NCBI GenBank assembly: GCA_949738935.1
Contig: CATJCJ010000341.1
Coordinates: 1 to 64,000, forward strand
Length of the DNA: 64,000 nucleotides
Direction of reading: 5' to 3'
Origin: an uncultured Eubacteriales bacterium
Lineage (GTDB): Bacteria; Bacillota; Clostridia; Lachnospirales; CAG-274
This document shows, piece after piece, positions 1 through 64,000 of this stretch. How positions within the stretch are numbered: position 1 is the first letter of the stretch; the number at the start of each line of letters is the position of its first letter. Below the pieces are notes generated by a model. It was not told the origin of the DNA and did not search any database. It was given only the letters and a program-made list of their open reading frames with translations. The position numbers were made by a program, and so were the translations under genes.

Positions 1-35
1 AATAAATTTAAAAAGTCATATAATTTTTTAAAGGG

Positions 36-338
36 ATGGGAGGTATTAAAATGAGATTCAAAAAAAATTCCCCCATAAAATCACTAAAAACAAATTTAAC
101 AACAGCTTTGGAACTTCCAAGAGAGGTAATGTTGAATCTTCCATTAATAACAATAACAGGCAAAAACACTATGTCAATAGAAAATTACAAAAACATAATA
201 GAGTATAGCCAAAAGAAAATAAGAATATCAACTTCAGCCGGAATAGTCTCAATAGATGGAAAAAAACTTTTTCTAAAAGAGCTAACAAAAGACTCAATTC
301 TAATAACAGGAACAATTTCAAATTTTGAGTTTATATAG
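36..338 (+). CDS. yqfC: sporulation protein YqfC (YabP/YqfC family)
   Basis: 100 aa with family-like LPREVMLNLPLITITGK...ISTSAGIVSIDGKKL; directly upstream of yqfD as in Bacillus/Clostridia. Confidence 0.85.
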   Translation: MGGIKMRFKKNSPIKSLKTNLTTALELPREVMLNLPLITITGKNTMSIENYKNIIEYSQKKIRISTSAGIVSIDGKKLFLKELTKDSILITGTISNFEFI

Positions 339-511
339 AGCGTATCTGAAAACTTTATATCTATATATTAAAACCATATAAAAAATTAAATGGCTAAATC
401 CTCATAAAGTGAAAATATCAAAAGAATTATAAAAAACAAAACAAACCCACTTCAAGTTTGTTATATCTTTCTATAATCTTTATGTATATTTTAGTTTTCA
501 GATACACTTTA
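336..511. mobile_element. MITE-like element F1 (176 bp incl. flanking TA)
   Basis: Left TAGAGCGTATCTGAAAACT and right AGTTTTCAGATACACTTTA are inverted repeats (17/19 match), TA at both ends, no ORF; left TAG is the yqfC stop codon. Confidence 0.7.
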
Positions 512-558
512 GTAAAAAATACATAAAAATCTTATTATTTTGTTGTAGGTGATAAAAT

Positions 559-1797
559 ATGCTTTCAATACTATGGAATTATTTGCGAGGTTATGTTATT
601 ATAGAGGTGAGTGGTTTTTCAGTCGAGCGATTTTTAAACCTCACCTCAAAAAAAGGAATTTTAATATGGGATTTAAAAGAAACAAAAAGAGGAGCGGAAA
701 TGAAAATATCCGTAAAAAATCTCAAAAAACTAAAATCTTGTTTGAAAAAATCACAATGCCATATTAAAATCAAAAATCGCCTTGGCGGTCCATTTATAAT
801 AAATAAAATAAAAAAAAGACAGCTATACATATTCGGAACAGCCATATTTATAATATTGCTGTATACGCTTTCATCATTTATATGGTTAATTGAGATACAC
901 GGAAATTCTCAAATTAAAACAAAAGATATTTTAAACTATTGTGAAACAAAAGGTTTTTCTGTAGGCTCATACAAAAATTCCATAGATGTTGCCATTTTAA
1001 AAAAAGATTTAAAAAAACATTTTCCAAATATTTCATGGATTTCAATAGAATTAAAAGGAACAAAAGCGACAATACAATTAAGAGAAACCCTTCCCCAAGA
1101 GAAAACTATCGATATTTCCGAACCTTGTAACATAATAGCAAAAAATAACGGAATAATAGAATCAATAATAACAAAAAAGGGAACTCCACTTATAAAAAAA
1201 GGAGACGTTGTATCAAAAGGCGATATTCTTGTTTCCGGGGAACTTCTCATAAAAGACGATGAAACAGGCAAAATAAAAAATTATACCCATTCCATGGCGG
1301 AAATAAAAGCGCGGTTAATCCATAAAATAACGGCGACTATTCCTTTTAGGTACTTAAAAAAAGTATACTCGGGAAATGAACAAAACTCTTATAGTATAAA
1401 TCTTTTTGAAAAAAATTTTTCGCTGTATAATCCGCCAATAAAATATGAAAACTATGACTCATATAACTCTTTAAATCAACTGACAATAACAGACGACTAC
1501 CCTTTGCCAGTAATCCTCATAAAGAATATACATAAAGAGTTTAAATATGAAGAACAAAACCGCACTGTTGACGAAGCAAAAAAATTAGGCGAAAACCTAA
1601 TAAACAAAAAAATAATTCAAGATTTTGACTTCAATACAGATATAAAAGATAAAACCTTTGATTATAAAAAAACCGAAAAATCATTAATTGTAACAGCTAC
1701 TATTTCTGTTATAGAAAATATAGGAGAAGAACAAAAAATATCAAGCACTGAAAGGAGCACTTCAATTGACACACCAGAAAATACAAATAGCCAATAA
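559..1797 (+). CDS. yqfD: sporulation protein YqfD
   Basis: 412 aa; N-term LRGYVIIEVSGFSVERFLNL, single TM, follows yqfC. Confidence 0.9.
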   Translation: MLSILWNYLRGYVIIEVSGFSVERFLNLTSKKGILIWDLKETKRGAEMKISVKNLKKLKSCLKKSQCHIKIKNRLGGPFIINKIKKRQLYIFGTAIFIILLYTLSSFIWLIEIHGNSQIKTKDILNYCETKGFSVGSYKNSIDVAILKKDLKKHFPNISWISIELKGTKATIQLRETLPQEKTIDISEPCNIIAKNNGIIESIITKKGTPLIKKGDVVSKGDILVSGELLIKDDETGKIKNYTHSMAEIKARLIHKITATIPFRYLKKVYSGNEQNSYSINLFEKNFSLYNPPIKYENYDSYNSLNQLTITDDYPLPVILIKNIHKEFKYEEQNRTVDEAKKLGENLINKKIIQDFDFNTDIKDKTFDYKKTEKSLIVTATISVIENIGEEQKISSTERSTSIDTPENTNSQ

Positions 1798-2752
1798 ATT
1801 TATTTCCGAAGTATTTGGAAAATTTGATGAGAATATCAAAAAACTAGAAAATTCTTTTTCTGTAACAATAGTAAACAGAGACGATAATATAATCATATCC
1901 GGCGAGGAAGAAAATATTAACATAGCCCACAAAGTCATTTCAGCGATAATTTCTTCCGCTGAAAAAGGAGAAATATTGGATGAACAAAAAATAAACTATT
2001 ATATTTCCGAGTTAAAAGAAAATACTCTTGATGAAATAGAAAAAATGAACAGCGGCTTTGTATGTATAAGTATATCAGGACGTCCTGTAAAGCCAAAAAC
2101 CCTTGGTCAAAAAAAATATGTCGATAAAATAAAAAACAGCACAATAGTTTTTGGCATAGGTCCGGCAGGAACAGGAAAAACATATCTTGCTATGGCAGCG
2201 GCAATAAACGCTTTTAAAAATAATGACGTAAATAGAATAATCTTAACTCGGCCGGCAATTGAGGCAGGAGAGAACTTAGGCTTTCTTCCGGGCGATATGC
2301 AGCAGAAAGTAGACCCTTATCTAAGACCCCTTTATGACGCTTTGTATGAGATAATGGGTTCAGACCAATTTCAAAAAAATATTGAGAAAGGGGCGATAGA
2401 GGTCGCTCCTCTCGCCTATATGAGAGGACGAACTCTGGATAACTCATTTATAGTCCTTGACGAGGCTCAAAACACAACTCCCGAACAAATGAAAATGTTT
2501 TTAACAAGGATAGGCTTTGGTTCAAAAGCCGTAATAACAGGGGATATTACTCAAATAGACCTTCCAAACGGTAAACGTTCAGGACTCATAGAATCAACAA
2601 AAATTTTACAAGGCATAGATGATATAGAAATAGTAACATTAACAAATAAAGATGTTGTTCGTCATCCTCTTGTTCAAAAAATAATAAACGCTTATGAGAT
2701 TTATGAACAAAAAAAAGAAAAATCAACAAAAATATCAAAACAAAAGAAATAA
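1766..2752 (+). CDS. phoH: PhoH family ATPase
   Basis: Walker A GIGPAGTGKTYLA, FIVLDEAQNTTPEQMKMFLTR, context. Confidence 0.95.
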   Translation: MTHQKIQIANKFISEVFGKFDENIKKLENSFSVTIVNRDDNIIISGEEENINIAHKVISAIISSAEKGEILDEQKINYYISELKENTLDEIEKMNSGFVCISISGRPVKPKTLGQKKYVDKIKNSTIVFGIGPAGTGKTYLAMAAAINAFKNNDVNRIILTRPAIEAGENLGFLPGDMQQKVDPYLRPLYDALYEIMGSDQFQKNIEKGAIEVAPLAYMRGRTLDNSFIVLDEAQNTTPEQMKMFLTRIGFGSKAVITGDITQIDLPNGKRSGLIESTKILQGIDDIEIVTLTNKDVVRHPLVQKIINAYEIYEQKKEKSTKISKQKK

Positions 2753-2822
2753 AAAATAAAGATAATATCCATGTATAAATCTCTCAAACTTATAGATATT
2801 ACCTAAAAAGGAAAGGAATATT

Positions 2823-4970
2823 ATGTTAAAACTCAGTATAAAAAAAACAACAACTTTAAACATGGTTCTTGTATTTTTGGCGTTTACAATAACAATAGTT
2901 TGCTCTATTTCTGGATATTATAACTCAGAAACAAAAGATTTGGCAGTTGGCATGGTAAGTCCAAAAAAATTTATAGCCAAAGAAGAAATCATAAATGAAA
3001 TAGCGACAAAAAGAAATATAGATAAAGCTGTTTCCGAGATGTCTCCTTTGTACACAAAAGATTCCACAATACAAAGTAAAGTTACAAAAGAGATAATTTC
3101 TTTTCTTGACTATATTCACTCAAACTCAGAACAACAGCAGCTTTTAACTCCAGCCATTCAGCCGTCATCTAAAAATAACAAATCTGAAAAACACGAAAAA
3201 AGCGATGAGAATATTGGCGAAAATACAGATACCACTAACGCAGACACATCTGAACTTTCATCAAAAATATATTTATCATCAAATCAAACTAATATTATTT
3301 CAACAATGACCGATGCTGATTTTAAAGAATTTAAAAATATAATTTTACAGACCGTAAATTCAGCCTTTGAACAAGGCATACGTGAGGATAATGAGGATAA
3401 AATATTAATTTATGTAAAAAGCGAATTGTCAGAGCATAATCTCTCAAATGAGCTGTTAAACATAGGCTATTCAATAATATCAAACACACTTGAGCCAAAT
3501 ATGATGATAGACACTGCCGCCACAGAAAAGGCTAAAGAAGAAAAAATCGCCTCAATAAAACCTGTAATGCTTTTAAAGAATCAAAAAATCGTAGATTCCG
3601 GAGAAATAATAAGCGAGGAAATATATTCACTTTTATACTCGTCAGGATATATTCAGAAAGATAATTTCAAAGAAAACATTATACCTTTATTGGGAACAGC
3701 ATTGTTAATATTTTCAGTATTTATAATGACCTCACTATATATATATAAATTTCATAAAAAGCTATATACAAGAAAAAATGAGGCTCTGCTTCTGTTTTCT
3801 TTATATACTATTCTAACAATATTAACAAAACTTTTAGCAAATGTCCCATATATGTTTATTCCTATACTTTCATTTACAATGCTTTTAGCTATGTTATTAA
3901 ACTATAGGCTAGCGATAATTTTAAATTTCAGCGTTTGTATAATATATTACATCGCTTTCAATTTTAGCACATCATTTCTAATATATTTTTCGACAACAGG
4001 AATGTTTACAGCGTTTATGGCAAATTTAATAAAAGAGCACAAAAAAATATTTAAAGTAGGATTGTTAAATTGCGTAGCCGGAGTATTTATAATAACAGGC
4101 ATAACATTATACATAAATAAAAGTTTCAATGAGGAATTATTAAAAAATTGCTTTTTAGCGTTTTCAAACGGAATACTAACTTTAATTATATGTATAGGCA
4201 GTATGCCGATTTGGGATTTTGTTTTTGATGTAGTAACACAATATAAATTGCTTGAGTTAATAAACCCTGACAAACCTCTTTTAAAAAAATTAATGCTTGA
4301 ATGCCCCGGAACATATAACCACAGTCTTATAGTAGCAAATCTCGCCGAGGCCGCCGCTCTTGAAATAGGAGCTAATTCCGCTCTGGCAAAAGTAGGAAGT
4401 TATTACCATGATATAGGAAAATTAAAGTACCCTCAATATTTCAGTGAAAATATTCGAGGAAAAAATCCTCACGACTCAATGAATCCTTACACAAGCGCGA
4501 AAATAATATCAAGTCACGTCACAGCCGGAGTTGAGTACGCTGAAAAATACAAACTTCCAAGTTCAATAAAATATATTATAGCTCAACATCACGGAAACAC
4601 ATTAATAAGTTTTTTCTACTTCAAGGCAAAACAAAATTCCGATGGAAAAAACATAAAAGAATCCGATTTCCGATACAAACAACAACCTCCTCAAACAAAA
4701 GAAACAGCGATAATAATGCTTGCTGATACTGTAGAAGCTGCGGTAAGAAGTAAAAACGAGACAAATCTTGAGGAAATAAAAAAATTCGTACACGAGCTTA
4801 TAAAAGGAAAATTAAACGATGGACAATTCAGCCAATGTTCTTTAAAAATAAGCGACCTAAACAAAATAGAAAACGCTTTTATGAAAGTTTTAAGCGGAAT
4901 GTATCATGAAAGAGTTCCCTACCCCACAGATAAAAAAGACGAATCTCAAAACTCAGAGGATAAACAGTAG
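2823..4970 (+). CDS. pgpH: 7TM-HD (PgpH-like) cyclic-di-AMP phosphodiesterase
   Basis: Multi-TM region then HD domain (CPGTYNHSLIVANLAEAAA...YYHDIGKLKYPQYFSEN); between phoH and ybeY. Confidence 0.9.
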   Translation: MLKLSIKKTTTLNMVLVFLAFTITIVCSISGYYNSETKDLAVGMVSPKKFIAKEEIINEIATKRNIDKAVSEMSPLYTKDSTIQSKVTKEIISFLDYIHSNSEQQQLLTPAIQPSSKNNKSEKHEKSDENIGENTDTTNADTSELSSKIYLSSNQTNIISTMTDADFKEFKNIILQTVNSAFEQGIREDNEDKILIYVKSELSEHNLSNELLNIGYSIISNTLEPNMMIDTAATEKAKEEKIASIKPVMLLKNQKIVDSGEIISEEIYSLLYSSGYIQKDNFKENIIPLLGTALLIFSVFIMTSLYIYKFHKKLYTRKNEALLLFSLYTILTILTKLLANVPYMFIPILSFTMLLAMLLNYRLAIILNFSVCIIYYIAFNFSTSFLIYFSTTGMFTAFMANLIKEHKKIFKVGLLNCVAGVFIITGITLYINKSFNEELLKNCFLAFSNGILTLIICIGSMPIWDFVFDVVTQYKLLELINPDKPLLKKLMLECPGTYNHSLIVANLAEAAALEIGANSALAKVGSYYHDIGKLKYPQYFSENIRGKNPHDSMNPYTSAKIISSHVTAGVEYAEKYKLPSSIKYIIAQHHGNTLISFFYFKAKQNSDGKNIKESDFRYKQQPPQTKETAIIMLADTVEAAVRSKNETNLEEIKKFVHELIKGKLNDGQFSQCSLKISDLNKIENAFMKVLSGMYHERVPYPTDKKDESQNSEDKQ

Positions 4971-5137
4971 ACTTCTTTCGAAACTATAAAATTACGTCAA
5001 TCCAACAAAAAAATATTTTATTCAATGTGAAGCGTCAGGCGTTTTGCTTTTTAAACGCCGAAAGCGTTAAAAAGCATTGAGTGAAATATTTTTTTACAGC
5101 GATGCTTATATCAATATGAAGTTTCGAAAGAAGTCTA
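4968..5137. mobile_element. MITE-like element A1 (170 bp incl. TA)
   Basis: Perfect 18-bp terminal inverted repeat TAGACTTCTTTCGAAACT / AGTTTCGAAAGAAGTCTA; internal AAACGCCGAAAGCGTT palindrome; second copy at 61391-61572. Confidence 0.85.
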
Positions 5138-5172
5138 GTAAAAAATAAATCAAATAAAAAAAGGATGATAAA

Positions 5173-5637
5173 ATGAACATACTTTTTGAAAATGAAACCA
5201 ACTATAATTTTGACGAAATAAAAATGGATATTTTCAACAATGTAATCAACGAAACTTTACGATATGAAAACTTCCCGACATCAGTCGAAGTAAGTATAAC
5301 GATAGTGACAAATTCAGAAATACAAAAAATAAACTCGAAATTCAGAAATATAGATAAACCAACAGATGTATTATCATTTCCCCTAATAGACTTTACAAAC
5401 GAAAACCCTTCTGAACTCTCAGAAAAAATAACAATGCTTGGTGATATAGTAATCAGCATAGAAAAAGCCGTATCACAAGCTCAAGAATACGGTCATTCAA
5501 TAGATAGGGAGCTCGGTTTTTTGACAGCTCACAGTATGCTGCATTTACTTGGATACGACCATATGACCGCTGACGAGGAGAAAATAATGTTCACAAAACA
5601 AAAAGAAATACTAAACAATATAGGTTTAACGAGGTGA
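5173..5637 (+). CDS. ybeY: endoribonuclease YbeY (rRNA maturation)
   Basis: HSMLHLLGYDHMTADEE metal-binding motif; context. Confidence 0.95.
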   Translation: MNILFENETNYNFDEIKMDIFNNVINETLRYENFPTSVEVSITIVTNSEIQKINSKFRNIDKPTDVLSFPLIDFTNENPSELSEKITMLGDIVISIEKAVSQAQEYGHSIDRELGFLTAHSMLHLLGYDHMTADEEKIMFTKQKEILNNIGLTR

Positions 5638-5642
5638 GAAAA

Positions 5643-6044
5643 ATGTCTCAAAACAAAGGTATTGAGGAAAATAGTCTTCTAATAAAAAAGGCGAAAGAAG
5701 CGAAAAACAATTCCTACTCACCATACTCAAAATTCCGAGTAGGAGCCGCTCTTTTAGCGGAAAGCAATAAAATATACACAGGCTGTAATATAGAAAACTC
5801 ATCTTATGGCGCTACAATATGCGCTGAAAGAACAGCTTTTTCAAAGGCTATTTCCGAGGGAGAAAAAACTTTCAAAAAAATAGCGATAACTTCCGATTTA
5901 AATGATTTAACATTTCCCTGCGGAATTTGTCTGCAAGTAATATCAGAATTTATGCCAAAAGGAGAAATTATCTTACAAAATAAAAACAATATTATACAAG
6001 TATACAAAGTATCAGAATTTATGCCATATGCTTTTAAGCTTTAA
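5643..6044 (+). CDS. cdd: cytidine deaminase
   Basis: YSKFRVGAALL, TGCNIENSSYGATICAERTA, PCGICLQV; RBS gaggtga upstream of ATG at 5643. Confidence 0.93.
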   Translation: MSQNKGIEENSLLIKKAKEAKNNSYSPYSKFRVGAALLAESNKIYTGCNIENSSYGATICAERTAFSKAISEGEKTFKKIAITSDLNDLTFPCGICLQVISEFMPKGEIILQNKNNIIQVYKVSEFMPYAFKL

Positions 6045-6096
6045 GAAAATTAAAAACGCAGTCTCTTACCCCAAACTTAAGATAGAGGTGATTTCG

Positions 6097-6663
6097 GTGT
6101 ATACGTGGGAAGAACTTGAGGAAAAATGTTTAAATTGCCAAAAATGTAAACTTGCCAAAACAAGAAAAAATGTTGTAATCGGAGTTGGTGATAAAAACAG
6201 CGATATACTATTTATAGGCGAGGGCCCGGGGGAACAGGAGGATTTAAAAGGAGAACCTTTTGTAGGCGCCGCGGGAAAACTTCTTGATAAAATGCTTGCC
6301 GCCATAGATTTAAACCGCACAAAAATTTATATAGCTAACATAGTAAAATGCAGGCCTCCTTTCAATCGTGACCCCGCCAAAGAAGAACAAGCCGCTTGTA
6401 TAAACTTTTTAAGACATCAGTTTCTTTTAATTCGTCCAAAAATAATTGTATGTCTTGGAAGAATAGCGGCACAAGCGATAATTTCTCCCGATTTTAAAAT
6501 AACAAAAAGCAGAGGAATATGGTATAATAGAAAAAATTGCAATATAATAGCTACATATCATCCCTCCGCCCTTTTACGTGATGAAAATAAAAAGCGGCCA
6601 GCGTGGGAAGATTTCAAATCGATACGAAAAAAATATGACGAAGTGAGGGCAAAAAATGAGTAA
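6097..6663 (+). CDS. uracil-DNA glycosylase, family 4 (Fe-S type)
   Basis: CLNCQKCKLAKTR, GEGPGEQEDLKGEPFVGAAGKLLDKML, TYHPSALLR; GTG start at 6097 after RBS agaggtg fits better than the ORF-track start at 6028. Confidence 0.88.
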   Translation: MYTWEELEEKCLNCQKCKLAKTRKNVVIGVGDKNSDILFIGEGPGEQEDLKGEPFVGAAGKLLDKMLAAIDLNRTKIYIANIVKCRPPFNRDPAKEEQAACINFLRHQFLLIRPKIIVCLGRIAAQAIISPDFKITKSRGIWYNRKNCNIIATYHPSALLRDENKKRPAWEDFKSIRKKYDEVRAKNE

Positions 6664-7573
6664 TCAAAAAAACAATAACTTCCGTTCAGGATTTGTTTCT
6701 TTAATAGGAAGACCAAACGTAGGAAAATCAACACTAATGAACAGACTTGTTGGAGAAAAAATAGCGATAATATCAAACAAACCACAAACAACAAGAAATA
6801 AAATACAAGCCATATTAACAACAAATAATTTTCAAGTTATCTTCATAGACACACCGGGGATTCACATACCAAAATCAAAACTTGGAAACTTTATGGTAAA
6901 ATGCGCTCAAACAACGCTAAACGAAGTAGATATCGTCTTATATTTAATAGAACCATATGAAAAAATAAAAGACTCCGACTTAAAAATTCTTGAACGTCTC
7001 AAAAATATAAACTCAAAAGTTTTTTTAATCATAAATAAAGTCGATACAGTGGCAAAAGAAAAAATATTAAATGTAATAAACTCGTACCGTTCAAAATACA
7101 ATTTTAATGAGATAATTCCCATTTCAGCGATAAAAGGAACAAATATAGAAGACCTTTTAAACAACATAGAAAAGTATCTTCCGCAAGGACCAAAATATTT
7201 TCCGGAAGATATGATAACCGACCAACCAGAAAGGCAACTTATATCGGAAATAATAAGAGAAAAATCTTTATATCTTCTTCAAGAGGAAATCCCGCACGGA
7301 ATAGCCGTTGAAATTACGGGAATGAAAAAAAGAGAAAACAAAGATATAATAGATATAGACTCAACAATCTATTGTGAGAAAGATTCTCACAAAGGAATAA
7401 TAATAGGAAAACAAGGGTCAATGCTAAAACAAATCGGCTCAAAAGCTCGATATGATATAGAAAGGCTTTTAGGTTCCCCAACAAACCTCCAAATATGGGT
7501 AAAAGTAAAAAAAGACTGGAGAGACAGTGATTTTCTTTTAAAAAATTTCGGCTACGACTCAAAAAAATTATAA
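6656..7573 (+). CDS. era: GTPase Era
   Basis: GRPNVGKSTLMNRLVGEKIAIISNKPQTTRNKI, KH domain IIIGKQGSMLKQIGSKAR. Confidence 0.97.
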   Translation: MSNQKNNNFRSGFVSLIGRPNVGKSTLMNRLVGEKIAIISNKPQTTRNKIQAILTTNNFQVIFIDTPGIHIPKSKLGNFMVKCAQTTLNEVDIVLYLIEPYEKIKDSDLKILERLKNINSKVFLIINKVDTVAKEKILNVINSYRSKYNFNEIIPISAIKGTNIEDLLNNIEKYLPQGPKYFPEDMITDQPERQLISEIIREKSLYLLQEEIPHGIAVEITGMKKRENKDIIDIDSTIYCEKDSHKGIIIGKQGSMLKQIGSKARYDIERLLGSPTNLQIWVKVKKDWRDSDFLLKNFGYDSKKL

Positions 7574-7659
7574 AACAAATTTCAGCAAAAAAAGATAAAA
7601 TTTTCAACGCGAAAAATAAAAAAATTCTCCCGATAAGCCATTGAACAACAAATTCCTTT

Positions 7660-7688
7660 TTGTCAAGTGGTTTTATTCTACATATACT
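7660..7688 (+). promoter_or_regulatory. SigA-like promoter upstream of yqzL-recO
   Basis: TTGTCA (7660-7665), 17-nt spacer, TATACT (7683-7688). Confidence 0.5.
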
Positions 7689-7769
7689 GCCAAATTTTTA
7701 GCCGTATATAAAATATTTCAAAGGAAATGATAAATATTATAATATGTATAAATTCGGGAGGGTATTAAA

Positions 7770-7919
7770 ATGACGGAATTATTTTGGAATATTTTTAAAA
7801 AAAGCGGAAACCTAGACGCGTTTTTAGCCTATAAAGAATTTTCCGAACTAAAACAAAACGAAACAACAGCCACCGATACAAATATAAGAAACTACCGCCT
7901 AATCCAAAATCAAAAATAA
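7770..7919 (+). CDS. yqzL: YqzL-like small protein (49 aa)
   Basis: Not in supplied ORF track; MTELFWNIFKKSGNLDAFLAYKEFSELKQNE..., RBS gggaggg upstream, located between era and recO as in Bacillus. Confidence 0.75.
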   Translation: MTELFWNIFKKSGNLDAFLAYKEFSELKQNETTATDTNIRNYRLIQNQK

Positions 7920-7994
7920 TTTTGATAAAACACATAAAACGGCGACAAAATATATAAAAACAATAAATGGCAAAAATATCAAAGAGGTAATAAA

Positions 7995-8747
7995 ATGTCA
8001 AATTTATTAAATATCCGAGGCATAGTTCTAAAAGAAACACCTTTTGGTGAGGCCGACAAATTTATAACTATCCTCGGAAAAGACTATGGCAAAATATCAG
8101 TTTCAGTAAGAGGAGCGAAGAGAGTAAGAAGCGGTCTGACCGCGGGAACTTCCCTTTTTTCTTACTCAGATTTTTACATAGCGGAATCAAAAAAAAGAAT
8201 GTACTTAAACCAAGTCGAACCAATAGAAACTTTTTATAATTTAAGAAATGACCTTTCCGCCCTTGCCTATGGTTCTTATTTTCTTGAAATAACAAACAAA
8301 CTATTATTCGATAATATGCCCTCAAATAACATATTATTACTGCTTTTAAAATCACTTACAGTTCTTTCAAAAAGTAACGTTATACCGCACAAATTAATAG
8401 CGTCTATATTTGAGTTGAAAGTTCTGGAATATAACGGTTACAAACCTGAAACCGAGTTTTGCATAAGCTGCAAAAAGCCAACAACACAAAACTTTTATAT
8501 AACAATAGAAGGAACAATCTGCGAAAACTGCGTTCAAAAAAACTTTTTTCATATACATTTAAACGAAACTCTGTTATACACAATAAGATACATTTTCTCA
8601 TCCGAATTGAACAAATTATATACGTTTAAAGTTCCGGCAAACATAATGAACTCGCTCTCAAATTTCTCAAGGAACTTATTAAACAGTCAATTAAACTTAC
8701 GCCTAAAATCCATAAACTTCATAAGAGAGATAGAAGAATTTCTTTAA
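7995..8747 (+). CDS. recO: DNA repair protein RecO
   Basis: RGIVLKETPFGEADKFITILGKDYGKISVSVRGAKR; zinc finger CISCKK...CENC. Confidence 0.93.
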   Translation: MSNLLNIRGIVLKETPFGEADKFITILGKDYGKISVSVRGAKRVRSGLTAGTSLFSYSDFYIAESKKRMYLNQVEPIETFYNLRNDLSALAYGSYFLEITNKLLFDNMPSNNILLLLLKSLTVLSKSNVIPHKLIASIFELKVLEYNGYKPETEFCISCKKPTTQNFYITIEGTICENCVQKNFFHIHLNETLLYTIRYIFSSELNKLYTFKVPANIMNSLSNFSRNLLNSQLNLRLKSINFIREIEEFL

Positions 8748-8750
8748 AAA

Positions 8751-8775
8751 GAGCGAGGGCTTCGCCCACGCTCTC
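8751..8775. terminator. bidirectional terminator-like hairpin between convergent genes
   Basis: GAGCGaGGGC-TTCG-GCCCaCGCTC type stem with A/T runs on both sides. Confidence 0.6.
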
Positions 8776-8802
8776 CAATAAACTTCTTTTAAAAGTACAT
8801 AA

Positions 8803-10458
8803 TCACTCAAAACAGCTTCCGCCAATAAACTCTCGTATAATAGAATTTTGCGGAATATACTTGTCATTTATGCTCAAAAAATTATTCATAAACTTAATAA
8901 GTCTTTTGGCCTCAATATATTCAGGGTGAGATTTGTCAATTTTAAAAAGCAAAGGTTCAACATAAGGCTTCAAAATAGCCAGTTCATAAACCAAAGCTGA
9001 GTTAAACATAACATCAGCCTCTTCCTGATAAGGGAAAATATACTTTCTTTCTCCCCTCAAAACAGAATCCCAAATTCCAATTGTATTAATGGCGTCAAAT
9101 CCCCTAAACTGGCTGTCACGAACAATTCTTCTTATAAGTCTCGTATCGGTTGTAGTAATTCTGTTGTGGGGATTAATATTAATCTGAGTTAAAGCGCTTA
9201 TATATATTTTAAACTTACTTTCTTTAGGAACCTGTTTAGTAAGCTTCTCATTAAGACCATGAATCCCCTCAATAACAAGAACATCATTTTCAGCCAGTTT
9301 AATAAAGTTTCCAGTATATTCTCTGCGTTTTTTATAAAAATTATATTCAGGAACCTGAACAGTTTCACCTTTAAGCAAAAGATTTATATCATCATTTATC
9401 TGCGGAACATCAATAGACTCAAGACATTCATAATCAGGCTTGCCAAACTCGTCAATAGGAGTTCGGTCACCGTCCAAATAATAATTATCAAGGGAAATAA
9501 TATGAGGTTTAATCCCGTTAACTTTAAGCTGAATGCAAAGTCTTTTAGCGAAAGTCGTTTTGCCTGAGGAAGATGGTCCCGCGATAAGAATAACTCTTTT
9601 TTTACCTGTAGCAATCATATCTGAAATCTGAGCAAGTTTTTTCTCATGAAAAGCCTCGGACAAACAAATAATATCTCTTATACCTCCGGCGCAAATAGCG
9701 TTATTCAAATATTTAGCTGACTCAACTTTCAAAATTTTAGCCCAATTAGAGCTTTCCTCAAATATATTCATAAGTTTCTCATAATTAATAACCTCATTTA
9801 ATTTTGAACACTCATTTCTTAACGGAAATCTAATAACAAAGCCATTATCTTTCTTATATACAAGTCCAAAAATTTTTAAATATCCTGTTGACGGAACCAT
9901 AGGACCATACATATAATCATAAAAATTCTCAATTTTATTCATAGTTATATTAGATGAACGAGTATATTTAAGTTCCTCAGTTAAATCCGTATCAGCGTAA
10001 GAGCTGTAAAAACTAATTCCCTCAGAAACCGGAACCGAAAGTTTTTCAATAGGAATATCTTTCTTAACAGCGTCACCCATAAACTTTTCGACTTCAGCGA
10101 TAACCTCAGAATCAATGTCCACACCATCAACAGTACAATAATAATTTTGATTAATAGAATGTTTTACGGTTATTTTAGCAACATCTCCCAAAACTTGTTT
10201 AAATGAATAAATCATCAAAAATATAAGACTTCTCTGATAAGCGGAATAACCATAAGCCGTTTTAATATCAAAAAAACAGACGTCACAACTTTTCGTAACT
10301 TTAAGCTTAAGCTCAACAAGCTCATTGTCAACAGCAGCAAGAAGAGGCTCCTCACTAAAACTATCCCCGCACATATTAGCGATTTCAAGAAGTGAAACAC
10401 CCTCGTCTACCATAATACTTTTATTTATATTCAAAATATTTATATTTATTTTTTCCAT
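8803..10458 (-). CDS. nucleoside (uridine-like) kinase with N-terminal TGS/ThrRS-like region
   Basis: VILIAGPSSSGKTTFAKRLCIQL P-loop, LDNYYLDGDRTP, VIEGIHGLN; N-terminal TGS-like segment. Confidence 0.85.
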   Translation of the reverse strand: MEKININILNINKSIMVDEGVSLLEIANMCGDSFSEEPLLAAVDNELVELKLKVTKSCDVCFFDIKTAYGYSAYQRSLIFLMIYSFKQVLGDVAKITVKHSINQNYYCTVDGVDIDSEVIAEVEKFMGDAVKKDIPIEKLSVPVSEGISFYSSYADTDLTEELKYTRSSNITMNKIENFYDYMYGPMVPSTGYLKIFGLVYKKDNGFVIRFPLRNECSKLNEVINYEKLMNIFEESSNWAKILKVESAKYLNNAICAGGIRDIICLSEAFHEKKLAQISDMIATGKKRVILIAGPSSSGKTTFAKRLCIQLKVNGIKPHIISLDNYYLDGDRTPIDEFGKPDYECLESIDVPQINDDINLLLKGETVQVPEYNFYKKRREYTGNFIKLAENDVLVIEGIHGLNEKLTKQVPKESKFKIYISALTQININPHNRITTTDTRLIRRIVRDSQFRGFDAINTIGIWDSVLRGERKYIFPYQEEADVMFNSALVYELAILKPYVEPLLFKIDKSHPEYIEAKRLIKFMNNFLSINDKYIPQNSIIREFIGGSCFE

Positions 10459-10469
10459 ACAATTTCCCC

Positions 10470-11282
10470 CTATACAATACTTAAAGTTTGACCATTTACT
10501 TTAGACTCAATACACTCAAAACCCAAATTATTACTTTCAGCGTAATTATTAAGATATTCTCGTAAAACAGGAACAACAATAACCTCACTGCCATAATGAG
10601 TCACATCAACCACACATAAATCTATATTATTAGCAAACTGAGCCTCGTGATACCTCAAATCACCCGTAACATAAACGTCACAGCACGCTTTTTTCGCCTC
10701 CGTCATATATTCAGCGCCTGAGCACTGACCGGTACACAAAGCAACTTTCTTAATAACTTTATTTTTATCACCGGTAATAGTGACCCTATCTAATTTCAAT
10801 TTAATTTTCAATTGATTAACAAAATCAATAAATCGCGTCTCCTGAGCAAGCTCGCCAATTCTTCCAAGACCGTTAACCCCATCATCTGATTTTATCAAAA
10901 CAGAAGTTTTTTGAAAGCCAATAATTTTTGCCAACTCATCATTTGTCCCGTTTTTAACTATATCCAAATTAGTGTGCGCTGAATAAACGGCAATATTATT
11001 TTTAATAAGCTTTATTATTCTTTTTCCCATAGCACTGCCTGAATTAATATTTTTAATACCGCCAAAAATAAAAGGATGATGAGTAATAATCAAGTCGGCA
11101 TTTTCAGAAATAGCCTCACAAATAACATCGTCATTAACATCAAGAGCGACCAAGATTTTTTTAATCTCCGAATCAAAATCGCCAATCATAAGACCAACAT
11201 TATCCCAACTTTCAGCCAATTCAGGAGGAGCGAAATCCTCCATAAACTTAACAATGTCTCCACATTTTATAGATTTATCCAT
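10470..11282 (-). CDS. Nif3-like dinuclear metal centre protein (YqfO family)
   Basis: PPELAESWDNVGLMIGD, ITHHPFIFGGIKNI, YSAHTNLDIV, TGDLRYHEAQFA. Confidence 0.9.
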   Translation of the reverse strand: MDKSIKCGDIVKFMEDFAPPELAESWDNVGLMIGDFDSEIKKILVALDVNDDVICEAISENADLIITHHPFIFGGIKNINSGSAMGKRIIKLIKNNIAVYSAHTNLDIVKNGTNDELAKIIGFQKTSVLIKSDDGVNGLGRIGELAQETRFIDFVNQLKIKLKLDRVTITGDKNKVIKKVALCTGQCSGAEYMTEAKKACCDVYVTGDLRYHEAQFANNIDLCVVDVTHYGSEVIVVPVLREYLNNYAESNNLGFECIESKVNGQTLSIV

Positions 11283-11401
11283 AAAATCCTCCCTTTAAAA
11301 GATTAACAAAAAACATTATAATATCATGTATAATCAAAATTTTTAAGTTAATAACAATATAAAAAAAATTCCAGTCAAATTCAGCCAAAATCATTTTTCT
11401 A

Positions 11402-12106
11402 CTATATTTCCCAAACTCTTTCATATAAACAACGTTTCATACTAAGTTCCTTAAATCTTTTCATAAACAAATCACTTTGTTTTGACTCTAACATTTTTTT
11501 TTCCATACCAATTAAAACATTATTAAGCTTATTAAGCTCAAAATCCACCTGCTTTTTTAAAACCTCATTTTTCTCATCAACAAGAATTTTCCCAAAAAAA
11601 TAATCCTTTTCACTATAATAAAAATCCAAACCTTTTTCACAGACAATAATATTATAATATTTTCCGCCTTGAAAAAGCATTTTCTCATCAACTATTTTAA
11701 ATCCAAGTGAATGTATTGTTTTTCTGACTTTGTCAATATCTCTCTGAGGCTGCAAAATAAGCCTTCGCGCTGAGTTTACAACCTCTTTTGAATCATTAAG
11801 AATATGAATAATCATCAAACCACCCATACCAGCAATAACAATCTGCTCAGGAACCTCTCCGGCATTAATAATACTGAGCCCATCGCCAACCCTTGTTTCA
11901 ATCAAATGAGAATAATTATGTAATCGAATATTTTTTTCAGCCTTTTCAACAGAACCAAAACTAATATCACAAGCTACAGCCCTTTTCACAATTCCCGCTT
12001 TAATAAGATAAATAGGTATATACGCATGGTCTGTTCCCACGTCAACAATAAAATCACACTTTTTAACACATCCGATAATTGTCTTTAATCTTTCAGAAAT
12101 AACCAA
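11402..12106 (-). CDS. trmK: tRNA (adenine22-N1)-methyltransferase TrmK
   Basis: VDVGTDHAYIPIYLIKAG, VIAGMGGLMIIHIL, LQPQRDIDKVR. Confidence 0.9.
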   Translation of the reverse strand: MVISERLKTIIGCVKKCDFIVDVGTDHAYIPIYLIKAGIVKRAVACDISFGSVEKAEKNIRLHNYSHLIETRVGDGLSIINAGEVPEQIVIAGMGGLMIIHILNDSKEVVNSARRLILQPQRDIDKVRKTIHSLGFKIVDEKMLFQGGKYYNIIVCEKGLDFYYSEKDYFFGKILVDEKNEVLKKQVDFELNKLNNVLIGMEKKMLESKQSDLFMKRFKELSMKRCLYERVWEI

Positions 12107-12137
12107 GACTATTCCTCCATACAGTATTTTATAGTAT

Positions 12138-12165
12138 AAAAAGGCTGTGACAAAACAGCCTTTTT
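12138..12165 (-). terminator. rho-independent-type terminator after rpoD
   Basis: AAAAAGGCTGT-gacaa-AACAGCCTTTTT. Confidence 0.7.
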
Positions 12166-12166
12166 A

Positions 12167-13243
12167 TTATTCAAGATAGTCTTTAAGTTTTTTGCTTCTG
12201 CTTGGATGCCTTAGCTTTCTCAACGCTTTAGCCTCAATCTGTCTTATTCTTTCTCTTGTGACTTTAAACTCTCGTCCAACTTCCTCAAGAGTTCTGGCTC
12301 TTCCATCATCAAGCCCAAACCTCAAACGCAAAACCTTTTCTTCTCTTTCCGTGAGAGTATCCAAAACATTTATAAGTTGTTCTTTAAGAAGAGTAAAAGC
12401 GGCGGCTTCCGCCGGAGCCGGAATATCCTCATCAGGGATAAAATCTCCCAAATGACTATCCTCTTCCTCGCCTATAGGAGTTTCAAGAGAAACTGGTTCC
12501 TGAGCGATTTTTCTTATTTCTCTGACTTTATCAACAGGCATCTGCATTTCTTTAGCAAGTTCCTTATCCGAAGGCTCTCTTCCAAGCTCCTGTAAAAGTT
12601 GCCTTGATACTCTTATAAGCTTATTAATCGTCTCAACCATATGAACAGGTATTCTTATGGTACGCGCTTGGTCGGCTATAGCTCTTGTAATAGCCTGCCT
12701 AATCCACCAAGTAGCGTAAGTACTGAATTTATAACCCTTTCTGTAATCAAATTTCTCAACAGCCTTAATAAGACCAAGATTACCTTCCTGAATGAGGTCA
12801 AGAAAGAGCATTCCTCTGCCAACATACCTCTTGGCGATGCTCACAACAAGGCGCAAGTTAGCCTCAGCAAGACGTTTTTTAGCGTATTCATCACCCTCTT
12901 CCATACGTTTGGCGAGTTCGGTTTCCTCATCAGCGCTCAAAAGAGAAACCTTGCCAATTTCTTTTAAATACATACGAACGTGGTCATCAATATTTATACT
13001 TCCATCATTAATAGATAAATCCAAATCCTTTTCGCTGTCTTCCTCAAGTTCAACAACGCCCATAACATCAATACCTTGACTTTCCAAATACTCATATATT
13101 TTATCAATCTGCTCAGAATCAAGTTCAATATCCGCCAAAAAATCCATTATCTCTTTATATTCAAGAATACCTTTTTTCTTTTTGCCAAGAGCCAAAAGTT
13201 CTTTTAATCGAATAGCAAATAAGTTTTCATCAATGGATTTCAA
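12167..13243 (-). CDS. rpoD: RNA polymerase primary sigma factor (SigA/RpoD)
   Basis: [37 protein letters not shown]; region 4 [53 protein letters not shown]. Confidence 0.98.
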
Positions 13244-13272
13244 AGTAATCCTCCCTTTCTTTTGTCTTTATT

Positions 13273-15045
13273 CTAACCATCTGAAAGTGTAATATTCAAC
13301 GCCCCAACACTTTTTTTCTCAATCATGAACTTATTAACAGCCTCTATATCCTGAGCTTCCTGCGCGGAAGCCATACCAATATCAATATAATACAACTTAA
13401 TTGCCCTAACCTCATCATTTATCTCTTTTTCCATAGTTTTAACATCGTCAAAATCCATTCGCGAGACAAAAATATTAGATACAAAACTCTGTTCCTCAAT
13501 AGAATCAAAATAATTAACAATCTCAGCGGAATATATATTTTGTCCTTTTTTATAAAAATCGTCAATAATTTTAACAAGCTTCACATAAACAGGATTAATA
13601 AATTCTTCCGGGGATAAAAACTCTCTGATTTTTCTGTAAGCATTATAATTTGAAACCATAGCTTTAATAATATTTTGCTTTCCAGCATCAACTCCCCGTC
13701 CACTGACTTTACGCTTTGACTTATTATATTTTCTGGGAGAAAAACCAACAGAACCATTTTTTGAGACTCTATTTATTTCATCAACAATAGCCTCCCTTGA
13801 AATTCCTGTAATTCGAACAGCCTCTCCGATATAAGCGTCTCTTTCGATAGCGTTGTCAAGTCCTGCTAATATTTCAGCGACTTTATTTGTAAATATAATT
13901 TTTTCATCGGTATTATCAAAATTATACTTTGCTTTCTCACACTCTATCTCAAACGATATAAAACTTTTCGCTTCTTTAGACAATAAATCCTCAAAAGCGC
14001 TTGCCCCAAATTTTTTAATATACTCATCAGGGTCTTTAGCGTCTCTAACCTGAAGAACTTTAACTTTGATTCCGTTTTCCCATAAAACAGGCCCTGCTCT
14101 AAGAGCGGCATTCATACCAGCGGCATCACTGTCAAAAAGCAAAACAGCACTGTTGGCGTATTTTCTCAAAGTTCTGGCATGGTCATTATTAAAAGCCGTA
14201 CCCAATGCCGCCACAACATTTTTAAAACCGGCTTGATAAAGGCTGATAACATCCATATATCCCTCAACAAGAATAAATTCTTTTGTTCCTGATTTTCTTG
14301 CAAAATTAATACTATACAAATTTTGACTTTTTTTAAAAACAGGAGTATCAGGAGAATTTAAATATTTTGGCTCACCATCACCAATAATTCGGCCCCCAAA
14401 AGCGATAATTCTCCCTTGAACATCAATAATGGGAAACATAAGCCTGTTAAAAAACTTATCATAACAACCTCCTTTTTTATCAGGGAACACAAGACCGCTT
14501 TTAACAAGAGTTTCCACATCATAGCCCTCTTTAATCAAGAAATTAGATAAACTGTTTCTGTTAAAAGATGAAAATCCCAAACCATATTTTCTTCTAACGC
14601 TCAAAGAAACTTTTCTGCTATCCAAATACTCAACAGCTTTTTTACCCTCCTCACTATTCAAAACAGAATAATAAAATCTCGCCGCTTTTTTGTGAATTTC
14701 ATAAATAGAAGCTTTCATTTGGCTATTTTTATTAACAGCGCCAAAAGACCCTTCCTCCGGCAAAGTATAATTAATTCTGTCAGCAAGAAATTTAATAGAA
14801 TCAATAAAGTCATAATTCTCCATTTGCATAATAAAGCTATACACATTTCCGCTGGCATTACAGCCAAAACAATGATAAAGCTGCTCATCAGGACTAACAG
14901 AAAAAGAAGGCGTATGCTCCTTATGAAAAGGACACAATCCAAAATAAGAATTTCCTTTCTGCTTAAGCTGAACATAAGAACCAATAACATCAACAATATC
15001 ATTTCCCATTCTAATGTCCTCAATAATATTATCCGAATAATACAT
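13273..15045 (-). CDS. dnaG: DNA primase DnaG
   Basis: GLCPFHKEHTPSFSVSPDEQLYHCFGC zinc ribbon; Toprim EGYMDVISLYQAGF. Confidence 0.97.
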   Translation of the reverse strand: MYYSDNIIEDIRMGNDIVDVIGSYVQLKQKGNSYFGLCPFHKEHTPSFSVSPDEQLYHCFGCNASGNVYSFIMQMENYDFIDSIKFLADRINYTLPEEGSFGAVNKNSQMKASIYEIHKKAARFYYSVLNSEEGKKAVEYLDSRKVSLSVRRKYGLGFSSFNRNSLSNFLIKEGYDVETLVKSGLVFPDKKGGCYDKFFNRLMFPIIDVQGRIIAFGGRIIGDGEPKYLNSPDTPVFKKSQNLYSINFARKSGTKEFILVEGYMDVISLYQAGFKNVVAALGTAFNNDHARTLRKYANSAVLLFDSDAAGMNAALRAGPVLWENGIKVKVLQVRDAKDPDEYIKKFGASAFEDLLSKEAKSFISFEIECEKAKYNFDNTDEKIIFTNKVAEILAGLDNAIERDAYIGEAVRITGISREAIVDEINRVSKNGSVGFSPRKYNKSKRKVSGRGVDAGKQNIIKAMVSNYNAYRKIREFLSPEEFINPVYVKLVKIIDDFYKKGQNIYSAEIVNYFDSIEEQSFVSNIFVSRMDFDDVKTMEKEINDEVRAIKLYYIDIGMASAQEAQDIEAVNKFMIEKKSVGALNITLSDG

Positions 15046-15253
15046 AAATTCAGCCCCAAAATAAAAATATTAAAACAACGAAACTAAACCCCTCAATCAA
15101 ATTTTAATTAAAGCACTGATTAATCGCATCCTCCCAAATACTCAATTTCTTCTTATACTTAAAATATTCGACACAAAAGGGATATTTCCTTTTATTTTTT
15201 TAGGAAATACCGACAAACTCACAAAAATTAATTCAATACAATATCAATAAGCT

Positions 15254-15509
15254 TAAGAGCCTGTCTAAAAACTATTAAAATATCCAAAAAAATGAAATTT
15301 TAACCGGCTTTTCTTGCTTTTGAAGCATTTTAAAATTCATTTAAGAATCACAAATGAATTTTAAAATGCTTCAAAAGCAAGAAAAGGTAAGCTAAAATTT
15401 CATTCAGTGAAAATAATATCATTACGCCTCAAAATAATTTTATTTTCGCTGATTTTTTGTGTATATTTTGTTTTTAGACAGGCCTTTTTTAGATTTTAGA
15501 CAGGTTCTA
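15254..15509. mobile_element. MITE-like element B1 (256 bp incl. TA)
   Basis: Ends TAAGAGCCTGTCTAAAAAC and (reverse complement of right end) TAGAACCTGTCTAAAATC; contains a perfect 35-bp inverted repeat (15308-15342 / 15352-15386); right TA lies in the dgt stop codon. Confidence 0.8.
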
Positions 15510-16499
15510 AAAAACAGCCTTAATATTTTTATATTGTTTCATAGCAAACCTATCAGTCATACCGGCTATGTAATCACAAATAACCCTATCTCTATCATCA
15601 CCCTCAGCGTAATGTTTTATAAATTCCGCCGGAATTCCATCAAAATTCTCATTATAATAATGATATAACTTTTTAAGAACCCCTGAAAACATTTTATTTT
15701 CTTTTTCAAGTTCCTCACCAAGATAGACAAACTTAAACATAAATCCTCTCAATTTATAAAATATATTTTTAACAGATTCCTCCATAATAATATCATTTTT
15801 ATCTTTACTGTTTTCTATAATATTTCTTATAAGAAAATTTATTCTTTTTTTTGAGCTTTCACCAAGAATATAAACACTTTCCCGCGGCATATCCGAAACA
15901 GACATTATCCCCGCTCTCAAAGCATCGTCAATATCGTGATTAACATAAGCTATTTTATCAGAAATCTGAACAAGCTTTCCCTCAAGAGTATGAGGTGTTC
16001 CATCACCTCTATGATTTAAAATTCCGTCAATAACCTCATAAGTCAAATTAAGTCCTTTTCCCTCTTTTTCAACAATCTCAACAACCCGAACACTTTGTTC
16101 ATTATGATAAAATCCATTTTCAGAAACCTCATTTAAATCTCTCTCCCCCAAATGACCAAAAGGCGTATGCCCCAAATCATGACCAAGAGCTATAGCCTCT
16201 GTCAAATCCTCATTAAGATTTAAAGCCACCGCGAGAGTTCTTGCGATTTGAGAAACTTCAAGAGTATGCGTAAGGCGAGTCCTATAATGGTCACCATCAG
16301 GAAAAATAAACGCCTGCGTTTTATGCATAAGCCTGCGGAAAGCCTTACTATGCGTAATCCGGTCTCTGTCTCTTTGAAAACAGGTTCTGATATCTTCAGG
16401 CTCCTCAAAAATCTTTCTTCCTTTTGAATCAGCGCTTCTTGTGGCAAACGGACTAAATTTTTCATTCTCAAACTTTTCAGTATTCTCACGTATATTCAT
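15507..16499 (-). CDS. dgt: dGTP triphosphohydrolase-like HD protein (dGTPase)
   Basis: DIRTCFQRDRDRITHSKAFRRLMHKTQAF, RTRLTHTLEVSQIARTLA, GHDLGHTPFGHLGE. Confidence 0.93.
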   Translation of the reverse strand: MNIRENTEKFENEKFSPFATRSADSKGRKIFEEPEDIRTCFQRDRDRITHSKAFRRLMHKTQAFIFPDGDHYRTRLTHTLEVSQIARTLAVALNLNEDLTEAIALGHDLGHTPFGHLGERDLNEVSENGFYHNEQSVRVVEIVEKEGKGLNLTYEVIDGILNHRGDGTPHTLEGKLVQISDKIAYVNHDIDDALRAGIMSVSDMPRESVYILGESSKKRINFLIRNIIENSKDKNDIIMEESVKNIFYKLRGFMFKFVYLGEELEKENKMFSGVLKKLYHYYNENFDGIPAEFIKHYAEGDDRDRVICDYIAGMTDRFAMKQYKNIKAVF

Positions 16500-16541
16500 T
16501 CAGTAAAATCCCCTCCTAAAAACACATCACAATTTCTCAAA

Positions 16542-17159
16542 TCATTTTCCAAAAACCTTTTTCGCGGTTGGGATAATCAACGCGCCAACAGAATTACCCA
16601 AAGTCATAATAATTATATAAAAAAAACTCTTAACACTCCATGCGTCGGCAAGACTGAAAAAAAACATATTAGCGACACAATGCTCAAACCCGCATAAAAT
16701 AAACACAGTAATCGGAAAAATAACACCGACAATTTTAACCGTACCTTCTTTAGCATTTTTAAATATGTCAACAGCGACAAACATAAGGATACCACAAAAT
16801 AAAGCCAATAAAAAAGAGCTTAAAGGAGAATCTCCAAGTTTCACATCAGCAATTTCATAAACAGCATCAAATTTCTGAAAGATACGAGTATTTTTCACAG
16901 CGAAAGCGGAAAAATACGCTCCGGCAAAATTTCCAAGCCATGTAATAATAAGCTCAATAACGTAATCAGGTTTATTAAAAACAAGATATCCAATTTTTCC
17001 GGTAAAAAGCTGCAGCTCAAAAAATAAAACCGTCAACAGTCCAACTCCAAATAAAAAAGCTCCAACAACAGAATTATCAACAGAAAGAAAAATAATTCCT
17101 CCAATGCCAATAGCGATTCCGGCAATAATTCCATAAATAAATTGTCTCAATCTTTCCAC
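16542..17159 (-). CDS. formate/nitrite transporter (FNT) family protein
   Basis: Multi-TM; FTGK, GFEHCVANMFFF signature, TLGNSVGAL. Confidence 0.82.
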   Translation of the reverse strand: MERLRQFIYGIIAGIAIGIGGIIFLSVDNSVVGAFLFGVGLLTVLFFELQLFTGKIGYLVFNKPDYVIELIITWLGNFAGAYFSAFAVKNTRIFQKFDAVYEIADVKLGDSPLSSFLLALFCGILMFVAVDIFKNAKEGTVKIVGVIFPITVFILCGFEHCVANMFFFSLADAWSVKSFFYIIIMTLGNSVGALIIPTAKKVFGK

Positions 17160-17166
17160 TTTAAAA

Positions 17167-17457
17167 TTATACCTCCATACTGTTTTTTAATATAAGCGCT
17201 ATTTTAATACACTCAATCACAACAATCATAGTATATTCTTCTTTTTTAATAATGATAGGAGCGTTATTTTTTTTTACAATAATACACTCATTAAGTTTTC
17301 CGCCCTGTTTCCAGTATGTGAGAAAAAACATACCATCAACATCTTTAACTCTCCAATTATATGTTTCTATATTTTTAATAAAATATTCTTTTTCACATCC
17401 AAAAGCGTCTAAAATTTCATTTCTGCTATCTGTATATTTTTCCAAAACTTTTTCCAT
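17167..17457 (-). CDS. hypothetical protein (96 aa)
   Basis: ORF from internal ATG MEKVLEKYTDSRNE...; the longer ORF-track form overlaps uvrA. Confidence 0.5.
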   Translation of the reverse strand: MEKVLEKYTDSRNEILDAFGCEKEYFIKNIETYNWRVKDVDGMFFLTYWKQGGKLNECIIVKKNNAPIIIKKEEYTMIVVIECIKIALILKNSMEV

Positions 17458-17461
17458 AAAA

Positions 17462-20293
17462 TCAAACCTCCAAAATTTTTTTAAGATATTTTCCAGTATA
17501 CGAATTCTCACATAAAGAAACTTCCTCAGGAGTACCCTCTGCAACAATTTGACCTCCGCCGTCACCGCCTTCCGGACCTAAATCAATGATATAGTCGGCT
17601 GTTTTAATAACCTCAAGATTATGCTCAATAACAACAACTGTATTCCCCATATCCGTAAGTCTTTGTAAAATTCCAATAAGTTTATGAACATCAAAGGTAT
17701 GCAATCCCGTTGTTGGCTCATCAAGAACATAAATAGTCTTTCCCGTACTCTTTTTGCTAAGTTCCGTAGCGAGTTTAACTCTCTGAGCTTCTCCTCCCGA
17801 CAGAGTTGTTGAGGACTGCCCCAACTTTATATAAGACAAACCAACATCATATAGAGTTTGAATTTTAGACTTTATTCTGGGAATATTCTCAAAAAACACA
17901 AGAGCTTCCTCAATAGTCATATCCAAAACATCTGAAATAGTTTTCCCCTTATATTTAACCTCAAGGGTTTCCCTGTTATATCTTTTTCCTCTGCAGACTT
18001 CACAGGGAACATAAATATCGGGCAAAAAATGCATTTCAATTTTTATAATACCATCACCCGAACAAGCCTCGCACCTTCCGCCCTTAACATTAAAGCTAAA
18101 TCTGCCCTTTTTAAAACCTCTGACTTTCGCTTCAGGAGTTTGACTAAAAACATCTCTAATCATATCAAACAATCCTGTATACGTAGCGGGATTTGAACGA
18201 GGCGTTCTTCCTATAGGAGATTGGTCAATATTTATAATTTTATCAAAATACTCAATTCCTTTTATAGATTTAAATTTTCCATGTTTAATTCTGGCTCTAT
18301 TGAGTTCTCTAGCAAGAGTTTTATATAAAACCTCATTGATAAGAGAGCTTTTTCCAGAGCCCGAAACTCCCGTAACACAAATGAACAAACCCACAGGAAT
18401 CTCAACAGTAACATTTTTAAGATTATTTTCGCAAGCGCCTTTAATAATCAATTTTTCCTTAGATTGTTTTCTTCTTTCTTTGGGAATCTCAACTTTTTTT
18501 CTTCCACTCAAATAATCTCCTGTCAAAGAATTCTCACACTTTAAAAGTTCCTGAGGTGTACCGGAAAAAACAACCTCTCCGCCGTTCACCCCGGCATAAG
18601 GTCCAATATCCACAATATAATCAGCCTCCATCATAGTATCAGAATCGTGCTCAACAACAATAAGTGTATTTCCAATATCCCTCAAATGTTTTAATGTTCC
18701 AAGAAGCTTATCGTTATCCCTCTGATGAAGTCCAATACTTGGTTCATCAAGAATATACAAAACTCCGACAAGCCCCGAACCAACTTGTGTAGCCAGCCTT
18801 ATCCTTTGAGACTCTCCTCCCGACAAAGTACCGGCCATTCTTGACAATGTCAAATAATCAAGTCCAACATCAATCAAAAAACCAAGTCTCGCGTCAATCT
18901 CTTTTAAAATTTGGTCAGCGATAAGCGCTTTATTTTCTGACAGCTGAAGATTATCAAAAAAAACTTTAAGGTCTTTAATAGAATATTCTGTTATTTCAGA
19001 AATATTTTTATCACCGACAGTAACGGCAAGAATCTCATCCTTAAGCCGTCTGCCCTTACAAGTCGGACATTTAACGTTTGTCATATATTTCTCATATTCT
19101 TGCTTAGCCGCTTCCGAATAAGTTTCTCTGTATCTCCTTTCAAGATTACCCACAATACCGTCAAAAGTATATGAGTAAAATTTTTCTTGTCCTCCGCTGA
19201 CATATTTAATATCCATTCTTTCCCCGCCATTGCCATACATAATAATATTTTTTATTTTATCAGGCAAATCCTTATAAGGGGTATTCAAGTCAAAACTATA
19301 CCTCTCAGCGAGAGTGGTAAAAATACTATTTCCCATAGTTGTCTCAACAGAAATAGAATTCCAGCCAGAAACAGCGATAGCGCCCTCAAAAATAGAAAGT
19401 TCACTATTAGGAACAAGTATCTCCGGGTCAAATACCATTTTAGCTCCAAGTCCCATACATTCAGGACAAGCACCCGAAGGATTATTAAAAGAAAATCTTC
19501 TTGGCTCAATTTCCTCAATGCTAATGCCGCAGTCCGGACAAGCGAAATTTTGACTGAAAGTAAGTTCTTCCTCACCGTTAACATCAATAACGACAAGACC
19601 TCCTGTAAGAGAAAAAACCGTTTCCAAAGACTCAGAAAGTCTTTTTTGAACTCCCTCTTTAACAACAAGTCTGTCAATAACAATCTCAATATTATGCTTT
19701 TTATTTTTCTCAAGTTTAATTTCATCAGAAAGCTCATACATAATACCATCAATTCTAACGCGAACATATCCGCTTTTATTAGCGTCTTCCAAGAGCTTAA
19801 CGTGCTCACCTTTTCTGTTTCTAACAACAGGCGCAAAAAGCTGAATTTTACTTCTTTCAGGCAATTTCAAAATCTGGTCAACAATCTGGTCAATAGTCTG
19901 CTTTTTAATTTCCTTACCACATTTAGGACAATGAGGAACACCAACTCTGGCGTACAAAAGTCTCAAATAATCATAAATTTCTGTAACAGTCCCAACAGTA
20001 GACCGTGGATTATTATTTGTCGTTTTTTGGTCAATAGAAATCGCCGGCGAAAGACCCTCAATATAATCCACATCAGGTTTTTCCATTTGTCCCAAAAATT
20101 GCCTAGCATAAGAAGACAAAGACTCAACATACCTTCTTTGTCCCTCAGCATAAATAGTATCAAAAGCCAAACTAGACTTTCCCGAACCGCTAAGACCAGT
20201 AAAAACAACAAGTTTATTTCTTGGTATTTCAACATCAATATTTTTAAGATTATTTTCCTTAGCGCCTTTAACAAAAATTTTATCCTTTTGCAT
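17462..20293 (-). CDS. uvrA: excinuclease ABC subunit UvrA
   Basis: [35 protein letters not shown]; two ABC domains; zinc fingers; start at 20293 with RBS gagga. Confidence 0.98.
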
Positions 20294-20403
20294 TTCAATC
20301 CTCTTCCACAAAAAAAATTTTTTTGCGCTGCTTTTTTAAAAAAAGCAACTAGTTTTTTTGGCAATGCCCCAATATTTTAAATCAAAAGTTTTTGCGTTGC
20401 TTT

Positions 20404-22386
20404 TTATGTCTCCAAAATTTTTTTAAGTTCAATAATTTCATCTCTTAGCTGAGCTGCCCTTTCAAATTGTAAATCAGCGGCTGACTGACGCATTTCTTTT
20501 TGCATTTTAGAGATAACCTTTTCAAGCTCACTTTTGCTCATAGACTCAGGGTCTTTATCAAGTCCCATACCTTTCTTTTCCTCAACAGAAACAGTAGCCT
20601 TTATAATATCGTGAACCTTTTTAACAATAGTTTTAGGAATAATTCCGTGTTCCCTATTGTAATCTTCTTGAATATTTCTTCTCCTGTTTGTCTCAGAAAT
20701 TGCCCTGCGCATAGAATCTGTTATAGAATCCGCATACATAATAACTCTGCCCTCAGAATTTCTTGCCGCCCGTCCAATAATCTGAATAAGCGATGTTTCT
20801 GAACGTAAAAACCCCTCTTTGTCGGCATCAAGGATAGCAATAAGTGAAACCTCAGGAATATCCAATCCCTCTCTCAAAAGATTTATACCCACAAGAACAT
20901 CAAAAACATTCATACGCAAATCTCTAATAATTTCCAGCCTTTCAAGGGTATCAATATCAGAGTGAAGATATTTAACTCTAATTCCATTTTCACGTAAATA
21001 ATCTGTCAAATCCTCAGCCATTTTTTTTGTAAGCGTAGTAATAAGTACCTTTTGACTTTTCTCAATTACAGAGTTTATCTCACCAATCAGATTATCTATC
21101 TGACCATTAACAGGTCTTATATCAATTTCAGGGTCAAGAAGACCTGTGGGCCGAATAATCTGTTCTGCTGTATTTTCGGAATGAGCGTTTTCATATTTAG
21201 AGGGGGTCGCCGAAACAAAAAGTATCTGATTAATTTTTTCCTCAAACTCAGTAAATTTAAGGGGTCTGTTGTCAAGAGCCGACGGCAGCCTAAAACCAAA
21301 ATCAACAAGACTTGTTTTTCTAGACCTATCCCCCTCATACATTCCTCCGATTTGAGGAATAGTAACATGAGACTCATCAACAATAATAAGAAAATCATCA
21401 GGAAAATAATCAATAAGAGTATGAGGCGTACTTCCGGCGGCTCTTCCTGAGAGATGCCTTGAATAATTCTCAATACCAGAGCAAAAACCCATTTCCGTCA
21501 TCATTTCAATATCATAATTTGTTCTTTGAGAAAGTCTTTGAGCCTCAAGAAGTTTATCCTCACGTTTAAGTTCATCAACTCTTTCGTCAAGCTCTTGCTC
21601 AATTCTTCTAATAGCAGCGGTCATTTTTTCCTTTCCGATAACATAGTGAGAAGCTGGATAAATACATATATGTTCTCTAAGACCTTTAACTTTGCCTGTT
21701 AAAACATCAATTTCCGTTATTCTGTCAACCTCATCACCAAAAAACTCAATTCTATAAGCATACTCAGATGAATCCGCTGGAAATACCTCAACAACATCAC
21801 CGCGAACCCTAAAAGTCCCTCGAACAAAATTCATATCATTTCTATTATATTGTATATCGACAAGTTTTCTAAGAATATCATCCCTATCTTTAACCATACC
21901 GGGACGAAGCGAAATAACCATCTCATTATAATCAATAGGGTCACCCAAACCATATATACAAGAGACACTGGCCACAATAATAACATCTTTTCTCTCAAAT
22001 AAAGCCGCTGTCGCGGAATGTCGTAATTTATCAATCTCATCATTAACAGAAGAATCTTTTTCAATATAAGTATCAGTTTGCGGAACATAAGCCTCTGGCT
22101 GATAATAGTCATAATATGATACGAAATACTCAACAGCGTTTTCAGGAAAAAATTCTTTAAACTCATTATAAAGCTGAGCGGCAAGAGTTTTATTATGAGC
22201 GATAATCAAAGTAGGCTTATTCAATTTCTGAATAATATTTGCCATAGTAAAAGTTTTTCCAGAACCTGTGACGCCAAGAAGCGTCTGAAATTTTTTTCCG
22301 TCAATAAATCCTTGAGAAAGAGTTTCAATAGCCCGCGGCTGGTCACCGGTAGGTTTAAATTTAGAAACAACCTTAAATTGGTCCAT
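20404..22386 (-). CDS. uvrB: excinuclease ABC subunit UvrB
   Basis: [43 protein letters not shown]-terminal UVR motif. Confidence 0.98.
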
Positions 22387-22414
22387 AAATTCACCTCATA
22401 AAATAATAATCAAT

Positions 22415-22534
22415 TAAAGTGTATCTAAAAACTCATTCCAACTGTTAAAAATATATTAAACCTTATTTTTCAAAGATTATTTTTATTCTATCAAAAACGA
22501 AATATCCAAAACTTAATTTTTAAATACACTCTTA
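22415..22534. mobile_element. possible degenerate MITE-like element F2 (~120 bp)
   Basis: TAAAGTGTATCTAAAAACTC ... AATTTTTAAATACACTCTTA, imperfect inverted ends resembling F1 ends. Confidence 0.4.
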
Positions 22535-22691
22535 TTTTAAAACTGTGAGCACCGCTCACACCAATATACACCTTATCATATTTTACCATATTTATAGATT
22601 TTATACAATCACACCAATCAAAAATTTACAAAAATAATCACAAGAATATAATTTTTTTAAAAGGCTATATTACGAGCAATTCCAAAACAAA

Positions 22692-22727
22692 ACTCCCTTA
22701 ACATAGAAAAATCTATATTAAGGGAGT
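22692..22727 (-). terminator. strong hairpin at the 3' end of the flagellar operon
   Basis: ACTCCCTTAACATAG-aaaaat-CTATaTTAAGGGAGT. Confidence 0.65.
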
Positions 22728-22777
22728 AAAAATACAAAAATAAAATCATAAGATATTACCAAAATAATTAATATAAA

Positions 22778-23401
22778 CTAATTTCTTGGAACCTTTGTCA
22801 AAATATCTGTCAAAGTGTCAAAATCAATACCTTTAGGAATTTTATAATTTCCGGTTCTTATATTCTTTGTTTTTTTATTATTAATCAAATACTTCTCATA
22901 CTCTTCAGGATTATCAATAAGACCTTTGTCAGCCAAAATACGGCTCACTTTTTTAGCGTTACTTCCGGAATTTATTTTAACATCAATAAAATTATTTTGT
23001 ATCTCACTTGTGTTCTCACTTACACTTTCACTCATACCCTCACTTGCTTTTTCGGTAGAATTCAAAGTAAGGTCAGCTGATTCCGGCTCATTATTCAAAA
23101 CTTCAGTCATACTTTCATGAGACATAGAAAAATCCTCAAAATTATCATAAGTAACAATCAAAGATGTTTCAGATTCATATTTATCAAGAGAAGAAGATTC
23201 TGTTTCACTTGAACTCTCTGTCATTTCCAAAAAAAACTCATCAGAAACATATTCCATACCAAGTTCTTTTGCCTTTTGTTCAATCTCCTCTTTTGTTAAT
23301 TCCGAAGAACCAATGTCCGAAACACCATAAACAATCCAAATAACAATTACAGAAAAAATAATACCTATTCCCAGCCCCAAAACAAAATCCCTTTTATCCA
23401 T
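22778..23401 (-). CDS. membrane-anchored MltG/YceG-like protein (LysM-like region only)
   Basis: N-term TM, low-complexity S/E/T linker, VKINSGSNAKKVSRILADKGLIDNPEEYEKYLI..GNYKIPKG. Confidence 0.6.
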   Translation of the reverse strand: MDKRDFVLGLGIGIIFSVIVIWIVYGVSDIGSSELTKEEIEQKAKELGMEYVSDEFFLEMTESSSETESSSLDKYESETSLIVTYDNFEDFSMSHESMTEVLNNEPESADLTLNSTEKASEGMSESVSENTSEIQNNFIDVKINSGSNAKKVSRILADKGLIDNPEEYEKYLINNKKTKNIRTGNYKIPKGIDFDTLTDILTKVPRN

Positions 23402-23410
23402 ACAACAACA

Positions 23411-23884
23411 TCACCTTGCCTTTCCAAGTTCCAAAATAAGTTTAACTTCCCCCTGACCCATATCAAGAGCCTTAGATATTTCAGAAACCGAAAGACCTTG
23501 TGACCGCATATTTTTAATTTTCTCAAAATTAGGATTTTTAAAAACATTCCTCACAGGTAAGTCCTCAGACTCAAAATGACTATTAGAATCAGCTCTAAAA
23601 TCAACTTTTTCTCTTTTTTCTTTCATATCGTCAATCATTTGATATAAAAACAAAAGTTCTTGATATTTCTCCTCAAATTCCTGAAATACATTTGAGGACA
23701 TTTTACTAAGTTGTTCAATAGCGTTATCAGCGTCATCAATAGCTTGTTTAATAAGCTGTACTGAAGCGTTAACCTCAAAATAATCATCGGTTTTATTTTC
23801 AGTTTTTTTACGGCTAAAACAAGCGAAAACAACCAATCCAATTCCAATAAGTATTAATAATGTCAATATAATATAAAATAACAT
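23411..23884 (-). CDS. single-TM protein with C-terminal HTH-like segment (DUF6115-like)
   Basis: N-terminal TM, coiled coil, C-term MRSQGLSVSEISKALDMGQGEVKLILELGK. Confidence 0.6.
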   Translation of the reverse strand: MLFYIILTLLILIGIGLVVFACFSRKKTENKTDDYFEVNASVQLIKQAIDDADNAIEQLSKMSSNVFQEFEEKYQELLFLYQMIDDMKEKREKVDFRADSNSHFESEDLPVRNVFKNPNFEKIKNMRSQGLSVSEISKALDMGQGEVKLILELGKAR

Positions 23885-23927
23885 TTTTATCTCCTTAAAA
23901 CTAATAGAACACTACAAAAATAAATCC

Positions 23928-24230
23928 TTATATACTCACATCAAAAAGACTGGTACTTTTATTTTTTTTAGCTTTTGTTTCCTCATTTTTTTTCTGACTC
24001 TTTTTTTTGCCTTTATATTGACCTTTATTTCCGCCCTGACCATCTTTAATATCATTTTCCTCAGACTTATTAGTTTGGTTTATCTGGCTTGCGCTTTGTT
24101 GAACCTGTTGCTGAAACTCAGAATTAAAAGCCTGTTGCTGCGCGTCGTATCTTTGATTTTGATTATTATAATTATTAACTTCTGTTGTTCTGTTCATCAT
24201 AAGCTGCAAATCAATAGGTTGAATAGCCAT
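23928..24230 (-). CDS. small Q/K-rich protein of flagellar operon
   Basis: MAIQPIDLQLMMNRTTEV...; RBS aaggtgat before ATG at 24230; longer ORF-track start not supported. Confidence 0.55.
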   Translation of the reverse strand: MAIQPIDLQLMMNRTTEVNNYNNQNQRYDAQQQAFNSEFQQQVQQSASQINQTNKSEENDIKDGQGGNKGQYKGKKKSQKKNEETKAKKNKSTSLFDVSI

Positions 24231-24296
24231 AAAATCACCTTCTTCAAATAATATAAGAGCCAAAAACTTCTTTACATTCGCCAAACAATTAACCGA

Positions 24297-25691
24297 CTAA
24301 ACTAAAGCTCCGATAGAAACCTTACCCTTGTTATTAATCAAGGAACAATGTTGAATATCATCTCTGACATACATAACAGCATCATTAATAGTAACCTTAA
24401 CCCCTGAATAAATAATATTACTTGCGGAAACCCTGCCATTTTTCTGTTTAAGCCTTGGAAAAATAGTTTCAACTTTTTTCTGGCTTTCATTAATTTTAGA
24501 TTTAAGAATAATTTTAGACCTTATAGCGTCCATAAGCATTTTCTTCTTATCATTTGTAAGTTTTGAAACATCAGTTTTCTGAAGAACATTTATAACTTTC
24601 TCATTAGATTTAAACTGTTCATTAAATTTCTCAATATCAGCTACAGCCTGTTTATATTCCTCAAGCTGAACAGGGTCAACACCAACCTCAAGCTCAGTAA
24701 CCGTTGCCATATTAGAGCCAATAACTTTAGCGTCTATTTTATTCCCAACAATAGCTTTTCCTCCAACAAAAAGACCTCTTTTTCCAACAAGCTTTAAAAT
24801 ACCGCCGCAGCGCACATTACTGTGCATAATAGAATTAGCGGTTATATTTCCTCCCGCGGAAATTGTACTGCTTTCAATAAAATTAGCGTTGATATCACCC
24901 GCAGCCTCAATAACAGCCTTGCCTCCGCCTTGAACACCCTTCATAAGCAGTATATTCCCCTTCGCTTTAATTGTGGCGCCCTCAACAGAGCCCTCAATCT
25001 CAACATCAGCGCCGGCATTTATAGTAAATCCCGATAAAACCGAGCCCTTAACAACAATAGTTCCCAAGAATTCAACATTTCCCGTAGAGTTATCGACATC
25101 TCCCGTAATCTCAAGAATAGGAAATACACTAACCCTTCCATCCATATAAAAAATTCTTCCGCTTATTTCAGAAATAAGCGTAACACCATCCTCAAGAACT
25201 TTAGTATTTTTTCCTTTTGGAAGAGCGGGCGCCTTTTTGGCTTTTTCAGCCGGAATACTTTTTCCAAGAACATTCATGCCATCATTTCCGGGAACAGCCG
25301 GATGAGCGATAGCGAGGGTTTGTTTCTCAACAGCGGTTTCAAAAAGATTCAAATTTCTGTAATCAACCGAACCGTCAGCAAGTTCTTTTGGCTGAAGACT
25401 CTTTTTATCCGTTGTAAAAAAATAATCAATATATCCGTCAACACCTTTTGTCGGTTCATCACCTTTGGCAACATCATACCATACGCCATATTGTTTATCA
25501 TTAATAAGTTTTTCAATATAATCGTCATCTATACCATATCTTATGCCATAACCATTCAAAGTTCTTATAACATCAGCTTTTGAAAGAAACTTACCTTCAT
25601 TAACGGGCTCATTGAAAATTATAGATACTTTCATTTTATTATCGGCAATGTCCAAATCAATACTTTCATTTTTTGATATATTCTCATCCAT
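24297..25691 (-). CDS. DUF342/FapA family polymerising protein
   Basis: NAGADVEIEGSVEGATIKAKGNILLMKGVQGGGKAVIEAAGDINANFIESSTISAGGNI beta-helix pattern. Confidence 0.88.
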   Translation of the reverse strand: MDENISKNESIDLDIADNKMKVSIIFNEPVNEGKFLSKADVIRTLNGYGIRYGIDDDYIEKLINDKQYGVWYDVAKGDEPTKGVDGYIDYFFTTDKKSLQPKELADGSVDYRNLNLFETAVEKQTLAIAHPAVPGNDGMNVLGKSIPAEKAKKAPALPKGKNTKVLEDGVTLISEISGRIFYMDGRVSVFPILEITGDVDNSTGNVEFLGTIVVKGSVLSGFTINAGADVEIEGSVEGATIKAKGNILLMKGVQGGGKAVIEAAGDINANFIESSTISAGGNITANSIMHSNVRCGGILKLVGKRGLFVGGKAIVGNKIDAKVIGSNMATVTELEVGVDPVQLEEYKQAVADIEKFNEQFKSNEKVINVLQKTDVSKLTNDKKKMLMDAIRSKIILKSKINESQKKVETIFPRLKQKNGRVSASNIIYSGVKVTINDAVMYVRDDIQHCSLINNKGKVSIGALV

Positions 25692-25708
25692 AAGAAATCC
25701 CTCCCAAT

Positions 25709-26473
25709 TTAATTCAAAAACAAAATAGATTTATATTTTCCAAGTTTATTTTGAAGTTTAACAACAGCCTTTGAATGTATCTGAGAAATTCTAGATTCCG
25801 ATACACTCATTATTTTACTTATCTCCTTAAGAGTAAGTTCCTCAAAATAATACAATGTAACAACTTTTTTTTCTTTTTCAGTAAGCTGGTTAATAGCGTC
25901 AATAAGAATAGCCTTAACTTCTTTTTTCTCATATGTTAAATCGGGAGAATCCGCTTTCGCCTCAACAACATCAGAAACAATAACATCTTTATTTGAATCA
26001 ACATAATCATCAAGAGAAATCAAAGACGATGCAACCGATTTTTGCATAACATCTTTAACATCATCAACAGAAATATTCATTTTCTCCGCGATTTCCTCAT
26101 AAGAGGGAGTTCTGCCAAGCTCAGCCTCAAGAGAAGAATAAATTTTATCAAGCTGTTTACTTTTCTGCCGTAAAGTTCTCGGAACCCAGTCAAGCCTCCT
26201 AATATTATCAATAATTTCTCCTCTTATCCTCAAAGAAGCGTATGTTTCAAATTTAACACCTTTATCGGGATTAAATTTGTCAATAGCGTCTATAAGCCCA
26301 AATATACCATAACTTATAAGGTCCTCATAATCAACATATTGACCGATATGAATACTTATTCTTCCGGCGACAAGTTTAACAAGAGAAGCGTACTCAAGTA
26401 TAAGCTTTTCTTTAATTAAAGGCTCTTTTGAAATTCTGTAAGATTGCCATAAAGTTTCTTTGTTTTCAGCCAT
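25709..26473 (-). CDS. fliA: flagellar sigma factor FliA/SigD
   Basis: DLISYGIFGLIDAIDKFNPDKGVKFETYASLRIRGEIIDNIRRLDWVPRTLRQKSKQ; start ATG 26473 with RBS gaggtg. Confidence 0.95.
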   Translation of the reverse strand: MAENKETLWQSYRISKEPLIKEKLILEYASLVKLVAGRISIHIGQYVDYEDLISYGIFGLIDAIDKFNPDKGVKFETYASLRIRGEIIDNIRRLDWVPRTLRQKSKQLDKIYSSLEAELGRTPSYEEIAEKMNISVDDVKDVMQKSVASSLISLDDYVDSNKDVIVSDVVEAKADSPDLTYEKKEVKAILIDAINQLTEKEKKVVTLYYFEELTLKEISKIMSVSESRISQIHSKAVVKLQNKLGKYKSILFLN

Positions 26474-26498
26474 TAACACCTCTCCCATTCAAAGTATT

Positions 26499-26777
26499 TT
26501 AAATCATTTGTTCTTCTTCATTTTCAGCGGAAACCTCAACGCCTTCCGCCTCTTCAATCTCATCAGCGTTTTCAGTATCAGAAACCGCCTTCTCCGGTTC
26601 GGGATAAAAATTTCTTACAATAAAATTTCTTACAAAAATCCCTATAATATAAAACACAACAATAGCGGTAATAATATATAAAACAGACGTATATAAAGAA
26701 TTAGACGTTATAATGCAAGAAACATTAACAGCCAAAGCCGCTATAATAGTAATATAAATATGTAACTTCTCAATCAT
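26499..26777 (-). CDS. hypothetical small membrane protein (92 aa)
   Basis: MIEKLHIYITIIAALAVNVSC..., two TM segments, acidic tail; RBS ggtgg before 26777. Confidence 0.6.
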   Translation of the reverse strand: MIEKLHIYITIIAALAVNVSCIITSNSLYTSVLYIITAIVVFYIIGIFVRNFIVRNFYPEPEKAVSDTENADEIEEAEGVEVSAENEEEQMI

Positions 26778-26790
26778 AAGTTCCACCGCC

Positions 26791-27285
26791 TTATATAACA
26801 TAAGTTCCGTGTCCAATAGTTTTAACGACAAGCCTGCCGTCATCCGAATAAAGTTCAATAGTCCTTCCGTAATTTGAGCCTGTATGAGTCGCGGTAATGG
26901 GAATACCATAAGCTCTCAAAATTCTGGTTGCCGCCTCAACATTTCTATCTCCGATTCTCATATTCTCATTAGTGGAATCAAAAGCGAACATTTGAGCGCC
27001 GCCCGCGATTTTCGCCTTAAGAAACTCTTTTTTAGCTCCAATAAGGCACATATCAACAATAAGTTTTCTGGTTGCCGAATCAGCGAATTTAGCAACGTTA
27101 GAATTATTTTTAATCTGTGTACTGTCAGGAAGCATAATATGAGCGAGTCCCGCTATTTTATTAATATGATCATATACCGCAATTCCGACACATGACCCAA
27201 GTCCAAGTGTTGTCAAGACGCCGGGACATCGTGTTACATTCATATCCGCCATACCCACAATAATCATTTTATCAATCGAACCCAT
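26791..27285 (-). CDS. cheD: chemoreceptor glutamine deamidase CheD
   Basis: TLGLGSCVGIAVYDHINKIAGLAHIMLPDS, KIAGGAQMF, GGRTIEL-like region. Confidence 0.93.
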   Translation of the reverse strand: MGSIDKMIIVGMADMNVTRCPGVLTTLGLGSCVGIAVYDHINKIAGLAHIMLPDSTQIKNNSNVAKFADSATRKLIVDMCLIGAKKEFLKAKIAGGAQMFAFDSTNENMRIGDRNVEAATRILRAYGIPITATHTGSNYGRTIELYSDDGRLVVKTIGHGTYVI

Positions 27286-27385
27286 TATAAATATCACTAC
27301 TCCCATTATAACAATCCGTAAAACTAACTTTCGCTACGGTTTAAGAAATGTTTAAAGAATCATCAATTAATAATAAAAATTTTTT

Positions 27386-28084
27386 CTAATCAATATTGAC
27401 TTGATAATCCATATCAAGAAATTCTCTGTCTTTTCGGGCTTTAAATCTTTGCTCAAAAAATATATATTTAAGAATTTTATCTTTTTCATCTTTGTCTAAG
27501 TCAAAAAAACGTGTTCTATATTGGTATTTAAAATTAGACTTTGGATATTCCTGTTTATGTAAAATACTGCCTTTAACAATCGCGCACTCATAATTTAAAG
27601 TTATAAAAAATTTAATATTCTCTCCCAAGTCAACATCCGCGTTCGAGAGAAAACGTATACCACCCTCTCCAAGGTCTTTAACCAACCCCTCAAAAAAACA
27701 ATTTTCCTCAGCATCAGAATTTTCTTCCGAAAATATCAAAAACCTAAGGGGCAAAACACAATCAAATCTAAAAAATTCTCGTCTTTGAATTTTTTCAATT
27801 TCAGAAATTGTTTGAACAATCATAAAATTAAAATCATTCATATAGACATATTCTTTTATAACGACACTATATTTAATAATGCCCATTTCCGTAATAAATG
27901 TAAAAGTATACTCCTCATCAACAGGAAGTTTAATAATTTTTCCATACATCATTGGTATATAAAGAAGCAGCTTTCCATCTCCATAATTTTCCTCAACCAA
28001 ACTTGTGTATTTAGCATTTTTGTCATTTTCAAGATTAAGAGAAATCTCAACTCTATTTCCTGTTTTAATAGTATATAAAGACAC
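27386..28084 (-). CDS. PilZ-domain flagellar brake protein (YcgR-like)
   Basis: QRREFFRFDCVLPLRF, DLGEGGIRFLSN PilZ motif. Confidence 0.88.
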   Translation of the reverse strand: MSLYTIKTGNRVEISLNLENDKNAKYTSLVEENYGDGKLLLYIPMMYGKIIKLPVDEEYTFTFITEMGIIKYSVVIKEYVYMNDFNFMIVQTISEIEKIQRREFFRFDCVLPLRFLIFSEENSDAEENCFFEGLVKDLGEGGIRFLSNADVDLGENIKFFITLNYECAIVKGSILHKQEYPKSNFKYQYRTRFFDLDKDEKDKILKYIFFEQRFKARKDREFLDMDYQVNID

Positions 28085-28096
28085 AATACCCGCCTC

Positions 28097-28984
28097 CTAA
28101 TTACCAAAAATATTAACCAGCCTTTTCATAAAACCTCGTATACCAGAAGTATCTGTTTCTTTTCCAACAGGAATATCCATAAGCCTGTTGCCTATCTTTT
28201 CAATAGCCTTTGTAAACTCACAATTAGGAAAGCATATTGTCGCCGGCTGCTGATGTTTAACGGCTTTAACCAAAAATCTATCATAGGGAATATATCCAAG
28301 ATTTTCTAAAGGAACTCCGAGAAACTTAGAAGATGCTCTTGATATTTTATTATATATCTCAATTCCCTCCTCATTATCGTCAACTCTGTTAACAACAATT
28401 TTAAAATCAGGAATATTTCCTCTGCTTTCCTCCTTAATTGTTTTTATAAGAGCGTAAGCGTCTGTCACTGATGTCGGCTCAGGAGTCGTAACAATAATAG
28501 TCTCATCAGACGCCTTAATAAAATTAACAACAGACTTTGAAATTCCAGCGCCTGTATCCACAATAATTATATCAGAAATAGCGTCAAGATAGGAAAAATT
28601 ATTAATAAAATAATTAAGTTGTTTTTCTGTAATATTCGAAAGCTCTTTAAGTCCCGAGCCCCCTGAAATAAATTTAATTCCCATGGGGCCATCTGTCAAA
28701 ACTTCCTCAACATCCTTTTCACCTCTAAGAACATCGGCAAGATTATATTTTGGCAAAATACCAAAAAGAACCTCAATATTTGCCAAGCCGAAATCAGCGT
28801 CAATAATAACAACTTTCTTATTAAATCTGCTAAACTGAATAGCAAGGTTTAAAGAAAAATTTGTTTTTCCAACACCGCCTTTACCGCTTGTAACAGTAAT
28901 AACTCTTGAAGAAAGCTCCGCTTTTTTATGTTCATAATTATTTTTATTAACTAAATTCCTCAAATTGTTAGCTTGGTCCATCAT
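28097..28984 (-). CDS. flhG: MinD/ParA-like ATPase FlhG
   Basis: VTSGKGGVGKTNFSLNLAIQF, DADFGLANIEVLFG; adjacent to flhF. Confidence 0.92.
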   Translation of the reverse strand: MMDQANNLRNLVNKNNYEHKKAELSSRVITVTSGKGGVGKTNFSLNLAIQFSRFNKKVVIIDADFGLANIEVLFGILPKYNLADVLRGEKDVEEVLTDGPMGIKFISGGSGLKELSNITEKQLNYFINNFSYLDAISDIIIVDTGAGISKSVVNFIKASDETIIVTTPEPTSVTDAYALIKTIKEESRGNIPDFKIVVNRVDDNEEGIEIYNKISRASSKFLGVPLENLGYIPYDRFLVKAVKHQQPATICFPNCEFTKAIEKIGNRLMDIPVGKETDTSGIRGFMKRLVNIFGN

Positions 28985-28989
28985 AGCGT

Positions 28990-30186
28990 TTACCTACTCC
29001 CTAATAAATCTTTGGCAATTTCCTCAGGTTTAATAACATCTATATCATCCGGAACATTTTGTCCGTTCGTAGCATAAGAAATTTCTTTTCCGGTTTCGTA
29101 ACAAATATTCAAAACCGAGCCAAGACATGATGTTTCATCAAGCTTAGTAAATATAATTCTAAAGTCAGCGATTTTCGAATAAGCGTCAATAATATTCAGC
29201 AAATCCTCATATTTTGTCGTAACACTCAAAACGAGATATATAATAGGGTCGGGTATAACATCCAAAAAAGATTTAAGCTCATTTAAATTCTCAGAATTCT
29301 TATGAGACCTCCCAGCCGTATCAATAAAAATAACATCATTAACAACTTTAAACTCATTTATTTTCTCAACAACATCCTCACTGTTATAAACAACCCCAAC
29401 TTCCGAATCAAGAATATCAGCGTAAGTCTTTAATTGCTCAACAGCCGCAATTCTATACGTGTCAGCCGTAATAAAGCCAACGTTCAAATGGTCTTTAAAA
29501 ATAAACTGAGAAGAAATCTTAGCGATAGTTGTTGTTTTTCCAACACCAGTAGGACCAATAAAGACAACATTTTTAGCGTAAGATTTACCTCTTTTCTCAA
29601 CTCTCAAAATTTTTGGCTCACCAAGTATGTTTATTATTCTATTATACACCACTTTTACAATTAAGTTAATATCCAAATTATCCAAATCTTCAATATTTTC
29701 AATATCTTCAAGTAAAACTTCCGAAATTTTTGGAGAAACCCCCTGCAAAGTCAGCTTTTCATAAAAAAATTGAAGCATAGCGTTATCATATTTACGAGAG
29801 CTATTAACATGATGGGATGAAACCGATAACTTAAGCATAACCTGTTCCAAAAGAACCTCTGTATCACTAAGCTTTTTTTCAAGTTCATTTATAGTCTGTC
29901 GCTGCTTTTCAATCTTCTTAGTATCTTGATTAGATTTCTCAAGAATTTTTTTATTAAAATCAGCGCCCTCATTTTTTGTTTTTTCCTCTTGAATATTATC
30001 TTTATTAGCAATGGGCTTATCCTCATAAGCGGCGGTAACCTCAACTCGAGGTTTTCTGAAAAAAGAAAATAACCCTCTTGGCTGAATTTTTTTTATATTC
30101 AAAATTACAGCGTCCATACCAAGCTCATTTTTAACCATTTCAATAGCCTGCTGTTCGGTAACAGCCTCAAATTTTTTCATTTTCAT
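28990..30186 (-). CDS. flhF: SRP-like GTPase FlhF
   Basis: FIGPTGVGKTTTIAKISSQF, ADTYRIAAVEQLKTYADIL, IDTAGRS. Confidence 0.95.
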   Translation of the reverse strand: MKMKKFEAVTEQQAIEMVKNELGMDAVILNIKKIQPRGLFSFFRKPRVEVTAAYEDKPIANKDNIQEEKTKNEGADFNKKILEKSNQDTKKIEKQRQTINELEKKLSDTEVLLEQVMLKLSVSSHHVNSSRKYDNAMLQFFYEKLTLQGVSPKISEVLLEDIENIEDLDNLDINLIVKVVYNRIINILGEPKILRVEKRGKSYAKNVVFIGPTGVGKTTTIAKISSQFIFKDHLNVGFITADTYRIAAVEQLKTYADILDSEVGVVYNSEDVVEKINEFKVVNDVIFIDTAGRSHKNSENLNELKSFLDVIPDPIIYLVLSVTTKYEDLLNIIDAYSKIADFRIIFTKLDETSCLGSVLNICYETGKEISYATNGQNVPDDIDVIKPEEIAKDLLGSR

Positions 30187-32219
30187 GCTATACCCACCAT
30201 TCCAATAGACTGAATTTCAGCGTTAGGTTCAATTTCATTAAAAGATAAAACAACCAAATCAGGAGCCACCTGTTCAACAAGTCTTTTAAAATAAATTCTC
30301 ACAATAGGTGAAGTAAGAATAATCGGCTGAAGTCCAAGCGAAGTAAGCTTAGCAATTTCCCTGTTAAGACTTGCGAAAATCATTTGAGTTCTATCCGGGT
30401 CCATAGAAATATAAGAACCATGCTCTGTCTGCTGAACTCCATCTCTTATTTCCTGCTCAATCTGAGGGTCAAGAGTAATAACCTTATTATTAGTTTCCTC
30501 ACCAAAATACTTTTGAGAAATAGACCTTCTCAAAGATTGTCTGACATATTCCGTAAGCATATCGGTATCTCTGGTAAGCTGAGAATAATCAGCCAAAGTT
30601 TCAAGTATAGTAACCAAATCCCTTATAGAAACACCCTCATTTAAAAGATTAGCGAGAACCTTTTGAACATCACCAATAGACATTTGTTTTGGAATAAGCT
30701 CATCAATAAGAACGGGATGATTTTCTTTTATATTTTCCACAAGATTTTGAACATCTTGTCTGCTTAAAAGTTCATGAAGATTATTTCTTATAACCTCAGT
30801 CAAGTGAGTAGCGATAATAGCCGGTGGGTCAACAACGGTATACCCAAAAGCCTCCGCCCTTTCTCTTTGCGACTCAGAAATCCACAGAGCAGGAAGACCA
30901 AGATAAGGCTCAACAGTTTCAATACCATCAATTTCCTCCTCAACATAACCGGGGTTCATAGCCATATAATGGTCAAACATAATCTCACCGCCGGCCACAT
31001 CAACACCTTTTATCAATATCCTATATTGATTTGGGCTAAGTTTTATGTCATCTCTAAGACGAATAACAGGAACAACAGCGCCAAGTTCAAGAGCGATTTG
31101 CCGTCTAATCATAACAACTCGGTCAAGAAGGTCTCCGCCCTGATTATTATCAACAAGAGGAATAAGTCCATACCCAAATATAAGCAAAATAGGGTCGACA
31201 TTTAAAAGAGTAATAACATTTTCAGGTTTTCTGATTTCCTCAACCTCCGAATCATCAGTAGTAATTTCAGTTTCAATAGCGGCAACTTTTTGAGCTCTGT
31301 CCAAAGCATATCCACAGTATAAAAGCAAAATTCCAAAAGGAACAAAAAAATACATAGGAAGCGGAGTAAAAATACCTAAGAATATCATAACGGCACCGGC
31401 AATATACAAAGTAATCGGCTTAGCGAAAAGCTGACCAGCGATTTGACCGCTTATATTAGTATCATCAGTGGCTTTTGTAACAAGAACACCAGTAGCCGTC
31501 GAAATCATAAGCGCCGGAATTTGACCAACCAAGCCGTCTCCAATAGTCATAAGAGTAAACTGTGAGGCAGCCTCACTAAAAGTTTTACCCATACTAAGCA
31601 TACCAATAGATATACCGCCAATTAAATTTATAAATGTAATAAGAATACCGGCTATAGCGTCTCCCTTAACAAATTTCGTGGCACCATCCATAGAACCAAA
31701 AAAGCTAGCCTCATCCTGAATTTCCTTACGTCTTGCCTTAGCCTCATCCTCAGTAATAAGACCCGTATTAAGGTCAGCGTCAATAGCCATTTGTTTACCA
31801 GGCATAGCGTCAAGGGTAAAACGCGCCGTTACTTCAGCAACCCTGTCAGAACCTTTGGTAATAACCATAAAATTTACAATAACAATAATAGCGAATATAA
31901 TAATGCCAACCGTCATGTCACCGCCTGCGACAAACCCGCCAAAAGTATTAACGACCTCACCAGCATATCCTTGTCCAAGAATAAGACGAGTCGAGCAAAT
32001 ATTAAGAGCGATTCTAAACAAAGTCGTAATCAAAAGCAATGTAGGAAACATAGACATCTCAAGAGACTTTTTTGAGTAAATCGAGTTCATCAAAATCAAT
32101 AATGACAAAAAAATGTTTATCATAAACAAAAAGTCCAAAAGTCCTGCCGGAGGTGGAACCAATATAATAAGAATAATTGCAACAATAAACACTCCAAGAA
32201 GCATTTCGCGAATTTTCAT
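30183..32219 (-). CDS. flhA: flagellar export protein FlhA
   Basis: TRFTLDAMPGKQMAIDADLNTGLITEDEAKARR. Confidence 0.97.
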   Translation of the reverse strand: MKIREMLLGVFIVAIILIILVPPPAGLLDFLFMINIFLSLLILMNSIYSKKSLEMSMFPTLLLITTLFRIALNICSTRLILGQGYAGEVVNTFGGFVAGGDMTVGIIIFAIIVIVNFMVITKGSDRVAEVTARFTLDAMPGKQMAIDADLNTGLITEDEAKARRKEIQDEASFFGSMDGATKFVKGDAIAGILITFINLIGGISIGMLSMGKTFSEAASQFTLMTIGDGLVGQIPALMISTATGVLVTKATDDTNISGQIAGQLFAKPITLYIAGAVMIFLGIFTPLPMYFFVPFGILLLYCGYALDRAQKVAAIETEITTDDSEVEEIRKPENVITLLNVDPILLIFGYGLIPLVDNNQGGDLLDRVVMIRRQIALELGAVVPVIRLRDDIKLSPNQYRILIKGVDVAGGEIMFDHYMAMNPGYVEEEIDGIETVEPYLGLPALWISESQRERAEAFGYTVVDPPAIIATHLTEVIRNNLHELLSRQDVQNLVENIKENHPVLIDELIPKQMSIGDVQKVLANLLNEGVSIRDLVTILETLADYSQLTRDTDMLTEYVRQSLRRSISQKYFGEETNNKVITLDPQIEQEIRDGVQQTEHGSYISMDPDRTQMIFASLNREIAKLTSLGLQPIILTSPIVRIYFKRLVEQVAPDLVVLSFNEIEPNAEIQSIGMVGIA

Positions 32220-32315
32220 ATTAAAACTCCTTTTCTTTATTAATAAAAACTCAATACAGGCTTTTAAACCTCAACAAACAAATAAAAACCAAAATAATTT
32301 AAAAATATCAACAAT

Positions 32316-33434
32316 TTAATTTAACTTCTTATTTTTAAGATTATAAACAAAAGCCAAAACATCCGCAACAGCTTGATATAACTCCGGCGGAATTTGCCTC
32401 CCAACATCAACAGTGTTATACAAAGCTCTTGCCAAAGGTCTGTTCTCAACAATTTCAACATCGTTATCCTTTGCAATTTCCTTAATACGTCTTGCCAAAT
32501 GGTCAACACCTTTCGCCAAAACAATAGGAGCGTCGGCTTTTTCTTTATCATATTTAAGAGCGACGGCATAATGAGTGGGATTAGTAATAATAACATCGGC
32601 GTCAGGAACCTGCTGCATCATACGACGCATAGAAGCCTGCCTCATTTTTTGTTTAATCTGCCCCTTAACTTGAGGGTCTCCCTCAACGTTCTTATACTCA
32701 TCTTTAACCTCTTGTTTACTCATCTTAAGTTTTTTAATATGAGACCTTTTTTGATAAATGAAGTCAGCGGCAGCGATAATAACAAAATAACAGCCAATTT
32801 TTATTCCCAAATCAACGCATAAATCACCAACATATATAAATCCTTTTGAGACGTTCATAAACATTAAAGTTTTTATAATAGGAAGCTCATCAACAACCCC
32901 AACATAAACCACATAAATCACAAAAAACAATTTTATAAGCGATTTAATAAACTCAACCAAAGTTCTAACTGAAAACATTCTTTTAATACCATTTAATGGG
33001 CTTAAATTGCTCAATTTGGGTTTTAATGGTTCCGCCGTTGGATGCCATCCAACCTGCATAACGTTTGTAGCGACACCCAAAATAATTATAACAATGAATA
33101 TAGGCAAGCAAATAAAAAAAATCTTACCAAGCAAAAACAATATAAATTGAATCATATACTGTTTTTCAAAAATAACATCAATATCCTCAATGAGAGAAAA
33201 ATTGTACATAATAATCTCAGCCGAACCGTCATACATATATCCGGCAAAAATTTTAATAGAAAGAAAACCGAATATGAGCAAAATAGCCGTGGCGATTTCC
33301 TTACTCATAGCAACCTGACCCTGCTCTCTAGCCTTTTCAAGCTTTTTAGGAGTAGGCTGCTCAGTTTTCTCACCATCATCAAAAAAATGAAGATTTATGT
33401 CAATATATAATTTTTTTCCTTTTTCAAACTTCAT
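32316..33434 (-). CDS. flhB: flagellar export protein FlhB
   Basis: FDDGEKTEQPTPKKLEKAREQGQVAMSKE; autocleavage motif NPTHYAVALKYD. Confidence 0.96.
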   Translation of the reverse strand: MKFEKGKKLYIDINLHFFDDGEKTEQPTPKKLEKAREQGQVAMSKEIATAILLIFGFLSIKIFAGYMYDGSAEIIMYNFSLIEDIDVIFEKQYMIQFILFLLGKIFFICLPIFIVIIILGVATNVMQVGWHPTAEPLKPKLSNLSPLNGIKRMFSVRTLVEFIKSLIKLFFVIYVVYVGVVDELPIIKTLMFMNVSKGFIYVGDLCVDLGIKIGCYFVIIAAADFIYQKRSHIKKLKMSKQEVKDEYKNVEGDPQVKGQIKQKMRQASMRRMMQQVPDADVIITNPTHYAVALKYDKEKADAPIVLAKGVDHLARRIKEIAKDNDVEIVENRPLARALYNTVDVGRQIPPELYQAVADVLAFVYNLKNKKLN

Positions 33435-34234
33435 GGCATCATAACCTTTATAACATTAAGTACAGCATCGGAAATTTCCTTATAAAAAACATTAGAAACT
33501 CCTCTAAGCATAGGAGAAACAATCATAATAACTATCAACCCGATAAAGACTTTGGCAGGCATACCTACAACAAAAACATTTATTTGAGGAACAGTTTTTG
33601 TAAGCACACCCAAGACTAAATCAGAAATCAAAATGACAGCTATAACAGGTAAAGCGACAGAAAATCCAATAGCGAAAAAATCAACCGCCAATCCCATAAG
33701 AACAGAAACCAACTCACCATTTTGAAATATTTTTCCCGCTCCCAAAGGAATAGCCTTATAACTGTAAAATAAAGATTTAATAATCAAATGATGCCCATTT
33801 GTGACTATCATCAAAACGCATAACGCAAAATAATATAAATTACCTGTAATAGGAACTTGTTCCTGCGTAATAGGATCAAAAACACTAACCATAGAAAATC
33901 CAATCTGCTGATCTGTAAAATGACCGGCAAGATACGAAATATTAAGAACAAGATAAACAACATATCCAATAGTTAAACCAATAATAAATTCTTTAAAAAT
34001 TAAAGCTCCATATCCCAAAACACTGTCAACGTATTCAACCTCTGTTATATTTCCCGAATAAAGAACAATACCGGTCAAAGCCAACGCGAATCCTATTTTC
34101 GCCATAGACGGAATCTGTCTTCCGCCAATAATCGGCGTAATAACAATGGTTCCGAAAATTCTAACAAAAACAAGAATAAACATATCCGCGTTTGAGAAAA
34201 TCTCAACCAAAGCAGCAGCATTTGAAGATTCCAT
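33431..34234 (-). CDS. fliR: flagellar export protein FliR
   Basis: Multi-TM, FVRIFGTIVITPIIGGRQIPSMAKIGFAL; order. Confidence 0.94.
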   Translation of the reverse strand: MESSNAAALVEIFSNADMFILVFVRIFGTIVITPIIGGRQIPSMAKIGFALALTGIVLYSGNITEVEYVDSVLGYGALIFKEFIIGLTIGYVVYLVLNISYLAGHFTDQQIGFSMVSVFDPITQEQVPITGNLYYFALCVLMIVTNGHHLIIKSLFYSYKAIPLGAGKIFQNGELVSVLMGLAVDFFAIGFSVALPVIAVILISDLVLGVLTKTVPQINVFVVGMPAKVFIGLIVIMIVSPMLRGVSNVFYKEISDAVLNVIKVMMP

Positions 34235-34249
34235 AAAACGCCTCTTTTC

Positions 34250-34519
34250 TTACTGTATAAATTTTGAAAAATCCGAGTACAGATTTAAAAATAAATCCTG
34301 AAGAGTAGTAAGCATAAAAGCGCCAAAAATAACCAGTGAAATAAAAATAGCCAAAATCTTCGCTATAAAAGCGAGCGTTTGTTCATTAATAGACGTAATG
34401 GTTTGGAATATACTAACAATAAGACCAATAACAAGTCCCATAAGTAAAGGAGGCGCCGATGCGAAAATAATGGCCTTTAATGTTTCTTGTACAACAGTAA
34501 TAACTGTATCCTGTGACAC
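34250..34519 (-). CDS. fliQ: flagellar export protein FliQ
   Basis: 89 aa, two TM, IVSIFQTITSINEQTLAFIAKILAIF. Confidence 0.95.
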   Translation of the reverse strand: MSQDTVITVVQETLKAIIFASAPPLLMGLVIGLIVSIFQTITSINEQTLAFIAKILAIFISLVIFGAFMLTTLQDLFLNLYSDFSKFIQ

Positions 34520-34531
34520 TTACATTCCCCC

Positions 34532-35311
34532 TCACCTAAATGTTTTCATAAGATTGCCCACAACAAGATTCCATCCATCAACCAAAATAAACAACAATAG
34601 CTTAAACGGAGCTGAAATCAAAGCGGGAGGAAGCATCATCATACCCATAGCCATCAAAGTCGAAGCGACAACCATATCAATAGCGATAAAAGGTATATAT
34701 AGCACAAAACCAATTTTAAAACCTTTTGTTATTTCCCCAAGAATAAAAGCCGGGATAAGGACAGAATTAGGAATCTCATCCCTATTTTCATAAGTCTCAT
34801 CCCCTGAGATATCGGCAAAAAGTTTAAGGTCTTTGTTTTCAACCTGTTTAAACATAAATTCCCTAATAGGCTCCATAGACCTATCAACAAATTCCTCTTG
34901 ACTAATCTGTCCCTCAGAATAAGGAGTAAAAGCTTCCTCACTTATCTTAGCAATAGTAGGGCTCATAACAAAAAATGTTAAAAACAACGCCAATCCAATC
35001 AAAATTTGATTTGGAGGCATTTGTTGAGTACCAAGAGCGGCTCGCAAAAAATGAAGAGTAATAATAATTCTAGTAAAAGAAGTAAGCAAAATAATAAGAG
35101 ACGGAGCTAATGTTAAAACAGCAATCAATAAAAGAACCTGCAGTGTAGAAGCGGTAGCCTCAGTACCACTCTCACCGTTAACGTTTATATCAATATTAGG
35201 CAAAGTCCCCAATATTTCATTGTCCGCAAAAACAAATGAATCAAGGGCAAACAGTGTTCCAAGAACAATAATACCACAAATAATAAACTTAAATAAATTT
35301 TTCTTGCACAT
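34532..35311 (-). CDS. fliP: flagellar export protein FliP
   Basis: LAPSLIILLTSFTRIIITLHFLRAALGTQQMPPNQILIGLALFLTFFVMSP. Confidence 0.97.
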   Translation of the reverse strand: MCKKNLFKFIICGIIVLGTLFALDSFVFADNEILGTLPNIDINVNGESGTEATASTLQVLLLIAVLTLAPSLIILLTSFTRIIITLHFLRAALGTQQMPPNQILIGLALFLTFFVMSPTIAKISEEAFTPYSEGQISQEEFVDRSMEPIREFMFKQVENKDLKLFADISGDETYENRDEIPNSVLIPAFILGEITKGFKIGFVLYIPFIAIDMVVASTLMAMGMMMLPPALISAPFKLLLFILVDGWNLVVGNLMKTFR

Positions 35312-35328
35312 AAAATTTTCGCTCCAAT

Positions 35329-35748
35329 TTATTTTTCATCTTTCTTATCATTATCTTTATTTTTGTTAAAATACTCTTGAAAATACTTTTCAAAAGGAAA
35401 CTTAACCTGTTCAGACTCATACTTCGGAACATCATTTTCATCAATTTCGGTAATATAAGTAATTTTCTCTTTAGAAACACCAATCAAAAAATATCTCTCA
35501 CCGGCTTTTATAAGCTGAACAGAATTACTTCCGCCAACAGGCAAAGTAGAAACAATGCTTATAAAATTATTCTTTCTCAAGCCCATTTTGGCGGAAGCAA
35601 TCCATTTAGTCGAAAAATAAGCAAGAAACAATATACCAACAAAAACAACAATCAAGAGAAAAAACTGGCCTATCAGCCCAAATGTTGAAGACCAGTCGCT
35701 CTCACTATCTATTTGAGACTGTAAACAAATTATGTATTCAAAAAACAT
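35329..35748 (-). CDS. fliO: flagellar protein FliO-like
   Basis: Single TM, ISIVSTLPVGGSNSVQLIKAGERYFLIGVSKEKITYI; upstream of fliP. Confidence 0.8.
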   Translation of the reverse strand: MFFEYIICLQSQIDSESDWSSTFGLIGQFFLLIVVFVGILFLAYFSTKWIASAKMGLRKNNFISIVSTLPVGGSNSVQLIKAGERYFLIGVSKEKITYITEIDENDVPKYESEQVKFPFEKYFQEYFNKNKDNDKKDEK

Positions 35749-35756
35749 AACAAAAA

Positions 35757-36122
35757 CTAACCTATAACCTTTTTAACAGCTTCCAAAACTCTGTCCGGCT
35801 GGAATGGTTTAACAATAAAGTCTCTCGCCCCGGCTTGAATTGACTCAATAACCATAGCTTGTTGTCCCATAGCTGAACACATAATAATAAGCGCGCTGCC
35901 ATCTTCAGCCTTAATAGCCTTAGCCGCCTGAATACCATCCATTTCCGGCATGGTTATATCCATAATAACCAAAGTCGGCTTAAGCTCTTTATATTTTTCC
36001 AAAGCTTTAGCCCCATTTTCAGCCTCACCAATAACATTATAACCATTTTTAACCAAAATGTCTTTAAGCATCATTCTCATAAACGCAGCGTCATCTACCA
36101 ATAAAATATTTTTATCTGCCAT
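35757..36122 (-). CDS. cheY: response regulator CheY
   Basis: 121 aa receiver; ILLVDDAAFMRMMLKDIL, VIMDITMPEMDGI. Confidence 0.93.
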   Translation of the reverse strand: MADKNILLVDDAAFMRMMLKDILVKNGYNVIGEAENGAKALEKYKELKPTLVIMDITMPEMDGIQAAKAIKAEDGSALIIMCSAMGQQAMVIESIQAGARDFIVKPFQPDRVLEAVKKVIG

Positions 36123-36152
36123 CTTTTATTCACTCCTTGTTTTTATATAAAA

Positions 36153-37337
36153 TTAAATTCTTTCTTCAACACTTACAATGTCTGTCAATCTAATACCAAA
36201 ATTCTCATCAATAACAACAACCTCGCCTTTAGCGATATGTTTGCCATTAACCAATATATCAATAGGTTCTCCCGCAAGCTTATCAAGCTCAACAACAGTT
36301 CCTGGAGAAAACTCAAGAATCTCTTTAATAAGCTTATGAGTTCTTCCAAGTTCAACTGTAATTTCAAGGGGAACATCCATAATTATGCCAATATTTTCTT
36401 TTTGCTGCATAACAGCCGATACATCAAAATTTTGGAATTGAGCCGGCTGAACATTAACATTAGGCATAGGCTGCTGATACATCTGCTGTGGCATAGGCTG
36501 CTGATACATTTGCTGTGGCATAGGCTGCTGATACATCTGCTGTGGCATAGGCTGCTGAACCGGTTGCTGTGGCATAGGCGGCGGAGCCTGTTGCATAGGC
36601 GGTTCTGGCGGCGCTGGCGCTGGTTCTGGCTCTGGTGCTGCTGGTTCTGTGTTCATTCCGTTTTTCAGAGAATTTACCATATCCAAAGCAAAATTAACAG
36701 GAAGTATTTGCATAATCTCACTATCAATTAATGTTCCTACTTCCATTCTGAAACAAGTAGCAACAATAGGGTCTTCCTCAAAACCCAATTGCTCAAAAAA
36801 GCTATCGTCATTAAAATCAAGAACAAAAGCGTTCGGAGTATCTATATCAATTTTCATATTAAGCATAGATGAAAGCGAAGTCGCGGAAGAACCAACCATT
36901 TGATTCATAGCCTCAGCGATAGCGCTCAAATCAAGCTCTGAAAGCTCCTTATCCGGGTCAATTTCTCCTGTCCCGCCCATCATAAGGTCGGCTATTATCA
37001 TAACATCAAGTTGCTTAAGAACAAGAACATTCGCTCCGACAAGCCCCTCCTTATAACCAACTTTAATTCCAACACAAGGCCTGTCATATCTGTCCGCAAG
37101 TTCTTTCCAACTAAACACGGAAACTTTTGGAGTTGTTATATTAACCTTTTGGTTGAGCAAAGCGAACAAAGTTGTTGCCGCTGTACCCATACTAATATTA
37201 CCAATCTCCCCCAAAATATCTTTATCTTCATTTGAAACATTATCCAATGAAGCAGCTGAGGAATCTTCCCCTTCGAGATTGTTCTGAGCGTCACCTAAAA
37301 GAGCGTTTATCTCATCTTGAGAAAGCATATCTCCCAT
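36153..37337 (-). CDS. fliY: flagellar motor switch phosphatase FliY (CheC-like + FliN domains)
   Basis: N-term MLSQDEINALLG, CheC-like middle, Pro/Gln repeat linker, C-term FliN (VPLEITVELGRTHKLIKEILEFSPGTVVELDKLAGEPIDILVNGKHIAKGEVVVIDENFGIRLTDIV). Confidence 0.93.
   Translation of the reverse strand: MGDMLSQDEINALLGDAQNNLEGEDSSAASLDNVSNEDKDILGEIGNISMGTAATTLFALLNQKVNITTPKVSVFSWKELADRYDRPCVGIKVGYKEGLVGANVLVLKQLDVMIIADLMMGGTGEIDPDKELSELDLSAIAEAMNQMVGSSATSLSSMLNMKIDIDTPNAFVLDFNDDSFFEQLGFEEDPIVATCFRMEVGTLIDSEIMQILPVNFALDMVNSLKNGMNTEPAAPEPEPAPAPPEPPMQQAPPPMPQQPVQQPMPQQMYQQPMPQQMYQQPMPQQMYQQPMPNVNVQPAQFQNFDVSAVMQQKENIGIIMDVPLEITVELGRTHKLIKEILEFSPGTVVELDKLAGEPIDILVNGKHIAKGEVVVIDENFGIRLTDIVSVEERI
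36466..36573. repeat. 27-bp tandem repeat, four units, inside fliY
   Basis: ATAGGCTGCTGATACATCTGCTGTGGC repeated at 36466, 36493, 36520 and 36547 (last diverged); encodes MPQQMYQQP. Confidence 0.9.
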
Positions 37338-37341
37338 AAAG

Positions 37342-38328
37342 CTACTCCTCCTTTCCTACTAAAGATGTAATCTGTATAGCGTTTTTACCCCTGCTAATAC
37401 CGGGTTTTGCGTAAAATTTCAATAAATTGCCTATCATAACGTGAAAATCCGAGTTAACAAACGAATCAAGAGTAATCACATCGCCGACTTGTAAATCGAT
37501 GAACTCATCAACTGTAATATTAGTTCTTCCGACAACAACAGAAACAGGTATTTTAGCCTCCTCAAGACCATACTCAACCTTATTTCTATAAACACTCAAA
37601 TCTTCTTCTTCCTGACTTGAGAACCAATACTTAGTATTCAGCTTATCCATAATAGGCTCGATAGTCAAATGAGGGATACAAAAGTTAAAGAAGCCCTCAA
37701 CTCCCCCAAGATTAACGCTCAAAGTAACCAAAGCAATCATTTCATTAGGCGACATAATTTGCGCAAATTGCGAATTGGTTTCAAGTTTTTCAAGAGTAGG
37801 AGAAACATGGCACACATTCTCCCAAGGTTCAACCAAATATGAAATAATCTGAGAAACAACTCTGCTTAAGAGTATTTTTTCTATTTCAGTAAACTCTCTT
37901 GTTTTTTTAAGAACATCACCGGCGCCCCCCAAAATCCTATCAATAATAGAATATCCTATATTAGCTGATACGTCAAGAATAACAGAGCCTTTTAAAGAAG
38001 AATTCCCAAGGTCTATTATACCAAGAACAACTGGATTAAGCAAAGAGTTGCTAAACTCATTATAAGTGAGCTGTTCGGCGTTTGCCACCTCAATCTGGGT
38101 AGCGGTTCTCAAATATCCGGTTAAAAATGATGATACCAGTCTTGCAAAATTCTCAAAAATTACCTCAAGTGTACGAAGTTGTTCTTTACCAAATTTAGAG
38201 GGTCTCGCGAAATTATAAGCGGTAACCTTTTTCTCCTCAACATTATTATTAAGAACAACATTATCATCTCCACTTGACAATGCGCTTAAAAGGGCGTCAA
38301 TTTCGCTCTGAGATAAAATATCACTCAT
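37342..38328 (-). CDS. fliM: flagellar motor switch protein FliM
   Basis: LSQSEIDALLSAL, YNFARPSKFGKEQLRTLEVIFENFARLVSSFLTGYLR. Confidence 0.96.
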   Translation of the reverse strand: MSDILSQSEIDALLSALSSGDDNVVLNNNVEEKKVTAYNFARPSKFGKEQLRTLEVIFENFARLVSSFLTGYLRTATQIEVANAEQLTYNEFSNSLLNPVVLGIIDLGNSSLKGSVILDVSANIGYSIIDRILGGAGDVLKKTREFTEIEKILLSRVVSQIISYLVEPWENVCHVSPTLEKLETNSQFAQIMSPNEMIALVTLSVNLGGVEGFFNFCIPHLTIEPIMDKLNTKYWFSSQEEEDLSVYRNKVEYGLEEAKIPVSVVVGRTNITVDEFIDLQVGDVITLDSFVNSDFHVMIGNLLKFYAKPGISRGKNAIQITSLVGKEE

Positions 38329-38364
38329 TTTATTTTACCACCTGCCTTATACACTTTCAAAAAA

Positions 38365-38856
38365 TTATTGTAAAGCGATTTCTTTTATATAAATATTTGT
38401 AATTAAATTTGTGTTAAATTCTTTTCTTACCTTATCCAAAACCTCGTCTTTAAAATTCTCAAGACCATCTTCTTTTTTAAGGTCCTCAATAGTTCTTTTT
38501 CTTAATACATTGTTTATTATATCCCTGACAACAACAATTCTGCTGTTTACGGTAGCGACAGTAGCCTCGCTTTCATCTTCCCCGCCTTTAATATCAAGGT
38601 TAAGATTAATTTTAGCTATATGTTCTTTTTTATCCTCACCAACCAAAAGATTCGTATAAATAGAATCTCCGATTTCAATAAGAGTATTCACACTCTTATC
38701 TTCAGGCTCAGCGTCCTCATCTTCAGCCTCTTGAGCCTGTTCTTCCCCGGCAGCGCTAAATGAGGTAACAACATAATAAGCCCCAAACGCCATAGTTCCA
38801 AGCAATATGAAAAGTAAAACAATAATAATAATAAGCATCATTTTATTTTTTTCCAA
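38365..38856 (-). CDS. fliL: flagellar basal body protein FliL
   Basis: Single TM, ...NSRIVVVRDIINNVLRKRTIEDL; order. Confidence 0.85.
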   Translation of the reverse strand: MEKNKMMLIIIIVLLFILLGTMAFGAYYVVTSFSAAGEEQAQEAEDEDAEPEDKSVNTLIEIGDSIYTNLLVGEDKKEHIAKINLNLDIKGGEDESEATVATVNSRIVVVRDIINNVLRKRTIEDLKKEDGLENFKDEVLDKVRKEFNTNLITNIYIKEIALQ

Positions 38857-38876
38857 GTATATCCCTCCTACTCTAA

Positions 38877-39653
38877 TTAAGAATTCATCTGATTATTCTC
38901 ACCTGAAAAATATTTACTTAATATTTTTATTTCAACTCTTCGGTTAATCGACCTGTTTTCAGGAGTATCATTAGGAACTTTGGGTCTAAACTCACCAAAG
39001 CCTTCCGCGGATATTCTTTCAGGTGAAAATCCTTTTGTGTTGGTAAAATACATAGCGACAGAAATAGCTCTTGCCGCTGACAAATACCAGTTATTAGGAA
39101 ACCTCGGAGTATTAATAGGTCTGTTATCGGCGTGACCCTCAATTTTAACATCATTTTCAGGATACTTTGCGAGCTCATTAGCAACAATATTCAAAGCTCC
39201 CAAAGCTTCCTGTTTAAGGTCCGCCTTTCCGCTGTCAAATAAAATACCATCTTTAAAACTCAAAGTAATACTCTGTTCATTTTGTTCAACCTCAACTTTA
39301 TCTTGCAAATTATTCTCGGCAAAATAAGTTTTAAAATCAGAAGACATTTTTACAAGTTCCTCAGTAGCCTCCTCAAGCTCCTCATTTTCTTCCTGAGCGT
39401 CACCTTGAACCATAGGCATAGAAACAATACCGTTTCCAAGGGCGTCAAGAATTGAGGTGCTCGCCGATTCCGTAATAGTTATTCTATTCGCCGAAGAGAA
39501 CGAAGCCGCGATTTGCTCAAATTTAGCGGCGTCAATACTTGACATAGCGAACAGAAGCACAAAGAAACAAAGGAGCAATGTAACCATATCACCATATGTT
39601 CCCATCCATTCGTCAAGACCCTTTTTAACTTCCTCTTCTTTTCTTTTAGCCAT
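38877..39653 (-). CDS. motB: flagellar motor protein MotB
   Basis: GTYGDMVTLLLCFFVLLFAMS; OmpA-like C-term IEGHADNRPI, RRVEIKI. Confidence 0.95.
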   Translation of the reverse strand: MAKRKEEEVKKGLDEWMGTYGDMVTLLLCFFVLLFAMSSIDAAKFEQIAASFSSANRITITESASTSILDALGNGIVSMPMVQGDAQEENEELEEATEELVKMSSDFKTYFAENNLQDKVEVEQNEQSITLSFKDGILFDSGKADLKQEALGALNIVANELAKYPENDVKIEGHADNRPINTPRFPNNWYLSAARAISVAMYFTNTKGFSPERISAEGFGEFRPKVPNDTPENRSINRRVEIKILSKYFSGENNQMNS

Positions 39654-40465
39654 TATTCATCACCAGCCTGAGCGTCTTTATTAGCGTCCTCACCAACATT
39701 TCTTCTCAAAGTAGGCGACAAGAACGCTTTAAGTTTTTCCTCAATAATACGAGGGTTTTCACCTGCTTGAATAGATAAAATACCTTCAATCAAAACTTCT
39801 TTCATAAGTATCTCATCATTACTGTATGATTTCATTTTATTAGCGATAGGAGTAGAAATAAAGTTAGCCACAAGAGAGCCATAAAATGTAGTGATAATAG
39901 CAACCGCCATACTGCCACCAATAGTAGATGGGTCACTCATAGTCTGAAGCATCATAACCAAACCGATAAGAGTACCAATCATACCCCAAGCCGGGCCCAT
40001 CGACGCTATAAACTCCCAAACTCCCTGAACATCTTTATGTCGGCCATCTATGTACGCGAGCTCTGTTTCAAGAATACTTCTAACCAATTCCGGGTCAGTT
40101 CCGTCAACAACAAGCATAACGCCTTTTTGCAGGAACTCATCTTCCATAGCGCTGGAAGCGTCCTCAAGAGCGAGAATACCCTCTTTTCTGGCAAGACCTG
40201 CAAGCTCAACAATTTTAGCGATAGCCTCAACCGGGTCAAGTTTTTTTGGTTTAAGAATGTTTTTAACAGCCTTAAAAGCGGTAATAACCTTTGGAAGAGG
40301 CTGAGCAATCAATGTTGCCGCGATAGTACCTCCCAAAGTAATCATAACCGACGGCGGGTCGACAAAGTTAGCAACCGCGGCAAAATCCATATCCGCATTC
40401 AAAAGTATGGAGAGTACAATAAATACCCAACCTGAACAAAATCCAATAATAACGCCTAATTCCAT
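39653..40465 (-). CDS. motA: flagellar motor protein MotA
   Basis: MGPAWGMIGTLIGLVMML, overlaps motB start. Confidence 0.95.
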   Translation of the reverse strand: MELGVIIGFCSGWVFIVLSILLNADMDFAAVANFVDPPSVMITLGGTIAATLIAQPLPKVITAFKAVKNILKPKKLDPVEAIAKIVELAGLARKEGILALEDASSAMEDEFLQKGVMLVVDGTDPELVRSILETELAYIDGRHKDVQGVWEFIASMGPAWGMIGTLIGLVMMLQTMSDPSTIGGSMAVAIITTFYGSLVANFISTPIANKMKSYSNDEILMKEVLIEGILSIQAGENPRIIEEKLKAFLSPTLRRNVGEDANKDAQAGDE

Positions 40466-40490
40466 ATCCGCTTACCCCTTTCCTTAAAGA

Positions 40491-40673
40491 TTAGCGATAT
40501 ATTTTTCTTTTATAATCTATAATGTTATCTATAATATCATCAATAGACTCCTTAACAATAATCTTGCGTCCGGTAGTCATTGTTATTGTCGTATCCGGTG
40601 TCGATTCAATACACTCAATGTAGTCACAATTAATATAAAAAGCTTTATCGTTTATTTTCGTAACAACTATCAT
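40491..40673 (-). CDS. flbD: flagellar protein FlbD
   Basis: 60 aa, IVVTKINDKAFYINCDYIECIESTPDTTITMTTGRKIIVKES. Confidence 0.9.
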   Translation of the reverse strand: MIVVTKINDKAFYINCDYIECIESTPDTTITMTTGRKIIVKESIDDIIDNIIDYKRKIYR

Positions 40674-40710
40674 AAAAATACTTCCTCCAAAATTTTAAAT
40701 ACTTTATTCT

Positions 40711-40740
40711 ATTATAACTATATTTATCTGCCTTTGTCAA
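40711..40740 (-). promoter_or_regulatory. consensus SigA-type promoter upstream of flbD-motAB
   Basis: On - strand TTGACA (40740-40735), 18-nt spacer, TATAAT (40716-40711). Confidence 0.6.
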
Positions 40741-40762
40741 AAAAAATTTTTAACAAAGGCAG
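40728..40762 (-). other. hairpin downstream of flgE, overlapping the -35 of the flbD promoter
   Basis: CTGCCTTTGT / ACAAAGGCAG perfect 10-bp arms with 15-nt A/T loop. Confidence 0.65.
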
Positions 40763-40773
40763 AAATTATTTAA

Positions 40774-42066
40774 TTAACGTTTAAGATTTACCAATTCCTG
40801 AAGCATCTCATCAGAAGTTGTAATAATTCTGGAATTAGCCTGAAAACCCCTTTGAGTTGTAATCATCTGAGTAAACTCATAAGAAATATCAACATTTGAC
40901 ATTTCAAGATTACCGCCCATAAGCTTTCCGCCGCTAGCTCCAATTTCCTGACCTATACCATCAAAATCACCCGAGTTTGTAGTAGCTGCGTATAAGTTAT
41001 TTCCAACTTTCTCAAGACCGGCTGGATTAGGAAAATCAGCGATAGCGATTTGCCCAAGGGTTTTCGTAAGACCGTTAGTGTAGCTTCCTGTGATAATACC
41101 ATCGCCCCCAATAGAATATCCCTTAAGGGCTCCCGCTTTATACCCATTATCAGTGGTGGCGTCAGCGTCAGGGTTTGACGCGAACTGAGTAAGATTGTGA
41201 AAATCAACTTTAAGCTCAGGAGCGAATTCCGAATTATAAGGAGCGTTCGCCTGGTCAGCGAAATCAACAGTGGTAGTAAGCACAAGCGTATCAGCGTCCT
41301 GACCAAGAAGTGTACCGTCAGTATCAAATGCAAGCGAAAAAGTAGAGGTTCCAAAAGTCAAATCAACCATATTTTTAGGGTCACCATTCACGGTTGCTCT
41401 TGTTCCAAGCTCAATATCCCATCTCTTACTTCCTGAGTCATAATTAAGAGTTACCTCAACTCTATACTCATTTCCAAGGCTGTCAAAGAAAGACATAGTG
41501 TTAAGTTGCTTAGGGTTAGTAGCGGGGTTAAGATTTCCGCTGAAAGTAATGGAATCCGTCACTGTAGGTTTAAGGTAAGACTTTGTTCCCTCATAGAGAT
41601 TAAGTCCCTGAACTCTTTGTTTAACAATCTCATCATTTTCATTTGTACTCCAGCCATTAACCATCATACCGTTAGAATCAGTAAGATTACCAAAATCATC
41701 AACCTGAAAAGCCCCCGCTCTTGTAAAGTAAGTACCTGTAACGTCACTGACAATAAAGAAACCGTCACCGGAAATCATTACATCATTAGGGTTATCTGTT
41801 CTCTCTGTGGAACCTGTTGTCATAACGGTTGAAATAGCCGACACATTAGAACCAAGACCGATTTGCATAGCGTTTGTACCGCCCTTACCGGTAGCCTCGC
41901 TCGCGCCTGTGGCACCGCTTAGCGTTTGATTTATAACATCATTAAAAACTGTAGTTGACCTTTTAAAACCAACTGTATTAACATTAGAAATATTATTACC
42001 GATAACATCCATTTTTGACTGATGAACTCTCAAGCCGGAAACGCCTGAGAACAAAGATCTCATCAT
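40774..42066 (-). CDS. flgE: flagellar hook protein FlgE
   Basis: MRSLFSGVSGLRVHQSKMDVIGNNISNVNTVGFKRS; C-term SNVDISYEFTQMITTQRGFQANSRIITTSDEMLQELVNLKR. Confidence 0.96.
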   Translation of the reverse strand: MMRSLFSGVSGLRVHQSKMDVIGNNISNVNTVGFKRSTTVFNDVINQTLSGATGASEATGKGGTNAMQIGLGSNVSAISTVMTTGSTERTDNPNDVMISGDGFFIVSDVTGTYFTRAGAFQVDDFGNLTDSNGMMVNGWSTNENDEIVKQRVQGLNLYEGTKSYLKPTVTDSITFSGNLNPATNPKQLNTMSFFDSLGNEYRVEVTLNYDSGSKRWDIELGTRATVNGDPKNMVDLTFGTSTFSLAFDTDGTLLGQDADTLVLTTTVDFADQANAPYNSEFAPELKVDFHNLTQFASNPDADATTDNGYKAGALKGYSIGGDGIITGSYTNGLTKTLGQIAIADFPNPAGLEKVGNNLYAATTNSGDFDGIGQEIGASGGKLMGGNLEMSNVDISYEFTQMITTQRGFQANSRIITTSDEMLQELVNLKR

Positions 42067-42096
42067 AATAAATTACCTCCTTAAAATATAGCGCCG

Positions 42097-42130
42097 TAAG
42101 CCGTTTTGTCTGTCATTCAAAAACGGCTTA
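42097..42130 (-). other. hairpin in the flgE 5' leader
   Basis: TAAGCCGTTTT / AAAACGGCTTA perfect 11-bp arms, 12-nt loop, just upstream of the flgE RBS. Confidence 0.65.
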
Positions 42131-42148
42131 GCCTCCAAAAAGGTCCGG

Positions 42149-42523
42149 CTAAACAATAACGGCGCCGTCAATATTAGTAAAGATATTTTCATTTTCATTA
42201 TTCATAGCGGTAATGACTACCTTATTTTTAACATTAACAACAAGAGCGATGTCGTCCACCAAAACAAGAGAATCATTAATACCCTTTTGAGAGGCCTTAT
42301 GAATTCCATTTTCAACTCTTTTAATTTGTTCTGAGGATAGAGAAACATTTCTGTCATTAAGCCTCATTGAAGCGTGTTTTGAAAAATGAATTGGTGAATT
42401 GTCTTCAAATTTGCTGTTAAAAATATTTTGAAATGAGTTTGCCCCGTTTAAGCCCTCAGAACTCTTATGAGTCTTTGTTTTGACATTTTCAGGCAATATA
42501 ATATTGTTATTATATATACGCAT
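42149..42523 (-). CDS. flagellar operon protein, TIGR02530 family
   Basis: IHFSKHASMRLNDRNVSLSSEQIKRVENGIHKASQKGINDSLVLVDDIALVVNVKNKVVITAM. Confidence 0.88.
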   Translation of the reverse strand: MRIYNNNIILPENVKTKTHKSSEGLNGANSFQNIFNSKFEDNSPIHFSKHASMRLNDRNVSLSSEQIKRVENGIHKASQKGINDSLVLVDDIALVVNVKNKVVITAMNNENENIFTNIDGAVIV

Positions 42524-42563
42524 TAAAAATCACCACTCTCACTCTGATTGTTTTTATTTTATC

Positions 42564-43583
42564 TTATTTTTCAGAATCCCCTTTAGAACTCTCTTTAGCG
42601 TTAACCTTAGAAAACGGAACCTGTTTATCTCCGACATTGAGATAACATTCCTTATCTTTAACAACGACAGAATCAACCTTTCCCGAAACAGTGACAATCT
42701 CAGTATCAGTATCTTTAATTTTATAACTAACATTAATATCCTGTCCCACATAAGCTAATGAGTTCAATACTGAAGCGACATCTTTAACCTCAACATACTT
42801 TCCGCCAACAGTCAGGAAAACAGACTTACTGCCAATAGAAATATCTGTAATAGGACCTGTTATAACATTCAAACTTCCATCCTCATTGTACGTTTCGGCT
42901 GAAATATTCTGACCCTTCAAAAGCATATTATCAGAAACAGAAATAACCTCATGAGTATAAACATCTTTTCCGCCAATACTCAAAACAGGTGTATCATTAA
43001 TAAATTTGATATAATCAACTTTTCCCTCAACAAACTCCTTAGGATTAAGTTTTTCGTCAAAAGTAATAGCCTGAACAGTTTTCCCCACAAGAGAAAGAGC
43101 CTGAGAGACAACAAGATTTCTGTCAATACTTGTGTTAACATCTGTAGAATAAACTTGCTGAACATCAGAGTAAGGAACTTCCTTATCACCAATATTCAAA
43201 TAAGCTCCTGTCTTTTTAACGGTAATAGAATCAACTATTCCAACAACTTCTTCATAGACATTTTTGCTCTCATTATAAACTTTAGCGGAAATAGTTCTTC
43301 CAATCATACCATAAGCCTGACTATTAGTCATAGTATTATTAAGGTTGTTCATCTGTTCAAGAGCGGTAAACTGAGCCATCTGAGACACAAACTCCGTATT
43401 ATCCATAGGGTCAAGCGGGTCTTGATACTGAAGTTGAGTAACAAGAAGTCTCAAAAAAGCGTCTTTATCCAAATCAGAGTTTTTCTTTGTACTGCTTGCG
43501 GCAGCGTTATCACCCTTAGCCTTATTCGCCTCAATGTCATAAAAAAGCGGTGATGACGATGCTGATGATGTATCAATTGCCAT
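42564..43583 (-). CDS. flgD: flagellar hook assembly protein FlgD with four tandem C-terminal repeats
   Basis: DKDAFLRLLVTQLQYQDPLDPMDNTEFVSQMAQFTALEQMNNLN; repeat block residues ~91-329. Confidence 0.92.
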   Translation of the reverse strand: MAIDTSSASSSPLFYDIEANKAKGDNAAASSTKKNSDLDKDAFLRLLVTQLQYQDPLDPMDNTEFVSQMAQFTALEQMNNLNNTMTNSQAYGMIGRTISAKVYNESKNVYEEVVGIVDSITVKKTGAYLNIGDKEVPYSDVQQVYSTDVNTSIDRNLVVSQALSLVGKTVQAITFDEKLNPKEFVEGKVDYIKFINDTPVLSIGGKDVYTHEVISVSDNMLLKGQNISAETYNEDGSLNVITGPITDISIGSKSVFLTVGGKYVEVKDVASVLNSLAYVGQDINVSYKIKDTDTEIVTVSGKVDSVVVKDKECYLNVGDKQVPFSKVNAKESSKGDSEK

Positions 43584-43595
43584 ATTTATTCCTCC

Positions 43596-45152
43596 TTACG
43601 CTGTATAGTTTACGTTTGTCTGAAGAATATCTCCCTCATCAACGTACTCCATTTCCTCATTTTCTTCCTCAGCGGAATCACCGATAATATCATTAATTCT
43701 TTTAGAGGATTTATTTTGCTCAAACTCAAACTTTTGTCTCTCTCTTTCAGAATTCTCACTTCCAACAGACACCGACAAAGCGGAAACTTGAACTCCCTGT
43801 TCATCAAGCATATTTTTAAGATTGTTAAAATTAGACTCAATAATTTCTTTAACCCTTTGATTTTCTGCTGTAAATTGAGCTGAGACAATGCCGTTCTCAC
43901 TAACAATTTTAAGAGAAACATCTCCAAGATAATCAGGTTTCAGAGTAACTCTTATCTCACTGATACTTTCACTGACAATACTAGTTTTAAACTTATCAAT
44001 AATTTGATTAATAACATCAGCGGTATTAACGTTTCTCATAGACTGAGTTTTTACAGCGACTTGGCTCAATGCTTTATTAATATTCTCAAAAGCCACGGTA
44101 CTGATTCCTGTCTCGTTATTAAAATTAGAGTTATTAGCGAAATTCATATGATTATTTTGAAAACCGCCCTGCCCTGTAAAATCATTTTTCATATCCGTAT
44201 TTTCAGCGGACTCAACAGGAACAAACGCAATCTCAGCGTTTTCCTCATCAACAGGAATATAACTATCACCGCTTTCCTTAATTAACCGAGAAGAAGTATT
44301 CTCATTTCTAACCATTCCCTCTTTAACAGAATTCTGTTCCATATTTGAGGCTTTCTCATCATTAACGGAAACATTTTCTTTATTTTCAGGAACAATTATT
44401 TTCTGGTCAGAATTAACCTCCATCTCAAAATTATCATCAAAATCAGCGTCAACAGTATTATTATCTGGTTTACTCATTGACTCAAAATCAAAGTCTAAAT
44501 TCAAATCTTTAATAATACTCTCGAAATCAGCAACTTTCTCATCAACAAGCTGTCTAACCTCAACAATAATATCCTTTATACCCTCAATAGCTAAAAGGTC
44601 AGATGGGTCACCGGCTTGAAATACCTCCTGTAAAAACCCAAGAAGATTTTCAGGATTTTTAAGCTGAAAAACATTAATACCCAGCTGTTCAAGAATATTT
44701 TTAACCTCATCAACCTCAATACCTAAGACATCAGCAATTTCCTTTTGAAGCTCTTCTTCTTTTTCAGAAACAATAGTTTCCGCCTTATTATCAGAAGTCT
44801 CAACTTTTTTATCAGAATCAGTTTTACTTTCACCGCCATTAACAGCGTTTAATTCTGAGTCTTCTTGATTATCTTTTACGTCTTTGTTTTCCACATTTGT
44901 CCCATTATTTTCTTTAACAGTTTTTTTGTCGAAAGAACAGCTTTTATCAGCTTTAGAACCGTTTTGATTCACCTCATTTTTGCCCTTGGAAGAAGTCTTA
45001 ATTGTTTCCTTAGGTGTTGAGGCGTTAACTTTTGACGAACCACTCAAATAATTCTCAAAATTACTTCTTGTTTTTTTAAAAGAATCTGAGTTTGCCCTCA
45101 AATTGTTTCCCGACATTGCCAAATTGTTAAAAAGCAATTTTGTCAATTCCAT
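43596..45152 (-). CDS. fliK: flagellar hook-length control protein FliK
   Basis: C-term SISEIRVTLKPDYLGDVSLKIVSENGIVSAQFTAENQRVKEIIESNFNNLKNMLDEQGVQV; start ATG 45152 with RBS gggaggtg. Confidence 0.9.
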   Translation of the reverse strand: MELTKLLFNNLAMSGNNLRANSDSFKKTRSNFENYLSGSSKVNASTPKETIKTSSKGKNEVNQNGSKADKSCSFDKKTVKENNGTNVENKDVKDNQEDSELNAVNGGESKTDSDKKVETSDNKAETIVSEKEEELQKEIADVLGIEVDEVKNILEQLGINVFQLKNPENLLGFLQEVFQAGDPSDLLAIEGIKDIIVEVRQLVDEKVADFESIIKDLNLDFDFESMSKPDNNTVDADFDDNFEMEVNSDQKIIVPENKENVSVNDEKASNMEQNSVKEGMVRNENTSSRLIKESGDSYIPVDEENAEIAFVPVESAENTDMKNDFTGQGGFQNNHMNFANNSNFNNETGISTVAFENINKALSQVAVKTQSMRNVNTADVINQIIDKFKTSIVSESISEIRVTLKPDYLGDVSLKIVSENGIVSAQFTAENQRVKEIIESNFNNLKNMLDEQGVQVSALSVSVGSENSERERQKFEFEQNKSSKRINDIIGDSAEEENEEMEYVDEGDILQTNVNYTA

Positions 45153-45183
45153 TTTTCTATCACCTCCCAAATAAAATAAATAA

Positions 45184-45993
45184 TTATTGTTGTTCAGGCG
45201 CCATTTGTTTAGCCGCGGCGGCGGCATTTGTAGAATCCATAGCACCAAGTATAGCGCCTCTTTGTTCAGCGCTTATATTATTAAGTATACGAACAACCAA
45301 ATTCATGTCGGTTCCAATCATTTCTTCAAGAACCTTAGCGGCAGCATCTTTTTTCATACTCTCAAAAGTCTGTACATATTGTTTCAATTCTTTATCAACT
45401 GCCTCCTGAGTAACAACCTCTTTATAAATCTTATCAGCGTTTTCAGGATAAACGCTCTCATAATAAGTTTTATAAGCGTTAGGGTCATTTTCAGCAATCA
45501 TTCTATCAAAAGCTTCTTTATCACTTTTAAACTTAACCTGCTCCGCCTCTATCTCTTTAAGTCTTTTCATTTCAGCGTCATTATCCGAAATTCTTTTTGT
45601 CAAATTATCTTTATCTTCCTCAAGAGCTTTCTTTTCAGATTCCAATTTCTTATTTTGAACAATAAGCTGTTCTTTTGTCAATCCACTGTACTCATCTTCC
45701 TCTCCGCCCTCTTCAGCGGCCGGAATCCACTCTCCAACAACAGGAACATCTCTCAAAAAAGGATAAACATAATCATCTCTCCAATTAAAAGGATTTAATA
45801 AAAACAACACAAGTCCCAGTATTATAATAAGCCCAAAAAAGCCAAGAATAATTTTACCTTTTCCCTTGCCCTTTTTCTTTTTTTCTTTTTTCTTTTTTTC
45901 TTTTTTTTCCGCCTTTTTATCTATATTAACATTTTCGTCCCCAATCTCAGGAGCGGAAACGCTATTTTCATTAGCCTTAGTTTTAGCTGCCAT
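45184..45993 (-). CDS. MotE/FliG-like flagellar chaperone-type protein (MgtE N-like domain)
   Basis: N-term basic/TM, coiled coil, C-term MKKDAAAKVLEEMIGTDMNLVVRILNNISAEQRGAILGAMD; RBS gggagg before 45993. Confidence 0.75.
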   Translation of the reverse strand: MAAKTKANENSVSAPEIGDENVNIDKKAEKKEKKKKEKKKKGKGKGKIILGFFGLIIILGLVLFLLNPFNWRDDYVYPFLRDVPVVGEWIPAAEEGGEEDEYSGLTKEQLIVQNKKLESEKKALEEDKDNLTKRISDNDAEMKRLKEIEAEQVKFKSDKEAFDRMIAENDPNAYKTYYESVYPENADKIYKEVVTQEAVDKELKQYVQTFESMKKDAAAKVLEEMIGTDMNLVVRILNNISAEQRGAILGAMDSTNAAAAAKQMAPEQQ

Positions 45994-46028
45994 TTTTGCA
46001 ACCTCCCATATACAACTTTCAGAATAAA

Positions 46029-46478
46029 TCAAGAGTTATTATATTGATAACTCACAATTTCATCAACAATCTTTTGTTCTTTCAAAAGCTGTTCTTTATT
46101 ATATTCAATTTTATCGTTTTCTTTAATAACATCAAGCATTTTTCTTTCTTTCATAGCCTCAACAAGTTCAACACGTTTGTTCTCAGCAAAATTTTCCGCC
46201 TTTCTCACGGCATTTTCCTGCTCCTCAATTTTGCGTTTTATGCAGTCTAAAAATGTATTATATCTTCTAAGCTCATCAGACCTTATGCCTGAATTAATGC
46301 TATTTCTGATAGAATAAATCAAATTTTTCTTTTTCTCATTAAGCCTTCGCAGAAAATCTCTTTCCTCATCAAGTTTTTTCAAAGCCTTACCATACTCAAG
46401 CTTCTTTTGTTCCTCAATTTTTTCTTTAATTCCCAAAAAGCTTTCCATTCTAAACTTAAAACCGGCCACAAAAATCAA
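46029..46478 (-). CDS. fliJ: flagellar export protein FliJ
   Basis: ~150 aa coiled coil MESFLGIKEKIEEQKKLEYGKALKKLDEE; downstream of fliI. Confidence 0.88.
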   Translation of the reverse strand: MIFVAGFKFRMESFLGIKEKIEEQKKLEYGKALKKLDEERDFLRRLNEKKKNLIYSIRNSINSGIRSDELRRYNTFLDCIKRKIEEQENAVRKAENFAENKRVELVEAMKERKMLDVIKENDKIEYNKEQLLKEQKIVDEIVSYQYNNS

Positions 46479-47797
46479 CCTCCGATAATTCCAAACATTT
46501 GACTTATAATATCGTCAAATTCAAATCTGGAATCCGTACTTTGTGTCAAAAAATCTATTACAGCGGGATGTTTCTCAATAGCGTAATCAATATCCGGATT
46601 ACTCCCCTTAACATAAGCCCCAATATTTATAAGGTCTTCCGCATCCGAATAAACAGCCATAGTTTTTTTCACTTCAAAGGCGTTTTTCTTATGCTCTGGA
46701 GTAACAATATCACTCATAACACGAGACACACTCGCCAAAACATCAATAGCGGGATAATGATTTTTATTAGCCAAAGCTCTTGAGAGAACAATGTGACCGT
46801 CAAGAATACCTCTGGCAGTATCCGTAACCGGCTCAGTCAAATCATCACCATCAACCAAAACCGTATAAAGTCCTGTTATGGAGCCTTTGTCAGAAGTTCC
46901 CGCTCTTTCAAGAAGTTTAGGCATAACAGAAAACACAGAAGGAGTATAACCTCTGGAAACAGGAGGTTCGCCGGTAGCGAGTCCAACCTCTCTCTGTGCC
47001 ATAGCGTATCTTGTAAGAGAATCCATAAGCAATAAAACATCGTTCCCCTCTTCTCTAAAATACTCAGCAATAGAAGTAGCGACCTGAGCGGCTTTTAATC
47101 TTACAAGAGCGGGCTGGTCAGATGTCGCGATAACAAGAACAGACCTTTTAAGTCCCTCCTCGCCCAAATCTTTCTCAATAAACTCTCTAACCTCTCTGCC
47201 TCGCTCCCCGATAAGAGCTATAATATTAATGTCAGCCTTTGTGTTTCTGGCAATCATACCCATAAGCGTACTTTTTCCAACTCCGCTTCCGGCGAAAATA
47301 CCAATACGCTGACCCTTGCCAACCGTCAAAAGACCATCAATCGGTTTTACGCCAAGAGGGAGAACCTCCCTAATTCTGCGTCTCTTCAAAGGGTCAGGCG
47401 GAGTGTTGTTTGTTGGATACTCATAAGAACAATTCAAGGGGCCTTTATTATCCATAGGATTCCCTAAACCATCAAGAACCCTCCCCAAAAGATTATAGCC
47501 AACCTTAACCGAAAGAGGTTTTTCTGATGCCTCGACAATACTTCCGGGACCAATCCCTTCCATACCGCCAAGAGGCATCAGCAGTATTTTATTTTCTTTA
47601 AAACCAACAACCTCAGCCAACACAGGGTCACTATATTTTGAGGCTCTTATATAACAACTTGAGCCAACACTAACAACAGGACCTATAGATTCAATTGTAA
47701 GCCCAACAACCTGAGAAACTCTGCCAAGCTTCTTAATATAGGTTTTTTCCAAAGCGGAATTATATTTTGATATGTCAATAACTTTCAACCAAATCAC
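46475..47797 (-). CDS. fliI: flagellum-specific ATPase FliI
   Basis: GIFAGSGVGKSTLMGMIARNTKADINIIALIGERGREVREFIEKDLG. Confidence 0.97.
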   Translation of the reverse strand: MIWLKVIDISKYNSALEKTYIKKLGRVSQVVGLTIESIGPVVSVGSSCYIRASKYSDPVLAEVVGFKENKILLMPLGGMEGIGPGSIVEASEKPLSVKVGYNLLGRVLDGLGNPMDNKGPLNCSYEYPTNNTPPDPLKRRRIREVLPLGVKPIDGLLTVGKGQRIGIFAGSGVGKSTLMGMIARNTKADINIIALIGERGREVREFIEKDLGEEGLKRSVLVIATSDQPALVRLKAAQVATSIAEYFREEGNDVLLLMDSLTRYAMAQREVGLATGEPPVSRGYTPSVFSVMPKLLERAGTSDKGSITGLYTVLVDGDDLTEPVTDTARGILDGHIVLSRALANKNHYPAIDVLASVSRVMSDIVTPEHKKNAFEVKKTMAVYSDAEDLINIGAYVKGSNPDIDYAIEKHPAVIDFLTQSTDSRFEFDDIISQMFGIIGG

Positions 47798-48597
47798 CTG
47801 TTTTCCAAAATATAGTATAAATTTTTTTTCAAGCCATCAAATTGCTGGCTTAAACTACAATCAATATTTCCAAAAGGCGTCTCAATAACACAATCACCTT
47901 TGTCAAAGGAAAAATCCTTAACAATCTCAATATTTGTATTACTGTCAACAAGATTAAGAAAATCCTCTTTATTTTGGGTTACAATATCATAATCAGACTC
48001 AGCGACTCTGATAAACACATCTCCCGAAATAGTTGTTTGAGATAATCCCTGCCTCACAATATTTAAAATAACACTTTTATCCAAATCCAAAGTTTTTGAG
48101 ATTAACTTACTCACAGTATTTATAACAACCTCAACAACTTCTTCCTCAATACTTTCAAGCATTTCTTGTTTTTCTCTCAAAGCGTCCTCAAGAACCTGAT
48201 TAGCCTGAACTTTCAAGTCCTCGGCAGAGCGAACACCCTCGTCATATCCCTCAGCACGGGCATTTTCAAAAATCTCGTTTTTTTGAAATTCCGCCTCGCT
48301 CAAGGCGTCATTAATAATATTTTCAGCTTCAGTTTTAGCGTTATCTATAATTTCATCAGCTTTAATATTAGCGTTTTCAATAGTTTCCTCATAAGTAAGA
48401 GAAGAATCTTTTTTAAAATCATTATTTAAATCATCAGTCAATGAAATCTCATCAAAATTCTCAAAAGAAATCTCATGATTAACCGTGTGAATATTTTCAG
48501 CTTCATTATTGTTTTTAGCCTTAAAAGCAGGAACCTCAATATTAATTTTATTATCGCTGTCAACCTGTATAAAACTAGCTTTTAAAATCTTAGACAA
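47794..48597 (-). CDS. fliH: flagellar assembly protein FliH
   Basis: Coiled coil then VINTVSKLISKTLDLDKSVILNIVRQGLSQT; between fliG and fliI. Confidence 0.88.
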   Translation of the reverse strand: MSKILKASFIQVDSDNKINIEVPAFKAKNNNEAENIHTVNHEISFENFDEISLTDDLNNDFKKDSSLTYEETIENANIKADEIIDNAKTEAENIINDALSEAEFQKNEIFENARAEGYDEGVRSAEDLKVQANQVLEDALREKQEMLESIEEEVVEVVINTVSKLISKTLDLDKSVILNIVRQGLSQTTISGDVFIRVAESDYDIVTQNKEDFLNLVDSNTNIEIVKDFSFDKGDCVIETPFGNIDCSLSQQFDGLKKNLYYILENR

Positions 48598-49612
48598 TTA
48601 TCTCATCGCCTCCGCCTCTAGCAATAATAATCTCACCAGTTTCCTGAAGTCTTCTGATTATATTAACAATTTTCTGCTGAGCCTCCTCAACATCAGATTT
48701 ACGAACAGGCCCCATAATCTCCATATCCTCTTTAATCATAGCCGCGAGACGTTTTGAAAGGTTCTGGAATATAATCTCCTGAACTTCCTCACTTGAACCC
48801 TTAAGAGCGATAGCAAGTTCTTTCTGGTCAATATCCTGTCGGAGAACAGTTTGAATAGAACGATTATCCATAGTAAGGATATCCTCAAATACAAACATTT
48901 TCTTCTTGATTTCCTCAGAAAGCTCAAGATAATCCGTTTCAAGATTTTCCATAATATTTTTCTCAGTAGCTCTGTCAACAGAGTTAAGAATCTCAACGAT
49001 AGCGTCAACACCGCCAACATCGGCATAATCTGTAGTCATAAGTGATGAGAGTTTCTTTTCCAAAGCAGACTCAACCTCTTTAATAACATCCGGGCTTGTT
49101 CTGTCCATCATAGCGATTCTTCTGGCAACGTCAGCTTGTTTATCAGCGTTAAGAGAAGAAATTATCTGAGCCGCCTGAGCCGGTTTCAAATATGATAAAA
49201 CAAGAGCGATAGTCTGCGGATGCTCGTTTTGAATAAAGTTAATGACCTGACTGACATCATCCTTACGAATAAAGTCAAAAGGACGAACCTGCAAAGAAAC
49301 GGTCAATTTATTAATAATCTCAAAAGCCTTGTCTTCCCCAAGAGCTTTTTCAAGAATTTGTTTAGCGTAAGAAATACCGCCTTCCGTAATATATTGCTGA
49401 GCTATACATATTTGATAAAACTCCTCAAGAACTTTTTCCTTAATATCAGGGAGAACCGTAGCGACATTCGCGATTTCCAAAGTAAGGGTCTCAATTTCTT
49501 CATCTTTTAGATACTTAAAAATATCAGAAGCTTTTTCAGGTCCCAACGTAATCAAAAGCATAGCGGCCTTTTCTTTTCCCGTATATTCCTCATAAGGTAT
49601 AGTAGCGGCCAT
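48590..49612 (-). CDS. fliG: flagellar motor switch protein FliG
   Basis: GKEKAAMLLITLGPEKASDIFKYL, NEHPQTIALVLSYLKPAQAAQII, MFVFEDILTMDNRSIQTVLR. Confidence 0.97.
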   Translation of the reverse strand: MAATIPYEEYTGKEKAAMLLITLGPEKASDIFKYLKDEEIETLTLEIANVATVLPDIKEKVLEEFYQICIAQQYITEGGISYAKQILEKALGEDKAFEIINKLTVSLQVRPFDFIRKDDVSQVINFIQNEHPQTIALVLSYLKPAQAAQIISSLNADKQADVARRIAMMDRTSPDVIKEVESALEKKLSSLMTTDYADVGGVDAIVEILNSVDRATEKNIMENLETDYLELSEEIKKKMFVFEDILTMDNRSIQTVLRQDIDQKELAIALKGSSEEVQEIIFQNLSKRLAAMIKEDMEIMGPVRKSDVEEAQQKIVNIIRRLQETGEIIIARGGGDEIIV

Positions 49613-49617
49613 TCACA

Positions 49618-51228
49618 TCACTCCCATTCATCACTAAGCCAGTTTCTAAGAAGCTGAGCGACAGCTTCCGGTTTTTCACCGACAAATTTCTCAATTTGTT
49701 TTTTATACTCAGACTCAACGCTTGTGTCAATTTCAGCGAGCATATCCTCTTTTTCATCCTCAAGTTGAGTACTTACAAGCAAATCCTCAACAGAGAGCTC
49801 AGGCTCAACTTCCTCAACCTCATCGGGACGGGTTTTCTTAATAAGTCCAAACGCGAGAAGAATAAGCAAAATAGCCAATATAACAAGCATAACAATCTGT
49901 TCAACAGCGATAGATTCCTCAACCATATCGACAAAAACAGGTTTTTCATAGCCAATAACAGTCAAATTCTCAATACCTGTACCAACCCTAAGAGAATTAA
50001 CCACATCTTGGTCAATATCCATTTTAACCTCAGCGGAATTTTGTTCTTTAAAATCTTCCCATGTATTGTTCTCATCAATTTGACCTGTTCTTATAAGGTC
50101 AGCCTCATTATATTCCCTGTTTTTATAAACATAAACAGCGATAGAAGACTCATCAGGAACAACCTCGCCGCCGTCAATGTCAACAACAAGCTCATCTTTA
50201 TTATATAAATAATCGTTTGTTCTTTTAGATGCCGAATAGGTAGAGTTTCCATCTTCCCCCATAGCGTAATTGGGAGGATTCTCATCATTAGTATCAGTAC
50301 CCGGAGCGTCAGCCGGCGTACCGTTTACAACGTCTTCCTCTTCCTCGGTAGTCCTGTTCGGAACTCCAATTGTAGCGTCGTTAATCGGAGGAGTATAAGT
50401 TGTTGTTTTTTGTTGTTTTTTATCCCAATCCATTTTAAGATTTGAGATTATATTAACCTCATTGTATAATTGGGATAAAGCGCTTCTTATCTTAAGTTCA
50501 ATTTCTTTTTTCTTCTGTTGTTCAATTTCTTCTTTAGAGGAATAGCCTCCCGCGTTTGTAACAGCGCCAGAGTAAAGACTATTGGCGTTTTGGTCAACAA
50601 TCTCAATATTCTCCATTTTAAGTCCGTCAACACTCATAGCGACAAGTCTGGCGATAGAGACAGCCTGTTCTTTAGACAATTCCTTGCTTGTATAAAGAGT
50701 AATTCCCGCGCTTGCCTCTTTTTTATCGCTTTCAAAAAAGACGTCATCATTCGGGAGAACAAGTTTAACTTTTGCGGATTCAACACCATCAACAGTTTTA
50801 ATTTGATTTTCAATATCATTCTCATAAGCTCTTAAATATATCTCATTTTTATCTGATTCCGATAATCCCATATTATTAGCGTTAAGAGCGTCGTCAAATG
50901 TAAAACCAGTATCGGTAATATTTTGTTCAGCGATATGTACCTTAGCTCTGTTGACATCTTCTTGTTTAACCTCAATAGCGGTGCCATTTTTCGTTATTTG
51001 ATTATCAATTCCCGCCTCATCAAAAGCGTTTTGAATTTTACCAATAGTTTGAATATCAGTATTAGACTCAAAAACAACCCAGTTTGGTCTTGTTGTAAAA
51101 TATATGGTTAATCCAAGAGCGACAAGAAGACAAACCATAACGGCGATAAATTTAACTTTTGTACTTGTCTCAGCGTCATTCCACTTTTCTGTCAGTTGGG
51201 TCTTATATTTCTGAATTTTCTCTTGCAA
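49618..51228 (-). CDS. fliF: flagellar MS-ring protein FliF
   Basis: AEQNITDTGFTFDDALNANNMGLSESDKNEIYLRAYENDIENQIKTVDGVESAKVKLVLP. Confidence 0.96.
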   Translation of the reverse strand: MQEKIQKYKTQLTEKWNDAETSTKVKFIAVMVCLLVALGLTIYFTTRPNWVVFESNTDIQTIGKIQNAFDEAGIDNQITKNGTAIEVKQEDVNRAKVHIAEQNITDTGFTFDDALNANNMGLSESDKNEIYLRAYENDIENQIKTVDGVESAKVKLVLPNDDVFFESDKKEASAGITLYTSKELSKEQAVSIARLVAMSVDGLKMENIEIVDQNANSLYSGAVTNAGGYSSKEEIEQQKKKEIELKIRSALSQLYNEVNIISNLKMDWDKKQQKTTTYTPPINDATIGVPNRTTEEEEDVVNGTPADAPGTDTNDENPPNYAMGEDGNSTYSASKRTNDYLYNKDELVVDIDGGEVVPDESSIAVYVYKNREYNEADLIRTGQIDENNTWEDFKEQNSAEVKMDIDQDVVNSLRVGTGIENLTVIGYEKPVFVDMVEESIAVEQIVMLVILAILLILLAFGLIKKTRPDEVEEVEPELSVEDLLVSTQLEDEKEDMLAEIDTSVESEYKKQIEKFVGEKPEAVAQLLRNWLSDEWE

Positions 51229-51271
51229 TTATTTCACCTCTTTTATGCGTATACTAAAACAAAAAATATCG

Positions 51272-51586
51272 TTAAATTTGCATACGCATAATTTCTTGAT
51301 ACGCATTTAAAACCTTATTGGTAACCTGTGTAGTAAACTGAAGTGACGAGGTAGCTCTGCTCTGCGCCATATTAAGAGCGATTATATCATCTGTCTTTCC
51401 CGTAACATAATCTATCTGTGCCTGTTCAGCGTCAAGCTGATAAATATTTGTCTCGTTATATAAACCCATAGCTGCGTCAAAAAAAGTCTCAAAGCCATAA
51501 TCCCCGCTTTTTTGTATAGGGCTGCCGCCGTTAAAATTATCAAGCGTAAGCTTTTGAACCTGAAATAAATCTGTATCTGTTCTCAT
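51272..51586 (-). CDS. fliE: flagellar hook-basal body protein FliE
   Basis: FFDAAMGLYNETNIYQLDAEQAQIDYVTGKTDDIIALNMAQSRATSSLQFTTQVTNKVLNAYQEIMRMQI. Confidence 0.94.
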   Translation of the reverse strand: MRTDTDLFQVQKLTLDNFNGGSPIQKSGDYGFETFFDAAMGLYNETNIYQLDAEQAQIDYVTGKTDDIIALNMAQSRATSSLQFTTQVTNKVLNAYQEIMRMQI

Positions 51587-51614
51587 ATTTTCACTCCTCC
51601 GTTTTTAACAATTT

Positions 51615-52055
51615 TTACTTACCAATTTCAAGTGTTTTTGCAATCATGGATTTTGTTGTATTAATAGCGGTAATATTAGCCTCATAAGAACGACTCGCGG
51701 AAATCATATTAACCATTTCCTCAACAATATTTACATTAGAATTTGTAACATAACCGTCTTCATCAGCGTCAGGATGGGTCGGGTCATAAAACCGACTTCC
51801 GGGGGTCTCATCATCAACAATATTAGTAACGCGAACTCCCTGTCCAACGTCAGAATCCATAGCTTTGCCCAAATAGCGAGCAAAAGAAGACTTAGAGCCT
51901 ATTTCCTGAAATAAAACAATTTTTCTTTTATAAGGCTCGCCATCTTCCGTCCTCGTTGTATCAACATTGGCCATATTCTGACTGATAACATCCATTCTGA
52001 GTCTTTGAGCGGTAAGTGCGGAAGCGCTTGTATCCAAAGAACCAAAAAACGACAT
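51615..52055 (-). CDS. flgC: flagellar rod protein FlgC
   Basis: LDTSASALTAQRLRMDVISQNMANVDTTRTEDGEPYKRK. Confidence 0.96.
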   Translation of the reverse strand: MSFFGSLDTSASALTAQRLRMDVISQNMANVDTTRTEDGEPYKRKIVLFQEIGSKSSFARYLGKAMDSDVGQGVRVTNIVDDETPGSRFYDPTHPDADEDGYVTNSNVNIVEEMVNMISASRSYEANITAINTTKSMIAKTLEIGK

Positions 52056-52076
52056 AAAAATTCCTTCTCTCTAAAA

Positions 52077-52457
52077 TTATTTAAGATTGTTTAAAACCGA
52101 GTTAAGTCTTTCATTATTGTTAATAGCGGAATTCGCGATAACGTCATACATCGCGGAATTTTTATAAAACTTAACCATTTCAGACTCAATATCAACATTA
52201 TTTTGATCAATTCTCACATTATAGCCATAATGCTGACTCTTAACCGCCGGCAAAACAGAACTCATATCAAGTTTTCCCTCAATTTTTGAAGATTCAATAG
52301 CGTTATCAAGAATACTTTGAAACTCAACCTCGCTGCTTTTAAAATTAGGTGTGTCAGCATTAGCCATATTATTGAGAATAACTTGATTTTTAAACTCTGA
52401 AGCCTGCAAAGCGGACTCTAAAACAGTGTTTTGAGTAAACATTTTATCAAAAATCAT
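52077..52457 (-). CDS. flgB: flagellar rod protein FlgB
   Basis: ALQASEFKNQVILNNMANADTPNFKSSEVEFQSIL. Confidence 0.96.
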   Translation of the reverse strand: MIFDKMFTQNTVLESALQASEFKNQVILNNMANADTPNFKSSEVEFQSILDNAIESSKIEGKLDMSSVLPAVKSQHYGYNVRIDQNNVDIESEMVKFYKNSAMYDVIANSAINNNERLNSVLNNLK

Positions 52458-52477
52458 AAAAACACTCCTTTAATACG

Positions 52478-52506
52478 ATTATACCAAAATAAAAATGTAA
52501 AGTAAA
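52478..52506 (-). promoter_or_regulatory. SigA-like promoter (extended -10) of the flagellar operon
   Basis: On - strand TTTACT (52506-52501), 17-nt spacer ending TTTTGG, TATAAT (52483-52478); TGnTATAAT extended -10, just upstream of flgB. Confidence 0.65.
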
Positions 52507-52604
52507 TAGATTTTTGCAAATAACATCTTTTTTTTACTTCCTGTTTGTTCCACGCCAATAAAGCTTTATAAAAAACTCAGACTAAATCCATATTCACACA
52601 TATT

Positions 52605-53885
52605 TTAAGAATTAATATTCTCTCGCTTAACTCCTATATCTCGTCTAAAGTGCATTTTCTCAAACTCAACCATACCAACACCCTCATAAGCGATTTTAAT
52701 AGCCTCATCAAGATTTTCGCCAATACCCGTAACGCCTATAACGCGACCGCCGTTTGTAATAAACTTACCGTCTTTAAGCGCCGTACCGGCGTGATACACA
52801 TAAATATCATCTCTTTGAGCACACTTTTCAAGCCCGTCAATAACAAATCCCTTTTGATAACTTTCGGGATATCCGCCTGACGCTAAAATAACGCAAGCGG
52901 CGGCGTTATCTTTCCACTTAATATCAATTTTATCCAAAGTACCGTCAACACAGGCCTCAAAAATCTCAAACAAATCACTCTCAAGCCTTGGCAGAACAAC
53001 CTGGGTCTCAGGGTCGCCAAATCTGGCGTTATACTCAATAACTTTAGGTCCGTCTTTTGTAATCATAAGACCAAAATAAATAATTCCCTTAAATTCCCTG
53101 CCCTCTTTTTTCAGTGCACGGGCGGTAGGTTTAAATATTTTTTCCATACACGCATCAGCGATTTCAGGAGTATATATTCTGCTTGGGGAAAAAGTTCCCA
53201 TACCTCCGGTATTAAGACCTTTATCATTATCAAAAGCTCTTTTGTGGTCTTGAGCCGAAACCATTGGAACAACGGTATTACCGTCGCAAAATGACAAGAC
53301 AGAAACCTCGGGACCCGTCAAAAACTCCTCAATAACGACTTTACTACCTGACTTTCCAAATTTTTTATCAATCATAAGCTGTTTAAGAGCGGCTTCAGCC
53401 TCCTCAATACTTTCACAAATAAGCACACCTTTTCCGAGAGCGAGACCGTCCGCCTTTACAACTATGGGCAAGGCACTCTTTTTTATGTAAGAACAGGCAT
53501 CATTAAAATCATCAAAGGTCTCATACTTTGCCGTCGGAATATCATATTTTTTCATAAGTTCCTTAGAAAAAGCCTTGCTTCCCTCAATAATAGCCGCATT
53601 TTTTCTTGGTCCGAAAATTCTAAGCCCTCGCTTTTCAAACTCATCAACAATACCCATAACAAGAGGGTCGTCCATACCAACAACAGTAAAATCAATTTTC
53701 CGACTCTCAGCGAAATCCGCCAAAGCCAAAATATCAGTGGCTTTAATATCAACACATTCAGCGTCACAAGAAATACCGGCGTTTCCGGGAGCGCAGTAAA
53801 TCTCATCAACTTTTTCTGACTCTTTAAGTTTAATAATAATAGCGTGTTCTCTTCCTCCGCCTCCAACAACCAAAACCCTCATCAT
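52605..53885 (-). CDS. purD: phosphoribosylamine-glycine ligase
   Basis: [50 protein letters not shown]. Confidence 0.97.
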   Translation of the reverse strand: MMRVLVVGGGGREHAIIIKLKESEKVDEIYCAPGNAGISCDAECVDIKATDILALADFAESRKIDFTVVGMDDPLVMGIVDEFEKRGLRIFGPRKNAAIIEGSKAFSKELMKKYDIPTAKYETFDDFNDACSYIKKSALPIVVKADGLALGKGVLICESIEEAEAALKQLMIDKKFGKSGSKVVIEEFLTGPEVSVLSFCDGNTVVPMVSAQDHKRAFDNDKGLNTGGMGTFSPSRIYTPEIADACMEKIFKPTARALKKEGREFKGIIYFGLMITKDGPKVIEYNARFGDPETQVVLPRLESDLFEIFEACVDGTLDKIDIKWKDNAAACVILASGGYPESYQKGFVIDGLEKCAQRDDIYVYHAGTALKDGKFITNGGRVIGVTGIGENLDEAIKIAYEGVGMVEFEKMHFRRDIGVKRENINS

Positions 53886-54505
53886 TCAACTCTCCTAACA
53901 ATATTATTCTCAACAATAAGTTTTCCCTCAGCGAACAGTCTGACCGCTTCAGGAAAGATAACCCATTCGGCTTGCTCCATAACTCTTTTTTGAAGAATTT
54001 CCGGAGTATCCCCCTCTTCAACCTCAACAGCCTTTTGAGCAATAATAGGCCCCGTGTCAGCGCCGGAATCAACAAAATGAACTGTAGCTCCGGTAACCTT
54101 AACGCCTTTTTCCAAAGCCGCCTCATGAACTTTCAAACCATAAAACCCTTGTCCGCAAAATGATGGTATAAGCGAGGGATGTATATTAATAATTTTATTT
54201 TTAAATGCATCCGTAAATTTTGATGTCAAAATAACCATAAACCCGGCGAAAACAATAAGACCAACGTCTCTTGACTTAAAATGCTCAATCAAAGCGTCCT
54301 CATACTCATCAACAGATGAAAACTGTTTTTTAGAAATCCAAGCTGTCTCAATATTATTCTTTTTAGCCCGCTCAAGAGCGTAAGCGTCTTTTCTGTTACT
54401 TACGACAGTAACAATCTTTCCGTCAATATCGCCGGAATCAACAGCGTCCATAATAGCCTGCAAATTAGTTCCCCCGCCGGAAACAAGAGCTCCTATCTTA
54501 AGCAT
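53882..54505 (-). CDS. purN: phosphoribosylglycinamide formyltransferase
   Basis: [67 protein letters not shown]. Confidence 0.97.
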
Positions 54506-55518
54506 ATGTCAATTCCATCTCCTTTAACGGTTTTGCCGATTACGTAAGCTTTCTCACCTTGTTTTTCAAGAATATCAATAGTTTTTTCCGCGTCTTCCCT
54601 GCTAACAGCCAAAACCATTCCAATCCCCATATTAAAGGTATTATACATAGAAATCCTCTCAATATCACCTTTCTCCCCCAAAAGCTCAAAAACAGGCAAG
54701 ACAGGCCAAGACCCCTCCTCAATAACCGCTTTTATCCCATCAGGAAGCATTCTTGGGATATTCTCAATAAATCCTCCCCCTGTAATATGGCTTATACCTT
54801 TAACTTTAACATTTTTAACAAGTTCCAAAACAGCCTTAACATAAATTTTTGTTGGAATAAGCAAAGTCTCTCCCAAAGTAGAGCCAAGCTCATCAAAATA
54901 TTGTTTTAGATTTTCCTCTGAAATGTCAAAAACCTTTCTCACAAGAGAATAACCGTTTGAATGAATACCACTTGAGGCTATTCCTATAAGTACATCATCC
55001 TCATTGATATCGTTTCCATCAATAATATTAGCCTTATCAAGAAGACCAACAGTAAACCCCGCCAAATCATACTCGTCAACAGGATAAAACCCCGGCATCT
55101 CAGCGGTTTCCCCGCCAATAAGAGAAGCCCCGGCCTGTTTACATCCCTCAGAGACGCCTTTAACAATAAGGGCTATTTTTTCAGGAAAGTTTTTACCGCA
55201 AGCGATATAATCCAAAAAAAACAAAGGTTCGGCACCGCTGCAAATAATATCGTTCACACACATAGCGACAACATCAATACCAACCGTATCGTGTTTATCC
55301 ATCATAAAAGCAAGTTTAAGTTTTGTCCCAACACCATCTGTTCCCGAAACCAAAACCGGCTCTTTCATATCTTTAGCCTTAGCGATAGAAAAAAGCCCGC
55401 CAAAACCTCCCAAGTCCGTCAAAACCTCATTTCTAAAAGTACTTTTAACATAATTTTTCATAAGCTCAACAGACTTGTACCCGGCCTCAACATCAACGCC
55501 CGCCGATTTATAATCCAT
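54493..55518 (-). CDS. purM: phosphoribosylformylglycinamidine cyclo-ligase
   Basis: [62 protein letters not shown]. Confidence 0.97.
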
Positions 55519-55752
55519 TTAAAAAACCTCCCTAATCAGAATTTAATCACAAAACAATATACAAAAATTTAATTCACCAAAGAATATTTATTTCACCAAT
55601 TCAATAACAAACACATATATATTTTTAACACAATCAACAAAAAAAGTCAATACTATTATAGTATATTCACAAAAAATTATATAGAAATTTTTAAAAAACA
55701 CAAAAAAACAAATAAAACTTGTTAAAGTCACACAATTTTTCACAAAACAACG

Positions 55753-55789
55753 TTAGACAGGCTTTTTTTAGATTTTAGACAGATTCTTA
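55753..55789. repeat. solo B-family terminal repeat (37 bp)
   Basis: TTAGACAGGCTTTTTTTAGATTTTAGACAGATTCTTA, near-identical to the right end of B1 and to 61901-61937 (inverted). Confidence 0.7.
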
Positions 55790-55794
55790 CATAA

Positions 55795-55849
55795 TTTAAG
55801 GCGATGTCGACAAACCAATAAAACTCAAATTTGTCGATATCGCCTTAAA
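55795..55849. terminator. long hairpin at ahcY 3' end (terminator-like or element-derived)
   Basis: TTTAAGGCGATGTCGACAAA / TTTGTCGATATCGCCTTAAA, 20-bp arms with one G/T mismatch; no clear U-tract. Confidence 0.55.
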
Positions 55850-55854
55850 CAATC

Positions 55855-57102
55855 CTATACTTCCCAACTATTCAAATAATTTTCCTGAGCGTCTGTCAGC
55901 TCATCAATCTGAAGATTCCAGAATTTAAGTTTTCTTTTTGAAACCTCTTTATCGACCTCTTCCGGAACATAAATAATATTCTCATCAAAAGAGCCCTTAT
56001 TTTTAACAAGATATAAAGCGCTGAGAGCTTGGATAGCGAAACTCATATCCATAATCTCAGCAGGGTGCCCGTCTCCGGCGGCAAGATTAACTAATCTGCC
56101 CTCACCTATAACATAAAGCCAGTTACCGTTTGAGAGCTTGTATCCCATAATATTATTTCTGGCGAGTTTTTCCTCAACAGCCATTTCTTTAAGTCCCTTA
56201 ACATCAACTTCCACATCAAAATGACCGGCATTGCACAAAACAGCCCCATCTTTCATAACTTTAAAAGAATTCTCAGTAATAACGTCTCGGCAGCCCGTAA
56301 CAGTAACAAAAAAATCACCAATCTTAGCGGCCTCTTCCATTCTCATAACTTTAAACCCGTCCATAACAGCTTCCATAGCCTTAATCGGGTCAATCTCAGT
56401 AATAATAACAGAAGCTCCGAGACCTTTAGCTCTCATAGCGACGCCCTTTCCGCACCAGCCATATCCCGCCACAACAACATTTTTTCCGGCGACAATCAAA
56501 TTTGTCGTCCTGTTAATTCCGTCCCAAACAGACTGACCTGTTCCATATCTGTTGTCAAACAAATATTTGCATTTAGCGTTATTAACCAAAACCATAGGAA
56601 ATTTAAGCTTCTTTTCTCTGTTCATCGCGATAAGACGAATAATACCTGTTGTAGTCTCTTCACAACCGCCAATCACATCGGCGATTTTTTCAGGATATTT
56701 ATTGTGAATTAAATTAACCAAATCCCCGCCGTCATCAATAATAATATTAGGACCCGCCTCAATAACTTTGGAGGTATGTCTCTCATATTCCTCTTTTGTA
56801 GCCCCATGCCAAGCGAAAACATTAAGACCGTCATGAACCAGAGCGGCGGCCACGTCATCCTGTGTTGACAAAGGATTACTTCCTGTTATATACATTTCAG
56901 CCCCTCCGGCGGCCAAAACTTTACACAGATAAGCGGTTTTAGCCTCAAGATGAATGGAAAGAGCGATTTTAAGCCCCTTAAAAGGCTTATCGGCCTCAAA
57001 CTCTTTCTCAATACTTCTAAGTAAATCCATATTTTGTTTTACCCAATCAATTTTTCTTTTACCGCTCTCCCAAAGACTCAAATCACAAATCTCACTTTTC
57101 AA
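55855..57102 (-). CDS. ahcY: adenosylhomocysteinase
   Basis: GLKIALSIHLEAKTAYLCKVLAAGGAEMYITGSNPLSTQDDVAAAL; NAD site VVVAGYGWCGKGVAMRAKGLGASVIITEIDP. Confidence 0.96.
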   Translation of the reverse strand: MKSEICDLSLWESGKRKIDWVKQNMDLLRSIEKEFEADKPFKGLKIALSIHLEAKTAYLCKVLAAGGAEMYITGSNPLSTQDDVAAALVHDGLNVFAWHGATKEEYERHTSKVIEAGPNIIIDDGGDLVNLIHNKYPEKIADVIGGCEETTTGIIRLIAMNREKKLKFPMVLVNNAKCKYLFDNRYGTGQSVWDGINRTTNLIVAGKNVVVAGYGWCGKGVAMRAKGLGASVIITEIDPIKAMEAVMDGFKVMRMEEAAKIGDFFVTVTGCRDVITENSFKVMKDGAVLCNAGHFDVEVDVKGLKEMAVEEKLARNNIMGYKLSNGNWLYVIGEGRLVNLAAGDGHPAEIMDMSFAIQALSALYLVKNKGSFDENIIYVPEEVDKEVSKRKLKFWNLQIDELTDAQENYLNSWEV

Positions 57103-57121
57103 TGTTAAATCCCTCCAAAAA

Positions 57122-58402
57122 TCATTTTATCTTTTCAGCGATTTTCTCAACTTTGTCATAAACCTCTTTTTCATCAATATAAGATAATTTTCTGTTTTCC
57201 ATAACAATATCACCGCCAATAATAACAGTGTCAACCTCTGAACCGTTAGCCGAATAAGATAAAGCCGCCATAATATTGTTTTTCGGACGCATTTGAGGGC
57301 AATTCAAGTCAAGAATAGCAATATCAGCCGCCTTACCGACTTTAATCTGTCCGGAATTTATTTTAAGAGCTTTTGCCCCATTAATTGTAGCGGCTTTAAA
57401 AACCTCAAAAGCGTTAACAGCCTGAGCGTTTTCATTTAAACCCTTGTGGATAAGGGCGGTATGGTTCATATCCGAAAAAAGATTTAAACTATTGTTACTG
57501 GCGGCGCTGTCTGTCCCCATACAAATATTAATCCCCTTATCAATCATTTTGCAAACAGGAGCGAAACCGTTTCCAAGCTTCATATTACTTATAGGGTTTA
57601 AAGCGACACTTACATTTTTTTCTTTAAGAATATCAAAATCAATATCCTCAAGATGAACACAATGAGCGGCAACGGTACCAGTCTCAAAAAAACCCAAACT
57701 GTCAAGATATTGTACAGGAGTCATATTATAATTTTTTTTAGCCTCAGAAACCTCATACCTTGTCTCAGACAAATGAGTATGAAGAGGAAGATTATATTCT
57801 TTGGCTTTATCTATAATAAACTCAATATAATCTGTTCCACAAGTATAAATAGCGTGAGGAGCCAGCATAAAAGAAAGCTTCTCTTTATCTTTCCATTCAT
57901 CAAACTCCTCCAGAGCCTCGTTAATTCTTCTGACAGAACCCTCATCATTTCTGTTCTCACCTGAAAGACCCCTTGAGATAACAGCTCTCATACCTGAATC
58001 AACGGCCGCTCTGGCGGTCTGATTTTTAAACATATGCATATCAAGAAAACAAGTTGTGCCTGTTTTAATCATTTCGACACAAGCAAGCAAAGCTCCCCAA
58101 TAAGCGTCCTCATTTGAAAGCTTATCTTCTCTCGGCATAATATTTTTAAAAAGCCAATCATCAAAAGACAAATCATCGGCGATATTCCTAAATACCGACA
58201 TATAAGTATGTGTATGACAATTAATCAACCCTGGAACAGCGAGTTTATCTTTACCGTCAACAATTTTATCCGCCTTAAACTCACCGTCAAATTTACCAAT
58301 TCCCTGAATAATACCATCTTTTATAAATATATCTGTTTCTTCTATCTCATATTCTCTCTCATCACTGATAACAGCGAGAATATTTTCCAGTTTTATATTC
58401 AA
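57122..58402 (-). CDS. mtaD: amidohydrolase, 5'-methylthioadenosine/S-adenosylhomocysteine deaminase family
   Basis: PGLINCHTHTYMSVFRNIADDLSFDDWLF, HLSETRYEV, GTDSAASNNSLNLFSDM; start may be TTG 58402 (after ggggggtttt) rather than TTG 58420. Confidence 0.9.
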   Translation of the reverse strand: MNIKLENILAVISDEREYEIEETDIFIKDGIIQGIGKFDGEFKADKIVDGKDKLAVPGLINCHTHTYMSVFRNIADDLSFDDWLFKNIMPREDKLSNEDAYWGALLACVEMIKTGTTCFLDMHMFKNQTARAAVDSGMRAVISRGLSGENRNDEGSVRRINEALEEFDEWKDKEKLSFMLAPHAIYTCGTDYIEFIIDKAKEYNLPLHTHLSETRYEVSEAKKNYNMTPVQYLDSLGFFETGTVAAHCVHLEDIDFDILKEKNVSVALNPISNMKLGNGFAPVCKMIDKGINICMGTDSAASNNSLNLFSDMNHTALIHKGLNENAQAVNAFEVFKAATINGAKALKINSGQIKVGKAADIAILDLNCPQMRPKNNIMAALSYSANGSEVDTVIIGGDIVMENRKLSYIDEKEVYDKVEKIAEKIK

Positions 58403-58437
58403 CCAAAACCCCCCATTCAAAAAATAAATATCTTAAA

Positions 58438-58602
58438 TAGACCCTGTTTAGTAACCTAAATGACAACGATTGACAAAAGATTTTTTGTCAGTCGAAGCCT
58501 GATTTTTGCGGGAATACTCGTAGCGGTATTTCAAAAAATCAGGCAAAGACAGGCGGAAAAAGATTTGTCAAGCTTTATTATGGAGGTTACTAAACAGGTC
58601 TA
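58438..58602. mobile_element. MITE-like element E1 (165 bp incl. TA)
   Basis: TAGACCCTGTTTAGTAACCT ... AGGTTACTAAACAGGTCTA; internal GCCTGATTTTT...AAAAATCAGGC; second copy E2. Confidence 0.85.
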
Positions 58603-58622
58603 ATATTAATCATTGTCCTCAA

Positions 58623-58856
58623 TCAAGAAATTATTTTCACAAATTTTCCGCCGTTATTTACATAATCGCTGTTCTCACCAATAATTGAGTCCGCGTATCC
58701 TGTGGCAAAAATCATAATTTGATTTACCATTTTCTTTTTATAATAATCAGGAGGAACTATCTGTATATCTGTCCCCGGAACATATTTCCACCCGTAATTT
58801 TCATCTACATCACACAAAATACTGATAATGTATTTTACGCAAGTTCTATTTTCCAA
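58623..58856 (-). CDS. hypothetical protein (77 aa), possibly a remnant
   Basis: ORF with TTG start only, no clear RBS, lies between E1 and E2. Confidence 0.25.
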   Translation of the reverse strand: MENRTCVKYIISILCDVDENYGWKYVPGTDIQIVPPDYYKKKMVNQIMIFATGYADSIIGENSDYVNNGGKFVKIIS

Positions 58857-58976
58857 AATAATTTTAAATTGATACGCTTAACACCTGCATAGCGTCACCT
58901 TAAATATTTTACCATAATTTTTTATATTCCGCAATAAGTAGTTAAAAAAAAGTATAAAAATTGATTTATAAAAAAA

Positions 58977-59143
58977 TAGACCTGTTCGATAACCTAAGCT
59001 GTGACGATTGGCAAGAGATTTTTCCGCCATACGAAGCCTGATTTTTGCAGGAATACTCGCAGCGGTATTTCAAAAAGATCAGGCAAAGTATGGCGGAAAA
59101 AGGTCTGTCAAGCGGCATTGCGGAAGTTATTGAACAGGTTCTA
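58977..59143. mobile_element. MITE-like element E2 (167 bp incl. TA)
   Basis: TAGACCTGTTCGATAACCT ... AAGTTATTGAACAGGTTCTA; internal sequence closely matches E1, same orientation. Confidence 0.85.
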
Positions 59144-59228
59144 ATAAAGGAAATATCATAAAATTTTAAATCTCGTGATATTCCTTTATTTTCTACATGT
59201 CTGCCTTTATTCTTTATTTTTATTTTAC

Positions 59229-61112
59229 TCATACATTATCATCATACCTCAAAGCCCTTGTGGCGTTCAAAACAGCTATAACCATAACACCCACATCCGC
59301 GAAAATAGCAAGCCACATATTAACAAAACCAAGAGCGCCAAAAGCGAGGCAAAGAAACTTAACAGTCAAAGAAAACACAATATTTTGGCGAACTATTCCA
59401 AGGGTTTTAGCCGAAATTTTCATAGCCATAGCTATTTTCATAGGGTCATCGTCCATAAGTACAATATCGGCAGCCTCAATAGCGGCGTCCGAGCCCAGAG
59501 CCCCCATAGCGATACCAAGGTCAGCTCTTGAAAGAACAGGAGCGTCATTAATTCCGTCACCCACAAAAGCCAGCTTCTCCTTATCCGTCTTTTTATTAAG
59601 AAGTTTTTCCACCTCAATAACCTTATCCTCTGGAAGAAGCTCACTTTTAACAACATCAACGCCAATCTCCTCAGCGATAAACTCCGCCGACTTTTTATTA
59701 TCTCCTGTAAGCATAACAACTTCTTTAATTCCAAGTTGTTTTAAACTACCAACAGCTTTTTTCGAGTTATCTTTTATAACATCAGAAATCAGAATAAATC
59801 CGGCGTATTTATCATTTATAGCCACATGTATTTCAGTTCCGGGATTTGATATGTCAAAAGCAAAATTCTCATAAGGCACTCCGACTTTTTTCATAAGCTT
59901 TATACTTCCAACGGCAATTTTTTTACCATTAACAACCGCTTTCACCCCATACCCGCTTATTTCTTCCGTATCAGTCACACAAGAAGAATCTATCTCCTTT
60001 CCGTACGCTCTTCTCAAACTTTTACTTATAGGGTGATTAGAATAATTTTCAGCGTAAGCGGCGGCCTCAAGCACTTCCTCCTCCGAAAAATCATTTACCG
60101 GGTTAATCTGAGTAACATCAAACACACCTTTCGTCAAAGTACCTGTCTTATCACATACAATATACTTTGTATTCGCCAGCGCCTCAAGATAATTTGAGCC
60201 TTTCACAAGAATTCCTTTAGACGATGCCCCTCCTATACCGCCAAAAAAACTAAGAGGAATTGATATAACCAAAGCGCATGGACAGCTTATTACCAAAAAT
60301 ATAAGAGCCCTGATTATCCATTGAGACCAAAGAGGCTCATTACCCATAAACACACTGATAACAGGCGGCAGCACAGCAAGAGCCAAAGCCGCTCCGCAAA
60401 CAACAGGAGTATAATATTTTGAGAATTTTGTAATAAAATTTTCAGATTTAGATTTTTTCATACTTGAATTCTCAACAAGGTCAAGTATTTTAGAAACTGT
60501 AGAATCCCCAAATTCTTTTGATGTTTTCACATAAAGCAAACCCGATAGATTTATACATCCGCTTATAACCTCATCACCCTCTTTAACCTCTCTCGGAAGA
60601 CTTTCTCCGGTCAAAGCACTCGTATTTAAAGCCGAACATCCTTTTTGTATAACGCCGTCAATAGGAATTTTCTCACCCGGCTGAACAACAATAACAGTTC
60701 CCTCCTCAACCTCCTCAGGGTCAACCGAAACTATTTTTCCGTCTTTTTCAATATTAGCGTAATCTGGTCTTATATCCATAAGAGCGGCTATATTTTTTCG
60801 GCTTTTCCCGACAGCGTAACTCTGAAAAAGCTCGCCGATTTGATAAAAAAGCATAACCGCTGTACCTTCAGTATACTCTCCCAAAAATATAGCCCCTATT
60901 GTGGCAACCGCCATAAGAAAATTTTCATCAAATATTTCCCCATGAAAAATTCCAAATATAGCTTTTTTTAAAATATCAAATCCCACAATAAAATAAGGAA
61001 TTAACAAAAGTACCAGTCCGATATATCCACTCAAATTAATAATATTAAATATTATCATCAAAATCAAAGACAATATTATTCGTATAAGAGTCCTTTTTTG
61101 CTTTTTATTCAT
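59229..61112 (-). CDS. heavy-metal P1B-type ATPase (Zn/Cd/Pb type)
   Basis: CPCALVISIPLSFFGGIGGASSKGILVKGSNYLEAL, CDKTGTLTKG, GDGINDAPVLSRADLGIAMG; no N-terminal HMA. Confidence 0.95.
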   Translation of the reverse strand: MNKKQKRTLIRIILSLILMIIFNIINLSGYIGLVLLLIPYFIVGFDILKKAIFGIFHGEIFDENFLMAVATIGAIFLGEYTEGTAVMLFYQIGELFQSYAVGKSRKNIAALMDIRPDYANIEKDGKIVSVDPEEVEEGTVIVVQPGEKIPIDGVIQKGCSALNTSALTGESLPREVKEGDEVISGCINLSGLLYVKTSKEFGDSTVSKILDLVENSSMKKSKSENFITKFSKYYTPVVCGAALALAVLPPVISVFMGNEPLWSQWIIRALIFLVISCPCALVISIPLSFFGGIGGASSKGILVKGSNYLEALANTKYIVCDKTGTLTKGVFDVTQINPVNDFSEEEVLEAAAYAENYSNHPISKSLRRAYGKEIDSSCVTDTEEISGYGVKAVVNGKKIAVGSIKLMKKVGVPYENFAFDISNPGTEIHVAINDKYAGFILISDVIKDNSKKAVGSLKQLGIKEVVMLTGDNKKSAEFIAEEIGVDVVKSELLPEDKVIEVEKLLNKKTDKEKLAFVGDGINDAPVLSRADLGIAMGALGSDAAIEAADIVLMDDDPMKIAMAMKISAKTLGIVRQNIVFSLTVKFLCLAFGALGFVNMWLAIFADVGVMVIAVLNATRALRYDDNV

Positions 61113-61137
61113 ACAGTCAAACCCCCTTAAATATTAC

Positions 61138-61356
61138 TCAAATAAATATCTCAAAATCAGACTCAATTCTTTTACTTTTTTTAACAACCTCTTTCATAAT
61201 CGAATCAACATCAGCGTTATCCTCAAACTCTATTTTCATCTTCTGAGTAACGAAAGCGACAGCGGCATTTGACACACCCTCTATTTTTTTAACAGCCTCC
61301 TCAATTTTCAAAGCGCAAGCGGCGCAATCCACCTCAATACCATATATCTTTTTCAT
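61138..61356 (-). CDS. stand-alone heavy-metal-associated (HMA) domain protein
   Basis: 72 aa MKKIYGIEVDCAACALKIEEAVKKIEGVSNAAVAFVTQKMKIEFED; CxxC (CAAC). Confidence 0.88.
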   Translation of the reverse strand: MKKIYGIEVDCAACALKIEEAVKKIEGVSNAAVAFVTQKMKIEFEDNADVDSIMKEVVKKSKRIESDFEIFI

Positions 61357-61390
61357 AAAGACAGTCCTCCTTCTAGTTATTTTTATATAT

Positions 61391-61572
61391 TAGACTTCCC
61401 TTGATACTACAAAATTAAATCAATCCAATAAGAAGTATTTTATTCAATATTTTAGCGAAAGGCGTTTTACTTTTTAAACGCCGAAAACGTTAAAAAGTAT
61501 TAAATGAAATATTTTGTTTTTAGACAAGTTCTAACAATACCAATACAGGTATACAGTTTCGAAAGAAGTCTA
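61391..61572. mobile_element. MITE-like element A2 (182 bp incl. TA)
   Basis: TAGACTTCCCTTGATACT ... AGTTTCGAAAGAAGTCTA; interior aligns with A1, plus ~18-bp B-family-end-like insertion GTTTTTAGACAAGTTCTA (61516-61533). Confidence 0.8.
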
Positions 61573-61573
61573 T

Positions 61574-61715
61574 TATAGTAATTACACTTAAATTATAACA
61601 AAAAAATATTTTACGAGTGCGTAAGAACTGCTGGGTGATAAGCGAATTGCGAAGCAATTTGCAGCCCATGCAAGTAAAATGCTTTTTTTGTAACCTTTAA
61701 AGTGTAATTACTATA
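61574..61715. mobile_element. MITE-like element D (142 bp incl. TA)
   Basis: Perfect 16-bp inverted ends TATAGTAATTACACTT / AAGTGTAATTACTATA; extended stem through TTATAACAAAAAAA.. / ..TTTTTTTGTAACC; abuts A2. Confidence 0.85.
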
Positions 61716-61730
61716 TTTCTCTTTAAATAT

Positions 61731-61760
61731 ATTGTATATGAACATATGCTCATTTGTCAA
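61731..61760 (-). promoter_or_regulatory. promoter of HMA/P-type ATPase genes with dyad operator in the spacer
   Basis: On - strand TTGACA (61760-61755), 18-nt spacer, TACAAT (61736-61731); dyad TGAACATATGCTCA at 61739-61752. Confidence 0.6.
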
Positions 61761-61900
61761 GTATAATTTTACGTAAAAATCAAATTTTAAGGGACTTTTA
61801 ATCGACGAACTTGTTTATTTTTAAATTACTTGACTATAAACCAAAAATAATATAATATCTTAATAAAACCGGATAAATTTGCAAATATGCCATAAAAACC

Positions 61901-62462
61901 TAGGAACCTGTCTAAAATCTAAAAAAGCCTGTCTAAGGAGATACAACTATGAAAATAAACGAAATAAAAACAAACAAAAAAAGATACATCTCTTTGCTTT
62001 TACTTGCTGACGAACAAGAAAGTATGATTGACCGATATTTAGATAAAGGAACAATGTATATTTTAGATGACGGCGGAATAAAAGGCGTCTGTGTTGTCAC
62101 AGATGAGGGAAATAATATTTTAGAAATAAAAAATATAGCGATAGAGCCAAAATATCAACGCAAAGGATATGGAAAAAAATTTATTGACTTTATCTCAGAA
62201 AAATACAAAAGCAGATATACATCATTACAAGTAGGAACCGGAGACAGTCCGTTAACAATACCATTTTACGAAAAATGCGGTTTCAAAAAATCCCATACCA
62301 TAAAAAATTTCTTTATCAATAACTATGACCATCCTATATTTGAAGCCGAAATTCAATTAATTGATATGATATATTTAAAAAAATCTATCTCCGACTGTCG
62401 AAAAAGTTAAATTTTCTGAAAATTTTTCAATTTTCAAAAGCGCCGTTTTTAGACAGGTTTTA
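61901..62462. mobile_element. GNAT gene bracketed by B-family terminal repeats (562 bp)
   Basis: Left TAGGAACCTGTCTAAAATCTAAAAAAGCCTGTCTAA; right GTTTTTAGACAGGTTTTA; TA at both outer ends. Confidence 0.5.
61949..62410 (+). CDS. GNAT family N-acetyltransferase
   Basis: NIAIEPKYQRKGYGKKFIDFISEKYKSRYTSLQVGTGDSPLTIPFYEKCGFKKSHT; RBS aaggaga. Confidence 0.92.
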   Translation: MKINEIKTNKKRYISLLLLADEQESMIDRYLDKGTMYILDDGGIKGVCVVTDEGNNILEIKNIAIEPKYQRKGYGKKFIDFISEKYKSRYTSLQVGTGDSPLTIPFYEKCGFKKSHTIKNFFINNYDHPIFEAEIQLIDMIYLKKSISDCRKS

Positions 62463-62565
62463 AGAGCTTTTCAAAGTTTTGCCCGAAAAAACGTCGCTTT
62501 ATTCTTCTGTTTAAATTCATCGAAAACCTTTTCCAACGACAGCGCGCCAATTTTGCTGACACGCT

Positions 62566-62598
62566 AAAGGGGTTGTGAAAAATTCCCACAACCCCTTT
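62566..62598. terminator. strong terminator hairpin
   Basis: AAAGGGGTTGTG / CACAACCCCTTT followed by CTTTTTTT on + strand. Confidence 0.8.
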
Positions 62599-62666
62599 CT
62601 TTTTTTGCTGTATAACCAATTTTATATATAAGAAATGCTTTGCATTAGATTATAAACTCAATAAGA

Positions 62667-62867
62667 TTATAAGCGAGATACATTCGCAGCCTGAGGACCT
62701 TTCGCGCCTTGAACCACTTCAAATTCAACTTGCTGACCTTCTTCAAGAGTTTTGTATCCTTCAGAGTTAATAGCTGAGAAATGTACAAAAACATCATCCT
62801 CACCCTCAACAGAGATAAAACCAAAACCTTTTTCTGCGTTAAACCACTTTACTGTACCTTTTTTCAT
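62667..62867 (-). CDS. cold shock protein
   Basis: 66 aa [63 protein letters not shown]. Confidence 0.98.
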
Positions 62868-63004
62868 GAAAAAATCCTCCTAAAAAATAAAAAAGATAAA
62901 TGTTACCCTTTTAAACTAACATAAAAATCAGCATATGTCAATGAAAATTATAAGATTTTTCCAAAAAGATTTTCTCCAAATTATGACAAACAGCAAAAAA
63001 TCCT

Positions 63005-63397
63005 TTAAAAATCAGCATTTCCAAGTCTGCCATGTTTCTCATATCTGCTTATTTCCGAAATTTTGTTACTCTCATCAGCAAAAACAACATAAGGTTTATG
63101 ATTTTTAGCTTCTTCCGCAGACATCTGGGCATAACTCATAATAATAATAAGGTCATTTTTCTGAACACACCTCGCGGCTGCCCCATTAAGACAAACAATG
63201 CCCGAGCCTCTCTCTCCCTTAATTGTATAAGTCTCAAATCTTTGCCCATTATTAATATCAACAATCTGAACTTTTTCATATTCAAGAATTCCGGCGGCGT
63301 CAAGCAAATCCTCATCAACAGTAATACTTCCCACATAATCGAGCTCAGCCTGAGTAACCCTAACCCTATGAATTTTTCCTTTAAGCATATTAAGCAT
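63005..63397 (-). CDS. panD: aspartate 1-decarboxylase
   Basis: [57 protein letters not shown] ggaggtgg before 63397. Confidence 0.96.
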
Positions 63398-63454
63398 CAC
63401 AAACAACCACCTCCAATATCGCCATAGCCTTAAACAAAAAAACGCAGTCTCAGC

Positions 63455-64000
63455 TTATATAATAAAATTATCAATAAGCCTTGTACCCCCAATATACACA
63501 GCAACAGCGGTCAAAACAGAGCCGTTGATTTCTTTAACCGGCCTAAGCATATCCATATCAACTATTTCAACATAATCAATTTTCGCGAGCTTTTCCTTTA
63601 ATATCTCCTCTTTTATAGCGTGGATAACCTTTTCAGCGTCTTTCTCACCATTTTCAATAATTTCCCGTCCAATACTCAAAGAACGAGACAAAACAACAGC
63701 CGCTTTTCTTTCCTCCTCGTCAAGATAAGTATTCCTTGAGCTTTTAGCCAGTCCATCCTCCTCACGAATAATTGGGCAACCAATAATCTCAATATTAAAA
63801 TTCAAATCAGACACCATTCTTTTTATAATAGCGAGCTGCTGAGCGTCTTTTTGACCAAAATACGCTCTATCAGGGCAAACAATGTTAAAAAGTTTAGAAA
63901 CAACAGTACAAACCCCTTTAAAATGGACAGGACGACTTTTTCCACAAAGTCCCTCGGGAAGAGTAGTCATATTAACAAAAGAGGAAAAATACTCTCCATA
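63455..64000 (-). CDS. panC: pantothenate synthetase, truncated by window end
   Basis: YGEYFSSFVNMTTLPEGLCGKSRPVHFKGVCTVVSKLFNIVCPDRAYFGQKDAQQL; frame stays open to 64000. Confidence 0.96.
   Translation of the reverse strand, partial: YGEYFSSFVNMTTLPEGLCGKSRPVHFKGVCTVVSKLFNIVCPDRAYFGQKDAQQLAIIKRMVSDLNFNIEIIGCPIIREEDGLAKSSRNTYLDEEERKAAVVLSRSLSIGREIIENGEKDAEKVIHAIKEEILKEKLAKIDYVEIVDMDMLRPVKEINGSVLTAVAVYIGGTRLIDNFII

Follow-up and report, generated by a model that had tools for sequence, protein, structure and literature searches.

Metal-transporting P1B-ATPase operons are repressed by regulators of the ArsR/SmtB family (CzrA, SmtB and CadC type), and binding of the metal releases the repressor. 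A different influence on an efflux operon is exerted in Neisseria meningitidis by the Correia element (CREE/NEMIS), a small MITE with TATAG ends that has inserted between the native promoter and the mtrCDE genes and hence lies in the mRNA leader (PMC2649163, PMC10969869). The element is cleaved by RNase III within the mtrCDE mRNA, and operons that carry it have lost control by MtrR and MtrA (PMC2649163); processing by RNase III was also described for Correia element transcripts (PMC10969869). Moreover, in the Correia “Black” promoter the -35 box and a partial -10 box belong to the element and the insertion site completes the -10 (PMC2649163). RUP of Streptococcus pneumoniae is a MITE derived from IS630-Spn1 (PMC2229807).

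Here we describe a heavy-metal efflux operon of an uncultured Eubacteriales bacterium, a gut-type Clostridia draft genome of 885 contigs with an estimated contamination of 8.6%, which by analogy may be regarded as a close functional parallel of the meningococcal mtrCDE case. The locus lies on an 80-kb contig, of which a stretch of 64,000 nucleotides (the window) was analysed. Read along the minus strand, a divergent GNAT gene (starting at 61949) is followed by the repeats F1 and F2, the -35 box, a palindromic spacer, the -10 box, MITE D, a single base, MITE A2, 34 nt carrying the AAGGAGG ribosome site, the HMA gene (ATG at 61356) and the P1B-type ATPase gene (Table 1). The repeats F1, F2, D and A2 together take up about 75% of the 592 bp between the two genes.

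Table 1. Features of the efflux operon and its upstream region (positions in the window).
Feature	Position	Strand	Basis
Divergent promoter candidate TTGACT-N17-TAATAT (or N15-TATAAT), for the GNAT gene at 61949	61830..61858	+	promoter scan
MITE F2, short derivative, left end TATAGTCAAGTA, right end TACTTGAC, outer tip decayed	61756..61838 (61756 approximate)	-	family in four genus genomes
-35 hexamer TTGACA, its TTGAC within the F2 right inverted repeat	61755..61760	-	promoter scan
Operator-like palindrome of ArsR/SmtB type, AAATGAGCATATGTTCATAT, filling the -35/-10 spacer	61736..61755	-	sequence match
-10 hexamer TACAAT	61731..61736	-	promoter scan
MITE D, 142 bp, ends TATAGTAATTACACTT / AAGTGTAATTACTATA	61574..61715	-	dispersed copies, constant ends
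Hybrid promoter candidate TTGTTA-N18-TATAAT	61572..61601	-	10/12 consensus; straddles the D/A2 junction
MITE A2, left end TAGACTTCTTTCGAAACT, right end decayed	61391..61572	-	dispersed copies
Ribosome binding site AAGGAGG 5' of the HMA ATG, beyond both MITEs	61365..61371	-	sequence; predicted fold
HMA-domain metallochaperone-like gene, operon gene 1, 72 aa	61138..61356	-	PF00403 HMA E=1e-10
Heavy-metal P1B-ATPase gene (Zn/Cd/Pb type), operon gene 2	59229..61112	-	TIGR01525 and TIGR01512 above cut-off

A preliminary description of this DNA had named TTGACA-N18-TACAAT (61760-61731, minus strand) as the only good promoter upstream of the operon. With 11 of 12 consensus positions it is the best scorer of the region, but it is not the sole fair site, as the hybrid candidate at the D/A2 junction shows. 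Owing to the AT-richness of the region, promoter-like sites are in excess here (19 found, versus 8.9 ± 3.3 in shuffled sequence). Transcription from the upstream promoter, the sole one with signs of regulation, is predicted to start near 61724. Its spacer palindrome, which the description had not mentioned, is a putative ArsR/SmtB-type operator: AAATGAGCATATGTTCATAT deviates by 1 mismatch from ATATGANCATATGNTCATAT and is the sole site with at most 1 mismatch in the four genus genomes, all other sites having at least 3. Closely similar palindromes mark the promoters of HMA-ATPase operons, with or without an arsR gene in front, in the sister genomes G001 and G003 and in other Clostridia, where the operator usually lies at the -10 box or just 3' of it, in contrast to its position between -35 and -10 at the present locus. 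The genome encodes a single recognisable ArsR, on contig C234 (G000:C234) and unlinked to the pump operon. This protein shares 84% identity with the regulators of G001 and G003 that adjoin such operators, has a QSAVSHQLRVLRQ recognition helix identical to theirs and carries a DxHx10HxxH metal site. Hallmarks of an ArsR/SmtB operon, a palindromic operator conserved at the promoter and a candidate cognate repressor encoded in the genome, were thereby both found. As in the CzrA, SmtB and CadC type systems, an imperfect 20-bp palindrome is placed at the HMA-ATPase promoter and an ArsR with this metal site is encoded, but the locus differs from them in its unlinked regulator gene and in the position of the operator between -35 and -10. 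Putative binding of the C234 ArsR to the palindrome would place the predicted promoter under metal control, and this strengthens the earlier choice of the start site. A similar ArsR-type palindrome is located just 3' of the -10 box of a second HMA-containing ATPase gene (L162; G000:C114 812-831), which suggests that the single ArsR controls a small metal regulon.

The limits given for D and A2 in the preliminary description are exact, and the copies found in the genome confirm both as MITEs. D is present in more than 40 full or partial copies, 87–96% identical, with constant ends in unrelated flanks. Further copies occur in sister genome G002; in G001 there is one close copy, and those of G003 are diverged. 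Beyond the genus there are short end matches only. The element has terminal inverted repeats and no ORF of at least 50 aa, and its mobile unit spans 61713-61576 with an inferred TA duplication. In L052 a nested D copy sits within another MITE; joined with one TA, the two flanks of this copy yield a 92-bp element that shows no gap in alignment with an uninterrupted 92-bp element in L189; hence D duplicates a TA target. TATAG ends are common to D, F2 and several relatives, and ends of this superfamily flank broken DDE_3 genes in L108 (TATAGCAATCCAA) and L195 (TATAGCTAAAGAACTT). At L108 (1400-2579; G000:C479), TATAGCAATCCAA ends enclose a decayed element of IS630 type whose DDE_3 transposase is broken; these ends correspond to those of a sister subfamily rather than exactly to those of D. 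Neither an intact parent with TATAGCAATCCAA ends nor a transposase with exact D ends was found in the genome. Because of the TA duplication and the TATAG ends flanking IS630-type DDE_3 genes, D is most likely an IS630-derived MITE. In this it resembles RUP of S. pneumoniae, with which it shares a size of about 100–150 bp, the TA target and, for D at the level of the TATAG end type, ends in common with an IS630-family element (PMC2229807), whereas the end sequence differs and the parent-type L108 is broken and has ends of the sister subfamily. D was also considered as a Correia element and rejected: comparison of the 26-bp CREE pattern TATAG[CT]GGATTAA... (PMC2649163) with the D end TATAGTAATTACACTT gave agreement in TATAGT only.

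Within the TATAG superfamily (L031-L060, L172-L191 and others), the two ends of one copy agree much better than ends taken across copies. For the non-D elements, same-copy agreement was 9.0 of 11 positions versus 7.2 between copies, a difference that 0 of 2000 permutations reached. The arms thereby give the impression of evolving together, although some bias in the picking of copies is possible.

A2 has about 40 relatives in the genome, 74–91% identical, with TAGACTTCTTTCGAAACT ends; no transposase with such ends was seen among the genome's DDE_3 and DDE_Tnp_1 loci. D and A2 belong to two unrelated MITE families. The two as a composite mobile unit were considered and rejected, other CTATA-A-TAGACTTC junctions being without D. 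Four A-family copies (L012, L013, L026 and window 61566-61579) share the junction CTATAATAGA(C/T)TTC, hinting at a target preference of the family, and the window copy alone abuts D. A further A2-family copy, about 76% identical, is located at 4968-5137 of the window.

D and A2 account for 324 of the approximately 368 nt of predicted leader. Removal of both, with one TA kept each, leaves ...TACAATATATTTAAAGAGAAATAATAATATATAAAAATAACTAGAAGGAGGACTGTCTTTATG and a predicted leader of about 48 nt. The preliminary description had raised the comparison with relatives lacking both elements, and such relatives exist: the orthologous operon of G002 (ATPase 80% identity) and about 20 more distant operons have short leaders, with about 70–80 nt from the -10 box to the HMA ATG (distances by eye) and no MITEs of D or A2 type. 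Most of these MITE-free operons carry ArsR-type operators. Given the leaders of about 48 and 368 nt and the short MITE-free relatives, the sequences indicate that the inserts lengthened the leader by about 320 nt. An empty site at the locus was not found, and gene order differs in the sister genomes; in G002 the GNAT, csp-panD-panC and HMA-ATPase genes are spread over three contigs, and no close orthologue of the locus was seen in genus genomes other than G002.

The two strong hairpins foreseen for the leader are borne out by the predicted folds, both being far better than those of shuffled sequences. D folds at -42.9 kcal/mol (z = -6.1), with a perfect terminal stem of 16 bp, and A2 at -40.3 kcal/mol (z = -4.2); together they contribute nearly all of the -88.3 kcal/mol of the whole leader. 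The fold is modular, D and A2 forming separate closed hairpins with the ribosome site unpaired to either, which argues against control by masking of that site. Apart from the hairpins, nothing was seen in favour of the proposal that they attenuate, insulate or stabilise the transcript. D copies occupy intergenic positions of all kinds, be it upstream or downstream of genes or between them; base-pair covariation in D is slight (double changes in 6 of 45 pairs, energy gain -0.56), too small to claim selection at the RNA level; a scan that allows loops of 3–8 only detected no terminator-like site within either element; and an Rfam search returned nothing near the gathering score. By analogy with Correia transcripts (PMC10969869), the likeliest consequences of the hairpins would be RNase III processing and altered mRNA half-life.

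The idea that the elements carry a replacement promoter stood in part. The D end holds most of a second promoter, TTGTTA-N18-TATA, whose TTGTTA and TATA are kept in nearly all D copies, but the final AT is supplied by the junction with A2. The design, TTGTTA-N18-TATA|AT (61601-61572), is that of the Correia element, a -35 and a partial -10 box completed by the site, though as an analogy only. Shared with the element at mtrCDE are furthermore the TATAG ends, the small MITE size and the insertion between the native promoter and the efflux operon, hence in the mRNA leader (PMC2649163, PMC10969869). The two cases differ in the inverted repeat past TATAG, in the phylum and in the pump, a drug pump there versus a metal ATPase here; in addition, two elements of unrelated families are stacked at the present locus and the operator is still upstream of the inserts. 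The locus would offer an independent Firmicute parallel of mtrCDE, in which a TATAG-ended half-promoter MITE separates an efflux operon from its regulated promoter.

With moderate confidence we favour a metal-inducible efflux operon in which D and A2 inserted separately at TA sites just 3' of the promoter and extended the leader from about 48 nt to some 368 nt, with metal-derepressed readthrough of both. The -35/-10 palindrome would be occupied by the C234 repressor of the ArsR/SmtB family until Zn(II) or Cd(II) frees it, and RNA polymerase would start near 61724 and transcribe D and A2. Each element would fold on itself as a closed hairpin, leaving the ribosome site free, and could plausibly be cut by RNase III. 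Basal expression may also come from a weak, unregulated start at the D/A2 junction. Metal control would be kept because promoter and operator are upstream of both inserts, and the net effect of these on output is probably small. Were the junction promoter the main start, the pump would be uncoupled from metal control, as the Correia element did to meningococcal mtrCDE. Its 10 of 12 consensus positions, the -35 and TATA half built into D and the design shared with the “Black” promoter (PMC2649163) speak for this, but the upstream promoter scores higher, its operator is intact and such half-promoters arise beside any AT-rich flank, so that we regard it as rather unlikely.

The promoter itself could be read in another way, with the spacer palindrome as an operator of the MerR family (ZntR/CueR-like) and activation by DNA untwisting, since the midpoint of the palindrome falls exactly between -35 and -10, in a spacer that exceeds 17 bp. 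MerR-type promoters usually have spacers of 19–20 bp, however, versus 18 bp here, and the AT-rich ATATGAxCATATGxTCATAT matches the ArsR-type operators at the metal-ATPase operons of relatives; this reading is very improbable. Attenuation by D or A2 would lower pump expression, the strong D hairpin with a U7 tract on its 3' side acting as a partial terminator. We consider it quite improbable, for in the full fold U7 pairs with A7 of the other arm, the stem directly 5' of U7 is rich in AU, the terminator scan called no site in D or A2, and D copies are not restricted to gene ends. The inserts might also be passive passengers without any effect on expression, in keeping with the largely repetitive intergenic region, the MITE clusters elsewhere in the genome (L052, L175, L049 and L060) and the damaged right end of A2. 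Two stable leader hairpins of about -40 kcal/mol, on the other hand, usually change processing or half-life somewhat, and complete neutrality is unlikely. Under the metal-inducible readthrough that we prefer, the insertion is probably fortuitous and its effect modest, and the arrangement is a fresh instance of an already known type of event.

Just upstream of the metal promoter lies F2, a third MITE of the region that the preliminary description did not include. Its family, with ends TATAGTCAATCAACTT...AAGTTGATTGACTATA, was seen in 4 of 4 genus genomes, and the right-end 8-mer TACTTGAC has a chance of about 4e-4 in shuffled sequence (0.016 for any 8-mer of the end). The ends of F2 hold -35 hexamers: the right end has the TTGAC of the pump -35 box and the left end the TTGACT of the divergent promoter. 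F2-family ends were not significant as general -35 donors, with -10-like hexamers 16–18 bp from 61 TTGACTATA ends in 16 cases versus 11.7 ± 2.7 expected. Since the right end is decayed at its outer tip, F2 is put forward only as a hypothetical source of the -35 boxes. If it were the source, MITE ends would serve as parts of a metal-regulated promoter with the repressor site retained. A bolder and doubtful possibility is that the divergent promoter region was built wholly from transposons, F2 at the operator edge providing both -35 boxes and D and A2 then adding the leader and a second, metal-independent promoter, so that a metal-responsive promoter would have been reassembled from MITEs around an operator that survived.

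Several other repeats were observed in the window. F1 (61936-61901) is a 36-bp dispersed repeat, TTAGACAGGCTTTTTTAGATTTTAGACAGGTTCCTA, with two AGACAGG motifs spaced 21 bp apart; the genome contains dozens of near-identical copies, often beside a hairpin ending TTTTTTGTGTATATTTTGTTT, and F1 also occurs at 15474-15507 and 55753-55789. Palindromic repeats just downstream of the ATPase gene (58443-58598 and 59020-59076) possibly represent another, TAGAC-type family, the TAGACCTGTTC ends of which were seen in L016 and L052. At 36436-36597, 27-bp tandem repeats (GGCATAGGCTGCTGATACATCTGCTGT) are situated inside an apparent coding sequence.
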